Shown piece by piece: positions 1-64,000 of a stretch of DNA of 64,000 nt. The DNA comes from an uncultured Coriobacteriaceae bacterium. GTDB lineage: Bacteria > Actinomycetota > Coriobacteriia > Coriobacteriales > Atopobiaceae. The stretch spans positions 1 through 64,000 of the forward strand of contig CACZCK010000020.1 in assembly GCA_902779675.1 (NCBI GenBank), in the 5' to 3' direction. The translations under genes and the position numbers were made by a program. The notes under the pieces were generated by a model. That model searched no databases, was not told the DNA's origin, and worked only from the letters and a program-made list of their open reading frames with translations. Position 1 is the first letter of the stretch. The number at the start of each line of letters is the position of its first letter.

Positions 1-117
1 TTGTCCGTTGTCATTACGCTGATACTGGCGTTTGTTTTTCTGCATGAAGAATTTACTTTTAAGTCAGTGATAGGGTGTATCCTGATTGGAGCCGGAACAA
101 TGCTGATGGTTCTGTGA
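1..117 (+). CDS. EamA/DMT-family transporter, C-terminal end (partial)
   Basis: The first reading frame is open from the left edge to a TGA at 115-117. It encodes 38 residues: a hydrophobic helix (SVVITLILAFVFL), a short HEEFTFKS turn and a second helix (GCILIGAGTMLMVL). This helix, charged HE(E/R) turn and Gly-rich last helix are the usual end of EamA-family ten-helix inner-membrane exporters. The start lies outside the window, so substrate and length are unknown. Base composition is clearly more AT-rich than everything to its right, and codon choice (TTT, AAA-type codons, ATA) differs. This suggests DNA acquired from a lower-GC donor. It could also be the tail of another small drug/metabolite transporter. 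Confidence 0.6.
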   Translation: MSVVITLILAFVFLHEEFTFKSVIGCILIGAGTMLMVL

Positions 118-149
118 TACAAATTCCCGTTTGTGCGCCCGAGTCCCGC

Positions 150-290
150 TCACCCTCGCAGGATGTCATCGAGCATCGCATAGCGCACCGCGTCTATCGA
201 GTGGTCGTTCCCGTCGGGGATGTCATCGATCCGGTTGCCGTCCTTGTCGCGCTCGAACTCCTTGAGCGTGAACTCCGAGAAGGTCAGCAG
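150..290 (-). pseudogene. Phage terminase large-subunit C-terminal remnant
   Basis: About 45 codons ending at the stop near 150 read FSEFTLKEFERDKDGNRIDD followed by IPDGNDHSIDAVRYAM. The pattern D(G/K)(D/N)(N/D)H-x-IDA-x-RYA is the typical end of phage large terminase subunits, just after the nuclease domain. Upstream in the same frame the sequence turns into Arg/Cys-rich nonsense. No other frame restores terminase sequence, so this is a decayed fragment and not a gene. It lies only 33 bases beyond the EamA stop and points toward it. Together the two look like the scar of an integrated element. Assignment rests on the motif only. Confidence 0.55.
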
Positions 291-488
291 GCACCGCTTC
301 GGACGATGACGATTCCGCGCAGCCCAGGCTGTCGAGACCTTCGACCGCCTGGGCTGCCTCGTCTTCGCGCGACAGGTTCGCGTGATCCAAATGACGCAGC
401 CCTCTTGCCAAGTGACGAGAGGGCTGCGCTGATATCGCATCGCTTGATTAGACGGATGTGAGGGGGCGGGCACATCCGCGCTTGCGAG

Positions 489-1907
489 CTAGCTCACCGT
501 CGTCACGACCAGCTCGGGCTCCTTGAGCGTTATGTGGTGACTGAACCATATATGCGCAAAGTTGTTGGCGAGGTACGTATTTACAGCTTCCATCTTGTCT
601 GATGCCGCCTTAAGATCGCGGAGACTCACGTGACCTGCCGTCATGAGCTCAAGGATGGCCTCGTAGTTGGCACTTTCCCCCTCAGTCATCCCCTCTCCCC
701 CATTTGGGGTAGGTAGTAGCCAGCCCCAGTTGGGTGCACGGCAGACGATGCTACGCTGGTCGTTTGAACCCCAAAGAAAGACGTAGGTCGAGATGTCACC
801 GGGCTCCCATAGCAAGTCACAGTCACCTTCTACGACAGACAACAAGACGCCGTCTTGAGCCATCCCCTTGAGATAGATCTTCGTTACGGGATAGCCCCCT
901 TTGTAATAGGTGGTCTCCCACTCGACCCTATCGGTCCATGTGTCGGGAAGCTCGATGACGACGCCATCCGTTTCGATGGTCTTCCCGACACCTGCATAGC
1001 GAGACCAGTATTCAACCTTCTCGGAGTCATCGCGACCGGCAAGGCAATCATCTATGGTCACCACCTCGTCAGAACCGTCCATGACAAGCGACACCAACGC
1101 ATAGTCGCCAGTGTCACGCTGCTGGATGACTGCGTGCCCACTGCTGCGGTCGGCCCGCGTCCCAAGCGCCTCAGCCATCGCACGTTCGGCCTCGTCGACA
1201 TCGAGAAGGTACCAACTGGCATCGATGTCGCCTTGGGCATACGCGGTGAAGTAGGTAAAGGCAATGTCCGCGCGGTCACCCTCGAGCTGCTTGACGGAGT
1301 CCACGTGCGCATAGCGCACATAATCGTCTATGCGAGGCTCTACCACAGTATACAGACGCCCCCTATGCTCCCAGAACCGCCGACCCTGATACCCCTCCAA
1401 AGGTAGGTCGAAACCCAGCATCTGCCTCACAAGGTCCTCGACGACAGCACTATCGACGCTTGCGGTGTACCACGAGCCGTTGCACGACCCAGAAGAGCCC
1501 CGCTTGTCGGGAGCATCCTGATAGCCAGCGGTGCTGCCCTCAATCTTGGTGTCCGCGTCCTCGCATGCGTCGGGCTCGTAGCGCCTCAGATAGGTGTATG
1601 CCCACAAGAGGACGCGTTCCGTGTCATATCCCTTGGTCTCGGGAAGGTAAGGCGTAACCACAAGCTGCGTATTCATGAACGAGTCCAGGAACTGCCCGAT
1701 TTGCTGCTCCTCCGATGTCTCGACCGGGGCCGGCACGGTCTCTGCGTCATCCGCCAAGACCTCCTCTGTCGCCGGCTCCTCGGCCGCCACGTCTCCTCGC
1801 TGGTCCTTGGACGAGCAACCAGGGAGACCGAGTGCTGCCACGAGCAGCGCGATGAGCGCTGCATGCAGTAACGATGACTTGGCAGATACGAACTCGCTCA
1901 ATACCAT
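489..1907 (-). CDS. Putative secreted lipoprotein of unknown function
   Basis: I read 472 residues from the ATG at 1907, which has a GAGAGG ribosome site nine bases upstream. An in-frame ATG ten codons earlier has none. The N-terminus is a type II signal peptide: hydrophobic helix at about residues 13-28, lipobox L-P-G-C with Cys31 as the predicted lipidated residue. An acidic Glu/Ala/Thr-rich linker follows, the usual spacer between membrane anchor and folded part. The remaining 400 residues are rich in Tyr, Trp and Asp and include several cysteines (for example in YEPDACEDAD and NGSWYTA-flanking segments), fitting an extracytoplasmic protein with disulfides. I recognise no catalytic motif or named domain. 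It stands alone, not in an operon, upstream of mobile-element debris. Confidence 0.7.
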   Translation of the reverse strand: MVLSEFVSAKSSLLHAALIALLVAALGLPGCSSKDQRGDVAAEEPATEEVLADDAETVPAPVETSEEQQIGQFLDSFMNTQLVVTPYLPETKGYDTERVLLWAYTYLRRYEPDACEDADTKIEGSTAGYQDAPDKRGSSGSCNGSWYTASVDSAVVEDLVRQMLGFDLPLEGYQGRRFWEHRGRLYTVVEPRIDDYVRYAHVDSVKQLEGDRADIAFTYFTAYAQGDIDASWYLLDVDEAERAMAEALGTRADRSSGHAVIQQRDTGDYALVSLVMDGSDEVVTIDDCLAGRDDSEKVEYWSRYAGVGKTIETDGVVIELPDTWTDRVEWETTYYKGGYPVTKIYLKGMAQDGVLLSVVEGDCDLLWEPGDISTYVFLWGSNDQRSIVCRAPNWGWLLPTPNGGEGMTEGESANYEAILELMTAGHVSLRDLKAASDKMEAVNTYLANNFAHIWFSHHITLKEPELVVTTVS

Positions 1908-2142
1908 GCGGACCAACCTCTCAAGACATTGTGACATGCGACTGGCATGAAACCATCAATGACAGACTTGTGCAAGTTGAACACAGTCAGGATATCGTTT
2001 CAGAAGAACGCCTCGTTGCGCAACACGAGAGAGGCATCCGGCGAACAAAACAAAGGGTACGACAGCGAGACGTGAGTCATCATCAACGCGATTGCCACAT
2101 CGGCTTGATGCGTTCCAGGTCTTTTTTTGCAAGCAGAATAGA

Positions 2143-2206
2143 GGCCGTTGTATTCTCGTTTGCTTGATTTGTACCACTTTCGTACCAACCAGCGAACACA
2201 ACGGCC
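2143..2206. repeat. Inverted repeat in the 328-bp gap upstream of the lipoprotein gene
   Basis: GGCCGTTGTATTC (2143-2155) is matched by GAACACAACGGCC (2194-2206), 13-bp arms with one mismatch. A smaller pair GTAC (2171-2174) and GTAC (2182-2185) lies in the loop. The element sits between the end of the first glucosidase gene and the lipoprotein start, both on the minus strand. It could be an operator for the lipoprotein gene or part of the glucosidase terminator, although no clear U-run follows. The rest of the 1908-2235 gap shows no gene and no convincing promoter. Confidence 0.4.
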
Positions 2207-2235
2207 CAAAGCTCAGCGTTTCTGCAGGTCAAACC

Positions 2236-3711
<1,476 letters not shown>

Positions 3712-3863
3712 CTATTGGATGCCCTTGTCCCTGCATCCATTCTCCCAAAACCCGCTGCATGAGACGACATGACCCAACTAGCGGGACCCGTCATTCGGCA
3801 TGCGTGCATCGGGCAGACGCTCGTCGCTCGCCTCGGCAGACGCGCTCCGCCCGCGGCGATGCG

Positions 3864-3872
3864 TGCCATAAT
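3864..3872 (+). promoter_or_regulatory. Extended -10 promoter for the beta-C-S lyase gene
   Basis: TGC followed by CATAAT forms an extended -10 element (TGn + -10) about 30 bases ahead of the ATG at 3902. No good -35 is present, which is acceptable for extended -10 promoters. The divergent glucosidase promoter must lie in the same 205-base gap, but I see no clear candidate for it. Confidence 0.45.
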
Positions 3873-3901
3873 TGATGCGTACGCGTCAGAAAGGACTCCC
3901 C

Positions 3902-5110
3902 ATGCGCTTCGACTTCACCACCATCCCCGACCGGCACAACCACGACGCCATCGCCATCGACGGCCTGGGCGATGGCACCGGCTTTGCCCCCGCGGCACCC
4001 AAGGAGGGCTTCGACTCCATTCCGCTGTGGGTGGCCGACATGAGCTTTGCCACGGCTCCCTCGGTCACGCGCGCCATGCACGAGCGCATCGGTCATCCCT
4101 TCTTTGGCTACTACGAGGAGAGCGACGCATACTTTGACGCCATCCGCTGGTGGCACGCCACGCGCAAGGGGGTCGACGACATCGCCCGCGAGCACATCGG
4201 CTACGAGAACGGCGTGCTGGGCGGTGTGGTCACAGCCCTCAACGTGCTCTGCTCCAGGGGCGACAACGTGCTGGTGCACTCCCCCACCTACATCGGCTTT
4301 ACCATGGCCTGCGAGAACAACGGCTACCACCTGGTACACAGTCCGCTCGTGCTGGACGACGGCGGCGTCTGGCGCATGGACTTCGAGGACATGGAGCGCC
4401 GCATCGTGGAGAACAAAATCCATGCGGCCATCTTCTGCTCGCCGCACAACCCCTGCGGACGCGTCTGGGAGCTCTGGGAGCTCGAGCAGGCCATGGCGAT
4501 CTTCGAGCGTCATGACGTGTGGGTCATCTCGGATGAGATCTGGAGCGACCTGCTGCTGAACGGTGCCACCCACACCCCCACCCAGCAGGTGAGCGACTGG
4601 GCGCACGAGCACGTGGCGGCATTCTACGCCCCCTCCAAGACCTTCAACCTCGCGGGTCTGGTGGGCTCCTACGGCGTGGTGTACAACAGGTGGCTGCGCG
4701 ACCGCATGAACAAGGAGCAGAGCCTGGGCCACTACAACGCCCAGAACGTGCTCTCGATGCATGCGCTGGTGGGCGCCTACAGCGAGGAAGGCGCCGCCTG
4801 GACCGACGAGCTCTGCCAGGTGCTGTCCGACAACGTCAACTACGCCCACCAGAAGCTGGCCGGCTACCCGGGCGTGCAATGCGCCAAGCCCGAGGGCACC
4901 TACGTGCTGCTGGCCGACTGCCGCGCCTGGTGCGACGAACACGGCGTGAGCTACGCCGACTTCCCGCGGCTGGGCTGGGACGTGGGCGTCACCTGGCACG
5001 ACGGGCGCCTCTTCGAATGCCCGGGTTGCGTGCGCATCGCGGTCTCCGTGCCCCACAGCCAGGTGGTCGATGCCTTCGACCGCCTCGATCGCCACGTCTT
5101 CTGCCGCTAG
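3902..5110 (+). CDS. MalY/PatB-type PLP aminotransferase, cystathionine beta-lyase
   Basis: This 402-residue fold-type I pyridoxal-phosphate enzyme is of the MalY/PatB branch, which cleaves cystathionine and other beta-C-S substrates to give pyruvate, ammonia and a thiol. Signatures are PLWVADMSFA near residue 42, YENGVLGGV near 101, the SPHNPCGRVW motif near 180 typical of this branch, the PLP-binding aspartate D211 in VISDEIW, and the PLP lysine K246 in APSKTFNLAGL. The start at 3902 has an AAAGGA ribosome site; an earlier in-frame ATG at 3872 overlaps the -10 box and is rejected. It is a single-gene unit ended by the hairpin at 5212-5250. Some homologs also have regulatory roles (E. coli MalY represses maltose genes), which the sequence cannot settle. 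Confidence 0.88.
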   Translation: MRFDFTTIPDRHNHDAIAIDGLGDGTGFAPAAPKEGFDSIPLWVADMSFATAPSVTRAMHERIGHPFFGYYEESDAYFDAIRWWHATRKGVDDIAREHIGYENGVLGGVVTALNVLCSRGDNVLVHSPTYIGFTMACENNGYHLVHSPLVLDDGGVWRMDFEDMERRIVENKIHAAIFCSPHNPCGRVWELWELEQAMAIFERHDVWVISDEIWSDLLLNGATHTPTQQVSDWAHEHVAAFYAPSKTFNLAGLVGSYGVVYNRWLRDRMNKEQSLGHYNAQNVLSMHALVGAYSEEGAAWTDELCQVLSDNVNYAHQKLAGYPGVQCAKPEGTYVLLADCRAWCDEHGVSYADFPRLGWDVGVTWHDGRLFECPGCVRIAVSVPHSQVVDAFDRLDRHVFCR

Positions 5111-5211
5111 CCCCGACCCTGCCGCTCGCGCCGCCCAGGCCCCGCCTGCTGCGTCGCCGCGAGAGCTTACATCTCCCTGACCTTGCGATGCTATGGTGAG
5201 GGTGCGACTGA

Positions 5212-5250
5212 GAGACCCCGACAGGCTTGCCTGCCGGGGTCTCGGCTTTT
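5212..5250 (+). terminator. Rho-independent terminator of the beta-C-S lyase gene
   Basis: GAGACCCCG (5212-5220) pairs perfectly with CGGGGTCTC (5235-5243), followed by GGCTTTT. It lies 100 bases after the stop codon at 5110. Confidence 0.85.
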
Positions 5251-5265
5251 GTGGCGTGCGGCCCC

Positions 5266-5330
5266 TTCGCGCAAGAGGGGCTTCGCGCAGAAGGGACCAC
5301 CCCCTTTGCGCGAAGCCCCTCTTGCGCGAA
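5266..5330. repeat. Perfect 24-bp-arm palindrome (TTCGCGCA family)
   Basis: Bases 5266-5289 are the exact reverse complement of 5307-5330. The centre continues as AAGGG / CCCTT around ACCACC. No U-run follows on either side. It belongs with the palindromes at 18256-18325, 52226-52299 and 57118-57151, which share Gn-core-Cn centres and TTCGCGC-type or TGACTCA-type arms. Confidence 0.8.
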
Positions 5331-5425
5331 GCCAGTGAAATCCACCTCCTGTTTACTACTAAGCCTTATCTATAAACACGTTATTATTTGATGCGCAACA
5401 CCGCGGAATCACCAAGGAGACGGTC

Positions 5426-5506
5426 ATGCAAGGTATCGTGAAGGACTTCTGCGAGCGAAGCGAGCAGTTCGAGCCTGGCGTTGTCCGCCACTACCTGCGC
5501 GGATAG
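5426..5506 (+). CDS. Small ORF, 26 residues, possible leader or independent peptide
   Basis: An ATG at 5426 follows a strong AAGGAG ribosome site with good spacing and opens 26 codons, beginning MQGIVKDFCERSEQF and ending HYLRG, closed by TAG. An AT-rich stretch (5340-5400, with TATAAA and TATTAT) lies upstream and could hold a promoter. A long GC-rich hairpin follows 21 bases after the stop. The layout looks like a complete miniature transcription unit. It could equally be the start of a gene whose remainder was lost. I recognise no family. Nothing in the 500-base gap 5111-5611 argues for a longer gene. Confidence 0.35.
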   Translation: MQGIVKDFCERSEQFEPGVVRHYLRG

Positions 5507-5527
5507 CGCATCGATCGCACCGACGGA

Positions 5528-5562
5528 GGGCGCTCCAACGTCGCTGCGACGTTGGGGCGCCC
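5528..5562. terminator. 16-bp GC-rich hairpin, probable shared terminator
   Basis: GGGCGCTCCAACGTCG pairs with CGACGTTGGGGCGCCC around a CTG loop (16 pairs, one G-U). It lies between the small ORF on the plus strand and the end of the second glucosidase gene on the minus strand. Neither side has a U-run, so termination efficiency is uncertain. Confidence 0.5.
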
Positions 5563-5611
5563 CCTATCTGCCGCGACGCACGCCTGCGTCTGGCGCTCTG
5601 TCAAGGCGTGC

Positions 5612-7093
<1,482 letters not shown>

Positions 7094-7185
7094 TCATTCG
7101 AAACATCCCTTCGGATGATTGTCTCATGACAGGGAGGGCAACAATGCACTTCAGGATGCCTATGTCGGCTGAAGGATGAATGGGG

Positions 7186-8295
7186 CTACTCGGAGGTCTC
7201 CGCAGCCTCGGAAGTCGCATTCAAGTCGACCTCGCCTAGGTATTCCTCGAGCGTCTGACCAGAGTCGTGCATCTCCTTGGCGGCCTCGACGCCCACGTAG
7301 CGGAAGTGCCAGTTCTCATTCTTGGTGCCGGTGATGTCTTCCTTGCCCTCTGGGTAGCGCTGGATGAAGCCGTACTGCCAGCCGTTCTCGCGCAGCCACG
7401 TCTGGATCGGCGCGTTGTGCTCCTCATCGAAGTAGACGGAGCAGATGTCGGCGGCAAGGCCCAGCTCATGCTCGGAGGTGCCAGGAACGGCCACGCTCTG
7501 ACCCGTCAGCTCGTAGGCCTCTTCCTCGGAGTAGCCCTCGGCCAGGTACTCCTGGTAGGTGGTATCCCAGATCTCCTGCTGACGCTCGTGCGAGCGATAC
7601 GCCTCGTTGATGAAGACGTCGTCGTAACCGGCCGCGGCGCAGTCGTCCACCATCTTCTGGAGCTGCTCGGCGATGCGCGAGTCGATGTAACGCTCCTCGC
7701 CGATCTCGACCACATCGGTCTGCCAGTCTGCGGGAATCGGATGGTTCTTGTTGACGAGCGTGAGCTCCCAGGAGCTCTTCTTGGCCTCCTGTTCCTGGCG
7801 CGCTGCCTCAGCCGCCTGAGCCTCGGCCTCCTCTGCCTTGCGCGCCGCCTCGGCGGCCTCCTTCTCGCGCACAGCCTCGCGGTAGTCGGCGTGGCATTGC
7901 GCACCCAGCATGAGAATGCTCAGCAGGGCCACGAACAGGGCTAGCAGCAGCGGATACGGGCTCGCCGGCTTGCGGCGACGCCTGCGCTTGGCGCCTTTGC
8001 CGGCAGCCGGGCGCTTCTTGGCCCTCTTGCGAACGGGAGACTCGACAGCTGCCGCGCCATGGGCGGACTCTTCTGCGGCGGCAGCCTGCTCCTCGGAGGT
8101 CTCCCCTGCCTCATCGGTGACTTCCACGGCGGCAGACGCCACGGCCGAGGCGGGCTCGCCTGTACCCGCAGCCTCTTGTGCCTCCTTTGCCGCAAGGGCC
8201 TCTGCTGCCTCCGCCACCTGCTCGGCGGTCAATCGGTCCATGCTGGTGGTCTCGTCGGCTGACGGCCCACCCATCACATCAGGACGCTCTTCCAT
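7186..8295 (-). CDS. Membrane-anchored VanY-type D-alanyl-D-alanine carboxypeptidase
   Basis: A 369-residue peptidase M15B protein expected to trim the terminal D-Ala from wall peptides outside the cell. Residues 1-90 are acidic and Ala/Glu-rich, 90-110 are a Lys/Arg patch, and 113-131 form one membrane helix (positive-inside, so the C-terminal part is outside). Residues 140-172 are an Ala/Glu/Lys-rich coiled coil and 180-345 the catalytic domain. Zinc ligands are H276 and D283 in SEHELGLAAD and H330 in ENWHFRY, with E327 as general base. The PIPADW motif (187-191) marks the VanY domain start. The long charged cytoplasmic extension is unusual for VanY enzymes. No vancomycin-resistance genes adjoin it; it lies next to the polysaccharide-control operon. 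Confidence 0.85.
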   Translation of the reverse strand: MEERPDVMGGPSADETTSMDRLTAEQVAEAAEALAAKEAQEAAGTGEPASAVASAAVEVTDEAGETSEEQAAAAEESAHGAAAVESPVRKRAKKRPAAGKGAKRRRRRKPASPYPLLLALFVALLSILMLGAQCHADYREAVREKEAAEAARKAEEAEAQAAEAARQEQEAKKSSWELTLVNKNHPIPADWQTDVVEIGEERYIDSRIAEQLQKMVDDCAAAGYDDVFINEAYRSHERQQEIWDTTYQEYLAEGYSEEEAYELTGQSVAVPGTSEHELGLAADICSVYFDEEHNAPIQTWLRENGWQYGFIQRYPEGKEDITGTKNENWHFRYVGVEAAKEMHDSGQTLEEYLGEVDLNATSEAAETSE

Positions 8296-8345
8296 GTCCT
8301 GCCCCCTTATGTCTTGTCGTATGTCCTGCCTAAGACGTTAGCACG

Positions 8346-8987
8346 CTAGGCCAGTAGGTCGGCGTATTTGCCCCATGCCTTCGCAAAGTACTCGTAGTGC
8401 TTGACGCGGTGCGCGTCGCTGGCCAGATAGCTGTACAGGCCGCCCTTGAGCATCTTGAGCGCTGGCTTGCGCTCGCGACCAAAGCGCCCGCCCGCAATGA
8501 AGTCAGTGGACGCCTGCAGCTTACAGCCCATCTCCACCAGCTCATAGGCCACGTTGATGTCCTTCTGAATGGCGATGTAGCGCTCCGGGTGCGCGATGAT
8601 CACCTCGTAACCCATGCCCTGCAGCGCGAAGATGGTGCGCTCGTAGTCGGCGTAGCGCGACGGCATGGCGCTGGTGGAGAGCTCGAGCAGAAACTCGTTG
8701 CTCCCGTCGAAGTGCAGGGCCTGGGCCCATTCCAGCCCCAGGTCCATGAGCTTGCGATGGTTGACCTCGAAGCCCATCTGCAGCGGAAAGCCGCCCGCGG
8801 CGTCCTCCAGCTCGTAGAACGCCTGCCACATGGCCTCGTAGTCGAAGTAGGGGTCGCGACAGTGTGGCGTGCAGGTGATCGATGTGATGCCTGCCGCCTT
8901 GGCGGCCTCGAGCATCTGGAGCGATTCCTCCAGCGAGCGGGACCCGTCGTCGACGCCGGGCAGGATGTGGCAGTGCATGTCACGCAT
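8346..8987 (-). CDS. CpsB/YwqE-type PHP-family protein-tyrosine phosphatase
   Basis: This 213-residue manganese-dependent PHP-fold phosphatase normally removes phosphate from the tyrosine cluster of the cognate BY-kinase and so controls capsule or exopolysaccharide chain assembly. It starts MRDMHCHILPGVDDGS, the H-x-H-x-LPGxDDG signature of the CpsB family. Other metal-site motifs are CTPHCRDPYF, HPERY and LASDAHR. It is the last gene of the unit that begins with the Wzz protein and the kinase upstream. The 93-base gap to the kinase stop contains a GC-rich imperfect hairpin. A GGGG ribosome site lies rather far (about 11 bases) from the ATG. Confidence 0.88.
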   Translation of the reverse strand: MRDMHCHILPGVDDGSRSLEESLQMLEAAKAAGITSITCTPHCRDPYFDYEAMWQAFYELEDAAGGFPLQMGFEVNHRKLMDLGLEWAQALHFDGSNEFLLELSTSAMPSRYADYERTIFALQGMGYEVIIAHPERYIAIQKDINVAYELVEMGCKLQASTDFIAGGRFGRERKPALKMLKGGLYSYLASDAHRVKHYEYFAKAWGKYADLLA

Positions 8988-9080
8988 GGGTTTACCAACC
9001 CCTTTGCATGAGGGGAGCCACGGCCAACGGCCGCGACCCCCCTCTCCTTTTAACTGGGAACGTTCGAGCGAACGGAACCC

Positions 9081-10076
9081 CTAGATCTCATCGTAGTTCG
9101 AGTGCGGAACGTACGGCGTGGTGGGAAGCGGCGAGGCTCCCGGGTTGCCGTCAGCATCGGTTGCTGCGGCGCGACGCGGACGTGCGGCAGCCTGCTCGGC
9201 CAAACGCTCGTAGACGCCCGTGTCATCGGAGGACGGAGCGGCAGGCGCCTGACGCACGGTAGCATCCGTTGACGCAGCCTTGCGACGCGCGGGAGGAGCA
9301 GTGGGAACCGGCGTGGACGCCTTTGCAGCAGACGAGCGCGACGGACGCTGCTTGGGTACCGGCATCTTGGGCGCGGGCGCCTGCGAGGTCGACTTGTCGT
9401 CATGGGTGTAGTAGTACTCGTAGTAGTACTCGCTGCTCGTGCGCTCGCAGTAGTTCATGATCATGCCTGCGAGGTTGCAGCCAGACTTCTTGAGCTGGTC
9501 GGCTGCCGCAGCCACCTCGGCCTTGCGGGTAAAGCCCTCTCGCACGACCATGAACACAGCGTCGACCTTGGTGCCCAGGACTGCCGCGTCGACGAAGGTG
9601 CCCACCGGCGGCGTGTCGAAGAGCACGTAGTCGTAGGTATTGCGGGCCAGGTCGACCAGCTTGGAGAAGCGGTTGGAGTTGAGCAGGTCGGATGGGTTGG
9701 GGATGCGCGGCTCGGAGTCGAGGAAGTACAGATTGGGAGTCTGCGTGGCCACGGCAGCCTGCTGCACCGTGCACTCGCCCGCCATGACGGCGTAGATGCC
9801 GTGCTGGGCGTGGACGCCCAGGGCGCGCGACATGGAGCGGCGACGCATGTCGCAATCCACCAGCAGGCAGGTCTTGCCCGAGGTGGCGATGGCGCTCGCC
9901 AGGTTGGCCGCAACGAAGGTCTTGCCCTCGTTAGGCACGGCCGAGGTGATGGCCATGGTGTGGACGGGATTGTCGACGTCCATGAAGCGGATGTTTGCGA
10001 GCAGCGTCTTGGCGGAGTTGACCACGCTGCTGCGGTCGTCCTTGCGCTGCTTTCCCAGATTATTGAACAGTGCCAT
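9081..10076 (-). CDS. CpsD/YwqD-type bacterial tyrosine kinase with long C-terminal tail
   Basis: A 331-residue BY-kinase of the Gram-positive split type: a cytoplasmic P-loop kinase activated by the separate Wzz-like membrane partner. Walker A is VPNEGKT (47-53), Walker A' is LLVDCDMRR (71-79) and Walker B is VLFDTPP (151-157). The autophosphorylation cluster is six tyrosines between 217 and 223. Normally this cluster ends the protein. Here about 108 more residues follow, rich in Pro, Ala, Ser and Arg and apparently disordered, ending with two more tyrosines (TPYVPHSNYDEI). The gene starts three bases after the Wzz stop, with a GAGGGGC ribosome site, so they are co-transcribed. Confidence 0.9.
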   Translation of the reverse strand: MALFNNLGKQRKDDRSSVVNSAKTLLANIRFMDVDNPVHTMAITSAVPNEGKTFVAANLASAIATSGKTCLLVDCDMRRRSMSRALGVHAQHGIYAVMAGECTVQQAAVATQTPNLYFLDSEPRIPNPSDLLNSNRFSKLVDLARNTYDYVLFDTPPVGTFVDAAVLGTKVDAVFMVVREGFTRKAEVAAAADQLKKSGCNLAGMIMNYCERTSSEYYYEYYYTHDDKSTSQAPAPKMPVPKQRPSRSSAAKASTPVPTAPPARRKAASTDATVRQAPAAPSSDDTGVYERLAEQAAARPRRAAATDADGNPGASPLPTTPYVPHSNYDEI

Positions 10077-10079
10077 TGC

Positions 10080-10733
10080 CTAGCCCCTCTCGACCTGCGG
10101 GAAGTGACCGATGACCGGCACGCCCACGATCTCCTCGACGTCGCTGCCGCTGCGCACGCGCGTGTCGAGCATGTCCTCGACCACCACCAGGCAGACGGCG
10201 GCAAACAGGCCCGCCATCATGCCCACCGCGGCGTACAGAGCACGGCGCGGACCGGAGGGGTTGAGCGGCACGGTTGCCTGGTCGATGACGTTGACCGACT
10301 CGATCTGCATGACCTCGGAGGCCACCTCGGAGGTGTCGGCCACAAGTGCGTTGGCCACGCTGGCAGTCTGCTGCGGGTCGTGGCCCACCACGGTGAGCGT
10401 GATGACGCGCGTAGTGGTCGAGCTGGTGATGGACAGGTCGAAGTCCTTGAGGTCGTCCAGGCCGAGCTGGTCGGCGACGTCGTTCTTGACGCGGTCGGAC
10501 TTGAGGATGGTCGACACGTCGTTGGTCAGCATCTGGCCTGCGGAGAGGTCTTGCTGCGTGACGGCGGTCGCCGCATCGTCGGTCTTGGACAGAACGTACA
10601 TGGTGGTTGAGGCAGTGTACTCGTCAGGCAGGAACAGGCTTCCCACGCCCACGATTATGGCCGTCAGCAGCGGAAGCAGGATGACGAGCCTCAACCGCTT
10701 GCGCAGCAGCCCCAGCAACTCGAACAAGGTCAT
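10080..10733 (-). CDS. Wzz/CpsC-type polysaccharide chain-length regulator and kinase activator
   Basis: This 217-residue membrane protein has two helices, near residues 18-37 (VILLPLLTAIIVGVGSLFL) and 168-192 (LYAAVGMMAGLFAAVCLVVV), bracketing an extracellular coiled domain. A proline-rich NPSGPRRALYA stretch precedes the second helix, as in Wzz/YveK proteins. It would set polymer length and activate the kinase encoded next to it through its cytoplasmic C-terminus. I take the ATG at 10733 (MTLFELLGLLRKRLRL), matching family starts; a GAGGGGG site lies 12 bases upstream. An earlier in-frame start would add ten unlikely residues. It is the first gene of the unit. No glycosyltransferase, flippase or polymerase gene lies nearby. 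Confidence 0.87.
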   Translation of the reverse strand: MTLFELLGLLRKRLRLVILLPLLTAIIVGVGSLFLPDEYTASTTMYVLSKTDDAATAVTQQDLSAGQMLTNDVSTILKSDRVKNDVADQLGLDDLKDFDLSITSSTTTRVITLTVVGHDPQQTASVANALVADTSEVASEVMQIESVNVIDQATVPLNPSGPRRALYAAVGMMAGLFAAVCLVVVEDMLDTRVRSGSDVEEIVGVPVIGHFPQVERG

Positions 10734-10794
10734 GGGTGAATGCAACCCCCTCACAAAGGGCACGAGGGCCCAACCTACTGATGAACAGACAGTA

Positions 10795-10818
10795 ACTATA
10801 ACAGAGCAGTTTTACTGC
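10795..10818 (-). promoter_or_regulatory. Promoter and overlapping inverted repeat of the Wzz-kinase-phosphatase operon
   Basis: On the minus strand an extended -10 (TG-T-TATAGT, TATAGT at 10800-10795) lies about 60 bases before the Wzz ATG. No good -35 is present. At that place sits a perfect inverted repeat GCAGT-TTT-ACTGC (10806-10818), well placed for an operator. The regulator is unknown. Confidence 0.45.
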
Positions 10819-10909
10819 GCTGGCTACGTGGTAGAGTTTACACGCAATTCCATTTGTGCCAGCTTGTCAGCGCTTTTCATGAGCCGTTTTGGCATTCGCA
10901 CGCAGATAT

Positions 10910-12151
10910 TTAACGACCCCAGGTGAGCATCTGGATGTGGTGGGGCAACCCGCCCACGTACAGCGGCGTCACCTCGCCCTGCACCAGAGGACGCGCGTAG
11001 CGCACGAAGTCGTCGGTCACGCCCATCCCATCCTCGCGGATCCAGTCGAGCGGCACCTTGCGCTCGCGGTTGGCTACCGAGGCGATCTCGACGGTCGTGA
11101 ACTCGGTGAGATAGGGCACGTCGCTGATGCGCCGCACGGCGGGAATCACGCCCGTCTTGCCCTCGGAGGCCGCACGCACGGCCAGGCCACCCAGGGCATA
11201 GGCCTCGTCGAGGTCGGTCGCGCTGGCCAGGTGGTTGGCACAGCGTTGCAGCGTGGAGAACTCGACGGCGCGGGTCTTGACGCCCAGACGGTCGGAAGTG
11301 ACGCTCGCCAGGTAGCGGCTCGCGCCAGAGAGCGCGGCCTCGTGACCAAAGGCATCGAGCTTGATCGCGCTGGTGGGAGGCTCGGCCATGAGGGTGCCGT
11401 CGGGCCTGCGGGCACCCTCGGAGACCGCGACCACCACCGACTTCATCTGCTCGAGCAGCCCCGCGATGCGCTCCACGAGGGCGTCCTCGGTCACGGGGGA
11501 CTCGGGCAGCAGGATCAGGTCGGGGCACACGGCAAACTCCTGGCTCGCCAGCACCGACGAGCCAGCCAGCCAACCGGTGTTGCGGCCCATGATCTCGACG
11601 AAGGTCACGTTGCGCAGGTCGTACACGCTCGAGTCGCGGCCGATCTCGGCCACCGAAGTGGCGATGAACTTGGCCGCACTGCCGTAACCCGGCGTGTGGT
11701 CGGTACCCTCGAGATCGTTGTCGATGGTCTTGGGCACACCCACAAAGCGGATGCCACTCCCCTCGCGCGCACCGTAGGCGGAGAGCTTGGAGATGGTGTC
11801 CATCGAGTCATTGCCGCCGATGTAGAGCACCGCGCCTACGTGGTTGCGCTCAAAGAGGTCAAAGAGCCTGACGTAGGGCTCCTCGTCCTCTTCGGGCAGA
11901 GGCAGCTTGTAGCGGCAGCTGCCCAGGTAACTCGACGGCGTCTGGCGCAGCATCTGGATGTCGAGGTCGCTGCCGAGGGCCTTGCCCAAGTCGAAGAGCT
12001 TGTTGTCAAAGAGTCCCTCGATGCCATAACGCATGCCCAGCACGCCCGCGCCCATGCTGCGCGCAGTGCTGTAGACGCCCGCAAGGCTCGAGTTGATGGC
12101 CGCCGTCGGGCCGCCGGACTGCCCCACGAGCACGTTGTAGCTGCCTGCCAT
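10910..12151 (-). CDS. pfp: Pyrophosphate-type 6-phosphofructokinase
   Basis: A 413-residue PfkA-superfamily enzyme phosphorylating fructose 6-phosphate in glycolysis. The phosphoryl-donor site reads GGND (112-115), and the following motif is PKTIDND with K141. An Asp in place of the ATP-enzyme Gly (GGDG) together with Lys in place of Gly (PGTIDND) is the known signature of the PPi-dependent group. I infer that pyrophosphate is the donor, making the step reversible and ATP-saving. The N-terminal QSGGPTAAIN motif is also intact. The start at 12151 has a strong GGGGGAGGA site. The gene is alone, convergent with nothing, and its stop lies 95 bases before the Wzz operon promoter region. Confidence 0.85.
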   Translation of the reverse strand: MAGSYNVLVGQSGGPTAAINSSLAGVYSTARSMGAGVLGMRYGIEGLFDNKLFDLGKALGSDLDIQMLRQTPSSYLGSCRYKLPLPEEDEEPYVRLFDLFERNHVGAVLYIGGNDSMDTISKLSAYGAREGSGIRFVGVPKTIDNDLEGTDHTPGYGSAAKFIATSVAEIGRDSSVYDLRNVTFVEIMGRNTGWLAGSSVLASQEFAVCPDLILLPESPVTEDALVERIAGLLEQMKSVVVAVSEGARRPDGTLMAEPPTSAIKLDAFGHEAALSGASRYLASVTSDRLGVKTRAVEFSTLQRCANHLASATDLDEAYALGGLAVRAASEGKTGVIPAVRRISDVPYLTEFTTVEIASVANRERKVPLDWIREDGMGVTDDFVRYARPLVQGEVTPLYVGGLPHHIQMLTWGR

Positions 12152-12203
12152 GCTGTCCTCCCCCTATGCTTCGGACGGGGCCCACGGGCACCGTCCCGCT
12201 ACC

Positions 12204-12719
12204 TTACTCGGCCGTGAAGTGCTCCCGCAGCTTGATGGCCACGCATGGAGGCACCAGAGTGCTCACGTCGCTGCCCAGCGAGGCGAGCTCGCGCACGATG
12301 CTCGACGAGACGTAGCCGTAGCCCGGGTTGCTCATGACAAAGACGCTCTCGATGTCGGGAGCGAGATGCGCGTTGAGGTCGGCCTGCTGCAGCTCGTACT
12401 CGAAGTCGGTCATGGCACGCAGGCCCTTGACCACGCCGCCCGCACCAAGCTCGCGGCAGAAGTCCACCAGCAGCCCCGTAAAAGGCAGCACGCGGATTCC
12501 GCCAATGCTCGAGACGCCCTGCTCGTCCAGGGCCTGGCGCAGCATGTCGACGCGCTCCTCGAGCGTGAACGCCGTGCCCACGCCACGCTTGGTGCGCGAC
12601 TCGGCGACGGCCACCGTTACCTGCGGAAACAGGTGACGCGCACGACTGATCACATCGATGTGCCCAAGGGTCACCGGATCAAAGGTGCCCGGCACCACCA
12701 CGTGCTGGATATGGTTCAT
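12204..12719 (-). CDS. coaD: Phosphopantetheine adenylyltransferase
   Basis: This 171-residue nucleotidyltransferase makes dephospho-CoA from 4'-phosphopantetheine and ATP in coenzyme A synthesis. The N-terminal GTFDPVTLGH contains the T/H-x-G-H nucleotide motif (TLGH 17-20). Further conserved parts are KGLRAMTDFEYELQ in the middle and YVSSSIVRELA near the end, matching CoaD (KSKIVKE-like ATP loop). Length is normal. It follows rsmD by one base (stop TGA, T, then ATG), the widely conserved rsmD-coaD pairing. Confidence 0.95.
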   Translation of the reverse strand: MNHIQHVVVPGTFDPVTLGHIDVISRARHLFPQVTVAVAESRTKRGVGTAFTLEERVDMLRQALDEQGVSSIGGIRVLPFTGLLVDFCRELGAGGVVKGLRAMTDFEYELQQADLNAHLAPDIESVFVMSNPGYGYVSSSIVRELASLGSDVSTLVPPCVAIKLREHFTAE

Positions 12720-12720
12720 A

Positions 12721-13293
12721 TCAGGCTTCCCATCTCACGAGCGTGACCGCCGTCGTGCCACGCTTCTTTGCCTTGACGACCTCCGCCCCCGGCAGTGCGA
12801 GGTCGGGCGCGTCGGCGGCATGCTCATACAGTATCACCGCACACGGGGCGAGCAGCCCCGCCGCGCGAAGGTCGCACACAAGGCCCGTGACCACGCTGGC
12901 TTCGAGCGCATAGGGCGGGTCGAGCAGCACCAGGTCAAAGGGCCCGCCCTGCACCGCGCCGCGCGCCGTCAGGCCGAGCACGTCGCCCACCTGCACGATC
13001 GCCTGCGCGGAGGTTGCCCCAAGCGACTTGACATTGGCGCGCACCACACCTGCCGCCTTGCGATCGCGCTCCACGAAGGTGCAGCTCAGCGCCCCACGCG
13101 ACAGCATCTCAAGCCCGATGGCACCCGACCCAGCAAAGGCATCGAGCACCCGCGCGCCCGACAGATCGAGGTCGAACGCCGAGAGCACCATCGACGCGAT
13201 GGACTCGCGCACGCGGTCGGTCGTGGGACGCGTGCCCCTTCCCTCTGGAGCCGCGAGCGGCCGCCCGCGCCACATGCCTCCGACGATTCTCAT
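12721..13293 (-). CDS. rsmD: 16S rRNA (guanine966-N2)-methyltransferase
   Basis: A 190-residue Rossmann-fold SAM methyltransferase that modifies G966 of 16S rRNA. Its start MRIVGGMWRGRPL is the classic RsmD opening, so I use the ATG at 13293, which has an AAGGAAAGG site, and not longer in-frame extensions. The SAM-binding motif VLDAFAGSGAIGLEMLSRGA and the catalytic DPPY in LLLDPPYALEA are present. It lies between recG (52-base gap) and coaD (one-base gap) in one operon. Confidence 0.93.
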   Translation of the reverse strand: MRIVGGMWRGRPLAAPEGRGTRPTTDRVRESIASMVLSAFDLDLSGARVLDAFAGSGAIGLEMLSRGALSCTFVERDRKAAGVVRANVKSLGATSAQAIVQVGDVLGLTARGAVQGGPFDLVLLDPPYALEASVVTGLVCDLRAAGLLAPCAVILYEHAADAPDLALPGAEVVKAKKRGTTAVTLVRWEA

Positions 13294-13345
13294 GCGCAAC
13301 GCCTTTCCTTCGTGCCTTGTACGAACCCCGTACCACCACGCATGC

Positions 13346-15508
13346 TCATGCGCGCTCCACCTCGTCGAAGTAGAGCCCAAAGCGGTCGCGCACCTCGAGG
13401 GCCAGAGGACCGTTCTCGGGCCTCTCCAGGGCTGGGTCCTCACGAGCCAGCTCGCGGGCGTCACGGTGGGCCGCCTCCACCAGGTCGGTGTCGGTGGCCA
13501 GATCGACCACCCGAAGGCTCACGCCACCGTGCTGCCGGTAGCCCAGGACCTCGCCCTCGTGGCGCAGCTTGAGGTCGAGCTCCGCCAGCTCGAAGCCGTC
13601 GGAGGTCGCCTCCAGTGCGTCGAGGCGCTTACGTGCGGGCGTGCCGCGCTTGGCCGCGCACGCGAGGTAGACCGTGCCCGCCACGCTGCCGCGCCCCACG
13701 CGGCCCCGCAGCTGGTGGAGGGTGGCCAGGCCAAAGCGATCGGCGTCGAGCACCAGCATGACGGTGGCGTTGGGAACGTCCACTCCCACCTCGATCACCG
13801 TGGTCGAAACCAACACCTGCACCTCGCCAGCCCTGAAGCGGGACATGATCTCGTCCTTCTCGGCAGCGGACTGGCGCCCGTGCAAAAGCCCCACCTGCAG
13901 GTCGGGATAGATCCGCTCGCTCAGCTGCACCTGCATGCCAGTGGCCGAGTGCAGCTTGGCGGCGTTGGAGCGCGCCTCCTCGGGTACGTCGTCGAGCTCG
14001 GAGCCGTCATCGCTGTCGTCGACCAACGGACACACCACATAGGCCTGGTGCCCCGCATCGACAGCCTCCCTGATGGCCGTCCAAGCCACGTCGAGGTTCT
14101 CGGGAGCGAGCCCCTTGGTGGTGATTCCCGCCCCAGCAACCGGGCGCTCGGTGATGCGTGAGCAGGCCACGTCGCCATACACGGAGAGGGCCAGCGTGCG
14201 CGGGATGGGCGTCGCCGTCATGGTGAGCAGGTCGGCGCCTACGCCTTTGCGTCGCAGCGCGGCACGCTGGTCGACGCCAAAGCGGTGCTGCTCGTCAATG
14301 ACCACCAGTGTGAGGTGGCAGAACTCGATGTCGTCGGAGAGGATGGCCGTGGTGCCGAAGGTCACCGTGGTAGCCCCCGAGACGATGCGCTCGCGTGCCA
14401 CCGCCCGCTCGTCGGGCGTCGTGGAGCCCGTGACGAGCGCCCACGAGATGCCCGCCGCGTCGAGCAGGGGTCCGAGCTTCTCGGCATACTGGCGCGCAAG
14501 CACCGAGGTGGGCGCCATGACAGCGGCCTGGGTAGCGGTGTCGGCCACGGCGGCCAGCGCCACGGCGGCCACGGCCGTCTTGCCTGTGCCCACATCGCCC
14601 AACAGCAGCCGGTTCATGACGGAGGGCTCCGACATGTCGGCCAGAATGTCGTCGGCAGCCGCGCGCTGCTCGCGTGTGAGCGAGAAGGGCAGCGATGCCA
14701 GCAGGGCGTCCATGCGCGGGCCGGAGGTGGCGTGCGCGGTGGGCTCCACGCCCGACAGGGCAAGCCGCTGCCGGGTGAGCAGCGCTAGCTGCAGGCAGAG
14801 CAGCTCGTCGTAGGCCAGGCGGCGCCGCGCGGGCTCCTTTGCCGGCATGCCCGTGGGGAAGTGCACCTGACGCAGGGCGCGCCCCAGCGTCATGAGCCCA
14901 TGGCGTGCCGCAAGGCGGGCAGGCAAGAAGTCGCACACGTCGCCCACGTCGGCGAGCGCCGCAGAGACGATGCGCCGCATCCACGAGGCGGTGATGCCCT
15001 CACCCACCGAGTGCACCGGCAGCACGCGGGCGTAGGCGCCGCCCTCGTCGGCCGAGGAGAGCAACTCGTGGAAGGGGGCCTTCATCTGCTTGAATCCGTA
15101 GGCAAAGGTGACCTTGCCCGAAAGCGCCACCACGTCGCCCACATGAATCTGGTCGACGAGCCACGGCTGGCGGAAGAAGGTGGCCTGGATCACGCCGGTC
15201 TGGTCGAGCACGTACATCTCCACAATCTGCATGCGCGGCCGCGGCTTCTTGAGCGTGATCTTGTCGACCGTGCCCACAACCGTGACCTCCTGCCCCACGT
15301 CGGCCAGGGCGATGCTCACGGTATGGGTAAAGTCGAGGTAGCGATGCGGCACATGCAGCAACAGGTCGCGCACGCGCTCGATGCCCAGGCGATCGAGCGC
15401 CTTGGCGCGCGCACCCGAGACATAGCGAAGCCGCCCCACGTCATCTGCGAGGGAGCACGAGCGCGAGACGCGTTCGGCGGCCTCGCCGATGCTTGGGGCG
15501 GCTGGCAT
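13346..15508 (-). CDS. recG: ATP-dependent DNA helicase RecG
   Basis: A 720-residue superfamily 2 helicase that regresses stalled replication forks and processes recombination junctions. An N-terminal wedge with an OB-fold (about 60-150) contacts the fork, and two helicase domains follow. Visible motifs are the Q-like TREQRAAADDI (about 278-288), Walker A GDVGTGKT (304-311, K310), Walker B DEQHRFG (405-411) and the C-terminal QLRGRVGRG motif VI. Length fits RecG. The start at 15508 has only a weak ribosome site, 17 bases after the fakA stop, and may be translationally coupled to it. Confidence 0.96.
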   Translation of the reverse strand: MPAAPSIGEAAERVSRSCSLADDVGRLRYVSGARAKALDRLGIERVRDLLLHVPHRYLDFTHTVSIALADVGQEVTVVGTVDKITLKKPRPRMQIVEMYVLDQTGVIQATFFRQPWLVDQIHVGDVVALSGKVTFAYGFKQMKAPFHELLSSADEGGAYARVLPVHSVGEGITASWMRRIVSAALADVGDVCDFLPARLAARHGLMTLGRALRQVHFPTGMPAKEPARRRLAYDELLCLQLALLTRQRLALSGVEPTAHATSGPRMDALLASLPFSLTREQRAAADDILADMSEPSVMNRLLLGDVGTGKTAVAAVALAAVADTATQAAVMAPTSVLARQYAEKLGPLLDAAGISWALVTGSTTPDERAVARERIVSGATTVTFGTTAILSDDIEFCHLTLVVIDEQHRFGVDQRAALRRKGVGADLLTMTATPIPRTLALSVYGDVACSRITERPVAGAGITTKGLAPENLDVAWTAIREAVDAGHQAYVVCPLVDDSDDGSELDDVPEEARSNAAKLHSATGMQVQLSERIYPDLQVGLLHGRQSAAEKDEIMSRFRAGEVQVLVSTTVIEVGVDVPNATVMLVLDADRFGLATLHQLRGRVGRGSVAGTVYLACAAKRGTPARKRLDALEATSDGFELAELDLKLRHEGEVLGYRQHGGVSLRVVDLATDTDLVEAAHRDARELAREDPALERPENGPLALEVRDRFGLYFDEVERA

Positions 15509-15525
15509 GCGGTCTGACCTGGTTG

Positions 15526-17190
15526 CTACTCGATGGAGAAGACCACGGGGTAGAGCGGCTGCTCGCCGCGATGGGAGTCGATCTCGAGGTCGGGCTGAGC
15601 CTCGCCGATTGCCTCGAGCAGGTGCTCGAAGGCGTCGTCATCGAGGTCGGAGCCCGCGAGGATGGTGAGGGTGTCGCCCTCCTCGTCCTCCTGCATGCGG
15701 TTGATGACGCGCACGGTGACATCCTCGACGTCGGAGCCCACCACGGTGATGGCACCGCCCTCGATGCCCATGACGTCGCCGGCATGGATGGGCGAGCCGT
15801 CGGCGGCCTGCGAGTCGCGCACGGCGGTGGTGATCTCGCCGTCGCGGACGTCGGCGATGGCATCGGTCATGCTCTCGACGTTGTCCTCGAGGCTGCCCTC
15901 GGCGTCGACCACGAACATGGCCGAGAAGGCCTGCAGCACCGACTTGGTGGGCACCACGGCGGCCTGGCACGAGTCGCATGCCTCGACGGCGGCCTCGGCG
16001 GCCATGCGGATGTTGCCGTTGTCGGGCAGCACCACCACTGCGTCGGCGTTGGCCTCCTCGATGGCCTTTAGGATATCGGCGGTGGAGGGATTCATGGTCT
16101 GACCACCCTCGACCACCACGTCGACACCCAGCGAGCGCAGGATGTCAGCCTGACCGGAGCCAGCAGCCACGGCCACGAAGCCCAGCGGCTTGCGCGGACC
16201 CTTGGCCTCCTCGCGGTCGGCACGGATGCCCTCGGTGCGCTCCTGCGCCTCGAGGTCCATGTTGTGCACGAAGACGTTGAAGATCTGGCCGCGGTGCAGC
16301 ATGTGGCGCAGCACGCGGTCGGGGCGGTTGGTGTGCACGTGGATCTTGTAGTCGGGGTTGGAGCCCACCAACAGCTCGCAGTCGCCCATGCTCGCAAGGT
16401 AGCGCAGGGTCGCGTCCTCGTCGAACGACTCGGAGTCGGCATGGAAGAGGAACTCGGTGCAGTAACGGAACTCCGAGCCGGCCCAGTCGTCGTTGATCTC
16501 GATGTCGACGACGTTGGCAACGTGGGCCTTGGCGTCGTCGGAGTCGACGGTGGTCTTGAAGTCGGAGATCTCGCCAGCCTTGCCCTCGTAGGCGTTGACA
16601 AAGGCCTCAATGAGCGTGGCCAGACCGTAGGCGCCGGAGTCGACGACGCCGTTCTCCTTGAGCACCGGAAGCAGCTCGGGCGTGCGTGCCACCGACTCGT
16701 AGGCCTCGATGACCAGCGCATCGAGCATCTCGGGAGTGGTGATCCTGCTCTTCTCGAGCTGGTCGGCGCGGGCGGAGACGTCGCGCAGCACCGTGAGGAT
16801 GGTGCCCTCGACCGGCTTGCGGACCGCCTTGAAGGCGACCTTCACGCCGTTGCGCAGGGCGGCGGCGATGTCGGCGGGGGTGGCTCCGGAGCTGTGCGCC
16901 TCGACCAGACCCTCGGCGATGCCGCGCAGGATCTGGCTGGTGATGACGCCGGAGTTGCCGCGCGCGCCCATCAGCGAGCCGTGCGTGATGGCGGCGGCGA
17001 TGTCGGCCATGGAGGCGTCCTTGGGCAGCGCCTCGACCTCGGCCACGACCGTGTTGAGCGTCAGCGACATGTTGGTGCCCGTGTCTCCGTCGGGCACGGG
17101 GAAGACGTTGAGCTTGTTGATCTCATCGGCCTTGTCGGCCACGACCTTTGCCGCGGCGGGGAAGCAAGTGCGAATGACATTGGTGATCAT
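15526..17190 (-). CDS. fakA: DAK2-domain fatty acid kinase catalytic subunit FakA-like (YloV)
   Basis: A 554-residue protein. The N-terminal DAK2/DhaL ATP-binding domain contains NVFPVPDGDTGTNM (about 29-42) and GARGNSGVI. A middle domain and a C-terminal EDD-like part follow, the standard FakA/YloV layout. FakA phosphorylates fatty acids presented by a DegV-family FakB partner, allowing use of exogenous fatty acids. FakB is not in the window. I choose the ATG at 17190 (MITNVIRT), which fits family starts and a GAGGA site, over one seven codons earlier. yloU lies directly upstream (66-base gap), the usual yloU-yloV-recG order of Gram-positives. Confidence 0.9.
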   Translation of the reverse strand: MITNVIRTCFPAAAKVVADKADEINKLNVFPVPDGDTGTNMSLTLNTVVAEVEALPKDASMADIAAAITHGSLMGARGNSGVITSQILRGIAEGLVEAHSSGATPADIAAALRNGVKVAFKAVRKPVEGTILTVLRDVSARADQLEKSRITTPEMLDALVIEAYESVARTPELLPVLKENGVVDSGAYGLATLIEAFVNAYEGKAGEISDFKTTVDSDDAKAHVANVVDIEINDDWAGSEFRYCTEFLFHADSESFDEDATLRYLASMGDCELLVGSNPDYKIHVHTNRPDRVLRHMLHRGQIFNVFVHNMDLEAQERTEGIRADREEAKGPRKPLGFVAVAAGSGQADILRSLGVDVVVEGGQTMNPSTADILKAIEEANADAVVVLPDNGNIRMAAEAAVEACDSCQAAVVPTKSVLQAFSAMFVVDAEGSLEDNVESMTDAIADVRDGEITTAVRDSQAADGSPIHAGDVMGIEGGAITVVGSDVEDVTVRVINRMQEDEEGDTLTILAGSDLDDDAFEHLLEAIGEAQPDLEIDSHRGEQPLYPVVFSIE

Positions 17191-17256
17191 GACGTGATGT
17201 CCTCGGTTCATCTTTCCAGGTGGTACCTCGGTCAGAAACGTGCTAGCGGCGTGACG

Positions 17257-17604
17257 CTAGCGGCTGGTGCGCATGCCCTCGATGTGAACGCGGACGTCGA
17301 CATCGTCCAGCTCGGCGATGCGGCCGAGGAGGAACTTGACGGAGCTCACGAGGTTCGACGAGATGGCAGACATGTTGACGCCCTGCTCAACGACCACGTG
17401 CAGGTCGACCACCAGACGGCCATCCTCGGCCGACACGTCAACGCCCCTGCTGAGGCGCTGCGTGGGAAGCAGGCGCGTGACGCCCTGCTCCTCGTCGGTG
17501 ACGGCCATGCCCACCACGCCGTAGCACTCGAGCGCGGCGTAGCCCGCAAGATCGGCGATGCAGTCGTTGGAAACCTTGAGATTCCCAGGAATGACCTTTG
17601 CCAT
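17257..17604 (-). CDS. Asp23/Gls24-family envelope stress protein (YloU)
   Basis: This 115-residue protein starts MAKVIPGNLKVSNDCIADLA and has the alternating hydrophobic pattern of the Asp23/Gls24 fold (VDVSAEDGRLVVDLHVVVEQG, then LDDVDVRVHIEGM). Members associate with the membrane and wall-stress responses and are usually encoded next to fakA, as here. I use the ATG at 17604, eight bases after GGAAGGA; one three codons earlier overlaps that site. It is the first gene of the yloU-fakA-recG-rsmD-coaD operon and is divergent from rpmB. Confidence 0.85.
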   Translation of the reverse strand: MAKVIPGNLKVSNDCIADLAGYAALECYGVVGMAVTDEEQGVTRLLPTQRLSRGVDVSAEDGRLVVDLHVVVEQGVNMSAISSNLVSSVKFLLGRIAELDDVDVRVHIEGMRTSR

Positions 17605-17659
17605 GTGTATCATCCTTCCGCCTCATCGGTCTTGTGAGACCGGCGCACAGTCGTGGGTA

Positions 17660-17736
17660 AGTATATCGCAGCAAGAACAAGGTATGGCGAGAAGCTTGCC
17701 ATGGCTACCGTCTCGCCATATGATTGCCCCATATGG
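17660..17736 (-). promoter_or_regulatory. Upstream region of the yloU operon with nested inverted repeats
   Basis: A TATACT -10 candidate (minus strand, 17665-17660) lies about 55 bases before yloU, without a clear -35. Just upstream, ATGGCGAGA and TCTCGCCAT form 9-bp arms around a 17-base loop, and CCATATG (17716-17722) faces CATATGG (17730-17736). The 368-base yloU-rpmB gap also holds TGCCA-AAGG-TGGCA. Any of these could be operators; none matches a site I can name. Confidence 0.35.
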
Positions 17737-17880
17737 TCGCACGTCGCACCCTGACGGCGGGCAGCACATCGGCCGGCGCACGCTCTGGCTGGCGAGTCGC
17801 AGCTAGTGCCAAAGGTGGCAACGGAAGCCGACAAATTGTGGCTTGGCTACAAAACTGCCACAAGAACCTGTGCCAGACGC

Positions 17881-17908
17881 TTGCATGCCGCCCGCGGTGT
17901 GCTAAAGT
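17881..17908 (+). promoter_or_regulatory. Promoter of rpmB
   Basis: TTGCAT (17881-17886), a 16-base spacer and TAAAGT (17903-17908) form a reasonable primary sigma-factor promoter about 65 bases before the rpmB start. Confidence 0.6.
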
Positions 17909-17972
17909 AATTGGGCTTTTGTAAGTTGTCGGCGCCAAGCGCGACCGGCGCCGCCCTATGGAGGTCTGAGTC

Positions 17973-18173
17973 ATGTCTAAGGTATGCGATATCTGCGGCA
18001 AGCACACCGTTGCTGGTCGTTCCATCAGCCACTCCCACCGCACCGTGAACCGCAAGTTCAAGCCCAACATCCAGCGTGTCACCGTCTTCAAGGACGGCCG
18101 TCCCCAGAAGATGAACGTCTGCACCCGCTGCCTCAAGAAGGGCAACGTGGCCCGCACTGCTCAGCAGGCGTAG
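17973..18173 (+). CDS. rpmB: 50S ribosomal protein L28
   Basis: A 66-residue ribosomal protein beginning MSKVCDICGKHTVAG and containing SHSHRTVNRKFKPNIQ, the L28 core. It keeps two CxxC pairs (CDIC and CTRC), the zinc-binding form of L28. A GGAGG ribosome site precedes the ATG. It is monocistronic, with promoter upstream and terminator at 18203-18228, and divergent from yloU, the common Gram-positive arrangement. Confidence 0.97.
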   Translation: MSKVCDICGKHTVAGRSISHSHRTVNRKFKPNIQRVTVFKDGRPQKMNVCTRCLKKGNVARTAQQA

Positions 18174-18202
18174 CCAGAACTGCACCACATCGCGCGCGAA
18201 CG

Positions 18203-18228
18203 AAGGCCTCCCACGGGAGGCCTTTTTC
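18203..18228 (+). terminator. Rho-independent terminator of rpmB
   Basis: AGGCCTCCC pairs with GGGAGGCCT around a two-base loop, followed by a U-run (18223-18227). It lies 30 bases after the rpmB stop. Confidence 0.9.
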
Positions 18229-18255
18229 GTGTCGGCACATCGCCCATGCGTCTGC

Positions 18256-18325
18256 TCCATAAGAGGCTACCCTTTATGGAACGGATTGTTCTTCGCGCGA
18301 AAGGGCTACTCCCTTTTGCGCGAAG
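18256..18325. repeat. Two adjacent palindromes with CTAC(T) cores
   Basis: First: TCCATAAGAGG-CTAC-CCTTTATGGA (18256-18280). Second: CTTCGCGCGAAAGGG (18291-18305), core CTACT, CCCTTTTGCGCGAAG (18311-18325), with one mismatch. The second is nearly the same as the perfect palindrome at 57118-57151. They lie between the rpmB terminator and the end of the HAD-TPK gene. Confidence 0.8.
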
Positions 18326-18342
18326 CGGTGATGTTGGTACGG

Positions 18343-19737
18343 CTAAGCCTTTGGTGCGTCCGCCTGCACGAGATAGACCGCCAGCAGTCCCTTATGGCAG
18401 GTGACCACCGCGTCGCGGGAGACGACCACGTTGGAGACGCCCTCATCGGAGAAGGCGCGCAGCTCGCGACGGCTCAGGTTCCAGCGCATGCCCTCCTCCG
18501 AGACCACGGTGTCCTCGCGCAGTGGAATCGCTGAGAAGGTCGAGCCCACGGCACCGGGCTCGGCACCCACGACCCACTGGGCTGCTCCTTCCGGCGCCAG
18601 CACGCGACACTCCAGGCCGTCCTCCACTAGGCGCGGACAGGCGTCGGCAGCGTCGATGAGCTGCCCCATCACCGCCAGGGCATGGTCGGGCCGGCCGCCC
18701 GAGGCGCAGGTCAGCGTCAGGGCGAGCGCCTCTCCCCTGCGCGCCGCCTCATGGCGGGCGCAGTCGATGGCGAGCGCCAGGTCGGTGGCGTACTTCTCCG
18801 ACGGGAAACGAATCTGCGCGACGCCCGTTGCGCGAGCCCACTCCTGAACCTCGTCTCCCATGGAGTCGCCGTCGCCGCAGAGCATATCGGGCACCACGCC
18901 CGCCGCGCGGCACGCCAGCACCCCACGGTCGGCGGCAATCACGTAGTCATTCTGGGAGGCCAGGCTCGCAACGAGCTCCGCCGAGCTCGGATCGGGCGAT
19001 CCGTCGACCACCAGCGCCCGCAGCACGCCCTGGGTGTGCTCTGCGGGGCGCGCATAGTCCTCGAGCAGCGCGAGCGACAGCTCCGCGTAACCGTGCGCCA
19101 GAATGTCGGAGTGCTCGGCACAGAACGCCTGGTCGCGCCCGTCGTGGTCGTTGAACATGCACACGGTCTTGAGCCCAAAGTTGTGAGCAGTCCTCACCGC
19201 AAACGGTGCGTCCTCGAACACCCACGTGGTCTGCTTGTCGGTGCCCAGCGCGTCGAGCGCGTACTGGTAGGCCTCGGCATGCTCCTTGTCGGATCCGGTC
19301 TCGCTGGTCTGGATGACCCGCTCGAAGTAGTCCTCGATGCCATGGGTCGCAAGCGCCACGCGCACCTCGGGCTCAGTAGTGGCCGAGAGGATGAGCATGC
19401 GCACCCCGACAGCCTTCAGCTCGTCGAGGAAAGCCCGACAGCCGTCGAAGAGGCTGATGTCATTGACGTAGTGCCCCTGCACAGTGGCACGGATGCTTGC
19501 CAGCAGGGCCTCACCGCTCTCGCCGATGCCAAAGCGCTCGTGAAACCAGAAGCACATGTCGTCGAAGTTGTAGGCCTCCGCCTCGGCCAGCAGCTCGGGG
19601 GTCTTGGCGATGCCATGCTCGTCGAAGATGTCCTCCACCAGCGAGTTCCACATAGGCATCGAATCGACGAGGGTGCCGTCGCAGTCGAAGATGGCCCCGG
19701 TGATGGCGGCAGATGCGGTGTGGTCGGAAGTGGCCAT
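18343..19737 (-). CDS. HAD phosphatase fused to thiamine pyrophosphokinase
   Basis: A 464-residue two-domain protein. Residues 13-225 are a HAD-superfamily phosphatase of the beta-phosphoglucomutase-like type: nucleophile D18 and acid/base D20 in FDCDGTLVDS, motif II LSATTEPEV (about 118), and motif IV VFEDAPFAV (about 173). Residues 238-464 are a thiamine pyrophosphokinase: the aspartate loop LCGDGDSMGDE (287-296), SEKYATDLALAI (313-324) and a C-terminal ligand-binding sandwich with NLSRRELRAFSDEGVSN. The kinase half should convert thiamine and ATP to thiamine diphosphate. The phosphatase half could act on a thiamine phosphate, but that is inference. The ATG at 19737 has an AGGAGC site; no other thiamine gene is near. 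Confidence 0.87.
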   Translation of the reverse strand: MATSDHTASAAITGAIFDCDGTLVDSMPMWNSLVEDIFDEHGIAKTPELLAEAEAYNFDDMCFWFHERFGIGESGEALLASIRATVQGHYVNDISLFDGCRAFLDELKAVGVRMLILSATTEPEVRVALATHGIEDYFERVIQTSETGSDKEHAEAYQYALDALGTDKQTTWVFEDAPFAVRTAHNFGLKTVCMFNDHDGRDQAFCAEHSDILAHGYAELSLALLEDYARPAEHTQGVLRALVVDGSPDPSSAELVASLASQNDYVIAADRGVLACRAAGVVPDMLCGDGDSMGDEVQEWARATGVAQIRFPSEKYATDLALAIDCARHEAARRGEALALTLTCASGGRPDHALAVMGQLIDAADACPRLVEDGLECRVLAPEGAAQWVVGAEPGAVGSTFSAIPLREDTVVSEEGMRWNLSRRELRAFSDEGVSNVVVSRDAVVTCHKGLLAVYLVQADAPKA

Positions 19738-19812
19738 ATGGGCTCCTGACGGAAGGTGTGTGTGCACTAATAGGTAGTCGCGAAAGCAGATTCGATGATA
19801 GCAGGCAAACAA

Positions 19813-19838
19813 GCCCGCTCGCCACGTGACGAGCGGGC
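19813..19838 (-). terminator. Hairpin with short U-rich tail upstream of the HAD-TPK gene
   Basis: GCCCGCTCG (19813-19821) pairs with CGAGCGGGC (19830-19838); read on the minus strand it is followed by TTGTTTG. It lies about 75 bases before the HAD-TPK start, so it may be an attenuator or a stop for antisense transcription. Confidence 0.4.
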
Positions 19839-19914
19839 CCGCGTTGGGTAAAGTATCCAACGTTGGAACCATGGCGCACCGGTCGGCGCGCCAGCATCAC
19901 CCGGAGGCATGAAC

Positions 19915-20121
19915 ATGGCCCGTTATGACTACAAGTGTCCCAGCTGCGGCAAGCAGTTCGAGGTCGAGCATCCCATGAGCGAGCGCCCCACCATCCTGTG
20001 CCCCGACTGCGGGCAGGAGGCCCAGCGCGTCTTCTCGGCGTCGGGCATCCACTTTGAAGGGCACGGCTTCTACAACACCGACCAGCGCAAGTCGGTCGGA
20101 TCGGTTGGGTCAAAGGAGTAG
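19915..20121 (+). CDS. FmdB-family zinc ribbon protein
   Basis: This 68-residue protein starts MARYDYKCPSCGKQFEVEH. The YxYxCxxCGxxFE motif followed by CPDCG completes a four-cysteine zinc ribbon of the FmdB/CxxC_CXXC_SSSS family. The C-terminal SASGIHFEGHGFYNTD segment is also typical. The biochemical role of the family is not settled. A GGAGG site fits the ATG at 19915 and not the one two codons earlier. It is a single-gene unit ended by a strong terminator. Confidence 0.9.
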   Translation: MARYDYKCPSCGKQFEVEHPMSERPTILCPDCGQEAQRVFSASGIHFEGHGFYNTDQRKSVGSVGSKE

Positions 20122-20160
20122 TTTGCGCCGCTGGCACCGGCTAGGTCACAGGCAATGCAC

Positions 20161-20195
20161 AAGGGGCCGCATCGCAGGATGCGGCCCCTTTTTTC
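20161..20195 (+). terminator. Strong terminator between the convergent fmdB-like gene and rsmB
   Basis: AAGGGGCCGCAT (20161-20172) pairs perfectly with ATGCGGCCCCTT (20179-20190), running into six Ts on the plus strand. It may also help end the rsmB operon on the minus strand. Confidence 0.92.
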
Positions 20196-20203
20196 TCTCC
20201 GAG

Positions 20204-21616
20204 CTAGGCGCGCACGAGCCGTGCGCAGAAGTGCCCGTCACCGCCATCGGGCGCGGGTGGTACCAGCAGGTAGCCCTCGGGCGTCTGGCATGCGCCCACT
20301 ACCTGCGCCAGCCTGGCGGATGCCTGGCAGGCAGGCGCCTGGCTGACGGGCTCTATCGCAAAGCCGTGCCCCGCCTCGCTTGCGAGGAAGGCATCGACCA
20401 CAGCCTCGTCCTCCTCGCGCAGCACCGAACAAGTCGAGTAGATCAGCGTTCCGCCAGGGGCAACACGCGCGGCAGCCGCAACGAGCAGACGGGCCTGCAG
20501 CGACGCGAGAGAGCTCACGTCCGCCGCCGAGAGCGACGAGGCGATCTCGGGATGGCGGCGCAGCGTGCCCGACCCTGAGCACGGCGCGTCCACGAGCACG
20601 GTGCCGAAGCGCCGGTCGAGCTCCGCGGGCAGATTCTCGCTGGCAAGCAGGCAGCCGTCCAGCTCCACGCAGGTGACCGTGGCGGCAAGGCCCGCGGCCT
20701 CCATGCGCCGGCGCGAGAGGCGCACCTTGTACGGCACCGAATCGACCGCCACGATGTGACTGGGATGCTTAGCATCCACGGCCGTGGCAAGCAGGATGGA
20801 CTTGGTCCCCCTCCCCTGCCCCACCTCGAGCAGGTCGACGGAGACGGCCGGGGCGGCAATGCGGCAGACGAGCTGGGCGGACTGGTCGGCCACCACCACG
20901 TCGGCAGCCGTCACGAGCCCTGTGCGAGCGAGTCCCGCGGGGGCACCCAGCACGAATGAGCCCGGCAAGGCCGCGACGGCATGTGGCTCGAGCTCCTCGC
21001 GCTCGAGCAGTTGCTCGAGCCCTGACGCATCGTGACGCAGACCATTGGCGGCGACGCAGACCGGGGCAGCCTCCAACTGCGCCTGCGCCAGACCGCGCAC
21101 AAGCTCGGCGCCGCGGTCGTCGAGCACGCGGCGCAGCAGCCATGCGGGTAGCGCGCTCGCGAGCGCAAGGTCGGCCGAGTCGGCGCCACCAGCAGCAAGG
21201 CGCTCGCGCGCCGCGTCGACCCGCAGCCGCGTCTCGGCGGCAACTTTGCGCAGCACCGCGTTGGCCAATCCGGCTGCGCGCGGCGCGACGGAGCGAACCA
21301 GCTCCACGCCCTGGCTGGCGCTGACGGCAGCAGGCGTGTCGAGATAGCAGATCTCGTAGGTGGCAATCTGCAGCGCGTCGCGCACGCGCGGCTCAAGCGA
21401 GCCCGGCCTCTTGAGATACGCGTTCACGAGCTCGTCGAGGGTCGTGGTAGCTGCCGTGGCACCCACTGCCAACCGATACGCCAGTGCGCGGTCGGCCGGC
21501 GAGAGGGCTTCGAGGGCCGCATCGTCGCGCGCGAGGTCGCGGATGCGCGCATCGCGACGGCGCCTGTCGCCCACAAGGCTCAAGGCCACCCGACGGGCGG
21601 GAGAGAGGCGGGCCAC
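20204..21616 (-). CDS. rsmB: 16S rRNA (cytosine967-C5)-methyltransferase
   Basis: A 470-residue protein: N-terminal NusB-like RNA-binding domain (about 1-150) and C-terminal SAM methyltransferase domain of the NOL1/NOP2/Sun family. Motif IV VLVDAPCSGSGTLRRHPEI and motif VI LIYSTCSV give the two cysteines of the m5C mechanism. The SAM motif LEVGQGRGTKSILLA is a little altered from the usual APGGKT form. The GTG start at 21616 is two bases after the fmt stop, with GGAGAT upstream. It is the last gene of the priA-def-fmt-rsmB series. Confidence 0.92.
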   Translation of the reverse strand: MARLSPARRVALSLVGDRRRRDARIRDLARDDAALEALSPADRALAYRLAVGATAATTTLDELVNAYLKRPGSLEPRVRDALQIATYEICYLDTPAAVSASQGVELVRSVAPRAAGLANAVLRKVAAETRLRVDAARERLAAGGADSADLALASALPAWLLRRVLDDRGAELVRGLAQAQLEAAPVCVAANGLRHDASGLEQLLEREELEPHAVAALPGSFVLGAPAGLARTGLVTAADVVVADQSAQLVCRIAAPAVSVDLLEVGQGRGTKSILLATAVDAKHPSHIVAVDSVPYKVRLSRRRMEAAGLAATVTCVELDGCLLASENLPAELDRRFGTVLVDAPCSGSGTLRRHPEIASSLSAADVSSLASLQARLLVAAAARVAPGGTLIYSTCSVLREEDEAVVDAFLASEAGHGFAIEPVSQAPACQASARLAQVVGACQTPEGYLLVPPAPDGGDGHFCARLVRA

Positions 21617-21618
21617 GC

Positions 21619-22533
21619 CTATGCCATCTCCCAGGTGAGACCGTCGCCGCGCAGGCCGGCGGCCCAGGCAGAGGCCTCCATCTCGCGCTTGCCATCCGGC
21701 TTAACGCGATCGAGCTCGAGCGAGCCCTCCACGCAGCCCAGCACCACGCGTCCCTTGCGCACCCTGACCTCGCCTGCGGCGAGGCCCTGGTCCGCGAGGT
21801 GGGCAGCCAACGCACGGACGCCCTTGCCCGCCACCACCAGGCGCGCGGGAGCGGCATCGAGCGACGCGCGCACCCTGCGCACGTTGCGGGCGGCGGTGTC
21901 GGCAGGATCGAGGCGCATCTCGGCCTTGTCGATCTTGGCGGCGTAGGTCACCTGTGCCTCGTCCTGGGCGGTCCATTCGACCGTCCCGTCGGCAAAGGTC
22001 GGAATGGCCTCGAGCAGCTCGCGGGCACCAAGCTCTGCCAGCTCGGCCATGACGGTGGCACAATCCTTGTCGCCCACCTCCACCGAGGCCTGGCGGCAGT
22101 AGTCGCCAGCGTCGAGCTCGTGGACGACCTGCATGATGCTCACGCCCGCACGCTCGTCGCCCTCCAGCACGGCGCGCTGGATGGGTGCCGCGCCACGCCA
22201 GCGGGGCAGCAGCGAGGCGTGCACGTTGACGCAGCCGAGCGGAGCCACCTGCAGCACGGAGTCTGGCAGGATGCAACCGAAGGCGGCCACGGCAATGAGG
22301 TCGGGCGCCAGGCCGGTGATGGTCTCAAGGACCTCCGGCGTGATACGGGTCGTCTCGAGTACCTCGATGCCCAGCTCAAGGGCGGCGGCCTTGACGGGCG
22401 ACGGCACCAGCTTGCGACCACGGCCACGTACTGCGTCGGGGCGTGTCAGCACCAGGAGCACGTCGTGCGCGGCGGCCAACGCGCGCAGCGAGGGAACGGC
22501 GAAGTCAGGTGTGCCCATGAAGACGATGCGCAT
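21619..22533 (-). CDS. fmt: Methionyl-tRNA formyltransferase
   Basis: A 304-residue enzyme that formylates initiator Met-tRNA using 10-formyl-tetrahydrofolate. It has the N-terminal MRIVFMGTPDFAVPSL opening, the RGRGRKLVPSPVK loop, the NVHASLLPRWRGAAPIQ active-site segment with the conserved Asn/His pair, and a C-terminal OB-like tRNA-binding domain. AAGGAGGCG precedes the ATG. It follows def by about 50 bases; the deformylase next to it reverses its product's modification. Confidence 0.95.
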   Translation of the reverse strand: MRIVFMGTPDFAVPSLRALAAAHDVLLVLTRPDAVRGRGRKLVPSPVKAAALELGIEVLETTRITPEVLETITGLAPDLIAVAAFGCILPDSVLQVAPLGCVNVHASLLPRWRGAAPIQRAVLEGDERAGVSIMQVVHELDAGDYCRQASVEVGDKDCATVMAELAELGARELLEAIPTFADGTVEWTAQDEAQVTYAAKIDKAEMRLDPADTAARNVRRVRASLDAAPARLVVAGKGVRALAAHLADQGLAAGEVRVRKGRVVLGCVEGSLELDRVKPDGKREMEASAWAAGLRGDGLTWEMA

Positions 22534-22584
22534 GAGCGCCTCCTTGCTCGGTTTGTCTTGGTTCGTGTGAGTAAGGGCGGTACG

Positions 22585-23124
22585 CTACTCGGTGTCGCCG
22601 GGGCGCGCGCCTGCGGCGACGGCGTCCTGGCACTCGCGCAGCGCGGCGGCACGCTTGAGCGGACGCAGGTGGTCGACCATCGTGACGCCATGCAGGTGGT
22701 CGATCTCGTGCTGCAGGCACACGGCCATGAGGTTGTCGCGCGCCTCGTAGCGCATCATCTCGCCGTCGAGGTTGAGCGCGTGCACCACCACGTGACTCGG
22801 ACGCGCCACGCGCACCGTGATGCCCGGGAACGACAGGCAGCCCTCGGGGAACTCGCGCTCCTCGCCGTCCGCCGTGACGATCTGCGGGTTGATCAGCACG
22901 TAGGGGTTGCGCTTCTTGTCGGTGTAGTCGACGTCGATGACCACCATCTGGATGAGCTCGCCCACCTGCGGGGCGGCCAGGCCGCAGCCGTCGGTGGCGT
23001 ACATGTCCTGCAGCATGCGGTCGGCAAGCGCGCGAATCTCAGGCGTGATCTCCTCGATCGCCGCGCATTCGGTAAAGAGGCGCTCGTCGGGCGCGATGAC
23101 GATGTCGTCGAACTCGTTGCTCAT
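22585..23124 (-). CDS. def: Peptide deformylase
   Basis: This 179-residue metalloenzyme removes the N-formyl group from new proteins. All three motifs are present: GCGLAAPQ (46-53; the usual second residue is Val or Ile, here Cys), EGCLS (94-98, metal ligand C96) and QHEIDH (138-143, ligands H139 and H143). The ATG at 23124 has an AGGAGC site; a GTG six codons earlier overlaps it and is rejected. It is co-directional with priA upstream (127-base gap) and fmt downstream. Confidence 0.94.
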   Translation of the reverse strand: MSNEFDDIVIAPDERLFTECAAIEEITPEIRALADRMLQDMYATDGCGLAAPQVGELIQMVVIDVDYTDKKRNPYVLINPQIVTADGEEREFPEGCLSFPGITVRVARPSHVVVHALNLDGEMMRYEARDNLMAVCLQHEIDHLHGVTMVDHLRPLKRAAALRECQDAVAAGARPGDTE

Positions 23125-23251
23125 GGGAATAGCTCCTTGCACTTGTCGTTGTCCTAGGAAATGTTACTACCCATCTGGCGCCGCTGGCTGCGCTGCACAA
23201 AAAGCGCCTACGAGACAGGCGCGCGTGGGTGGGACGGTGGTGCCGCGCAGG

Positions 23252-25552
23252 TCAGATGAGGTCGTGGCAGTCCACGTCGACAGCTACCGAGACGCCGGGA
23301 CGCCGACCGAGCTCACGTGCGCAGGTCCCCAGCAGGCCTCCCATGTTTGCATTTGCAGGCGCCTTGACCATTAGGTGACGGCGCACACGGTCCTTGGCGC
23401 GGGCCTTGAGGCAGTCCGCCGGGCCCAGCACCTCCCAGCCGGGTTGTCCCTGCAGGCGACGGCGCAGGTCCGCGGCCAGGTCATCGAGCGTCATGCGCAC
23501 CGCACGCTCGTCTCGCCCGCTCGCCACCACATTTGCCAGGCGGGCGAAGGGCGGGTAGTTGGCCTCGCGACGATCCTCCAACTCGGGGGCCAAAAACAGT
23601 GAGCGGTCATGCCGCGCGACGGCCTGGATGGCGGGGTGGCCCGCCCAGTAGGTTTGCACGATCACCCTGCCCGCGCGCTCACCGCGCCCCGCACGACCCG
23701 CCACCTGCTCGAGCAGGTCGTAGGTGCGCTCCGCGGCACGGAAGTCGGGCAGCTTAAGCGTGGTGTCGGCGTTAATCACCCCCACGAGCGTGACCTCGGG
23801 AAAGTCCAGCCCCTTGGCAATCATCTGGGTGCCCACCAGCACGGCGCAGTCGGCGGCGTCAAAGCGCTCGAGCAGCCGCTGGTGCCCGCCCTTGGCGGCC
23901 GTGGTGTCGGCATCCATGCGGATGACCTCAGCACGGTCGCCCACGATCATGGCGAGCTCATCCTCCACGCGCTGGGTGCCCACGCCAAAGGCGCCCATGT
24001 AGCGGCTCCCACAGTTGGGGCAGCTCGCAGCGACGTCGGGCCAGGCGGCGGTAGGCCACGTGCGCCCGCAGGTGTGGCAGGCCAATTGGTGGGTTCGCTC
24101 GTGGTAGGTGAGCGCCGTGGAACAGTGCGGGCACTCGGGCACGCAGCCGCACTCTCGGCACATGAGGAAGGTGGCAAAGCCGCGGCGGTTGAGCAGCAGC
24201 ACGGCCTTCTCGCGACGCTCGAGCACCTCCTCCAGGGCGCCGCGCAGCTCGCTTGAGAAGATGGAACGGTTGCCCTCCTCGAACTGGCGCGTCATGTCGA
24301 CGATGCTCACCTTGGGCAACGTGGCGCCGCCGGGTCGCTCGGGCATGCTGACGCGCGTCCAGCGCACGCCACCCCACTCCCCCGCCTCGCAGCGCGAGAG
24401 GCTCTCCACCGAGGGCGTGGCGCTGCCCAGCACCAAGGCGCACCGGCGCTCGCGGGCCAGGCGCGCGGCCAGCTCGCGGGCGTGGTAGCGCGGGGCGGAT
24501 CCCTGTTTGTAGCTACCCTCGTGTTCCTCGTCGATGATGATGAGTCCCACCTCCGAGAGCGGGGCAAACAGCGCCGAGCGGGCACCCACCACCACATGGG
24601 CGAGTCCCTGGCGCACCAGCTCCCACTGGTCGTAGCGCTCGCCGGCGGACAGCCGCGAATGCAGCACGGCCACGTCGTCGCCAAAGCGCGAGCGGAAGCG
24701 GCCCACGGTCTGGGCAGTGAGCGAGATCTCGGGAACCAGCACAAGGGCACCCTTGCCCTGCTCGCGCGCATGCTCGATGGCTTCGAGGTACACCTCGGTC
24801 TTGCCCGAGCCGGTCACGCCGTCGACCAGCACGACGTCGCCTGCACCGGCCTCACGTGCGGCGTCAATGGCGGCGAGCGCCTCCCGCTGCCCCGCCGTGA
24901 GTCGCTCGTGACGCGGGGCTTGTGCCGACGAAAGCGAGGTATCGTTGCCCCCGCGCACGCGCCGGCGCGACTCCACCACCACAGCACCGTTGCGCTCGAG
25001 GGCCGACACAGCCTGCGAGGCCCCGGGGATGGTGGCCGAGAGCTCGGCCATGCGCACCGGCCCGGCAGCCAAGGCCGCTAGCACCGCACGCTGGCGGCTG
25101 GCGTTCTTTCGCGGCTCGAAGGGACGCTCGGCAGGCGCGAGGCGCACCCAGCGCACATCCACCGGGCCGGAGCGCTCGCACACCAGCTGCCAGGGCTCGT
25201 CGCCCTCGCGGCGCACCTTGACCAGCTGGCCAGGAGCAAGAAACGGTCGAATCGCCTCACAGGGAGGACAAGCGTACTCGCGGGCCATCCACGAGGCGAC
25301 GCGCGCAGCCCCCAGGTCGAAGGCAGGTGGTGCCAACACCTGCAGCACGGGATGCACCTTGGAGGGGTCGATGCGCACCACCGGGGCGTCGGTGACGGCC
25401 ACCACATAACCCACCGACTTGCGGCGCGAGAAGCTGACCAGCACCGTCGTGCCAACCTGAACCTCGTCGGCAAGTTCGTCGGGAATGGCATAGTCGAAGG
25501 CCCCGTCAAGGGCACGCGTGGGTATGTCGACGACAACGTGAGCGTAGCGCAT
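23252..25552 (-). CDS. priA: Primosomal protein N', replication restart helicase
   Basis: A 766-residue helicase that reloads the replisome at repaired forks. It has an N-terminal DNA-binding part, Walker A VDGVTGSGKTEVYL (about 244-257), DEEH box IIDEEHEGSYKQ, and a zinc-binding module with four CxxC pairs starting at MCRECGCVPECPHCS and ending CPNCGSRY. The C-terminal helicase half has GTQMIAKGLDFP and QVAGRAGRG. Length is normal. It heads a priA-def-fmt-rsmB series conserved in Gram-positives, with GGGGAGG before the ATG. Confidence 0.95.
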   Translation of the reverse strand: MRYAHVVVDIPTRALDGAFDYAIPDELADEVQVGTTVLVSFSRRKSVGYVVAVTDAPVVRIDPSKVHPVLQVLAPPAFDLGAARVASWMAREYACPPCEAIRPFLAPGQLVKVRREGDEPWQLVCERSGPVDVRWVRLAPAERPFEPRKNASRQRAVLAALAAGPVRMAELSATIPGASQAVSALERNGAVVVESRRRVRGGNDTSLSSAQAPRHERLTAGQREALAAIDAAREAGAGDVVLVDGVTGSGKTEVYLEAIEHAREQGKGALVLVPEISLTAQTVGRFRSRFGDDVAVLHSRLSAGERYDQWELVRQGLAHVVVGARSALFAPLSEVGLIIIDEEHEGSYKQGSAPRYHARELAARLARERRCALVLGSATPSVESLSRCEAGEWGGVRWTRVSMPERPGGATLPKVSIVDMTRQFEEGNRSIFSSELRGALEEVLERREKAVLLLNRRGFATFLMCRECGCVPECPHCSTALTYHERTHQLACHTCGRTWPTAAWPDVAASCPNCGSRYMGAFGVGTQRVEDELAMIVGDRAEVIRMDADTTAAKGGHQRLLERFDAADCAVLVGTQMIAKGLDFPEVTLVGVINADTTLKLPDFRAAERTYDLLEQVAGRAGRGERAGRVIVQTYWAGHPAIQAVARHDRSLFLAPELEDRREANYPPFARLANVVASGRDERAVRMTLDDLAADLRRRLQGQPGWEVLGPADCLKARAKDRVRRHLMVKAPANANMGGLLGTCARELGRRPGVSVAVDVDCHDLI

Positions 25553-25647
25553 GGGGCCTCCCCTCAGTGTGGCGTGGGCAGTGTAACGATTCTACCCAAA
25601 CGCGCGGGGTGGTGGCGGGAGGCGCGGGCGCGGCGCGTGGGGTCGGG

Positions 25648-26445
25648 CTAGCGGATGTCCCTGCCCACGAAACGCTCTGCGTTGTGCCAGCACATGGCCT
25701 CCAGCTCCGAGGCCGAGAAGCCCAGGGAGGCGAAAGCCTCGAGCTCGGCAGCGGGCTCCCACATGGGGAAGTCGGAGCCAAACAGGATGCGGTCGGTGCC
25801 ATAGAGGTAGACCAGCTCGCGCGTGCGACGAGGCCCCAGGAAGCGCATCGAACTCGACATGTCGAGGAAGCAGCTCTCGTCCTCGAGGAACTCGAGGGCG
25901 TAGTCCTGGATGGACCAGCCGCCAAAGTGGGCGGCATCGACCACCAGATTGGGGAACTCGTGCAGGATGCGCTTTAGGCGGCGCGGATGGGAGTAGTCGT
26001 AGCGGTAGTCGCCGCAGTGAATGGTGAGCGGCAGCCCGCGGGCCTCGGCGATCTCGTACACGCGCATGAGGCGCGGGTCGTCCATGTTCACAGCCTGCGT
26101 GTCGGGATGCAGCTTGATGCCGCAGAGGCCCATGCCCATGGCGCGCTCGATCTCGGCTGCTGGGTCTTCGTAGTCCTGGTGCATAGCCATGAAGCCCAAG
26201 AAGCGATCGTCGTCGGCCACCTGCGCGGCAATGAAGTCGTTGATGGACTCCACCGTGCCCGGACGGACAGCCACTGAGTACACCAGACAGTGCGTGATGG
26301 GCGAACCCGCAATGGATGCGTCAAGCTGGGCAACCGAGCCGTCCTGCGCGTCCATGGGGATGTTGTAGAAGCGCCCGATGCTCTGCGTGGCCCGCTCGGA
26401 GATCTTGTCGGGGTAGATGTGAACGTGAACGTCGACGACGGGCAT
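25648..26445 (-). CDS. Amidohydrolase-2 family TIM-barrel metal hydrolase
   Basis: A 265-residue protein beginning MPVVDVHVHIYPDKISERA. The HxH near the start, GIKLHPDTQ, TIHCGDY, VDAAHFGGW and ILFGSDFPMW are the ordered metal-site motifs of the amidohydrolase-2 (decarboxylase/hydrolase) family. The substrate is unknown; members include ACMSD-like decarboxylases and many uncharacterised hydrolases. The ATG at 26445 has a GGGAGG site and fits family starts; longer upstream frame is ignored. It appears monocistronic. Confidence 0.82.
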   Translation of the reverse strand: MPVVDVHVHIYPDKISERATQSIGRFYNIPMDAQDGSVAQLDASIAGSPITHCLVYSVAVRPGTVESINDFIAAQVADDDRFLGFMAMHQDYEDPAAEIERAMGMGLCGIKLHPDTQAVNMDDPRLMRVYEIAEARGLPLTIHCGDYRYDYSHPRRLKRILHEFPNLVVDAAHFGGWSIQDYALEFLEDESCFLDMSSSMRFLGPRRTRELVYLYGTDRILFGSDFPMWEPAAELEAFASLGFSASELEAMCWHNAERFVGRDIR

Positions 26446-26607
26446 GGGGCCTCCCTGGGCTCGGATGTGTTGCCGACACATGTTAGACGAGCCCAACAGC
26501 CACGACACAAGAGGAAACACGACCGTGACAGGGCGGAGTGGGACGAGCTGTCCCCCTAGGAACGCCTGCAACCCGGGTTGTTGGTGGTTTGGGACAGACG
26601 CCCAGCC

Positions 26608-28137
26608 CTACTCCTCCTTGGGCCTCCAGAACAGCCACGTGAGCACAAAGCCCACTGCAAAGGCGATGACCACGCCCGCCGCAGCCACCACCATATGGTA
26701 GATGCCCTGGTTGGGCAGGTAGTAGGCCGTGTTTGCCCACGCCTCGATCTGCTCGGGCGTGCGCACGTCAATATAGGCCGTGAGTCCCAGCAAGCCAGAG
26801 TAACCCATGATGAAACTGCGCGTACCCATAAGGCCGTAGAAGGCGCCCGAAACCGTGCCCCCAATGCAGCTAATCACGAAGGGCAGGCGCAGCGGCAGCG
26901 TCACGCCATAGATGGCCGGCTCGGTGGTGCCAAACAGGCCAGTAATGAACGCGGCAATGCCATTCTTCTTGAGATTCTCGTCCTTGGTCTTGAGGATGAC
27001 CGCCAGCACGCAGGCGATCTGCGCCCAGGTGCAGCCATACTGACCCGGCAACGCATAGTCGTAGAAGTAGGTGCCCATGTTCTGGAGCTTCACCGGCACA
27101 AGCGCCCAATGGAAGCCAAAGATGACGAGCACCTGCCAGACGGCACCCAAGACCGCGCTCGCCACCGTAGCGCCGACCACCGGAATGTTCATGAGCAGAC
27201 CAAAGAAGGCGGCGATGAGGTTCATGATGACCGACGACACCGGACCAATGAACAGGAAGGTGGCCACGCCGCCAACGGTCAGCGTGAACATGGGCACGAG
27301 GAAGAGCTTGACCGTTGCCGGGAAATGCTCGTTGGCCCACTTGAACACAAAGGAGCTGAACCACACAGCCACGATGACCGGCACGAAGGTGGAAGTGTAG
27401 CCTCCCGAGGAGGCGGGTGTTACTAGCGGAATCCCAAAGAAGGTCGTGCCGTAGGCCATCTCCAGAAGAGTTCCCTTGAAGAGGTAGCGCACGCCCTCCG
27501 TCCCCGCAAACGTATCTGCGGCGAGCTGGGTGATACTCGGGTAGCACATGGCCGCGCCAATAGCCGCGCCAATGAGGTCGTTCATCTTGAAGCGACGCGC
27601 CGAAGTGATGCCCAGCATGATGGGCAAAAAGCGCCAGAAGCCGTCGGCGATGGCATAGAGGGCCACGTAGGCGCCCGTGCTAGTTATGTGGGCGCCCGTC
27701 ATCTGCAGTGCAATGAAGTCCCAGAGCGCAAGGAGGCCCTTGATCATGCCCGTAGATGCGATGCAGCCCAGGCAAGGCGCCACAATGGACGAGATGAGGT
27801 CAATCAGAATCCCGGAGAGACCCGTTGGGCCCGAACCCGCAGAGGCCTTCTTGGCCGTCTCGTCGAGGGTGTCCTTATCCCAGAGCGACCCGACCTTCTG
27901 CACGGCGTCAAAGACGTCGATCACCTCGGGGCCAATGACCACCTGATACTGACCGTTGGCCACAATGACCTGCAGGACGTCGTCCATCGCCGAGAGTTCC
28001 TCGGTCTTGGCGTACGACTCGTCATAGAGCTTGAAGCGTAAGCGCGTGACGCAGTGCGTGACGGTGGCGATGTTCTGCGGACCTCCCACGAGATCGACGA
28101 TCTTGCGAGCAAGCTCAATGTTGTCGTTTTTGGGCAT
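26608..28137 (-). CDS. PTS EIIBC permease, beta-glucoside/sucrose/trehalose type
   Basis: This 509-residue phosphotransferase-system permease imports and phosphorylates a sugar. EIIB (about 1-85) has the phosphocysteine C29 in THCVTRLRF. EIIC (about 105-500) has about ten membrane segments, PCLGCIASTGMIKG near its start and GTTEPAIYGVTLPLRLPF (about 400-417), the conserved EIIC sugar-site loop. No EIIA domain is fused, so a separate EIIA is needed. It could feed the two 6-phospho-beta-glucosidases 20 kb away, but no hydrolase or antiterminator gene adjoins it. AAGGAGCG precedes the ATG at 28137. Confidence 0.85.
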   Translation of the reverse strand: MPKNDNIELARKIVDLVGGPQNIATVTHCVTRLRFKLYDESYAKTEELSAMDDVLQVIVANGQYQVVIGPEVIDVFDAVQKVGSLWDKDTLDETAKKASAGSGPTGLSGILIDLISSIVAPCLGCIASTGMIKGLLALWDFIALQMTGAHITSTGAYVALYAIADGFWRFLPIMLGITSARRFKMNDLIGAAIGAAMCYPSITQLAADTFAGTEGVRYLFKGTLLEMAYGTTFFGIPLVTPASSGGYTSTFVPVIVAVWFSSFVFKWANEHFPATVKLFLVPMFTLTVGGVATFLFIGPVSSVIMNLIAAFFGLLMNIPVVGATVASAVLGAVWQVLVIFGFHWALVPVKLQNMGTYFYDYALPGQYGCTWAQIACVLAVILKTKDENLKKNGIAAFITGLFGTTEPAIYGVTLPLRLPFVISCIGGTVSGAFYGLMGTRSFIMGYSGLLGLTAYIDVRTPEQIEAWANTAYYLPNQGIYHMVVAAAGVVIAFAVGFVLTWLFWRPKEE

Positions 28138-28312
28138 AGTTCGCTCCTTAGCATCCTCCCCACCCACGCGGTGCACCGCGCCGCGCGATTGGCCCTCCCC
28201 TGGGGAACGACGTCTTTGCAAGGCAATGCCACGAGGATACCGTCTGACACGTCGCGTGCGGACGAGGCATCCATAAACGATGTGGCTATCGCCCACAGCG
28301 GCGGCGACGTGC

Positions 28313-28318
28313 TACAAT
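28313..28318 (+). promoter_or_regulatory. -10 element of rnpB
   Basis: TACAAT lies six bases before the predicted 5' end of RNase P RNA. A good -35 is not visible at 16-18 bases upstream. Confidence 0.5.
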
Positions 28319-28323
28319 CGACC

Positions 28324-28700
28324 GCGCGAAGTGGGCCAGGCGACCGCGGACCGGTGCGGTCCAGCATTGGACCGTGTCGGGATGAGGAAAGTCCGGGCTC
28401 CACAGGGCAGGAGGCAGGTTAACGGCCTGGCGGGGTGACCCGACGGAAAGCGCCGCAGAAAAGAAGACTCCCGCTGCCCGCCTCGGCGGGTGAGAGAAAA
28501 GCTGAAACGGTGGTGTAAGAGACCACCAGCGTCGTGGCAACACGGCGGCTTGGCAAGCCCCCTCCGGAGCAAGCGCATGTAGGAGCGCCATGGTGTGGCC
28601 CGCACCGCGCTCGGGTAGCGCGCTAGAGCCTGGCGGTGACGCCAGGAGTAGATAAATGGCCGCCCATCGACAGAACCCGGCTTATCGGCCCACTTCGCAC
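28324..28700 (+). ncRNA. rnpB: RNase P RNA, bacterial type A
   Basis: The 5' GCGAAGTGGGCC (28326-28337) pairs with the 3' GGCCCACTTCGC (28687-28698), closing helix P1. The universal core GAGGAAAGTCCGGGCTCC (28385-28402) is followed by ACAGGGCA. The 3' core has AGTAGATAAATGGCC, then GACAGAACCCGGCTTATCGG. Size, about 377 nt, fits type A RNA of high-GC Gram-positives. It is the catalytic subunit for tRNA 5' maturation. Short open frames across it are artefacts. Confidence 0.97.
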
Positions 28701-28765
28701 CTTCTTGCCGCTTCATATGCCACTTCACCATCGTCCGGTACACTCGCGCTCTCGCGTTTTGCGAT

Positions 28766-28801
28766 GTCGGGCACACATTTGCCCCAAAGTGTGTACCCGA
28801 C
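28766..28801. repeat. Hairpin-forming inverted repeat downstream of rnpB
   Basis: GTCGGGCACACATTTG faces CAAAGTGTGTACCCGAC around CCC, with small bulges. No U-run follows, so it may be a processing signal or repeat and not a classical terminator. Confidence 0.5.
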
Positions 28802-28879
28802 GAGTCAAAAGCCGAGAGGCCATGTGTGCCACTCGCCCGGTAACCCATGACACAGCAACCGCAGCCACGACGGGCCGTC

Positions 28880-28949
28880 CGAATACGTGTTCGTGGAACG
28901 CTTGTACGAGTTTTCAACAAGTTTTATACTCTTGTCGAACATTCGTTCT
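28880..28949 (+). promoter_or_regulatory. Promoter flanked by two LexA-type SOS boxes
   Basis: -35 TTGTAC (28902-28907), a 17-base spacer and -10 TATACT (28925-28930) form a good promoter. CGAACATTCGTTCT (28936-28949) covers the expected start point and matches CGAAC-N4-GTTCB. CGAATACGTGTTCG (28880-28893) just upstream of the -35 differs from the full palindrome by one base. LexA at both would block polymerase, predicting DNA-damage induction of the two downstream genes. Confidence 0.75.
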
Positions 28950-28977
28950 CGCATCACAATCGTACGGGAGACGCGCC

Positions 28978-30342
28978 ATGGATACGCTCGCCAAGCTCGA
29001 CATACTTGCCGAGGCAGCCCGCTACGACGTGGCCTGCACCTCGTCGGGCGCCACGCGCGCCCCCAAGGCAGGCAAGCTGGGCGTCGCCTCCCCCGCCGGT
29101 TGCTGCCATTCCTTCACGCCCGACGGACGCTGCGTCACCCTGCTCAAGGTGCTCATGTCCAACGCCTGCACCTACGACTGCGCCTACTGCGTCAACCGCC
29201 GTCAGGCATCGTGCGCCCGTGCCACCTTTGCCCCGCGCGAGCTCGCCGAGCTCACCGTCGACTTCTACAAGCGCAACTACATCGAGGGGCTGTTCCTGTC
29301 GTCGGGGGTCCTCGGCACGCCCGACGCCACCATCGAGCGCATGGTGGAGTGCCTGCGCATCCTGCGCGACGAGCTGCGCTTTAACGGCTACGTACATGCC
29401 AAGGTCATTCCCGGCACCTCGCCCGAGCTTGTTGACGCACTGGGCCGCCAGGCCGACCGCCTCTCCGTCAACCTCGAGCTTCCCAGTGCCACCTCACTCG
29501 CGCGCCTCTGCCCCGAGAAGAGTAAGCCGCAGGTCATTGCCCCCATGCAACAGATTGCCCGGCTACGTACCGAGGAGGAGCGCACCCTGCTCGAGAGCAC
29601 CAGGCCCCGTCGTCGCCAGCTGCCGAGTCCGGAGCTCGAGGGGCGGCAGCTTCTGGGCAACGCGTCCCGGCTCACGCTGCGCCCGCACTCGCGCGTCTCC
29701 GCAAGACGCCGCACCTTTGCGCCGGCAGGACAGTCCACACAGCTCATCGTGGGGGCCACGCCTGAGGACGACAACCACATCCTCCAGCTATCGCAGGCTC
29801 TCTACCAGCGCTTCGACCTCAAGCGCGTGTTCTTCTCGGCCTACATGCCCATGGTGGAGGACGCCGCCCTCCCCTCCCGCGAGACACCCGTGCCCCTGCG
29901 CCGCGAGCACCGGCTGTACCAGGCCGACTGGCTCATGCGCTACTACGCCTTCTCGCCCGACGAGCTCGCCACGCCCAGCGAGCCCTGGCTCGACCTCGAC
30001 GTGGATCCCAAGCTTGCCTGGGCGCTGCGCCACATCGACCGCTTTCCCGTCGAGGTCATGGACGCGTCACTCGAGGAGCTTCTGCGTGTGCCCGGCGTGG
30101 GCCCTGTCGGCGCGCGGCGCATCCTCACCGCCAGGCGCCACGGCCCAATCGGCTTCGACGACCTCGCCAGGCTCAAGGTCACCCTCAAACGGGCGCGTCA
30201 CTTTCTGAGTTGCAACGGCCGGCGCGCCGACGGCTACCCGCTCGATGCCGAGCTCATCCGGGAGAAGGTGATAAGCGATGCCCGCCAAAGCGCCTACAAC
30301 CGCACCCGTCGCATGGCGGAGGGACAGCTCACCCTCTTCTGA
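28978..30342 (+). CDS. Putative DNA modification/repair radical SAM protein
   Basis: A 454-residue radical SAM protein. The iron-sulfur motif is CTYDCAYC (C64, C68, C71). Around it, SSGATRAPK, GCCHSFTPDGRCVTLLKVLMSN and the C-terminal helix-hairpin-helix VPGVGPVGARR (371-381) match the family annotated as putative DNA modification/repair radical SAM protein (TIGR03916 type), known for linkage to a uracil-DNA-glycosylase-like partner. The HhH suggests DNA binding. The ATG at 28978 has a GGGAG site; frame upstream runs through the promoter and is ignored. The partner gene overlaps its 3' end by 65 bases. The reaction is not known. Confidence 0.85.
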   Translation: MDTLAKLDILAEAARYDVACTSSGATRAPKAGKLGVASPAGCCHSFTPDGRCVTLLKVLMSNACTYDCAYCVNRRQASCARATFAPRELAELTVDFYKRNYIEGLFLSSGVLGTPDATIERMVECLRILRDELRFNGYVHAKVIPGTSPELVDALGRQADRLSVNLELPSATSLARLCPEKSKPQVIAPMQQIARLRTEEERTLLESTRPRRRQLPSPELEGRQLLGNASRLTLRPHSRVSARRRTFAPAGQSTQLIVGATPEDDNHILQLSQALYQRFDLKRVFFSAYMPMVEDAALPSRETPVPLRREHRLYQADWLMRYYAFSPDELATPSEPWLDLDVDPKLAWALRHIDRFPVEVMDASLEELLRVPGVGPVGARRILTARRHGPIGFDDLARLKVTLKRARHFLSCNGRRADGYPLDAELIREKVISDARQSAYNRTRRMAEGQLTLF

Positions 30343-31321
30343 CACCCAAGCCTCCGTACCAGCATGCCTTCAGGCCAGCGTCGAGCAGCTCTGCGCCTTC
30401 ATTCGAGAGGCACGGCCCGCCGTCGTGGCCTGCGAGCCCTCACTCGAGGGGGTGCTCGCGGGAGTGGGCATCACCTACCTCGCACACGCCCGAGCCGGAC
30501 AGATTCGCCTCGCCAGCTCACGCGACCTCCAGCCGGCGCTCGGCGAGGGCGTAGTCAGCCTGCCCGCACCCTCCGAAGAGGTGGTGGCCTTTGCACGCCG
30601 CGTGCTTCTGGGCTTCGCACGCCACGTGCGCCGCGACTGCAGGCGCCGACGCAAGGGGGTCTGCCCTCCAACCTGCACCGTCTCGTGCCTGCAGCGACTC
30701 ATGCTGGCCTCCGCGTCCGACGACCCCACAATGCCAGAGACCGTGCACCAGTACCTGCGTCTGGGATTTGCCGTAGGTCCACGCGTGCATGACATGATCG
30801 CCGATCCACGCGTCGCCGCCTACGACAGCCTAGCCCGCCACGTCTCGGGCGAGTGCGAGCACACCCGCCAGTTTGTGCGCTTCTCCCACATGGCCGACGG
30901 CTCGTTTGCCGCCTCATACACGCCAGGAGCCAACACCATCCCGCTCACGGCCGATCACTTTGCCCAACGCATGCTCACCGAGCGCTTCGTACTGGTAGAC
31001 CCCCGTCATCGGGTGGCAGCCTTCCACGAGGCCGGCGAGCGCGCCTGCCAGCTGGTGACCCTCGACGCGCCGCTCGCCCGCAACCTCGCGGAACGCCACG
31101 ACCTGGCCGACGACGAGCACTACGTGCGCGCCATGTGGCAGCGCTTCTATCAGGGCACCTCGCTCCCCGGGCGCGACCGCGCGCAGCGAGGCTACGACCT
31201 GCGCACCAAGTGGATGCCCCAGCGCCTGTGGGCGGGCCTCACCGAGCTTGGCCCCGAACGCGCATCCATGACCACGCCCGCACGCTACGCCGGCGAGCAT
31301 GACCTCCCCGCTACGCCATAG
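30278..31321 (+). CDS. DUF4130-type probable DNA metabolism protein, partner of the radical SAM gene
   Basis: A 347-residue protein whose middle part (HVSGECEHTRQFVRFSHMAD, then NTIPLTADHFAQRM and a WQRFYQG segment) matches the DUF4130/TIGR03915 family, almost always encoded beside the radical SAM protein. In some genomes the pair is fused to a uracil-DNA-glycosylase domain; none is present here. Residues 1-35 are Pro/Ala/Ser-rich and may be a start-site artefact, but the ATG at 30278 has AAGG at good spacing. A basic Cys stretch (RRRRKGVCPPTCTVSCLQ) lies near residue 122. It overlaps the previous gene by 65 bases, so translation is probably coupled. Confidence 0.78.
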   Translation: MPAKAPTTAPVAWRRDSSPSSDTQASVPACLQASVEQLCAFIREARPAVVACEPSLEGVLAGVGITYLAHARAGQIRLASSRDLQPALGEGVVSLPAPSEEVVAFARRVLLGFARHVRRDCRRRRKGVCPPTCTVSCLQRLMLASASDDPTMPETVHQYLRLGFAVGPRVHDMIADPRVAAYDSLARHVSGECEHTRQFVRFSHMADGSFAASYTPGANTIPLTADHFAQRMLTERFVLVDPRHRVAAFHEAGERACQLVTLDAPLARNLAERHDLADDEHYVRAMWQRFYQGTSLPGRDRAQRGYDLRTKWMPQRLWAGLTELGPERASMTTPARYAGEHDLPATP

Positions 31322-31351
31322 AAAAGGCGGCCCCTCGCATGAGGGGCCGCC
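31321..31351 (-). terminator. Terminator of the division operon, also between convergent genes
   Basis: GGCGGCCCCTC (31326-31336) pairs perfectly with GAGGGGCCGCC (31341-31351); on the minus strand it is followed by TTTTC. It ends transcription after divIVA and separates it from the DUF4130 gene. Confidence 0.88.
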
Positions 31352-31378
31352 GAGCATCTGAGCTATGCGTGCGATGCG

Positions 31379-32062
31379 CTAGTCGAGGTCACCGAAGTCG
31401 TCGAAGTCGTCGAGCGCGGGCTTGGCCTGCGTGGGCTGCGACGCGGGGGCGTAGACGGTGGCGTTGGGCGCCGGCTGCGGCGCGGGAGCGCTGTACGAGG
31501 AGCCCGAGGGGGTGCTGAGCGTCTGCTCGGGGAAGACGGCGTCGGCGTCGTCCATGAAGTGCTGCAGGAGCTTCTTGTACTCGGAACGGAAGTCCTCGCG
31601 GGACTGCTTGAGGCGGTCGATCTCGTCGAGCTCGTTCTGCTTCTCGGCCAGGGCCTGGCGAATGACCTCGCGAGCCTTGCGGTCGGCCTCGTTGCGGATG
31701 TTCTCGGCGTTGTTGCGGGCGTCCTCAACCAGCTGGTCGGCGCTCTGCTGGGCAATGATCAGCACGCGAGAGATCTGGCTCTCGGATGCCGAGACGGACG
31801 ACTGCACGGGTGCGGGCGCTTGGACGACGGGCGCGGGCGTAGCAGCAGCCTGCTCCTTGAGCTGGGCGATCTGGGCCTGGGAGGCGGCAACCTGCTGCTC
31901 GGAGGCGGTCAGGCGATCCTTGAGGTCCTTGATCTTCTTGAGCATCGCGTCGACCTCAGCGGAAAGCTGGTCGAGGAACTCGTCGACTTCCTCGGTGTCA
32001 TAGCCGTGCTTCTTGGCCTCAGAGAATGTCTTCTGCTCGATGTCTGCCGGAGTAATAGCCAT
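31379..32062 (-). CDS. divIVA: DivIVA/Wag31 polar and septal scaffold
   Basis: This 227-residue coiled-coil protein marks curved membrane at poles or septa and recruits growth factors. MAITPADIEQKTFSEAKKHGYDTEEVDEFLDQL is the DivIVA membrane-binding N-terminus in shortened form (I quote only its start and GYDTEEVDEFL). A long coiled coil occupies about 30-80 and 100-165, separated by an Ala/Pro/Gln linker, and the tail is Pro/Ala/Ser-rich. It ends the ftsZ-pgeF-yggS-sepF-proC-yggT-divIVA series. AAGGGAG precedes the ATG. Confidence 0.93.
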   Translation of the reverse strand: MAITPADIEQKTFSEAKKHGYDTEEVDEFLDQLSAEVDAMLKKIKDLKDRLTASEQQVAASQAQIAQLKEQAAATPAPVVQAPAPVQSSVSASESQISRVLIIAQQSADQLVEDARNNAENIRNEADRKAREVIRQALAEKQNELDEIDRLKQSREDFRSEYKKLLQHFMDDADAVFPEQTLSTPSGSSYSAPAPQPAPNATVYAPASQPTQAKPALDDFDDFGDLD

Positions 32063-32137
32063 TGTTCTTGCTCCCTTTCAACTATGAGTTGGCCGCGTCC
32101 GCTTTGGTGATACGTGCCAACAAGTATACCCACTTAC

Positions 32138-32398
32138 CTACAGTCCGATAACCACACGTTTTACGAGATCGAGAACGAGTATCGCAATCATCGGCGAGAA
32201 GTCGACGGCGATGCCGCCGGCACCCATGCCTGGGATCAGGCGCCTGAAGATGTCGACGAACGGGTCGACGATGCTGCGCAGCGCCTCGTAGATGTCCTGC
32301 ACGATGCCGGAGAGCGGGAACCACGACAGGATGCACTCCGCGAGAATGAGGATCTCGTAGAAGTCGATGAGCCGATAGAGCACGTATCCGAGCCTCAT
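32138..32398 (-). CDS. YggT/YlmG family membrane protein
   Basis: An 86-residue protein with two membrane helices (LYRLIDFYEILILAECILSW and PMIAILVLDLVKRVVIGL) joined by a conserved IVDPFVDIFRRLIP loop, the YggT signature. In Gram-positives and cyanobacteria YlmG sits in the division gene cluster and is linked to septum or envelope placement. I use the ATG at 32398, six bases after the proC stop. Ribosome site is weak, suggesting coupling to proC. Confidence 0.85.
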   Translation of the reverse strand: MRLGYVLYRLIDFYEILILAECILSWFPLSGIVQDIYEALRSIVDPFVDIFRRLIPGMGAGGIAVDFSPMIAILVLDLVKRVVIGL

Positions 32399-32403
32399 GG
32401 TAC

Positions 32404-33213
32404 TCACGCCCCCGCCAGCTCGCGCGTACGGGCGAGCGCCGCGTCGATGGCGTCGGCGCACGCATAGAACAGGTCGCCCTCCATGGCCTCGAGCGCCACG
32501 GCCGTGGTGCCGCCGGGCGAGGTGACCTTCTCCATGTACGCGCGCGGATGCTCACCGGAGTCGAGCAGCTGCTGGGCCACGCCGCGCATGGTGGCGAGCA
32601 CCATCTCGCGGCAGGCGGCGGCAGGCAGGCCTGCACGCACGCCCGTGCGCACCAGGTCGTCAACGAACAGCGCAAAGAACGCCGGTCCGCACCCCGTGAC
32701 CGCACCTGCCACGTCGAGCTGGGCCTCTGTCATCACCTGAGCGGATCCCAGCGCGGCAAAGAGCTCACGCACGAGACGGGCCTCCTCTGCGGTGGCGTAG
32801 GATCCGGGGCAGACCGCCGTGGCGCCAGAGAGCACCTGCAGCGGCAGGTTGGGCATCACGCGCACCACGTGGGCACTGGGAAGCAGCTCCTCAAGCGTGG
32901 CAAGCGTGACGCCAGCAGCGATGGAGACCACCAGGCGCCCGGCGAGCTGTGCGGACAGCGGTGCCACCACGACGGGCAGCACCTGCGGCTTGACCGCCAG
33001 CACCACCACGTCGGCATCCTGCGCCACCAGCTCGTCAGCGCTCGTGAGGCAGGTCATGCCCTGCGCGCCAAACGGAACCAGCGCCTCCTCGCGGAGGTCG
33101 CAGACGCTCACACGCGTGGCGTCGATCATCCCCGCCGACACGAGGCCGGAGGCGATGGCGCCGCCCATGGAGCCTGCGCCCAGGACGCTGACCGCAATGT
33201 CGAGGCGTGCCAT
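32404..33213 (-). CDS. proC: Pyrroline-5-carboxylate reductase
   Basis: A 269-residue enzyme for the last step of proline synthesis, using NADPH. N-terminal dinucleotide fold VSVLGAGSMGGAIASGL, the VLAVKPQ segment, and the C-terminal dimer domain with GCGPAFFALFVDDL and the VTSPGGTTAVALEAM signature are intact. It lies inside the division series between sepF and yggT, four bases after the sepF stop, a position seen in many Gram-positive genomes. Confidence 0.94.
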   Translation of the reverse strand: MARLDIAVSVLGAGSMGGAIASGLVSAGMIDATRVSVCDLREEALVPFGAQGMTCLTSADELVAQDADVVVLAVKPQVLPVVVAPLSAQLAGRLVVSIAAGVTLATLEELLPSAHVVRVMPNLPLQVLSGATAVCPGSYATAEEARLVRELFAALGSAQVMTEAQLDVAGAVTGCGPAFFALFVDDLVRTGVRAGLPAAACREMVLATMRGVAQQLLDSGEHPRAYMEKVTSPGGTTAVALEAMEGDLFYACADAIDAALARTRELAGA

Positions 33214-33217
33214 CGCG

Positions 33218-33775
33218 CTACCTCGTGATGGTGCCGTCGGCGACCAGGCGGTCGATGTCGGCCTGAGTCAGGCTGATGCCGGCCGGCAGCACCGCGAAGG
33301 CGCGGTCGCCGAGCTCCTCCACGGAGCCGTTGACGCCGAACGACAGGCCAAAGCAGAAGTCGAGGATGCGCTTGGCGACCTCGATATCGGTCTGCTTGAA
33401 GACCAGCACGACCGGCTGGTTGGTGCGCACGCGGCGTACCACGGCCTGCACGTCGTCGTAGGCGACGGGACGCAGCACGTAGGGCGGCAGCTGGCCGGAG
33501 GAGACGCGCGGAGCCATCGGCTCGTCGGGATCGGCGTAGCGGTCGTAATCGTAGGAGCGACGCTCGGGCTCGTAGGTGGCCACGGGAGTCTCGTTCAGGG
33601 GACGGCCGGAGCGGGTGTAGACCGACACGCTGTCGGCCTCGGGACGACGGGTGTTGCCCAGGATGCCCGAGCCCGTGTCCTCCTCTTCGTCCTCGTAGTC
33701 GTCCTCGTAGTCGTCGTCGTAGTAGTCGTCGTCGTTGCCGAGGAACCTGTCCTTCAGATTGTCGAGGAAGCCCAT
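33218..33775 (-). CDS. sepF: SepF, membrane anchor of FtsZ
   Basis: This 185-residue protein has an N-terminal amphipathic helix MGFLDNLKDRFLG, a very acidic Asp/Tyr/Glu linker (13-36), and the SepF domain (about 95-180: YDDVQAVVRRVRTNQPVVL, then ILDFCFGLSFGV). SepF anchors and bundles FtsZ filaments; since no ftsA is present here, it is probably the main FtsZ membrane tether. The ATG at 33775 follows GAAAGG; an in-frame start 12 codons earlier is not supported. Confidence 0.92.
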   Translation of the reverse strand: MGFLDNLKDRFLGNDDDYYDDDYEDDYEDEEEDTGSGILGNTRRPEADSVSVYTRSGRPLNETPVATYEPERRSYDYDRYADPDEPMAPRVSSGQLPPYVLRPVAYDDVQAVVRRVRTNQPVVLVFKQTDIEVAKRILDFCFGLSFGVNGSVEELGDRAFAVLPAGISLTQADIDRLVADGTITR

Positions 33776-33824
33776 GATATGTGCCTTTCTCTCGGATGCC
33801 CCACGGGGCACGATTGAAACCGTC

Positions 33825-34559
33825 CTAAACGTCGAGCGGGTAGGCCGGATCGAACACGATCCTGCCCAGCCTCACGAGGGTCGAACCCTCCTCGACGGCA
33901 ATGCCAAAGTCGTCGCTCATGCCGCAGGAGAGCACGTCGAGCGGCAGACCGGAGTCCGCGCGCAGCGTGTCGCGCAGCTCGCGCAGGCCACTGAAGGCGG
34001 CCCGTGCGGCACCTGGGTCGTGCGCCGGCGCCATAGTCATGACGCCCTGCAAGTCGAGGCCGTCGAGCCCCAGGACGGGCTCAAGCGCCTCGCGCGCCTG
34101 CTGGGGAGAGAAGCCCGACTTGGACGCCTCCCCGCTCACGTTGACCTCCAGAAGCACGCGCGCCACGGCGTTGCGGGCGACAGCGCGCTTGGAGATGGCC
34201 TCGGCGAGGTGCATGGACGACACCGAGTGGATCAGGTGCGCCGTGCCGATGACCTGGTTGATCTTGTTGGTCTGCAGATTGCCGATCATGTCGAGGCGCG
34301 CGTCGGACATCTGGGGGATGGCCGCGATGCCCTCGGCCTTGCGCCGCAGCTCCTGCGGGCGGTTCTCGCCAAAGGTGCGGTAGCCGGCGCGCCAGGCGCT
34401 GGCCACCTCCTCGACGCCCACCGTCTTGGAGACCGCAAGCACGCAGACCTCGGACGCGCTGCGACCGGCCGTGCGGGCGGCCTCGCCCAGGCGCTCGAGG
34501 ATCTTGGCGCGACGCTGCGTCATGAACGCATCGTAGGTGGCGAGCTCCTCGCTAGTCAC
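33825..34559 (-). CDS. PLP homeostasis protein YggS/YlmE
   Basis: A 244-residue COG0325 protein with the PLP lysine in LAVSKTVGVEEV and the motifs TFGENRPQEL, HMIGNLQTNK-like DMIGNLQTNKIN, and LSCGMSDDFGIAVEEGST. It binds pyridoxal phosphate and buffers its level, with no known catalysis. It lies between pgeF and sepF as in most Gram-positive division clusters. The GTG start overlaps the pgeF end by eight bases and has a strong AGGAGG site inside pgeF. Confidence 0.92.
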   Translation of the reverse strand: MTSEELATYDAFMTQRRAKILERLGEAARTAGRSASEVCVLAVSKTVGVEEVASAWRAGYRTFGENRPQELRRKAEGIAAIPQMSDARLDMIGNLQTNKINQVIGTAHLIHSVSSMHLAEAISKRAVARNAVARVLLEVNVSGEASKSGFSPQQAREALEPVLGLDGLDLQGVMTMAPAHDPGAARAAFSGLRELRDTLRADSGLPLDVLSCGMSDDFGIAVEEGSTLVRLGRIVFDPAYPLDV

Positions 34560-35387
34560 GCACGTTCACCTCCTCGAGGCCTCCCTCGTGCAGCACGGCG
34601 ATCGCGCCATGGCGCCCGCACGTGCCACCCTCGGCGCGGTACGAGTAGAACCGACGCGTGGTAGAGGCAGTTGAGGGGCAGTCGTCCAGAATGGCGTCGT
34701 CGCGCATGCCAGCCTCCACAAGGGCGGCGCGCACGGCGGCACCGAGGTCGAGGTGGGTCGCGTCGGGCGTCACGGCCTCGCCGAACTCGTCGGCAAAGCG
34801 GCGTGCCAGCTCGGCAGACACCTCGTAGTCGGCGCCGGAGATGTGCGGGCCCACGTAGGCCAGCACGTCACTGGCGCTGCAGCCGCTGGCCTCGACCAGC
34901 GCGCGCAGGGCCTTGGGGGCGATGCGCTCATAGGTGCCGCGCCAGCCCGAGTGCACCACGGCAAAGGCGCCGTGGGCAACCAGCACCACCGGCACGCAGT
35001 CGGCGAAGCACAGCAGCACGGGCACGTCGGCCACGGTGCAGACGATGGCGTCTACGCCCTCGCGCGCCGCGTGACGAGCCTCCTCCACGGCCTGCTTGGT
35101 GCCCGACGTGATGCAGAGCACCTCGCTGCCATGGACCTGCCTTGGGTTGACCAGCCGCTCCCCCAGCTCGCCGATGCCCAGCGCCTCCAGAAGACGCTGG
35201 CGGTTGGCCACGACGGTGCGCTCGTCGTCACCGCACGCGTCCCCCAGGTTGAGGGATGCGTAGGGCGGCAGCGAGTAGCCTCCGTCGCGCTCGGTGAACG
35301 CGAGCGTGACCCCGCCCGGGCGACGAAGGTCGCCCAGCAGGGTCACGTCCTGAGAGGCGTAGCGGGTGAGATGCGGCGTGAGCGTCA

Positions 35388-35388
<1 letters not shown>
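34552..35388 (-). CDS. pgeF: Multicopper polyphenol oxidase-fold purine nucleoside phosphorylase (YfiH/YlmD)
   Basis: A 278-residue LACC1/YfiH-family protein. It has NPRQVHGSEVL, CFADCVPVVL and VVHSGWRGTYERI, which give the His/Cys/His zinc or copper site of the family. Members act as purine nucleoside phosphorylase/adenosine deaminase and, in E. coli PgeF, correct peptidoglycan precursors. Its ATG shares one base with the ftsZ stop (TAATG). Confidence 0.88.
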
Positions 35389-36485
<1,097 letters not shown>

Positions 36486-36728
36486 GTCTCCTCCTTGTGG
36501 GGACTGTGGTCCGGCGGCCTCGCCGCCTCTCCTGTTGCGGTCGTAGTGCTTTTGAGACCACCCCGCCGCGAGGACGGTCTCGGTCGTACCCGGTGCAAAC
36601 TGACGTGTAGGGGCGTGAGGGTGGTGCGTTTCCCGATGCGTGCTGCTACGTCCGTTGCGTGCCCCTCGGCGAACTAGGTAAAACCCTAAACCTCAGGTTA
36701 ACCCCTATGTCTGCTTCAAAGCGCGTTA

Positions 36729-36757
36729 TCTTTACACAAGGATTCGCGTCGCGTCAA
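36729..36757 (-). promoter_or_regulatory. ftsZ promoter with a leader of about 235 bases
   Basis: On the minus strand TTGACG (36757-36752), a 17-base spacer and TAAAGA (36734-36729) form a near-consensus promoter. The leader to the ftsZ ATG contains a GGTTAACC palindrome with GGTTT repeats (36675-36712) and a GAGACC...GGTCTC hairpin (36551-36578). Upstream, TTGAGGT-CAAT-ACCTCAA (36830-36847) is a second inverted repeat. No gene is seen in 36486-36932. Confidence 0.7.
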
Positions 36758-36932
36758 CAAAAATGTGGTGAATGTGAATTGCGCAGGTAGATGGGTGTTT
36801 TTAAGCGAATTGCAACTTTCGAGTTCAACTTGAGGTCAATACCTCAAACACCCGTCTCTTCCGCCCTACCTGGGACCAAAACCCTCAAGCCTCAAGCCTC
36901 TAGTCGAGACTTTGCGGCAGCTGCGGGCCACC

Positions 36933-38063
36933 TCAGTCGAGTCCGTAGTATTGCTCGTACGTGTAGTAGTAGCCGTCCTCGCCCAGAATCAGGTCAGAGG
37001 TATCGCCCACCTGCGAGCCGTCGGCCATCTGTCCCGTGCCATCCTCCTGCTGCGCGTTATCGGTAGTCTGGCCGTCGCCGGAGGGGGTCTGCCCCGCCGC
37101 AGCATCCGTCTGCCCGTCGGTCGGCTGCTGAGTCGCCGCAGCGTCGGTCTCATCCGCAAGTTCATCGACGGTCACGCCCGAACCGCCCGTCACCGACTCG
37201 ACCCCCAGCTTGCGGTACGACGGCTGCGAGGGCACGCGTACGTTGATGTAGGTAATCTGGTTGGGATGCTTGGCCAGAAGCTCGGTGATCACAGCCTCTT
37301 TGATGTCGATGTCGGTAGGGGCGCCGAGAGAGATCTCGACCCCGTTCTCCAGCGTGCAAGCGATGCTCTCCACGCTGGCAGCCGAGAACTTGATGATCTG
37401 TGCGCCAAACTCCTCGGAGAACTGCTCGCGGTAGGCTGCCACAGCCACCAGCACCTCATCGGAGGCGGTCTCGCCAGCCGATGGGCTCATGGAGGTGGGT
37501 ACGTCGGTTATCAGCAGCGAACCCATGTCGCGCGCCAGGGCCAGGGCCACATCATCGGCCGACTGTCCGTCCTTGACCGTCAGGTTGATGGGTTCGATCC
37601 ATATGCTGTCGTTGCCCAGGCACCAGCAGACTGAGCCGGTGCTCATCTTGACCACGCAGTCCACCACGCGCTCCTCGATCACGATCTTGAGGCGGTCTGG
37701 AAACTCGCGTACAAAGGTGACCGATCCCACCCAGGGATTGCGTTTGAGGTTCTCGGTGATGACCCCCTCGTCGATGTTGAGCAGCGTGGTGCCCTCCTCG
37801 ACGTTGGCCAGCTTGGCGATGTTCTCGGCCGTCAGATGCTCGGTGTCCTCGGCATCGATGCTCGTGATGGTAAAGGCGGGCGTGCTGGACAGCACGATGA
37901 AGCCCACCAGCGCGACTACCAGCAGCGCAGCGATGAGCACCAGCGTGATGATGACCACCCGCATGGGGCGACCATCGCGCGAGGGGCGCGCGTCGCGCTC
38001 ATACGAGAGCCGCTCGCTCCCCCGTGCCTGCCGGGTATCGTCGTCGCTGCGTCTGAACGCCAT
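36933..38063 (-). CDS. ftsQ: Cell division protein FtsQ/DivIB
   Basis: A 376-residue bitopic membrane protein: Arg/Asp-rich cytoplasmic N-terminus (1-34), one membrane helix (about 36-58), then an external POTRA domain (FTITSIDAEDTEHLTAENI) and the FtsQ beta domain. The tail (about 290-376) is Gln/Thr/Ala-rich and ends with several tyrosines; such an extended tail is not conserved. FtsQ links FtsL and FtsB-like proteins in the divisome. It is the last gene of the mraZ-ftsQ run, 10 bases after murB. Confidence 0.88.
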   Translation of the reverse strand: MAFRRSDDDTRQARGSERLSYERDARPSRDGRPMRVVIITLVLIAALLVVALVGFIVLSSTPAFTITSIDAEDTEHLTAENIAKLANVEEGTTLLNIDEGVITENLKRNPWVGSVTFVREFPDRLKIVIEERVVDCVVKMSTGSVCWCLGNDSIWIEPINLTVKDGQSADDVALALARDMGSLLITDVPTSMSPSAGETASDEVLVAVAAYREQFSEEFGAQIIKFSAASVESIACTLENGVEISLGAPTDIDIKEAVITELLAKHPNQITYINVRVPSQPSYRKLGVESVTGGSGVTVDELADETDAAATQQPTDGQTDAAAGQTPSGDGQTTDNAQQEDGTGQMADGSQVGDTSDLILGEDGYYYTYEQYYGLD

Positions 38064-38073
38064 CGCAAAGCCC

Positions 38074-38985
38074 CTAGCCCTCGAAGCCCAGGAACTTGAC
38101 CTCGGGCGTCAGGTCCACACCGTAGCGGCCCTTGACGGCGTCGTGCATGGCATCAATGAGGCCCACCACATCGGACGCCGTGGCGCCTCCCTCGTTGACC
38201 ACAAAGTTGGCATGACGCTCCGACACGCAGGCGCCGCCAACCCGCATCCCCTTGACGCCGCAGGAGTCCAGCAGGGCACCCACGGAGCGGTCGCCGGGGT
38301 TCTTGAACACCGAGCCACAGCAGGGCTTTCCTATGGGCTGCGTAGCCCTCCTACGGGCCATGCGGCGGTTCATCTCGGCTGCGACAGCCTGCTTGGTGGA
38401 GGGCGTCAGCTCGAAGGTCGCCTCGAGGATGATCTCGTCGGCGGGAATGGAGCACCAGCGATACCCCCACTCCACCTCTGAACCCAGATGGCGCCTCATG
38501 CCAACGCCCGGCTTGAAGGTGACAACGTCGCGCACCACGCGTCCGATCCACTGGTGACGGCTGCCCGCGTCCATCGACACGGCGCCGCCCACGGTGCCAG
38601 GGATTCCCGCGCAGCTCTCGAGGCCCGAGAGCTCGCGGCTCAGCGACTCGTTGACCAGCTTGGGCAGCAGCACCGCGGCGCCTGAGGTGAGCATGCAGCC
38701 GTCGACGCTGATGCGCGAGAACTCGCGCCCCAGCCTGATCACGCAGCCACGATAGCCCGCATCGGCCGCGAGCACGTTGGAGCCGCGCCCCAACACGACC
38801 CAGGGCACGCCCTGCTCGGTCAGCACGCGTACGGTGCGCACGAGGCCTGCATAGGTGTCCGCCGTGACCACGAGGTCGGCGGGCCCACCTATGCGATAGG
38901 TGGTGCACTGTGCGAGCATCAGGTCTTCGGCGACCTCGACCCCCTCCGTTGCGGCGAGGGTGCGCGCCGCGTTGAGCACGCTCAC
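38074..38985 (-). CDS. murB: UDP-N-acetylenolpyruvoylglucosamine reductase
   Basis: A 303-residue FAD enzyme giving UDP-N-acetylmuramic acid. FAD-binding VLGRGSNVLAADAGYRG, SCAGIPGTVGGAVSMDAG, the catalytic serine in CCGSVFKNPGDRSVG and the C-terminal SERHANFVVNEGGAT are present. Its ATG overlaps the murC stop (ATGA). Confidence 0.95.
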   Translation of the reverse strand: MSVLNAARTLAATEGVEVAEDLMLAQCTTYRIGGPADLVVTADTYAGLVRTVRVLTEQGVPWVVLGRGSNVLAADAGYRGCVIRLGREFSRISVDGCMLTSGAAVLLPKLVNESLSRELSGLESCAGIPGTVGGAVSMDAGSRHQWIGRVVRDVVTFKPGVGMRRHLGSEVEWGYRWCSIPADEIILEATFELTPSTKQAVAAEMNRRMARRRATQPIGKPCCGSVFKNPGDRSVGALLDSCGVKGMRVGGACVSERHANFVVNEGGATASDVVGLIDAMHDAVKGRYGVDLTPEVKFLGFEG

Positions 38986-40403
38986 GCCTGGACGTCCTCG
39001 CCCATGCGCTCGCGCAGGGCGGCGATGAAGTCGGGACCGATGGAGGTGACGTCACCTGCGCCTTGGGTCATGACTAGGTCGCCCGCACGGCAGTTGTCGC
39101 ACAGCCAGTTGATGACATCCTTGCGACGGTCGATGGAGATCACGTCGACCGAGCCCAGACGCGCCATGCGTGAGGCCAGCACGCGCCCCGAGATGCCCGG
39201 GATGGGCATCTCGCCTGCAGAGAAGACGTCCATGACCACGACCTTGTCGGCCTGGTCGAACGCACGGGCAAAGTCGTCGAGCAGCGCCTCGGTGCGCGAG
39301 TAGCGATGCGGCTGGAACACGGTGACGATGCGCTCGAAGTCGAGCTCGGAGGCAGCCTGCAGGGTGGCCTTGATCTCGGTGGGGTGATGGCCGTAGTCGT
39401 CCACCACGGTGATGCCAGCTACATCGCCCACGTGCGTGAAACGGCGGTGTGCGCCTTGAAAGGCAGAGAGGGCACGGGCGGCCTTGGCCACGTCGCAGCC
39501 CAGCACGTCGGCTACGGCGATGGCCGACGTGGCGTTAGACAGGTTGTGGACGCCCGGGTTGGCCATCAGCGAGACCTCGACCTGCGCCCCGGCAGGCGTC
39601 TTGACGGTGCAGCGGTTCTCGAGACGATGGGTGGCCTCCGCGGGCACGCAGACGTAGTCGTTACCCTCGTCAAAGCCATAGGTGAACACGCGACGCCCCG
39701 TGGAGCGGGCGAGCTCGGCGTAATGGGGCACGTCGCCGTTGATGATGACGGTGCCCTCGTCTCCCACGAGGTCCATGAACTGGCAGAAGGTGCGCTCGAT
39801 GTTCTCGAGGGTGCCGTAATGGTCGAGGTGGTCGGCCTCGATGTTGGTGACTACCACCACGTCGGGGTCGAGGAAGAGGAACGAGCCATCGGACTCGTCG
39901 GCTTCACACACGAAGTAGCCCCCACGCCCATCGCGGCCGTTGGTGTGGTACTCCTCCACCACGCCGCCGATGAGGAACGCCGGGTCCATGCCCAGATGGT
40001 CGAGCATCGACGCCACCATCGAGGAGGTCGTGGTCTTGCCATGAGTGCCCGCAACGGCCACCTCCACGGCACCCACGCCCAGATAGGCCAGCATCTTGGC
40101 GCGCGGCCAAATGGGAATGCCCAGCTCGCGAGCACGTACGACCTCGGGATTGGTCTCGGGGATGGCCGACGAGATGACCACCACCTCGGGCGTCTCGGCA
40201 TCGATAGTGGCCGCATCGTGACCGATGTGCACCGCGATGCCAGCTGCCTCCAAATCGCGCACGTAGCGCGACGACTTGAGGTCCGAGCCGCTCACGCGGC
40301 AGCCACGCTGGTGCAGCACGAGTGCGATACCGCTCATGCCCGCTCCGCCGATGCCTATGAAATGCGCGCTCCCGATGGGCTGCGTCTGGGTGGTCTGTGT
40401 CAT
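38982..40403 (-). CDS. murC: UDP-N-acetylmuramate--L-alanine ligase
   Basis: This 473-residue Mur ligase adds the first amino acid of the stem peptide. N-terminal FIGIGGAGMSGIALVL binds UDP, GTHGKTTTSSM is the ATP P-loop, and DDYGHHPTEIKATL is the conserved C-terminal motif. AGGAAGG precedes the ATG. A 132-base gap separates it from murG upstream, the largest gap in this part of the cluster. Confidence 0.96.
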   Translation of the reverse strand: MTQTTQTQPIGSAHFIGIGGAGMSGIALVLHQRGCRVSGSDLKSSRYVRDLEAAGIAVHIGHDAATIDAETPEVVVISSAIPETNPEVVRARELGIPIWPRAKMLAYLGVGAVEVAVAGTHGKTTTSSMVASMLDHLGMDPAFLIGGVVEEYHTNGRDGRGGYFVCEADESDGSFLFLDPDVVVVTNIEADHLDHYGTLENIERTFCQFMDLVGDEGTVIINGDVPHYAELARSTGRRVFTYGFDEGNDYVCVPAEATHRLENRCTVKTPAGAQVEVSLMANPGVHNLSNATSAIAVADVLGCDVAKAARALSAFQGAHRRFTHVGDVAGITVVDDYGHHPTEIKATLQAASELDFERIVTVFQPHRYSRTEALLDDFARAFDQADKVVVMDVFSAGEMPIPGISGRVLASRMARLGSVDVISIDRRKDVINWLCDNCRAGDLVMTQGAGDVTSIGPDFIAALRERMGEDVQA

Positions 40404-40535
40404 TTGTTCAACCTTCCTCTGCCGTCCGTCATGCGACGGGCGCCCCTTACTCTACCCGATATTGGGCGCCTGCGAGAGCTGTCGGGGCCAAGGCCATGCG
40501 TCGTGCACGGCTCCCCCACACACCCGCAAGCGCGC

Positions 40536-41672
40536 CTACCGGTCCTGCGCGACGAGCTCCACCTGGTCGGCGAGGGCGCCTGCCGCCTGGTTGCCTGCCA
40601 GCTCGCGTGCCTTGGCGCGCATGTCGTCGCGACGCGACGCGTCGTCCACGAGCTCCAGCAGCGTCTGACCAAAGGCCGGCGAGTCGATCTGGTCGTCGGC
40701 GACCATCACGGCGGCACCGACGTCCACCAGGTAGCGCGCATTGGTGGTCTGGTGGTCGGCTGTGGCAAACGGGTACGGCACCAGCATGCTCGGCACCGCC
40801 AGTGCCGCGATCTCGGCGATCGACGATGCGCCGGCGCGCGAGAGCACCAGGTCGGCCGCAGCGAGGGCCTCGCCCATATTGTCGATGTAGGGACGAACCT
40901 GCCAGCGCGTGACCTCGCCCTCGCCCAGCGCCAGCTGTGCGGTGACCTCGTCAAAGAGCTCGCGGCCCGTGGAATGGATTACGCACACGTCCTTGCGCGC
41001 CAGGAGCTCGTCCTTGAGGGCCACCATGCCCTCGTTGAGGTGACGTGCGCCGAGGCTGCCGCCAAAGACCAGCAGCATCGTCTGGCCCTCGGCAACGCCA
41101 AAGGCCGCACGTCCCGCCTCGCGGCTTGCGTCGATGACGCTGCGACGCACGGGGTTGCCCGTGACCACGATGCGCGACTGGTCGGCCACGCGGTCGCGGA
41201 AGGCCTCAATCGCCACGGGGAGCGAGACGCAGACCCGAGCCGCCTTGCCGGCTGAGGTCTTGTTGGCAAGGCCGGGCACCGAGTTCTGCTCATGCAGCAC
41301 GTAAGGCACGCCATGCTTGGCACACCAGCGCATGAGCGGCAGCTCGATGTAGGCGCCAAAGCCCACGGCCACGTCGGGGGTGCCTACCTCGGCAAAGTGG
41401 CGCGTCAGGTGACGCTCGGCCTTGCGCATGCGCCACAGGGCGCTAAGCAGCGTCCAGGGCTTGGAGCGGTCGAAGCCTGTCACGTCGAGCGAGGTGAGAC
41501 CAAAGCCCGCCTGTGGCACGAGCGTGCCCTCCAGGCGCCTGCTCTGCCCAAAGAACGCAACCTCGTGCCCACGCGTGCGGAGCTCCTCCGCCAGCGCGAG
41601 TGCCGGGTTGATGTGTCCTGCCGTACCACCTGCGGCGATGGCAACCGAGAGCGTCTTGCCCACGGCGCTCAC
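40536..41672 (-). CDS. murG: Lipid II synthase, UDP-GlcNAc transferase MurG
   Basis: A 378-residue GT28 glycosyltransferase that turns lipid I into lipid II on the inner membrane face. The first glycine loop reads GGTAGHINPALALAEEL (one Gly replaced by Ala compared with GGTGGH), the HEQNSVPG motif is present, and the donor site has VLSRAGASSIAEIAALAVP and PFATADHQTTNARYL. The start is GTG overlapping the ftsW stop by four bases. Confidence 0.95.
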   Translation of the reverse strand: MSAVGKTLSVAIAAGGTAGHINPALALAEELRTRGHEVAFFGQSRRLEGTLVPQAGFGLTSLDVTGFDRSKPWTLLSALWRMRKAERHLTRHFAEVGTPDVAVGFGAYIELPLMRWCAKHGVPYVLHEQNSVPGLANKTSAGKAARVCVSLPVAIEAFRDRVADQSRIVVTGNPVRRSVIDASREAGRAAFGVAEGQTMLLVFGGSLGARHLNEGMVALKDELLARKDVCVIHSTGRELFDEVTAQLALGEGEVTRWQVRPYIDNMGEALAAADLVLSRAGASSIAEIAALAVPSMLVPYPFATADHQTTNARYLVDVGAAVMVADDQIDSPAFGQTLLELVDDASRRDDMRAKARELAGNQAAGALADQVELVAQDR

Positions 41673-43054
41673 CCCCTTCCGCCGCGACCCGTGTCGCGGC
41701 CCCTGAGCCTATCGCTTGCACTGGGCCCGAGGTTGATGCGCCTCGAGCCGTTAGCGTTGGTCGTCACCCTGCCAGAGCCGTATGCCATCGAGAAGTCGCG
41801 CTCGGAGCGCAGGTCATCGGGAGTCGTGCGACCCCCTCCCTCGATGACGCGGAAGCCCCGCGGAGAGGAGCCCTCCACCACAGAGAAGCCCTCGCGCGAG
41901 CTGGACAGGGCGTTGAGCGACGCGCGCGACACCGAGATCACCAGCCCCACCAGGACCAGCGTCGAGATGATCGACGAGCCGCCATACGAGATAAACGGAA
42001 TGGGCTTGCCCGAAAGCGGGATCAAGCACAGAACGCCCGCCGTGTTGACGAGCATCTGCACGCCCAGCGTGATGACGCTGCCAGACGCGATGAGACGCCC
42101 GGAGAGGTCCGGTGCCTTGCGAGCAATCCGAAGCCCCAGGTATACCAGCGTGACAAAGGCCAGCAGCATGCCGATGGTGCCTACCAGGCCCCACTCCTCG
42201 CCGATCACGGCATAGATGAAGTCGTTGTGCGCCATGGGCAGGTAGCTGTACTTCTGGCGGCTGTTACCCAGCCCCACGCCCGTCAGGCCGCCCGAGCCAA
42301 AGGCCAGAAGACCCTGGATGAGCTGGTAGCCACTGTCGTAGGGGTCCTTCCAGGGGTCCCACGCCATCTGAATGCGCGCGAGGGAGTAGCTGTCGAAGAC
42401 GGCAAGAAAGCCGATCACGCCCAGGCCACAGGCCACGCCAATGAGCACCAGCTTGAGCGGCATGCCAGCGATGAAGAACAGCGTCATGACCATGATGCAG
42501 ATGATGAGCGTGGTGCCCTTGTCGGGCTGGCGCAGGATGAGCACGAGCGGCAGGAGCACCAGTCCGCCTATGAACATCCACTGCTCGCGCAGGTCCTCGA
42601 TACCGTAGGCCCACCGCTCGATGATGCTCGCCGAGGCCAGAAGCACGCTCGCCTTGGCAAACTCCGAGGGTTGCAGGTGGATAGGCCCCACAGCCAGCCA
42701 GCGCGTGGCGCCATAGGCGTCGGCTCCCGCCAACGGCGTGAGCACGAGCACCAGCATGGCGATCACCACGGCCCCGATGACAGGCATCAACGTCGCGCTC
42801 CACAGGTGATAGTCAAAGAGCGCGATGATGACCGCCACCACAAGCCCCATGACCATGAACAACAGCTGGCGCTTGACGTAGAAGGCAGGGTCGTGGCCGG
42901 TGTCGGCAGACGTCAGGGCTTCGATGGACGACGCCGAGAAGATCATGAGCAGACCAAAGGCGGTGAGCAGGAAGGCCAGCAGAACGAACAGCGCCTGCTC
43001 GATCCTCAACTCGCTCGCCAGCGAGGCCGCTCCCCTGTCGGTCGCACGACTCAT
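41669..43054 (-). CDS. ftsW: SEDS glycosyltransferase FtsW
   Basis: A 461-residue SEDS-family protein with about ten membrane helices that polymerises septal peptidoglycan with its PBP partner FtsI. Conserved regions include GATRWLAVGPIHLQPSEFAK, QPDKGTTLIIC, the HNDFIYAVIGEEWG loop and FISYGGSSIISTL. A soluble tail of about 60 residues follows the last helix. It starts with ATGA overlap to murD. Confidence 0.94.
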   Translation of the reverse strand: MSRATDRGAASLASELRIEQALFVLLAFLLTAFGLLMIFSASSIEALTSADTGHDPAFYVKRQLLFMVMGLVVAVIIALFDYHLWSATLMPVIGAVVIAMLVLVLTPLAGADAYGATRWLAVGPIHLQPSEFAKASVLLASASIIERWAYGIEDLREQWMFIGGLVLLPLVLILRQPDKGTTLIICIMVMTLFFIAGMPLKLVLIGVACGLGVIGFLAVFDSYSLARIQMAWDPWKDPYDSGYQLIQGLLAFGSGGLTGVGLGNSRQKYSYLPMAHNDFIYAVIGEEWGLVGTIGMLLAFVTLVYLGLRIARKAPDLSGRLIASGSVITLGVQMLVNTAGVLCLIPLSGKPIPFISYGGSSIISTLVLVGLVISVSRASLNALSSSREGFSVVEGSSPRGFRVIEGGGRTTPDDLRSERDFSMAYGSGRVTTNANGSRRINLGPSASDRLRGRDTGRGGRG

Positions 43055-44481
43055 CGCGCGGCCTCCGCCGCGGCGATGCGCTCAGCCACCAGCGCCTTGA
43101 ACACGCGTCCGCGCTCATCGAAGCCCGAGAACTCGTCGAAGGAGGCGCAGGCCGGCGAGAGCAGCACTGTGTTGCCCGCCACGGCGACACCGCAGGCCGC
43201 CTCGAGCGCCTCGGCCATGTGCGGGGCACGCAGCACCTGCACGTCATCGACGCCCTCGAACGCCTGGGCGATGCGGTCGCCCGCAGCGCCATAGCAGACC
43301 ACAGCATGCGCCGCACGGCGTGCGGCCTCCACCACGCCCGAGAGGTCGGTGCCCTTGTCGGTGCCGCCCAGAAGCAGCACCACGCTCTTGGGCGCAAAGG
43401 CGCCGAGCGCCTTCTCGACCGCGTCGGTGTTGGTCGCCTTGGAGTCGTTGACAAAGCTCACGCCGTCCAACTCGCCGCAAGGCTCGATGCGGTGCTCGAG
43501 CGGCGAGAAGGCGGCAAGGCCCGCACGCACGCCCTCCACCGAAGCGCCGGCATGAAGGGCCAGCGCAGCCGCGGCAAGCGCGTTCTGCACGTTGTGGTCG
43601 CCGCGGATGTTGAGCTCGTCGGCGGCGATGAGGTCGTGCTCCACGCCGTCGAAGCGCACCACCAGGCGTCCGTCGCGCCTGAAGGCCGCGCAGGGAGTGC
43701 CGGGGTCGCCATCCACGTGCAGGTGCGCCACGCGCAGCCCACGGGCCTCGAGGCGCTCGATGGCTGCGCGGCACCACTCGTCCTCGTCGGAGACCACGGC
43801 GAGGTCGTCCTCGTCGAGGTTGGCAAAGGCGCGCTCCTTGGCCAGCGCGTAGTTCTCGAGGCTCCCGTGCCACGAGATGTGGTCGGGGGTCACATTGAGC
43901 AGGGCCGCCGCATGCGGATGCAGGTGAACGGTGCCTGCCAGCTGGAAGCTGGAGAGCTCGGCCACAAACCATTGTCCCTCGGGGCGCCCAGCGACCTCAC
44001 CAGTGGCCATGCGGCCGATGTTGCCCACCGCAAGGGCATCCTCGCCCGCTGCGCGCAGCAGCTCGGTGGTCAGCGTCGTGGTGGTGGTCTTGCCGTTGGT
44101 GCCCGTGATGGCCAGCCAGCGGCTGGGGCTCTCGCGCCACGCCAGCTCGGGCTCGCCGATGAACTCGGTCGCGCAGGCGCGCGCGGCCTCGGCAAAGGCC
44201 GAGTGCTCGGGGATGCCCGGCGAGGCGACCACCAGGTCGTAGCAGCCCTCGACCTGCTCGGTACCCGTGACCACACGCACGCCTAGCTCCTCGAGCGCAC
44301 GGGTGGCCGGCCCTTCCTTGGAGCTGGCGCCGCCGTAGAGCGTCACCGAGCTCACGCGCGAGCCCAAAAGGCCCGCCAGGTAGGCCGCTACGCCCTCGCC
44401 CGTCTTGCCCAGGCCCAGCACGCACACGTCACCGAGCGGAGCCCCCTGGCCCTGCCAGGCACCAACGTTGCCGTCTGCCAT
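43051..44481 (-). CDS. murD: UDP-N-acetylmuramoylalanine--D-glutamate ligase
   Basis: This 476-residue Mur ligase adds D-Glu to the stem peptide. It has the N-terminal VLGLGKTGEGVAAYL, P-loop ITGTNGKTTTTTL, the NVTPDHISWHGSLENY motif, EHRIEPCGELDGVSFVNDSKATN and the carbamylated-lysine region. Eleven bases separate it from mraY. Confidence 0.95.
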   Translation of the reverse strand: MADGNVGAWQGQGAPLGDVCVLGLGKTGEGVAAYLAGLLGSRVSSVTLYGGASSKEGPATRALEELGVRVVTGTEQVEGCYDLVVASPGIPEHSAFAEAARACATEFIGEPELAWRESPSRWLAITGTNGKTTTTTLTTELLRAAGEDALAVGNIGRMATGEVAGRPEGQWFVAELSSFQLAGTVHLHPHAAALLNVTPDHISWHGSLENYALAKERAFANLDEDDLAVVSDEDEWCRAAIERLEARGLRVAHLHVDGDPGTPCAAFRRDGRLVVRFDGVEHDLIAADELNIRGDHNVQNALAAAALALHAGASVEGVRAGLAAFSPLEHRIEPCGELDGVSFVNDSKATNTDAVEKALGAFAPKSVVLLLGGTDKGTDLSGVVEAARRAAHAVVCYGAAGDRIAQAFEGVDDVQVLRAPHMAEALEAACGVAVAGNTVLLSPACASFDEFSGFDERGRVFKALVAERIAAAEAAR

Positions 44482-44492
44482 GATTGTGCCCC

Positions 44493-45524
44493 CTAACCCA
44501 GCTTGAAGTACAGGGCGAAGCCCAGCACGGCAAAGGCCGCGGCCACGATCCAGAACCGCAGCACGACCTTGTCCTCGTCCCAGCCGAGCTTCTCGAAGTG
44601 ATGATGTATGGGCGCCATGAGGAACACGCGCTTGTGCGTGAGCTTGAAGCTGGCCACCTGAATGATGACCGACAGCGCCTCGATGATGAACAGGCCACCC
44701 ATGATCAGCGAGGTGACCTCGGTCTTGGTGAGCACGGCCAGGGCGGCAAAGGCAGCGCCCAGAGACAGCGAGCCCGTATCGCCCATGAAGATGGACGCCG
44801 GGTGCCCGTTGAACCAGAGGAATCCCACGCAGGCGCCGGCGATGGACGCCGCAAAGATAGACAGGTTCACCTCGTCATAGCGGAAGGCCACCATCGACAT
44901 GGCCATCATCACGCCAAAGCTACAGCCACCGGCCAGGCCGTCGAGGCCGTCGGTGAGGTTGACCGCGTTGGAGAGGCCCGCCATGAGCAGGAAGACAAAG
45001 AACACGTACAGCCACGGGATCGATATCGTGGTGCCGCCCACGGCCAGGCTGGTGGTGAGAATGCCAAGGTCGATCATGAAACCGCCCGGGAAGCGGATGG
45101 CCGGCGACACGCCGCACATGTTGATGGCGGCCAGGCAGAAGGCCACCGAGATGAGCACCAGACCAGCCATCTTCTGCGATGGAGTGAGACCCAGCGAGCG
45201 CTTGTGAGCCACCGACTCGATGTCGTCGAGCAGGCCCAGCGATCCGGTGGCGAGCGTGGCCGCCACGGCCAGCTTGAGGTCAGCGGTCCAACGCGCCTGA
45301 ATCATGCAGGTGACGATGACCGCGGCCAGCATGACCACGCCGCCCATGGTGGGCGTGCCCTGCTTGATGAGGTGCTGCTGGGGGCCGTCGGCCCTGATCT
45401 GCTGGCCCACCCCCTCGTGACGCATCATCTTGATGAACAGCGGCATGATGACCATGGTGATGAGCGCCGCGATGGCCGCAGCCAGAAACACCTGGTAGGT
45501 CGGATAGCGAGGATTGCCGAACAT
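44493..45524 (-). CDS. mraY: Phospho-N-acetylmuramoyl-pentapeptide transferase
   Basis: A 343-residue membrane enzyme with about ten helices that makes lipid I. It has QGTPTMGGVVML, the catalytic aspartates in LGLLDDIESV, VNLTDGLDGLAGG, FMGDTGSLSLGAA and the C-terminal APIHHHFEKLGW. The ATG at 45524 shares one base with the murF stop (TGATG). The open frame continues upstream inside murF but is not coding there. Confidence 0.96.
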   Translation of the reverse strand: MFGNPRYPTYQVFLAAAIAALITMVIMPLFIKMMRHEGVGQQIRADGPQQHLIKQGTPTMGGVVMLAAVIVTCMIQARWTADLKLAVAATLATGSLGLLDDIESVAHKRSLGLTPSQKMAGLVLISVAFCLAAINMCGVSPAIRFPGGFMIDLGILTTSLAVGGTTISIPWLYVFFVFLLMAGLSNAVNLTDGLDGLAGGCSFGVMMAMSMVAFRYDEVNLSIFAASIAGACVGFLWFNGHPASIFMGDTGSLSLGAAFAALAVLTKTEVTSLIMGGLFIIEALSVIIQVASFKLTHKRVFLMAPIHHHFEKLGWDEDKVVLRFWIVAAAFAVLGFALYFKLG

Positions 45525-47002
45525 CAGGCAAGCACCCCCTTGGCAAAGACGTCCAGTCCTACGGCGCGCGATCCCTTGGCCAGCACGAGGTCGCCCTCGC
45601 CCAGCACCGGACCCATGACCTCGAGCGCGCGCTGTGCGGTGGGCAGCACCTCGAGGCGGTCCTCCGAGAAGCCCATGGTACGGGCAGCCTCGGCCATCTC
45701 GCGGGCGTTTTCGCCGCCCACGAACACCAGCAAATCGAGCGGCTTGGCAGCCGCGTAGGCGCCCATGTAGCCGTGCAGGCGGCGCGCCTCGGCACCCAGC
45801 TCGCCTACCTCGCCCAGCACGGCCACGCGCCTGCCCTCGCAGGCCATGGAGCACAGCACGTCGAGAGCGGCAGCCACCGAGCTGGGGCTGGCATTGTACG
45901 AGTCGTCAATGACGCGCGGGCGTCCGGGAGCGGCGAGTACCTCCATGCGCATGCGCGTCTGGGGCATGTGCGCCACGGCATCGGCGGCCTGCGCGCGGTC
46001 CACGCCCAGACGGTCGGCGATGGCCATGGCAATGAGGAAGTCGCTCACCACGTGGCGGCCGGGGGCGTCGAGCGTCACCGCCTGGCGCCAGCCGTCGGCA
46101 AAGCACAAATCGAAGGTCGGGCGCCCCTCGCCATCGAGGACGAGGCCCTCGGCACGCACGGCACTCGTGTCGGCCATGCCCGTGCGCACCACCTCAACGC
46201 CCGCAGGCGCGCAGAAGCGCTCCTCGATGAAGGTGCCAAAGTCGTTGTCGTCGGTGAGCACCAGGCACGGGCGCACCGGGCCTGCGGCCTCGGCGGTGGC
46301 GGTCATGCCCTCCACGATCTCGGCCTTGGCGCAGGCTATGGCCTCGCGCGAGCCCAAAAAGCCGATGTGGCTCGTGCCCACGTTGGTGACCAGCGCCACC
46401 GTGGGACGCGCCACGTGCGTGAGGCGCGAGAGCTCGCCCTTGTGGTTCATGCCCATCTCGGCCACCACCACCTCGTCGGAGGGCGAGGCGGCCAGCAGCG
46501 TAAGGGGCAGGCCAATGAGGTTGTTGAAGTTGCCCTTGGTGGCGTGCGTGGCGTAGCGCGTGGCCAAGGCGCAGGCGAGCATGTCCTTGGTGGTGGTCTT
46601 GCCCACCGATCCCGTCACGCCCACCACGATCCAGTGGTCGTTGCGCTCGCGCCAGAGGGCCGCCAGACGCAGCAGGAACTCGGTGGCGGAGGGGTCGGTG
46701 TCGTCGGGCGTGGCCTCGACGACCTCTTCGGCACGCAGCAGCGCGCAACCTGCGGCCTCGGCCGCCGCGAGCACCTCGGCAGGTGCGTCCTCGGTGAGCA
46801 CCACCGCGCCGGCACCGGCCTCGATGGCCTGAGGTGCAAAGCGGTTGCCGTTGACGCGCTCGCCGGTAAAGCACACGAACACAGCACCGGGCTCCACCGC
46901 GCGGGAGTCGGTGGTGACGCCATGCACCTGCGCCGAAGCGTCGCCACAGAGCAAGCGTGCGCCCGTGGCGGCGACCATGTCAGATATAGAGAGTCGAACC
47001 AT
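45524..47002 (-). CDS. murF: UDP-MurNAc-tripeptide--D-alanyl-D-alanine ligase
   Basis: A 492-residue Mur ligase that completes the pentapeptide. It has DSRAVEPGAVFVCFTGERV, P-loop GVTGSVGKTTTKDM, EMGMNHKGELSRLTHVARP and IDDSYNASPSSVAAALD. The ATG at 47002 has GGAGG at proper distance; one two codons earlier touches that site. No murE gene is present, so murE lies elsewhere. Confidence 0.94.
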   Translation of the reverse strand: MVRLSISDMVAATGARLLCGDASAQVHGVTTDSRAVEPGAVFVCFTGERVNGNRFAPQAIEAGAGAVVLTEDAPAEVLAAAEAAGCALLRAEEVVEATPDDTDPSATEFLLRLAALWRERNDHWIVVGVTGSVGKTTTKDMLACALATRYATHATKGNFNNLIGLPLTLLAASPSDEVVVAEMGMNHKGELSRLTHVARPTVALVTNVGTSHIGFLGSREAIACAKAEIVEGMTATAEAAGPVRPCLVLTDDNDFGTFIEERFCAPAGVEVVRTGMADTSAVRAEGLVLDGEGRPTFDLCFADGWRQAVTLDAPGRHVVSDFLIAMAIADRLGVDRAQAADAVAHMPQTRMRMEVLAAPGRPRVIDDSYNASPSSVAAALDVLCSMACEGRRVAVLGEVGELGAEARRLHGYMGAYAAAKPLDLLVFVGGENAREMAEAARTMGFSEDRLEVLPTAQRALEVMGPVLGEGDLVLAKGSRAVGLDVFAKGVLA

Positions 47003-47020
47003 CCGCATCCCCTCCGAATG

Positions 47021-48784
47021 CTAGGCTGCGGGCAGGACGCCCATGTCGGTGAGCGCCTCACCCATGATAGACGAGAACAGGGGTGCCGCCGAGGCGTACG
47101 CCAGGTACGGCGTGCCGTTGAGGCCCGCGTACACCAGCACGGTCGGGTCGGCGGCCGGGGCAAAGCCGATGAGCGAGGAGGTGAACTTGTCCTCCAGGTA
47201 GCCGCCCTTCTCGGTGTCGGCGCGCTCGCCGGTGCCGGTCTTGCCGGCCACGTCGTAGCCGGGGACCTGCGCGGGCTCGCCGGTGCCCTCCTCGATGACG
47301 GTGCGCATCATGTCGACCACCTTGCGCGAGGTGTTCTCCGAGATGATGCGCTCGCCGGCCTCCCAGGTGGCCTCATCGGTGCCTACGGCCACCAAGAAGT
47401 GCGGCGTCATGGGCACGCCGTGGTTGGCCACGGCACCAATGGCGCGCACCATCTGCACCAGCGGGATGGCCAGACCCTGGCCAAACGACATCGAGCCCAC
47501 GCTCGAGCCGTCGTACTCCCCGCGCGTCTTGACGATGCCCGTCACCTCGCCGGGATAGTCGATGCCTGTGAGCTGGCCGATGCCAAACGAGGCGACGCCC
47601 TCCGCAAAGCCGTCGGCGCCGATCTTCTCCTGCGCGACCAGCGCCGCGCCGGTGTTGGACGAGCGGCGCAGGATCTCGCGCGGGGTCATGTACATGTCTA
47701 CGCCACGACCGTCGTCGTCGCTCACGATGTCGTCGCCCACCTGCAGGTAGGCGGGCACGTAGTAGCTGTCGGTCGGGTCCACCACGCCCTGCTCGATACC
47801 CATGGCAAAGGTGAGCACCTTAAAGATGGAGCCGGGCTCGTAGGAGTCGGAGACCAGCTTGATGCTAGTGGCACCCTCCTCCACCACGCTCAGGTCGGTC
47901 TGGTCGAGCAGCGGGGTGGAGCAGGCGGCCAGAATCTCACCGGTCTTGGGGTTGGTGACCATCACCGAGCCCGACTCGGCCTTGTACTCCTTGACGCCCT
48001 CCACGATGCGCTCCTCGGCCACGCGCTGCACGTTGATGTCGAGGGAGATGACGATGTCGGTGCCATCGACGGCCTCCTGGGTGACCTCCGCGGCCGCGCC
48101 AGCTATGGGCGTACCCAAATAGCCCGTCTCCAGGACCATCTCGCCGTTTGTGCCGCCCAGGACGTCGTCGTAGTACAGCTCCAGGCCCGAGAGCCCGTCG
48201 CCGTCAACGCCCACGATGCCCAGCACCTGCCCGCCCGTGGCCCCGTAGGGGTACACGCGACGGCTGTCCTGCTGGTAGTACACGCCCGGCAGGCCCTTGT
48301 CGGCCAGCTCGTCGGCGATGGCGTTGGCAAGCTCGGTGTCGACCTTGCGCCGCACGTAGGCAAAGGTGGTGTCACCCGAGAGGGAGTCGACGTAGTCGTT
48401 GGTCTCGCCGCCCAGGTGTGCCGCGATGACCTCGGCCGTGAGGTAGGGCTCGTTGATCTCGCTGGGGTTGCAGACGATGGTGAGGCAGTCCTCGCTCATG
48501 GCCAGCACGTTGCCGTTGCGGTCGTAGATGGTGCCGCGGCGCGCCTGCACCGCCATCACGTTGCTGCGCCGCTCGTGCGCCTTCTGAGTGAGCTCGTCGT
48601 GCTGGATGACCTGGTACCACACCAGCCTGCACACCACGATCAGCACCGCCACGAGGAAGAGCCCGAACAGTACCAGCGTGCGCCCGTCCTCGCCGCCAAG
48701 ATAGGCACGAATGCCGGAGGCCCTGCTGGAGGCCTCCGGCGCGTTGCTCCGCCTCTGGCGGCTATCGTCGAATCCACTTCTCAC
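47021..48784 (-). CDS. ftsI: FtsI-type class B penicillin-binding protein
   Basis: A 587-residue transpeptidase partner of FtsW. Cytoplasmic 1-35, membrane helix about 36-56, dimerisation domain with RRGTIYDRNGNVLA (82-95), transpeptidase domain with SxxK S319-K322, SSN 375-377 and KTGT 515-518. No PASTA domains. The apparent GTG start follows the pyrimidine tract CTCTCCTCTC and lacks a purine-rich ribosome site; the next Met lies beyond the helix, so GTG is kept. Eleven bases separate it from ftsL, so re-initiation is likely. Confidence 0.93.
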   Translation of the reverse strand: MRSGFDDSRQRRSNAPEASSRASGIRAYLGGEDGRTLVLFGLFLVAVLIVVCRLVWYQVIQHDELTQKAHERRSNVMAVQARRGTIYDRNGNVLAMSEDCLTIVCNPSEINEPYLTAEVIAAHLGGETNDYVDSLSGDTTFAYVRRKVDTELANAIADELADKGLPGVYYQQDSRRVYPYGATGGQVLGIVGVDGDGLSGLELYYDDVLGGTNGEMVLETGYLGTPIAGAAAEVTQEAVDGTDIVISLDINVQRVAEERIVEGVKEYKAESGSVMVTNPKTGEILAACSTPLLDQTDLSVVEEGATSIKLVSDSYEPGSIFKVLTFAMGIEQGVVDPTDSYYVPAYLQVGDDIVSDDDGRGVDMYMTPREILRRSSNTGAALVAQEKIGADGFAEGVASFGIGQLTGIDYPGEVTGIVKTRGEYDGSSVGSMSFGQGLAIPLVQMVRAIGAVANHGVPMTPHFLVAVGTDEATWEAGERIISENTSRKVVDMMRTVIEEGTGEPAQVPGYDVAGKTGTGERADTEKGGYLEDKFTSSLIGFAPAADPTVLVYAGLNGTPYLAYASAAPLFSSIMGEALTDMGVLPAA

Positions 48785-48795
48785 GAGAGGAGAGT

Positions 48796-49269
48796 CTACG
48801 CTTCGGGAGCGGCCGCGTCGGCGACATCCGCGGACTGCGCAGCATCTGCAGAAGCAGCCTCCCCCTTGGTTGCGATGCTGATGCTGTCGACCTCCGCGGC
48901 ATAGATCATGCCGTAGTTCTCGGTGGCGATGCGCTGGATGCGGTCGGTGCTGGTGAGCGCAGAGCGCTCGACCTTGAGCGCGGTGCGGGTGTCCATGGCC
49001 TCGGCCACGGTGTTCTCGGCCACGTTGACCTGCTTGAGCAAGGTGACGGTCTGAGTCGTGAGCACGATGCGCACGCTACCCAGAACGACCACGGCCAGGG
49101 CAAAGGCCACGACCAGTCGCACGGCGGCGGCGATGTCGAAGGAGCTCGCGCTGCGGCCGCGCGTGCCAAGCCCGCCGCCCTCATGGACGGAGAGGGACCT
49201 GCGTGCGGGGGCCTCCACGACGTTCTGGTAGGTGTCGAGCTGGTATGCCTCGCTCCCCTGGTACCTCAT
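48796..49269 (-). CDS. ftsL: FtsL-like cell division protein
   Basis: This 157-residue protein has a cytoplasmic N-terminus of about 45 residues, one helix (VRLVVAFALAVVVLGSVRIVL), and a short coiled coil (LLKQVNVAENTVAEAMDTRT) followed by the RIQRIATENYGMIYA motif typical of FtsL/DivIC. The tail is Ala/Asp-rich. Position between rsmH and ftsI supports FtsL, since sequence alone is weak for this family. GGGGGAGGGG precedes the ATG. Confidence 0.85.
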   Translation of the reverse strand: MRYQGSEAYQLDTYQNVVEAPARRSLSVHEGGGLGTRGRSASSFDIAAAVRLVVAFALAVVVLGSVRIVLTTQTVTLLKQVNVAENTVAEAMDTRTALKVERSALTSTDRIQRIATENYGMIYAAEVDSISIATKGEAASADAAQSADVADAAAPEA

Positions 49270-49290
49270 GTCCCCTCCCCCTTAGTGCGT

Positions 49291-49316
49291 GCCGCCCGCC
49301 CTCTCGGGCGGGCGGC
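49291..49316. repeat. Perfect 11-bp GC hairpin between rsmH and ftsL
   Basis: GCCGCCCGCCC (49291-49301) pairs with GGGCGGGCGGC (49306-49316). The 116-base gap also has imperfect GGTGCGTT repeats. No U-run; it could act as an RNA stabiliser or attenuator within the operon. Confidence 0.6.
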
Positions 49317-49385
49317 GTTGGTGCGTTGGTGCTGCGTTTAAGCTACGTTCTGCTGCGTTAGTGGTGCGTTTATGCTGCTCTGCAA

Positions 49386-50342
49386 TCAGCCCCGGGGGCC
49401 GCCTGCATTTGTTGGGGTGCCCGCGACGTCCAGCTTGACCGCCACGCGCATGAGGGCGCTTCTGGCACGGGGGTTGTCCCGCACCTCCCGCTCGCCCGCC
49501 CTCAGGGGCTTGCGGGTCCTGACGTTAACGATCGGCACGTTGCCGCAGACGCACACCGGAAGGTCCGGCGGGCAGGTGCAGCCCTGCGACAGCTCCGTGA
49601 AGATATGCTTCACGATGCGGTCCTCGAGCGAGTGGTAGCTGATCACGCAGATCCTGCCACCGGGGTTGGCCCAGCGGATGGCCGCGCGCAGCCCCTCCTC
49701 GAGCACGTCAAGCTCGTGGTTTACCTCGATGCGCAGGGCCTGGAAGGTCTTGCGCGCGGGGTGACCGCCGTGACGCCGGTCCGCAGCCGGGATGCCGGCC
49801 TTGATAGCCTCCACCAGCTGCAGGGTCGTCTCGATGGGCGCCTTCTCGCGCCGGCGCACCACCTGGCGGGCGATGCGTGCGGCGTGACGCTCGTCCCCAT
49901 ATATGCGCAGGATCCGGGTGAGGTCGGTTTCGTTGTAGTGGTTTATGACCTCGAGTGCGGTTAGGGTGTTGTTCCCCGGATCCATTCGCATGTCAAGTGG
50001 GGCGTCCTCGTGGTACAGGTCAAACAGGAAGCAGTCCACCCCCGGGACCTCAGCCTCCAGCAGCAGCTGGTCGAGCGAGCCGAAGTTGCCCTTGAGGAAG
50101 CGGTGCTCGGCGCCCGGCACCTCGCGCTCAAAGCGCTGGCTGGCGGCGTCGAGTGCCATGTCGTCCTGGTCGATCCCGAGGGAGAGCCCATCGGGTGCCA
50201 CGCGGCGGGCGAGCTCCACGGAGTGTCCAGCCCCTCCCAGCGTGCAGTCGCACACGGTCTCCCCCGGCTGGGGGTCAAGCTGCTCCAGGACCTCGTCGAG
50301 CATGACGGGTACGTGCCGATATTCGTCTGTCAAGGTGGCCAC
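49386..50342 (-). CDS. rsmH: 16S rRNA (cytosine1402-N4)-methyltransferase
   Basis: A 318-residue MraW-family SAM methyltransferase. It has HVPVMLDEVLEQL, CDCTLGGAGHSVELA, NGDVLDVH-equivalent FLFDLYHEDAPLD and the C-terminal ISYHSLEDRIVKHIF. Conserved second gene of the cluster. The GTG start is three bases after the mraZ stop and must rely on coupled translation. Confidence 0.94.
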   Translation of the reverse strand: MATLTDEYRHVPVMLDEVLEQLDPQPGETVCDCTLGGAGHSVELARRVAPDGLSLGIDQDDMALDAASQRFEREVPGAEHRFLKGNFGSLDQLLLEAEVPGVDCFLFDLYHEDAPLDMRMDPGNNTLTALEVINHYNETDLTRILRIYGDERHAARIARQVVRRREKAPIETTLQLVEAIKAGIPAADRRHGGHPARKTFQALRIEVNHELDVLEEGLRAAIRWANPGGRICVISYHSLEDRIVKHIFTELSQGCTCPPDLPVCVCGNVPIVNVRTRKPLRAGEREVRDNPRARSALMRVAVKLDVAGTPTNAGGPRG

Positions 50343-50345
50343 CCC

Positions 50346-50786
50346 CTAGTTGGAGCCAAACATCAGGTCGTCCAGGTCGCCGTCGAGCAGAGCGTCCTCG
50401 ATGGCCCACTTCTCGGCGTCCCACACCTCAAAGTGGTCGTCGGCGCCGACGACGCACAGGTCGCGTCCCAGGCCCAGCTTGGCGAGCACCTCTGCTCCGA
50501 CCTTGCCGAGTGCGATGCGCCCCGCGGAGTCGACGTCGATGGTCTTGGCACGCGACGTCAGGCCGAGCTTGAGACGGACATCCCGGCGGTCACGAGGGTT
50601 GTAGGTCTTCCCGTCGTGATCGAACTGGCTGTTGACCCAAGCCTTAAAACCTTCGGGGGTAAAGCCGTACAGCACACCGTTGAGCGGGATCAGGCAGATC
50701 TGGTCGGTCAGTTCCTTGCGGATCTCGGCGGGGAGCGTGAAACGGGACTTGGAATCCAGCGAGCGCTGGAATGTTCCCGTCAGCAT
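50346..50786 (-). CDS. mraZ: MraZ, DNA-binding regulator of the dcw cluster
   Basis: A 146-residue protein with two AbrB-like swapped-hairpin motifs: FQRSLDSKSRFTLPAEIRKE (7-26) and KTIDVDSAGRIALGK (about 81-95). MraZ forms a ring and binds direct repeats ahead of its own operon, repressing it in E. coli. The matching repeat array is at 50853-50892. GAGGAGGGG precedes the ATG. Confidence 0.94.
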   Translation of the reverse strand: MLTGTFQRSLDSKSRFTLPAEIRKELTDQICLIPLNGVLYGFTPEGFKAWVNSQFDHDGKTYNPRDRRDVRLKLGLTSRAKTIDVDSAGRIALGKVGAEVLAKLGLGRDLCVVGADDHFEVWDAEKWAIEDALLDGDLDDLMFGSN

Positions 50787-50852
50787 GTTCCCCTCCTCTC
50801 ACCGTGATCGCGTGATACCTCTCGACTGTGCACGCTTGCAATAATAATCCAA

Positions 50853-50892
50853 CCGTGAACACTTTGCCCCACGAATCCACACCAATCGACAC
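50853..50892 (-). promoter_or_regulatory. Probable MraZ operator: four 10-bp direct repeats
   Basis: On the minus strand four consecutive 10-mers read GTGTCGATTG, GTGTGGATTC, GTGGGGCAAA and GTGTTCACGG, all beginning GTG(T/G). Exact 10-bp phasing of GTG repeats, 66-106 bases before the mraZ ATG, matches the known MraZ-box layout. TATTAT (50846-50841) just downstream may be the -10. No gene is seen in 50787-51203. Confidence 0.7.
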
Positions 50893-50987
50893 TTTCTTGT
50901 CTGAACGGCGCTTTAGACTCACACCTGGGATCGAGAAGGCTCCTTTGCCACTAGATGTTGTGAGAACAGGTGTTTGTTACCCAAGCC

Positions 50988-51019
50988 TGTTCGAAGCGTC
51001 AAAACGGACGTTTCGAACA
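50988..51019. repeat. 13-bp inverted repeat between xerD and mraZ
   Basis: TGTTCGAAGCGTC (50988-51000) faces GACGTTTCGAACA (51007-51019), one mismatch, six-base loop. It could terminate xerD (no U-run) or bind a regulator 200 bases ahead of mraZ. Confidence 0.55.
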
Positions 51020-51203
51020 CTTTGTGGAGAGTCTGTGAACTAGCAGGTTAATAGCCTGTTTGTTGCCGTTTTGAAAGCCGTTGGGACCCCAGAGACACCC
51101 CAGTTGCAGCCCTGACCAGCCCTGTCCGCCACACATGCGCGCGTGGTGGGAACGCATCCCACTCGCTTGCGGACGCGTGCGTGGCGTGGCCGCGTCCCAC
51201 TCG

Positions 51204-52154
51204 CTAGTGGACATGTGCGCGGGGGTGCGCCTCCAGGTACACCATGCGGATGTGCGTGCGGTCCACGTGCGTGTAAAGCTGCGTGGTGCTGATGCTCGCG
51301 TGCCCCAGCAGCTCCTGCACCACACGCAGATCGGCCCCGCCCTCCAGCAGATGGGTAGCAAAGCTGTGCCGCAGCGTGTGAGGGTGCAGCCCCTCGCGGC
51401 CGGCGTAGATGCGCCCGTACTTCTCGCAGATGGCATGCACCGACTGACGCGAGATGCGTCCGCCGCGCGCATTGAGGAACACCGCCGCGGTGGCCGGGCG
51501 GCCCTCCGCCAGCACGGGACGCCAGCGCTCCAGATACTCCCCCATCGCGCGGCCGGCCGAGCCCATGATGGGCACCAGGCGCTCCTTGGAGCCCTTGCCC
51601 AGCACGCGCAGCAGCTCCTCCTCGAGCATGACCTCGCGCAGGTCCAGGCCGCAGAGCTCGCTCACGCGCAGGCCACAGCCGTAGAGCACCTCAAGAATCG
51701 TGCGATCGCGCTGCAGCGTGGCCTGTGCCACGGCGTTGCGCCGGGGCGTTTTGGACTCGTCGGGCCGGTAGGCAAAGTTAGCCTCCTCCAGCATGGCCGC
51801 AACCTGCTCGCGGCTCAGCACGTCGGGCAGGCGCGCGGGCTTCTTGGGCAGCGGGAGGTCGGCGGTGGGATGCTCCTCGCAGATGTGCTCCGCCACCATA
51901 AAGCGATGAAAGCCCTTGCACGCCGAAACGGCACGCTCCACCGACGTCGGCGCGAGCCCCACCTCCTGTAGGGCCAGCACGTGCTCTGCCACCACCTGAC
52001 GCGTCACGTCCTGCGGCTGCGTGATGCCCCGATCTGCCAGAAACGCCAGGTAGCGGCGCAGGTCGCGCCCATAGCCCTCGATGGTGTTGGGCGACGACCC
52101 CCGCTCGATGGCAAGGTAGTCGAGGTATTCGTCAACGGCGTGCTCGAGGTCCAT
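51204..52154 (-). CDS. xerD: Tyrosine recombinase XerD/XerC
   Basis: A 316-residue recombinase that resolves chromosome dimers. N-terminal SAM-like domain (1-105) and catalytic domain with R163 (GCGLRVSEL), K187 (LGKGSKERL), H259 and R262 (HPHTLRHSF), H285 (LLGHAS) and Y294 (TTQLYTH). About 20 extra residues (128-147, Pro/Arg-rich) precede the first catalytic motif. The ATG at 52154 follows GGGAGG. Whether it is XerC or XerD is not certain; no second Xer is in the window. Confidence 0.88.
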   Translation of the reverse strand: MDLEHAVDEYLDYLAIERGSSPNTIEGYGRDLRRYLAFLADRGITQPQDVTRQVVAEHVLALQEVGLAPTSVERAVSACKGFHRFMVAEHICEEHPTADLPLPKKPARLPDVLSREQVAAMLEEANFAYRPDESKTPRRNAVAQATLQRDRTILEVLYGCGLRVSELCGLDLREVMLEEELLRVLGKGSKERLVPIMGSAGRAMGEYLERWRPVLAEGRPATAAVFLNARGGRISRQSVHAICEKYGRIYAGREGLHPHTLRHSFATHLLEGGADLRVVQELLGHASISTTQLYTHVDRTHIRMVYLEAHPRAHVH

Positions 52155-52225
52155 GCGTGTGGCCTCCCTACGGCGGAACGGGACATCGCCCATTGTAGGC
52201 AAAGAGCCGAGCGTGGTGCCGACAT

Positions 52226-52299
52226 GTGACTCAGGAGGGAGACTCCCCTTTGAGTCAGGTCCTGCCGTGACTCAAAGGGGAGTCTCCCTCCTGAGTCAC
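52226..52299. repeat. Nested palindrome with 32-bp perfect arms between pyrG and xerD
   Basis: Bases 52226-52257 are the exact reverse complement of 52268-52299, loop of ten. Each arm is itself an imperfect palindrome: TGACTCAGGAGGG, core AGACT, CCCCTTTGAGTCA. It lies directly after the pyrG stop and may end its transcript; no U-run. Confidence 0.85.
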
Positions 52300-52302
52300 T
52301 TC

Positions 52303-53982
52303 CTAGCCCTCGGGGATCACCGGCACGCCCACCACATGCAGCGAGCGTCTGTCCACACCCTCGTGATGCGCGATGGCCGCGCGCACGAACTCGCGGAACA
52401 GCGGACATGGCACGTTGGGACGACTCTTGAACTCGGGATGCGCCTGGCTGGCCACAAACCACGGGTGCACGTCCTCGGGCAGCTCCACCATCTCGACCAG
52501 GCGCTCGTCGGGAGAAAGACCGCTGATCACCAGACCCGCCTCCTGCAGCTGCGCGCGGTAAGCGTTGTTGACCTCAAAGCGATGCCGGTGGCGCTCGTAT
52601 ACCAGCTCCTCGCCGTAGGCCTCGCGCGCCAGCGTGCCGGCCACCACCTTGCACGGATAGGCGCCCAAGCGCATGGTGCCTCCCTTGTCGTCGATGCCCT
52701 CCTGGTCGGGCATGAGGTCGATCACCGGATGGACGCACTTGGCTTCGGGCGAGTCGAACTCGCTGGAGTTGGCCCCCTCCAGCCCGCACACGTTACGCGC
52801 AAACTCGGCCACGGCCACCTGCAGGCCCAGGCACACGCCCAGGTACGGGATGCGCTCCACGCGCGCCTTGTGCGCCGCACAGATCTTGCCCTCCACACCG
52901 CGGTGGCCAAAGCCGCCCGGCACCAGGATGCCGTCGTAGCCAGCCAGCGTCTGGTCCACGTTGGCCTCGTCCACCTCGTCACCGTTGACCAGCGTGATCT
53001 CCACATGACGGCCGTAGTACACGCCACTGTGGTGCAGGGCCTCGATCACCGAGAGGTAGGCGTCAGGCAGGGCCGTGTACTTGCCCACCACCGCGATGCG
53101 CGTGACCTCGGGCAGGGCGTTGGCCTCGTGCATGGCCTCGGTGAAGCTGTACCAGCTGCTCATGTCGCTCTCGCGCGGGTCCAGGCCCAGCAGCTCGCAG
53201 ACCTTGACGTCAAAGCCCTGGTCGGCCAGGTGCTTGGGCACGTCGTAGATCGACGGGCAGTCGGAGTTCTCAAACACGCAGTCGGCGTCCACGTCGCAGA
53301 AGCTGGCGATCTTGGCGCGCACGTCGGGCGCTACCTCGTGGTCGCTGCGACACACGATGAGGTCGGGCTGGATACCCATGGAGCGCAGCTCCTTGACGCT
53401 GTGCTGGGTGGGCTTGGTCTTGATCTCGTGCGCGGCGGCCATGTAAGGCACCAGACTCACGTGGATGACCAGCGTCTGGCCAGGGCCCTTCTCGCGTCGG
53501 AACTGTCGCATGGCCTCCACAAAGGGCTGGCCTTCGATGTCGCCGATGGTGCCACCCAGCTCGGTGATCACCACATCGGCCGAGGTCATCTCCTCGATGC
53601 GGCGGAAGCGGTCCTTGATCTCGTTGGTGACGTGCGGAATCACCTGCACGGTGCCACCCAAAAAGTCGCCGCGCCGCTCGCGCGCGATAAGGCTCTGATA
53701 GATGAGACCCGTGGTGAAGTTGGACTCGCGCGTGAGGTTCTCGTTGACAAAGCGCTCGTAGTGGCCCAGGTCGAGGTCGGTCTCCTTGCCGTCCTCGGTC
53801 ACAAAGACCTCGCCGTGCTGGAACGGGCTCATGGTGCCTGGGTCCACGTTGAGGTAAGGGTCGGCCTTCTGCATCATCACCTTGTAGCCGCGGGCCTTGA
53901 GCAGGCGAGCAAGGCTGGCCGCCGTGATGCCCTTGCCCAGGGCCGAGACGACGCCACCGGTCACAAATATGTGCTTAGTCAT
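52303..53982 (-). CDS. pyrG: CTP synthase
   Basis: A 559-residue enzyme making CTP from UTP with glutamine. N-terminal amidoligase domain starts MTKHIFVTGGVVSALGKGIT; C-terminal class I glutamine amidotransferase has LGVCLGLQVAVAEF with the nucleophile Cys, and HPEFKSRP with the catalytic His-Glu. Length normal. CGGGAGG precedes the ATG. Single-gene unit upstream of xerD. Confidence 0.96.
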   Translation of the reverse strand: MTKHIFVTGGVVSALGKGITAASLARLLKARGYKVMMQKADPYLNVDPGTMSPFQHGEVFVTEDGKETDLDLGHYERFVNENLTRESNFTTGLIYQSLIARERRGDFLGGTVQVIPHVTNEIKDRFRRIEEMTSADVVITELGGTIGDIEGQPFVEAMRQFRREKGPGQTLVIHVSLVPYMAAAHEIKTKPTQHSVKELRSMGIQPDLIVCRSDHEVAPDVRAKIASFCDVDADCVFENSDCPSIYDVPKHLADQGFDVKVCELLGLDPRESDMSSWYSFTEAMHEANALPEVTRIAVVGKYTALPDAYLSVIEALHHSGVYYGRHVEITLVNGDEVDEANVDQTLAGYDGILVPGGFGHRGVEGKICAAHKARVERIPYLGVCLGLQVAVAEFARNVCGLEGANSSEFDSPEAKCVHPVIDLMPDQEGIDDKGGTMRLGAYPCKVVAGTLAREAYGEELVYERHRHRFEVNNAYRAQLQEAGLVISGLSPDERLVEMVELPEDVHPWFVASQAHPEFKSRPNVPCPLFREFVRAAIAHHEGVDRRSLHVVGVPVIPEG

Positions 53983-54103
53983 GGGAGCCTCCCGTAGACG
54001 CGATGCGTTTCCTACGGGACTTCATGATACGACGCGATGCAAGTGAAGACGAGACGGGTGCGCGGGCTGTTACGCGATGGAAAATCTGCTTGCGCGAACC
54101 AGC

Positions 54104-54553
54104 CTACCGCCCGAGCGTCAAAGCCAGCTCCACCTCGTCGTCGTACTCGGCACCGGTGGCCACAAAACCCTTGGCTTCGTAGAGCGCCAACGCCACCTGG
54201 TTGCTTTTGTTGCAGGTCAGGGCCACGCGGTCGGTGTCGCCGAAGGGTTTGGTGGCAATGTAGTCAAGCACGCGGTCCATGGCCTCGCTACCGTAGCCGC
54301 GCCTCTGCTCCGCCTCGTCGACCATCATGTGCCAGATGTCGTACTCGGGGATGTCGTAGTCGTAGATGACCAGCACGTAGCCGACCATCCTGTCGTCGGC
54401 ATAGATGCCAAACGGCTGGCACTGGTTGCGGTAGACATACGCTTGCGCGAGGCTTCGGACGGGGTGCGAGACAAAGTCCTCCTGTCCGGCGCCCAGCCTG
54501 AGGTTGAATGCGTCCACAAAGTTGTCTTCGGTTATGGGCCTGAGTTCGACCAA
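54104..54553 (-). CDS. GNAT-family N-acetyltransferase
   Basis: A 149-residue GCN5-related acetyltransferase. Opening (M)VELRPITEDNF, acetyl-CoA loop EAEQRRGYGSEAM (motif A) and the C-terminal NQVALALYEAKGFVATG (motif B) are present. I use a TTG start at 54553 with GGAGG close upstream, since no ATG or GTG fits; the longer upstream frame is noncoding. Substrate unknown, but the form resembles polyamine/amino-acid acetyltransferases. Confidence 0.8.
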   Translation of the reverse strand: MVELRPITEDNFVDAFNLRLGAGQEDFVSHPVRSLAQAYVYRNQCQPFGIYADDRMVGYVLVIYDYDIPEYDIWHMMVDEAEQRRGYGSEAMDRVLDYIATKPFGDTDRVALTCNKSNQVALALYEAKGFVATGAEYDDEVELALTLGR

Positions 54554-54656
54554 GGGGCCTCCATGAGGTCGGAGGGTTGCGTGGATGGTGATTCTACCCC
54601 ATGGGAAGAGGCCTGGCGAACGGACCGCGCAGGAGGGATGCACCCCGTGTGCGACC

Positions 54657-55655
54657 CTAGGGCCACTCGCGCGCAACCTCGATCGGGCTCTCCACACGCC
54701 CGATCCCATACGACTCCAGCAGCCTGCCAAACCAGCGCACGTTGCACACCTCGGCAAACGAGAACCGCACCACACGCACCGGCCTCTCCCCCACCGTGAG
54801 GTGAGCCTCCCGCCGCCGTTCGCCCAGCAGCACGTCGGTAATCTCGGCACCACCCGTCATCTGCGGATCTGTGTACTTTTCCTTGCCATCCAGCTCGCCA
54901 TAAACCACTGTGCCGTTCGACAGGTCCCAGGCAAAGTCGGCATAGTACCTGCGACCGCCCAGCACAAGGTCCGGCACCTCGCGCTGCAGCTCGGGCACCG
55001 CGAGCCCCAGGTGCATCATCGCCGCTCGCGCGATCGACTCGCCGCCGTTGTCGCTTCGCCCGTCCGCCAGCAGCGCGATCTCCCGCACCCGCCGAGAGCC
55101 ACGCAACCGCTCGCAGCTCTGTCGCAGATTGAGCTCCAGCCGCTCCGCATCGATCCGCTTGACTTTTGCCGCAGAGTCGACGATGGCAAGCCCGCGGCCG
55201 AAGCCGCTCATGCGCACACAGTCGTATACCGTCCGTATGAACGGCGTCACGCGCACGCCATCGCGCACCACGCTGCTCGCATCGTCCGCTATGATGCGCG
55301 CGATTCCCGGTGAACGCCGCGCGTGAGCCTTGCGGTCGGTGGTCACGTACGTTGTGCCTATCTGTTCGCGCGCGACCCAGAGTCCGTGAACCAGCCCCGC
55401 GGTTGGGCCCGCAAACGTCCACGTGGGGTGAAGCCACGCGAGCGCCCGCACGGTGTGCCACGCCTGCTGTTCGGGCGAGAGCTCTTGCCAGTAGTCCTTT
55501 CGCGCGAAGACGCCCTGGGCCGGCGAGACCGCAAGGCCCGACGCCAACGCCCTGCGCATGCATATCTTGTGCGCCTGCGTTTGCGGCGCCACGCACGATT
55601 CCACTGCTTCTGCCTGCGCAAACAGCTGTCGAGCCGTCGGTCCGATCCTTGCCAT
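54657..55655 (-). CDS. AbiEi-like N-terminus with C-terminal Vsr/DUF559-like nuclease domain
   Basis: A 332-residue protein. Residues 1-150 (RRALASGLAVSPAQGVFARK, then TWTFAGPTAGLVHGLWV) resemble the AbiEi-type antitoxin/transcription-regulator region of actinobacterial proteins. Residues 200-310 resemble the Vsr/DUF559 PD-(D/E)xK nuclease fold: GGESIAR (E206), YADFAW (D240), GELDGKEKY (E254, D256/K258). The ATG at 55655 has GGGAGG. No AbiEii-like toxin gene adjoins it, so it is not a standard toxin-antitoxin pair. Function in defence is inference. Confidence 0.7.
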   Translation of the reverse strand: MARIGPTARQLFAQAEAVESCVAPQTQAHKICMRRALASGLAVSPAQGVFARKDYWQELSPEQQAWHTVRALAWLHPTWTFAGPTAGLVHGLWVAREQIGTTYVTTDRKAHARRSPGIARIIADDASSVVRDGVRVTPFIRTVYDCVRMSGFGRGLAIVDSAAKVKRIDAERLELNLRQSCERLRGSRRVREIALLADGRSDNGGESIARAAMMHLGLAVPELQREVPDLVLGGRRYYADFAWDLSNGTVVYGELDGKEKYTDPQMTGGAEITDVLLGERRREAHLTVGERPVRVVRFSFAEVCNVRWFGRLLESYGIGRVESPIEVAREWP

Positions 55656-56275
55656 GAGCCTCCCTTCCAATGTTCGCTCAACCGTAACCTTGTGGGCCGG
55701 GGGCCTGTCCGAGAATCTCAATTGATATACGTTCCAAGTCGCAGCCGTGTCGCAGCAAGGTTGCACGCACGGATGAGGTGGTGTGTACCTCGGCGTTTGT
55801 GCCTTCTGCACGAGCGCGTGCGAGTTTGCGACAGGTGTATGCGTTGCCCTGTTCAGGCACTTGTACGTGGTTGGTGGTTGGTTCTGTGGCGGGAGAGACG
55901 GCGCGGGTGCCTTGTTTGTTTGGTAAACCCGCAGCTCAGTATGGGTGCGATGGCGGTGCGTGGCCTTGCCGGCCAGATGTGTGCAAGATGTGGAGCGGTC
56001 GGGCAGCCATGGAGGAGGGTGTTCCGAGTAGGTCGTTTTTGTTCTGGGAAACACGATTGGCGTACGTATCCGCGGACTTGTGGACTCCCCCGCTCGCACA
56101 AGTCCGCACATTCGAACGGAAAGGAGGCTTGCGGGAGGCCCAGCCGTACGCATCTGCGGACTTGTGGGTCGCGGAGTCGTGACAAGTCCGCATATATGGT
56201 CATCTGGGAGGCCTACACGCCTACGGCTGGCGGCAGCGCTGGATAGAATGGAACCATCCAGAAAGGGGGCACCGC
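55656..56275. other. 620-base region without a recognisable gene
   Basis: Open frames exist on both strands but read Arg/Cys/Trp-rich or repeat-derived sequence with no domain and no ribosome site. The region holds the hairpin repeats at 56061-56213 and ends with the TfoX-N gene's ribosome site. G/T-rich strand bias is marked at 55740-56000. Confidence 0.6.
56061..56213. repeat. Two tandem hairpin repeat units
   Basis: Unit 1 (56061-56140) and unit 2 (56145-56213) each begin CGTACG(T/C)ATC(C/T)GCGG and end GGGAGGCC. In unit 1 GCGGACTTGTG (56072-56082) pairs with CACAAGTCCGC (56097-56107); in unit 2 GCGGACTTGT (56156-56165) pairs with ACAAGTCCGC (56182-56191). Stems are identical, loops differ. 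Confidence 0.8.
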
Positions 56276-56584
56276 ATGGCGTCGAGCAAAGAGTACCTGA
56301 CATACATCCTTGACCTGCTGGCGAACGTGCCCGAGGTCACCACAAGAAAGATGATGGGCGAATACCTGTTGTATGCGCGTGGCAGACTCTTTGGCGGCGT
56401 GTACGACGACCGGTTCCTGGTGAAGGAGACCCCCTCATCCCGGGCGGCGCTGACCACGCGCGAGGTGCCCTACGACGGTGCGGCGCACATGATGCTCGTA
56501 GACATAGAGGACAGGGACGCCATAGCCAAACTGGTCGACGCAATGCTGCCCGAGCTGCCCGAGCCCAAGCCACGCCGCAGGTAG
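56276..56584 (+). CDS. TfoX N-terminal domain protein
   Basis: A 102-residue protein with RKMMGEYLLYARGRLFGGVYDDRF, the conserved TfoX_N motif (RKMFGxxxLYxxGxxFxxxxDxxL). TfoX/Sxy controls competence in gammaproteobacteria, but stand-alone TfoX_N proteins elsewhere have no known role. AAGGGGG precedes the ATG. It is convergent with the MmcQ/YjbR-type gene. Confidence 0.8.
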   Translation: MASSKEYLTYILDLLANVPEVTTRKMMGEYLLYARGRLFGGVYDDRFLVKETPSSRAALTTREVPYDGAAHMMLVDIEDRDAIAKLVDAMLPELPEPKPRRR

Positions 56585-56648
56585 TGTCCCCGCCGGTTCC
56601 AGCGCACACGTTCCAAACCACGTCAGCGTCGGGGACGAACCCTCCCCG

Positions 56649-57020
56649 CTACCTCTTGCGCGCCTTGGGACCAACGCTGGCGAAGCTCATGTCCAGGAAC
56701 GCACACAGCTCCTCGTCATCGACCGACCCGTCGAGCAGAATGGTGACCCAGTTCTCGCGGTTCATGTGCCACGCGGGGCAAAAGCCCTCGCGGCCGTGAA
56801 GCGACGCGATGATGAGCGGGTCGAGCTTGACGTTGACGATGCCGACGCGGCCTTCCTTCTCGATGCCCAGCGTCCGATACTCGATGTCCTTGGTGGCGGC
56901 GAACCACTTCTTGTTGTCGAGGCGCTTGAAGATGGCGATGGTGGGGTCCTGGCGAAAGAGGTGCCCGGGCTCGGATTCGTACTGGCTGGCAATGTAGCCG
57001 TGCAGCTCTTCGAGGGTCAT
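56649..57020 (-). CDS. MmcQ/YjbR family protein
   Basis: A 123-residue protein with the CyaY-like fold of the YjbR family: FKRLDNKKWFAATKDI, VNVKLDPLIIASLHGREG, PAWHMNRENWVTILLDG and a final CAFLDMSF. These proteins may bind nucleic acid; function unknown. I choose the ATG at 57020 (MTLEELHGYIAS), with AAGGA seven bases upstream, over one 13 codons earlier with no ribosome site. Confidence 0.85.
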   Translation of the reverse strand: MTLEELHGYIASQYESEPGHLFRQDPTIAIFKRLDNKKWFAATKDIEYRTLGIEKEGRVGIVNVKLDPLIIASLHGREGFCPAWHMNRENWVTILLDGSVDDEELCAFLDMSFASVGPKARKR

Positions 57021-57117
57021 GCGTCTGTCCTTGCCTGCGCTGGTTTGCTCATCGGACATTGTACGCTTGGCCGATCCCGAACGCCCCACGCCAGCGCTGG
57101 GCCACAGCCTGCCAGAG

Positions 57118-57151
57118 TTCGCGCACAAGGGGTACTCCCCTTGTGCGCGAA
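57118..57151. repeat. Perfect palindrome with TACT core
   Basis: TTCGCGCACAAGGGG (57118-57132), TACT, CCCCTTGTGCGCGAA (57137-57151). Same type as 18291-18325 and the arms of 5266-5330. Lies between two minus-strand genes, 18 bases after the stop of the ATC-hydrolase-like gene, so it may act as a terminator there. Confidence 0.85.
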
Positions 57152-57169
57152 CAGTACTGATGTCAGGGC

Positions 57170-57868
57170 CTACTTCCTGCGGCTTACGAGAAAGCCGCCC
57201 TCGTCCGTAGCCGTCTCCCATTCTGCTGCCATGGGGTTACGGCTTCCCACCACGAGGTAGTCGCACTTGTCGGCGTTGCCGCAGGTACCGCAGCGAATAA
57301 GCTGCCCGCCGATCTGCTCGATGCCAAAGAAGTCGCTGTTGCACATGAGCGGCAGCACATGCGTGAGGCCGTGGGCCTTGGCAAACTCGGCGACGGGACA
57401 TTGCGCAAAGTGGTAGCGAGAGGCGTGGTGCTCGCGGTCGTAGGGTTCGCTCACGTTGACAAAGCCCGCAGGCCACGTGGCAATATCTCGCCGGTCGCGC
57501 CTGCCCGAGCGTTGGAAGACCTTGTCTATGAGCCACATGTAGGACGCGTGGTTGAGGTCGATGACCTTCCCCAGGGTCACGAAGGGTCCCATGAACATGT
57601 TCTGGACAAAGCCCTGAAGCTCCGAGACGGGCGGCTGGTCGGGAAGCGCGGCGTAGAGGGCAAACACGAGCAGAGCGCCGTAGATGGCACGCGCGTGGCC
57701 GTTCTGCTTGCCTCCGTATTCGGGCGCCTCCGCGAGGTAGGACCCATAGTTTTGGGCGACGTCCTCCCAGATGGAAGCGGCTTCCTGTGCGCCGTAACGA
57801 TCCGCCAGCCACTTCTGCACTGGCTTGCGGTACGGATTGTCCGATAACGCGACGTGGTCCGCAGTCAT
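57170..57868 (-). CDS. L-2-amino-thiazoline-4-carboxylate hydrolase-like protein
   Basis: A 232-residue protein similar in pattern to the ATC-hydrolase family: an N-terminal helical part, ARYHFAQCPVAEFAKAHGLTHVLPLMCNSDFF with conserved Cys and the LCxxD-like CNSD, and late RCGTCGNADKCDYLV where the family has CDF. In Pseudomonas the family hydrolyses ATC during cysteine formation; members in anaerobes are uncharacterised. The ATG at 57868 has GGGGGAG. Confidence 0.55.
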   Translation of the reverse strand: MTADHVALSDNPYRKPVQKWLADRYGAQEAASIWEDVAQNYGSYLAEAPEYGGKQNGHARAIYGALLVFALYAALPDQPPVSELQGFVQNMFMGPFVTLGKVIDLNHASYMWLIDKVFQRSGRRDRRDIATWPAGFVNVSEPYDREHHASRYHFAQCPVAEFAKAHGLTHVLPLMCNSDFFGIEQIGGQLIRCGTCGNADKCDYLVVGSRNPMAAEWETATDEGGFLVSRRK

Positions 57869-57971
57869 AGGGTCACACTCCCCCGCATGCTCAAAGTTAT
57901 CCCGAGCTAATTGTAAGGCACAGGCGAGGTCGTCACGATGGGCGACACTCAGCCCCAGACCGACGTCCCGC

Positions 57972-58355
57972 TCAACCAAGCACGACGAGCACGATGCCCA
58001 GCACCACACAGGCAATGGCGAGCAGCGTATCCCTGCCAAGCTCGAAATGCTGCCACGTACCGTTGCTGTCGAGGTACAGCCGAAGGTGGCGGGTCTCACT
58101 CCCTACGTGCTCCGAGATCTCGGTCCACTCCTGCGTGTCGCCTTCCACGTCAAACCGATAGGTGTTCTCGTAGTAGGTCTCGTACTCCTTGGTCTTGCGA
58201 TCGAGTCGCTCGTTCTCCACGGTGTTGACCAGCGTTGCATCGACCTGCATCTTGTGCTCGGCGCCCAGATACGCCGCCACCGTGCGCCACAAGAGGAGCG
58301 ACAGTACCACGCCCACGGCCACAAGTGCCAACCCAAACGCCTTTTCTCTGTTCAT
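57972..58355 (-). CDS. Small membrane protein, DUF3592-like
   Basis: A 127-residue protein with a membrane helix at each end (LALVAVGVVLSLLLW near 9-23 and LLAIACVVLGIVLVVLG at the end). Between them lies an external Thr/Glu/Tyr-rich beta segment (VDATLVNTVENERLD, then NTYRFDVEGDTQEWTEI). This TM-beta-TM layout fits DUF3592-type proteins. Function unknown. Stands alone between the ATC-hydrolase-like and NERD genes. Confidence 0.6.
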   Translation of the reverse strand: MNREKAFGLALVAVGVVLSLLLWRTVAAYLGAEHKMQVDATLVNTVENERLDRKTKEYETYYENTYRFDVEGDTQEWTEISEHVGSETRHLRLYLDSNGTWQHFELGRDTLLAIACVVLGIVLVVLG

Positions 58356-58502
58356 GCCACCTCCGCCCGTCGGTAGCCAATGCGTGGGTCTGACAAGGCA
58401 AGGGTCCTCTTACCTGCGCAAAGTGTACAGGATTCGGCCAAACCTACGGAACGCTTCGTTCCTGCTAGACGGCGCACCGGCAGGACCAAGGGCAGCAGTA
58501 GG

Positions 58503-59531
58503 CTACAGCGTCACGATTCCCGGGCAGCGCGTGGTCCAGTATGTGCTGCAGCCCCAGAACTTTTCGCCCTTATGGGCTCCGTAGCGAGCGGTTCTGAGCT
58601 GCATGGGGCTGCCACAGACGGGACAGATGGGTGCTGCGTCCCGTGTCTGTGCGACGGGAGAAGAGGGCACTGCAGCGGACGCCCCAGCTTGTGCCGATGG
58701 CTTCGGAGAGGGGTCCTGATTCACAGCCTCGCGAACTCCCTGCACTTCTGTGAGCTTGGCCCCGTCCTGTGCGGTTGCGATGGCGTACTTTCCGGCAAGA
58801 TCGACCGAAACAGGCGCGCTCCGCTTGAGCCAGCCTTGGGCGTTGCGCTGCATCTGGGCGAACGACTCCCTGCCGTTTGCCTCGCGATTCGCTCGGTCAA
58901 GCTCCTTGATGCGCTCAACGAGCTGGTCGCATCGGATCACCTGTGCACGCACGTCATTCGGAGCGTTGCGCATAGAGATGACGGCCTTGTCGTTGGCGAG
59001 AACCACAAGCGATCGGAAATAGTTGTCGAGCGTCGCACCAAAAAGCCTGCTGAGCAGCTTGCAGTTCTCCGCCCTGATGATGGCCTTCATCAACTCCACG
59101 TGACGCGTGTTCTGCGTGACGGGTGAGTAGATGGCCTCGCGGCGCCTGCGGGAGCCGGTGCCAAAGGTCCTAACAAACGTGCCGTCGCGTTGGATCTCGA
59201 TGTCTCCCACGAGGTTCTTGCATTCGAGGACAAAGGCGTTGCACGGCGATATGACGAGGAAGTCGATCTGCGCCGAGTTCCCCTCGTGTTCCAGATTGAG
59301 GTCATGCAGGAAGACGAGTGGATAATGCGCGTTCTTGAGCTCGAACGCGACGCGCTTCTCGCCTGCGATGCCGCTCCTCGTGAGCGCGATGTCGCGTTCG
59401 AGACGCTCCAAGTCCCGCGACGATACGACGGACTGGAGCGCCTCCATCTTCTGCAGCACCAGCTCGCTATGGTAGGCGCCCTCGTTGAGGAAGACTGGTT
59501 CGTGCCTGCTGTCGAAGAGGCTTACGATCAT
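58503..59531 (-). CDS. NERD-domain nuclease-like protein with topoisomerase-type zinc finger
   Basis: A 342-residue protein. The NERD domain (about 54-165) has GIAGEKRVAFEL, D90 in AQIDFLVI and E103-C-K105 in FVLECKNLVGD, the PD-(D/E)xK-type catalytic residues. A Lys/Pro/Ala linker (about 260-298) leads to a C-terminal zinc finger (C303, C306, C328, C336; FWGCSTY), as in topoisomerase I tails. Proteins of this layout are thought to act on DNA, some near defence genes. A single gene, divergent from the small zinc-ribbon peptide gene. Confidence 0.82.
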   Translation of the reverse strand: MIVSLFDSRHEPVFLNEGAYHSELVLQKMEALQSVVSSRDLERLERDIALTRSGIAGEKRVAFELKNAHYPLVFLHDLNLEHEGNSAQIDFLVISPCNAFVLECKNLVGDIEIQRDGTFVRTFGTGSRRRREAIYSPVTQNTRHVELMKAIIRAENCKLLSRLFGATLDNYFRSLVVLANDKAVISMRNAPNDVRAQVIRCDQLVERIKELDRANREANGRESFAQMQRNAQGWLKRSAPVSVDLAGKYAIATAQDGAKLTEVQGVREAVNQDPSPKPSAQAGASAAVPSSPVAQTRDAAPICPVCGSPMQLRTARYGAHKGEKFWGCSTYWTTRCPGIVTL

Positions 59532-59729
59532 GAGGTGCGCTCCTGAGATCGTGCGAGGGGGCAGTTTTACTATATACGGAGTTTAGTTCAGGAAGGCGAG
59601 CTTGGTGAGCGCAGGGAGAGCTTTGCTGGTTCGGTAGCCTCTGCCCCATGTCAGCGTCCTTGCTGCCGAGTAGGAGCTCTGTGATGGAGATGGCGTCCGC
59701 CTCTGCTGTCGGATAACAACAATACCCCG

Positions 59730-59969
59730 ATGATTGACGTGAAGGGCATTGACGGCAAGAGTCCGGACGAGATTATAGAGCTGGCAAAGAGCATGGGCAT
59801 AGAGCTCACCGTCGCGCAGCTGGAGGAGATCTCCGGGGGCTCGGTCTGGAACCCTCACGATGCCTACGCCGACGGTTGCCCCAAGTGCGGCAGCCACGAT
59901 CTCCGATTCGGGAACGTTGGTCAGACAATGTGGTACACGTGCAAGAGCTGCCGCTATAAATGGTGCTGA
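59730..59969 (+). CDS. 79-residue peptide: double-glycine leader-like N-terminus plus zinc ribbon
   Basis: Residues 1-37 (SPDEIIELAKSMGIELT, then VAQLEEISGG) look like the Nif11/bacteriocin-type leader: amphipathic helix, LT-x-x-(Q/E)LE, and a GG site at 36-37. Residues 38-79 hold C50-P-K-C53 and C71-K-S-C74, a zinc ribbon with NVGQTMWYTCKSCRYKW like TFIIS-type ribbons, ending in a fifth Cys (C79). No purine-rich ribosome site precedes the ATG. No transporter, peptidase or modification enzyme is near, so it may be an orphan precursor or simply a small DNA/RNA-binding zinc ribbon. Confidence 0.6.
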   Translation: MIDVKGIDGKSPDEIIELAKSMGIELTVAQLEEISGGSVWNPHDAYADGCPKCGSHDLRFGNVGQTMWYTCKSCRYKWC

Positions 59970-60284
59970 GAGTGAGCTACCCCACCAAAATCCGCGGTAA
60001 TCTGCGACTCTGAAACAGGGGCGGCGTCAATCTCGAGACGGGCCTTCTCATCGACCGCAACGATAACCGAGGGCCAGACGAGGGCCCTCGGTCACGGTCC
60101 CCTCCTTGCGCTCTTCTCGGCATTCTAAGGCACGAGTGAGGTTTTGACGGTGGGTGACGCTTCACTAAGGCGATTGCTGTAGCTGATGGGGGCTTCTCAT
60201 GAGCTTGAATAGCTTGGATGAATGCTGGGCGTCAGACCACGTGAAGCAGCGCATGCAGGGGCTTGGAGAATCAAGCCCCCTTCC
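59970..60284. other. 315-base gap without a clear gene
   Basis: A hairpin CCGAGGGCC-AGACGA-GGGCCCTCGG lies near 60068-60093. On the minus strand an open stretch reads VAVDEKARLEIDAAPV and ITADFGGV but has no start codon, so it may be a gene remnant. The remainder shows nothing recognisable. Confidence 0.4.
60258..60279 (-). terminator. Hairpin after the macro-domain gene
   Basis: GGGGCTTG (60258-60265) pairs with CAAGCCCC (60272-60279) right after the stop at 60285. It lacks a U-run on the minus strand. Confidence 0.5.
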
Positions 60285-61115
60285 CTACTTTGCCTTGCCC
60301 TTTACGAGCGGCTCCACGGCATCAAGGACCTCGAGCACCTTACCGCCTTTACCATCCTTGCCCTCCTTGGGGATGGCAATCCTCGCGATGACGAACGCAA
60401 AGCCAAGGATTGCTTGCTGGTTCTCGGGCACTCGCAGCCATTCGACCGCCCCATCCAAGACCTTTTTGGGTAGTGGCTTCTTGTGCGGCAGCAACTTCTC
60501 GACCCCACGCCGCAGTGCGTTCTGACGCGCCTTTGCCTGATGGATCTTCTGGTCAAGGACGTGCATCTGGTCGATGGTCTCTTCGACCTCGTAGCCGAGC
60601 GCCTTCATCTTCTTCGTAACCGACGAATCGAAGGTAACGAGATACGCCAGGGACAGCTTGTTCTTAGGCTGGTACTGCTCGAGCGATTGGACGGCTATCT
60701 CTATCGCCGTATCTGGGTCGAAGCCGTTGTTGCCAGATGCGAGTAGCGGGAAGGCAATGCTCTCCATATCCATTTCGTCGGCAAGAAAGAGAGCCGAGGC
60801 ATATGCCTTACAAAGATCCTCGTAGCTCTTTGAGGGGTTGCCTTCGTCCCACCTAGGAACGATGGTGTGGAGAATGACCTTCGCGGGAAGGTCGAACGCG
60901 TGCGTCGGCACGGTCACCCCGGGGACGAGGCGCCTTCCCTCACTCTTAGCCTGCTCGAGCAGCGCTGAGCATTCCGCCTCGACCTCTTCGCGCCCGGCAG
61001 CCTCGAACAGCGCCATCGAGACGCCGGTGCCCATGCGGAGCATCCAGTTGGCAGGAAGGACCACTGCGTCAACTTGCACGGCGGAGATGTCGTTGCGGAT
61101 AACCTTGAAGTCCAT
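60285..61115 (-). CDS. Macro-domain protein
   Basis: A 276-residue protein. The macro domain (1-165) shows VDAVVLPANWMLRMGTGVSMALFEAAG, VILHTIVPRW and SIAFPLLASGNNGFD, the ADP-ribose pocket loops; the usual NAA(N) is replaced by LPAN. Residues 190-240 are a Lys/Arg/Gln-rich helix and about 245-262 a hydrophobic helix (AILGFAFVIARIAIP) that could touch the membrane. It probably binds or removes ADP-ribose or a related group. GGAGG precedes the ATG. Confidence 0.82.
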   Translation of the reverse strand: MDFKVIRNDISAVQVDAVVLPANWMLRMGTGVSMALFEAAGREEVEAECSALLEQAKSEGRRLVPGVTVPTHAFDLPAKVILHTIVPRWDEGNPSKSYEDLCKAYASALFLADEMDMESIAFPLLASGNNGFDPDTAIEIAVQSLEQYQPKNKLSLAYLVTFDSSVTKKMKALGYEVEETIDQMHVLDQKIHQAKARQNALRRGVEKLLPHKKPLPKKVLDGAVEWLRVPENQQAILGFAFVIARIAIPKEGKDGKGGKVLEVLDAVEPLVKGKAK

Positions 61116-61200
61116 AGGAAACCTCCATGTAGAGCTAAAAGGCTTGCAATAGATTGCATGCGCACCGACAAGTTGGGCATGGTTTGCTTTAATGCCGGAG

Positions 61201-62337
61201 CTATTCGTTTAGTGACAGAATACCCGCCTCAAAAGCGGTCGGCCATTGGAACCGCCGTTCTTTATCTGGGAACTTGACCATCACGTAAGAACCATCAATC
61301 GACACGATGACACCATTGCCAAAGGTTTTGTGGCTCACCCCACAGTCGACAGTAATACGTGAAATCTCTTCTTCGGTCAGTTTCTTGTAGTCAGTGTCAG
61401 GAGAGGTCTCAATAATAGGACGCTGGGGATAAGCGTCTTGATACAAACCAGTTTGATGATTTTGCTTGAAATCTGACCACATGTAACGGGCCACACTCGC
61501 ATTTGTGCTATTACGAGAACTCCGATGAGTTGACTTTCTTGATATGCCATCGGCAATAATGCCCCTGTCTCGCAAAATGCCCATATACTTCTCGCGATTA
61601 CCGCTATGCAGCACGTGTTTACCTCTTAATACCCCAAACGATCTTTCTGCAGTGGATATTTCGGCAACATACCACTCCCCAGCATCGGCAAGTATTCTGA
61701 GCATCCACTCTTTTTCGTTGCGCATCGCAAAACTACTGAATCCTCCCAGTTTGCCCTGCGAATCATAGTGCAGCTCACAACGGGGGCGCAGACTACGACC
61801 AGCTAAAGGAGGATCAATGCTGACGCAGATAGGAAGATTGCTGTTTCCGCTCACTGATACCTCTGCATATAGACTGTAGTCCATGTAAACAGACGGAAGC
61901 CCGTCAAACGGATCCAGCACTTTCGGTTGGTTCCCGACCGTATGGTGAGGAAATCTTGGAACCACCATCTGTGCCATACGCCAGAGCATTCCTGCATTGT
62001 TTTGATAATCAGCGCGGATTCTCTCGAGTGTCTTGCCATATGCAAAATAGTGGTCATAGAGAGTTGCTGAATCTGCTTCACGTGGAGTTGAATAAGACTC
62101 TATGAGGTGCACAACGCCCCTCTTATCGAATCCAGAGACAAAAGCCATTTCTTCAGGAACAATTAGATTCCAGGTTAGACGGTGTATCAGGTATTCCGAC
62201 TCTCCGACTGCACTAGGCGAGCCATTAATCCCAACTGCATTCTCAAACGACGCTATCGTCATGTCCTCGTCTAGGTACAAGTCCAGCGACTCATCCACAT
62301 AGCTCCACTCGTTGTATGACATGTCGTGATCTGCCAC
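61201..62337 (-). CDS. Unknown protein, 378 residues, AT-richer than its neighbours
   Basis: The reading frame starts with GTG at 62337 behind GGGAGG (an ATG five codons later is too far). It is rich in Tyr, Asp and Ser. The last 50 residues (SHKTFGNGVIVSIDGSYVMV, then PDKERRFQWPTAFEAGIL) form an SH3-like beta module often found at ends of DNA-repair or restriction-linked proteins. Base composition is clearly lower in GC than adjacent genes, suggesting recent transfer. It lies directly downstream of hsdR (same strand, 68-base gap) and may belong to that locus. No catalytic motif recognised. Confidence 0.65.
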   Translation of the reverse strand: MADHDMSYNEWSYVDESLDLYLDEDMTIASFENAVGINGSPSAVGESEYLIHRLTWNLIVPEEMAFVSGFDKRGVVHLIESYSTPREADSATLYDHYFAYGKTLERIRADYQNNAGMLWRMAQMVVPRFPHHTVGNQPKVLDPFDGLPSVYMDYSLYAEVSVSGNSNLPICVSIDPPLAGRSLRPRCELHYDSQGKLGGFSSFAMRNEKEWMLRILADAGEWYVAEISTAERSFGVLRGKHVLHSGNREKYMGILRDRGIIADGISRKSTHRSSRNSTNASVARYMWSDFKQNHQTGLYQDAYPQRPIIETSPDTDYKKLTEEEISRITVDCGVSHKTFGNGVIVSIDGSYVMVKFPDKERRFQWPTAFEAGILSLNE

Positions 62338-62405
62338 AATGCCTCCCAGAGTCTAACTATGCCATGGACGTCAAGCCGCCGACTGTTCCACCCCATTTCT
62401 TTGCC

Positions 62406-64000
62406 CTACGAGTCCAGATACTCCACCGACACCTGTGGTGCAATATCGTAGAAACGGTCAAAGTAAGCGCGAAGTCGCTCAATGGCACGGGCCTTTGATT
62501 CCGCGCGGCCCGCCCCCTTCTTCTTGCCGAAGCGAGACATGGGCTTGAGGATGCGCGTGACCTCGACGCCGTCCTCGCTGATGCCGCCCTCCTCGAAGGC
62601 ACGATCGACGAACGACCGCGTCTCGTCCGGCCTTAGGTTCTCCTCCTCGATGATGACCTGGAGTTCGTTGCTCATTTGCGTGAGCACGTACTTGCGCCAC
62701 TCGTCCGCGGCCTCCTGGCCCGCGCTCATCGTGGCGATGAAGTTCTCGATCAGGTCGCGCTTGTCTCGCAGCGCCAGGCTCGCGTTGATGGCGCGCTCGA
62801 TGTTTGCAACAATCTCCTTGTCCTGGCAGTTGTCGTCGTGGTACTTCTGCACGAGCTGGAGGATGTAGTCGATGTTGACCTCCACCTGCTTGACCAGCTC
62901 GACCTCGAACCGCAGGTCATCCACAATATCGGTCGCCTCGTGCTTCTGCTGGTCGCGCAGCTTTCGCCAGGTCTCGATGTAGCGCGACTGGTAGTCCTGC
63001 AACTCGCGGTCGGCCATGGGATCGTCCTCGGCGAACTGGTCCCAGGCAGTCAGCACGTTGCGCAGGCGCAGGATGGATCCGAAGGTCACGCAGAGGTCGC
63101 GCTGCGCCTCCTCACCGAGGGGCTCCGGCCACGCGCCAAGCGGGAACGCCTGTCGCAGGTGCGCCACCTTCTTCAGGTACTCCGTGAGATAGTCCCCGTA
63201 GGGCCTGAGCAGCACGACTCCGCCCGCCTCCCTGTCCCCGTACATGGACAGAGCCTCGTCCACCTCGTCGGAGAGGTTGCGGAAGCACACGATGTTGCCG
63301 AAGGTCTTGACGGAGTTGAGGATGCGGTTGGTGCGGCTGAACGCCTGCACGAGGCCGTGCATCCTGAGGTTCTTGTCCGCCCAGAGGGTGTTGAGCGTCG
63401 TGGCGTCGAAGCCCGTGAGGAACATGCCCACCACGATGAGCAGGTCGAGCTCGCGCTCCTTCATGCGGCGGCTCACGTCCTGGTAGTAGCCGTCGAACTT
63501 GTCGCCGTCGGTGGAGTAGGACGTGCCGAAGGTCTCGTTGTACTCGGCGATGGCCGCGTCGAGGTAGTCGCGGTCGGCCTGCTGGAGGTTGGAGGCGTCG
63601 GGCGCCTCGTCGGCGAGGATGCCGTCCGGCTCGTCGGCGTTTGCCGCGTAGGAGTAGATGAGGGCTACGCGCAGCCGCTCGCCGCCGCGCTCGTCCTGCA
63701 GCTCCCTCAGGGCTTTGTAGTAGGCCTTTGCTGCCGGTATCGACTCGGCCGCCAGTATGGAGTTGAATCCCATGACGCGCTTGTCCTTGAGCATGTAGGA
63801 GCTGCGGCGCTTGGTCTTCTGGTCGAAGTGGTCGAGCAGGTATTCCGCGTTGGCCCTTATGCGCCCGTAGCTCACGCGGGCGCCCTCGCGATCGATGTCG
63901 TAGACCTGCTCGTCCTTTATGTCGCCCGCCTTGACGGTGTTGCAGTACTCCACGCGGAAGGGCAGGACGTTGCCGTCGTTGATGGCGTCGACGATGGTGT
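62406..64000 (-). CDS. hsdR: Type I restriction enzyme HsdR, C-terminal part (partial)
   Basis: The frame is open to the right edge; about 531 residues of the C-terminal half are present. Helicase motif V/VI GMFLTGFDATTLNTLWADK and MHGLVQAFSRTNRIL mark the motor domain of type I restriction subunits, and VMGFNSILAAES and YSYAANADEPDG are typical HsdR segments. The long helical C-terminal part binds the methylase core. The N-terminal nuclease and the hsdM and hsdS genes should lie to the right, outside the window. Confidence 0.9.
   Translation of the reverse strand, partial: TIVDAINDGNVLPFRVEYCNTVKAGDIKDEQVYDIDREGARVSYGRIRANAEYLLDHFDQKTKRRSSYMLKDKRVMGFNSILAAESIPAAKAYYKALRELQDERGGERLRVALIYSYAANADEPDGILADEAPDASNLQQADRDYLDAAIAEYNETFGTSYSTDGDKFDGYYQDVSRRMKERELDLLIVVGMFLTGFDATTLNTLWADKNLRMHGLVQAFSRTNRILNSVKTFGNIVCFRNLSDEVDEALSMYGDREAGGVVLLRPYGDYLTEYLKKVAHLRQAFPLGAWPEPLGEEAQRDLCVTFGSILRLRNVLTAWDQFAEDDPMADRELQDYQSRYIETWRKLRDQQKHEATDIVDDLRFEVELVKQVEVNIDYILQLVQKYHDDNCQDKEIVANIERAINASLALRDKRDLIENFIATMSAGQEAADEWRKYVLTQMSNELQVIIEEENLRPDETRSFVDRAFEEGGISEDGVEVTRILKPMSRFGKKKGAGRAESKARAIERLRAYFDRFYDIAPQVSVEYLDS

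Follow-up and report, generated by a model that had tools for sequence, protein, structure and literature searches.

A likely SOS-induced radical SAM DNA repair enzyme with a DUF4130 partner and a predicted sliding clamp attachment in Coriobacteriia

Analysis of a 64 kb stretch of DNA from an uncultured member of the Coriobacteriaceae (referred to here as the window) identified a two-gene operon, preceded by two LexA-type boxes, that encodes a radical SAM protein with a helix-hairpin-helix (HhH) and a DUF4130 protein. We propose, at a probability of roughly 0.7, that this operon encodes a radical SAM enzyme for DNA repair, induced by the SOS response and tethered to the clamp, with DUF4130 as its obligate partner. 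The proposal draws on conserved LexA-type operators, the linkage of the two genes, and a C-terminal clamp-type motif and a set of extra invariant cysteines in the radical SAM protein.

Results

The host genome (2.90 Mb in 45 contigs) belongs to the Coriobacteriia and is that of a gut-type actinobacterium. The open reading frames of the radical SAM and DUF4130 genes overlap by 65 nt (Table 1). The 454-aa product matched TIGR03916 with 567.8 bits (curated cut-off 343.5), the 347-aa product matched TIGR03915 with 130.9 bits (curated cut-off 112.25), and the Pfam models PF04055, PF00633 (HhH) and PF13566 (DUF4130) were above their cut-offs in the pair; the overlapping radical SAM+HhH/DUF4130 pair of the original prediction is thus borne out. 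Relative to TIGR03916 and TIGR03915 (rSAM_link_UDG and SAM_7_link_chp, respectively), of which the adjacent window proteins are members, only SOS control, the clamp motif and the extra Cys/His residues go beyond the family definitions. Among named relatives, the radical SAM protein is closest to one from an uncultured Atopobiaceae bacterium (83% identity), followed by proteins from Olsenella, Thermophilibacter and Atopobium (67-74% identity). An RNase P class A RNA gene (28328-28700; 267.7 bits) lies directly upstream of the operon, and an apparent RNase P RNA 3' end is also found upstream of the operon in the congeners L268, L270, L271 and L277.

Table 1. Features of the radical SAM/DUF4130 operon and their positions in the window
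Feature	Position	Strand	Remarks
LexA-type box 1, CGAATACGTGTTCG	28880-28893	+	1 mismatch to CGAACN4GTTCG; same position in nearest congener (L274)
Possible weak third LexA box, GGAACGCTTGTACG	28895-28908	+	2 mismatches; overlaps -35 position
Putative promoter, TTGTAC - 17 nt - TATACT	28902-28930	+	-35 3/6, -10 5/6
LexA-type box 2, CGAACATTCGTTCT	28936-28949	+	1 mismatch; covers expected transcription start
Radical SAM/HhH gene, TIGR03916 (putative DNA modification/repair radical SAM protein)	28978-30342	+	454 aa
Residues 20-52 with invariant extra Cys20, Cys43, His44, Cys52	29035-29133	+	candidate auxiliary metal/cluster ligands
Radical SAM CX3CX2C motif, Cys64, Cys68, Cys71	29167-29190	+	all three Cys invariant
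Helix-hairpin-helix, residues 360-383	30055-30126	+	PF00633, E 1.6e-5
DUF4130 partner gene, TIGR03915 family putative DNA repair protein, without UDG domain	30278-31321	+	347 aa
QLTLF, beta-sliding-clamp-binding type motif, residues 450-454	30325-30339	+	C-terminal end of radical SAM protein
GC-rich inverted repeat, terminator-like on - strand	31326-31351	.	between pair and convergent downstream gene

Two LexA-type boxes had been predicted in front of the pair; both were found, each with a single mismatch, flanking the -10 element. No other site in the window comes within one mismatch of CGAACN4GTTCG, and sites with two mismatches occur there at chance level. As sites with one mismatch or less number 95 in the 2.90 Mb of the genome, the probability of finding two of them by chance in one 300-nt upstream stretch is approx. 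5 × 10-5. The possible third box has a counterpart in L274 (CGAACACTTGTCCT), which lies 15 nt past the first box, i.e., at the same spacing as in the window. The original prediction had also placed a "clear promoter" between the boxes. Its -10 element (TATACT; 28925-28930) does lie between boxes 1 and 2, matches the consensus at 5/6 positions and is also found between the boxes in several congeners, but the -35 element (TTGTAC; 28902-28907) matches at only 3/6 positions, so that "clear" is an overstatement. Because of this weak -35 element, a consensus promoter scan of the window did not report the TTGTAC/TATACT promoter.

The recA gene of this genome is preceded, at about 35-50 nt from its start, by a perfect CGAACN4GTTCG box (CGAACGGTTGTTCG), and lexA by two one-mismatch boxes (CAAACAATTGTTCG and CGTACAGTTGTTCG). 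A check suggested along with the original prediction was whether the lexA box of this organism differs from CGAAC-N4-GTTCG; as the recA and lexA boxes share the consensus found at the pair, no such difference was found. One-mismatch boxes, one each, were also present at ruvC, dinB and a DJ-1/Y-family-polymerase unit, all of which were recognised by reading translations. The latter is an unusual SOS unit in which a gene for a Y-family polymerase comes after a DJ-1/PfpI-like gene; its box is at position 1493 of L203 (G000:C6:38300-41300). A perfect palindromic box elsewhere in the genome (CGAACGCCGGTTCG at L008, G000:C28:33273-33286), near an apparent IS66-type transposase region, is probably not a LexA operator.

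The box was also sought in the 300 nt upstream of 91 Coriobacteriia orthologues. It was present with one mismatch or less in 68 and with two or less in 90 of these, as compared to 8/91 for the best other permuted half-site, and CGAAC ranked first among all 1024 half-sites in this set. Within the same-family subset, 14 of 39 orthologues had boxes with two mismatches only and one had no box. Among 12 congeners, the two boxes represent the sole conserved islands upstream of the pair. Boxes with one mismatch or less likewise preceded 38 of 80 named loci, most of them from Clostridia (permuted mean 1.5). One related family shows up to four LexA-type boxes in tandem (L015, L018, L020, L021, L025, L030, L031 and L037), located at about -75, -50, -34 and -18 and thus spaced by 25, 16 and 16 nt; this arrangement suggests cooperative LexA binding.

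Nine alphaproteobacterial plasmid loci, picked by protein search and not by promoter, all carried a perfect GAACN7GAAC, located 17-39 nt ahead of the start codon, while permuted half-sites reached no more than four of the nine loci at one mismatch. GAACN7GAAC is the alphaproteobacterial LexA operator. These data suggest that the LexA operator changed between phyla while SOS control of the pair was retained. In the region upstream of a Bacteroides plasmid copy (L101), neither of the published Bacteroidetes operators was found. Overall, the conservation of the box in the class and in Clostridia and the lineage-specific alternative in Alphaproteobacteria make SOS control of the pair, and hence control by DNA damage, very likely, with nearly as much certainty as sequence data can offer.

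A DUF4130 gene was found at 173 of 179 loci; among the remaining loci are short or truncated contigs. In each of the 74 named loci that were checked, it follows the radical SAM gene in the same orientation. Among 296 genomes, a radical SAM match over the cut-off was always accompanied by DUF4130, and a few genomes had DUF4130 only. Three genomes with DUF4130 had no radical SAM match (G238, G279 and G292), and in three others the radical SAM gene is in two pieces (G084, G245 and G282); the split or missing genes in these six genomes look like signs of decay or of draft assembly gaps. Two genomes of the same class (G022 and G061) have below-cut-off radical SAM homologues and no DUF4130 match. 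The radical SAM gene also occurs in gut records named "Bacteriophage sp.", in one of which (L107) DUF4130 adjoins it; these records, mostly short and unannotated, may be bacterial contigs.

Outside the radical SAM motif, Cys20, Cys43, His44 and Cys52 were invariant in both homologue alignments of the radical SAM protein. The full pattern of six Cys and the His was present in 177 of the 178 sequences, and the one exception deviates solely at the serine of the CxSxG part. A divergent homologue on a Gemmatirosa plasmid (L106) has no Cys20/Cys43/Cys52 set. In the AlphaFold2 model (pLDDT 87.5) the radical SAM core is present. The extra residues suggest an auxiliary iron-sulfur cluster, which is predicted rather than seen in the model, as residues 11-50 have low to moderate confidence. 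The best fold matches of the model were lipoyl synthase (LipA/LIAS; Z 17.8, with the N-terminal stretch included) and HydE (Z 16.9). However, the window protein has C20-X22-C43-X8-C52 in place of the CX4CX5C of lipoyl synthase, and its sequence kinship to the latter is limited to the radical SAM core. A sequence search of solved structures matched only ComEA-type HhH.

The C-terminal tail of the radical SAM protein is variable in length among homologues and predicted to be disordered (pLDDT <50). Q[LM][SDNTR]LF was found in the tails of 127 of 169 homologues, as compared to a mean of 0.13 after composition-preserving shuffling, and it was found nowhere else in the 169 proteins. Q[LM]xLF is the canonical type of bacterial beta-clamp-binding motif and is used by SOS polymerases too. 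Docking of the radical SAM protein on the clamp by this short linear motif is therefore likely. LexA control combined with a C-terminal clamp-type motif is also characteristic of the SOS-induced clamp clients UmuC, DinB and ImuB; unlike these polymerases, the window protein is a radical SAM enzyme, with clamp binding predicted.

The model of the DUF4130 protein (pLDDT 88.5) aligned, over residues 18-277, with DHH-DHHA1 phosphoesterases such as RecJ (Z 8.0-8.9), the best of these matches being modest (Z 8.9, rmsd 5.3, 206 aligned). Profile comparison with RecJ (hhalign) was not significant (E 0.25), with the best local stretch on DHH motif I, and the DHH motif is absent from both the window protein and the A3 consensus. 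We thus rejected DUF4130 as a true DHH enzyme; the likeness is one of predicted fold only. Its invariant residues (E192, R201, F228, R231, D241, R299 and E323) appear to form a different, enzyme-like set as compared to DHH proteins. A sequence search of solved structures found no match for DUF4130. The DUF4130 protein also contains a cysteine-rich stretch (RDCRRRRKGVCPPTCTVSCLQ; 30656-30710 in the window), which is shorter and poorer in cysteines in the Olsenella homologue L110.

In Pseudomonadota relatives the partner is annotated as UdgX family; in Agrobacterium, it consists of DUF4130 followed by a UDG domain with a KRRIH loop. The KRRIH R-loop marks the covalent uracil-DNA binder UdgX (PMC10359453). 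These UdgX-DUF4130 fusions have the same radical SAM neighbour and a lineage-specific LexA box, whereas the DUF4130 protein of the window has neither a UDG domain (PF03167) nor a KRRIH R-loop.

Discussion

SOS control of operons of this type is not new, since a two-gene COG1573-COG4277 operon, i.e., the UDG-linked form, has been reported to be LexA-controlled in Bacteroidetes (PMC8565304); the same paper cites precedents in Verrucomicrobia and Caulobacter (its refs 7 and 65). We infer that COG4277 corresponds to the TIGR03916 radical SAM/HhH family, and the Caulobacter and Bacteroides control genomes matched both TIGR families. The COG1573-COG4277 operon of Bacteroidetes, Verrucomicrobia and Alphaproteobacteria would thus resemble the operon in the window in having two genes, SOS control and the same radical SAM/HhH family; the window operon differs in that its partner is DUF4130 without a UDG domain, in its Coriobacteriia lineage and in its Gram-positive type box. 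DUF4130 itself has been described as a predicted enzyme related to mutagenesis, with links to UDGs and to radical SAM proteins of SplB-like type (PMC3765255). In the literature searched, we came across no report of SOS control of the stand-alone DUF4130 form found in Coriobacteriia and Clostridia, of the clamp motif or of the Cys/His set, and no paper that combines a clamp-binding motif with radical SAM. Neither the published SOS control of the UDG-linked form nor the clamp motif figured in the original prediction.

A repair role had been proposed for the pair on the grounds of damage control, with radical-based lesion reversal or modified-base removal as candidate chemistry. Such a role, which we consider likely, would follow from SOS control of the pair, the HhH and clamp motif of the radical SAM protein and the fusion to UdgX seen in relatives. 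LexA on the two boxes that flank the -10 element would block transcription, and DNA damage would release the operon through RecA-driven cleavage of LexA. The radical SAM protein would then bind DNA through its HhH and dock on the DnaN beta clamp through its QLTLF tail, which would place it at or behind the replication fork. Its radical chemistry might act, in newly replicated DNA, on an altered pyrimidine or on a repair intermediate of it; both substrate and reaction are a guess, suggested by the fusion of DUF4130 to UdgX in Pseudomonadota. UdgX is a uracil-DNA glycosylase and becomes covalently attached to the site it creates in DNA. DUF4130 would position the DNA or complete the reaction. 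A fuller version, i.e., a widespread SOS-induced, clamp-tethered enzyme with an auxiliary cluster that performs a reaction new to DNA repair on a pyrimidine lesion, with DUF4130 as a catalytically rewired partner of DHH/RecJ fold, is tentative and has less than even odds in our view.

The pair could also represent an SOS-linked accessory to base excision, whose main job would be to assist the removal of uracil or ribonucleotides once error-prone synthesis has taken place; the radical SAM protein would then modify or release a UDG- or UdgX-DNA adduct. We regard this as possible, at odds well short of even. UdgX-DUF4130 fusions adjoin the radical SAM gene in Alphaproteobacteria, and the COG1573-COG4277 operon was read by its authors as a UDG-based excision system (PMC8565304), but no UDG domain accompanies DUF4130 in the window or in the further examples read from Coriobacteriia, Clostridia, Bacteroides and Acinetobacter. 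Moreover, UDG-superfamily genes occur in 288 of the 296 class members whether the pair is present or not, and with UDG genes near universal in the class no dependence of the pair on UDG content is visible. Direct, SplB-like reversal of a UV- or radical-induced pyrimidine lesion seems rather unlikely to us. SplB performs radical SAM chemistry on DNA, as the window protein presumably does, and is SOS-regulated in several species (PMC8565304), and the reported linkage of DUF4130 with SplB-like radical SAM proteins (PMC3765255) would fit. However, searches of Pfam and NCBIfam up to E 0.1 gave no match to a SplB-type family model, and we therefore rejected SplB membership; the window protein belongs to another family, with an HhH, an obligate DUF4130 partner, best fold matches to lipoyl synthase and HydE, and an extra N-terminal Cys set that suggests other chemistry.

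The auxiliary-cluster-like Cys set and the structural match to lipoyl synthase, along with the "modification/repair" in the NCBI family name, could instead point to an SOS-induced modification of DNA or nucleotides, e.g., methylation or sulfur insertion by radical chemistry, which would mark or protect DNA. We judge this improbable, as SOS control and a clamp motif better suit repair or translesion factors, no such modification is known, and the cysteine spacing departs from that of lipoyl synthase. That the boxes are chance palindromes and not LexA sites has only a very slight probability. Most of the 95 sites in the genome presumably are due to chance, but those at the pair are clustered, are placed at a promoter, match the recA and lexA boxes and are conserved across phyla, and we rejected chance boxes on the grounds of this conservation and of the permuted half-site controls.

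Conclusions

That SOS control was retained although the LexA operator differs from phylum to phylum argues for a functional link between the radical SAM/DUF4130 pair and DNA damage. As the pair is also present in genetically tractable species, its proposed role is directly testable. Among radical SAM enzymes that act on DNA lesions, SplB is the best established. If our main reading is true, the pair would add a second and far more widespread one, which is controlled by DNA damage in several phyla and apparently linked to the replication clamp; this would constitute a new branch of DNA repair.
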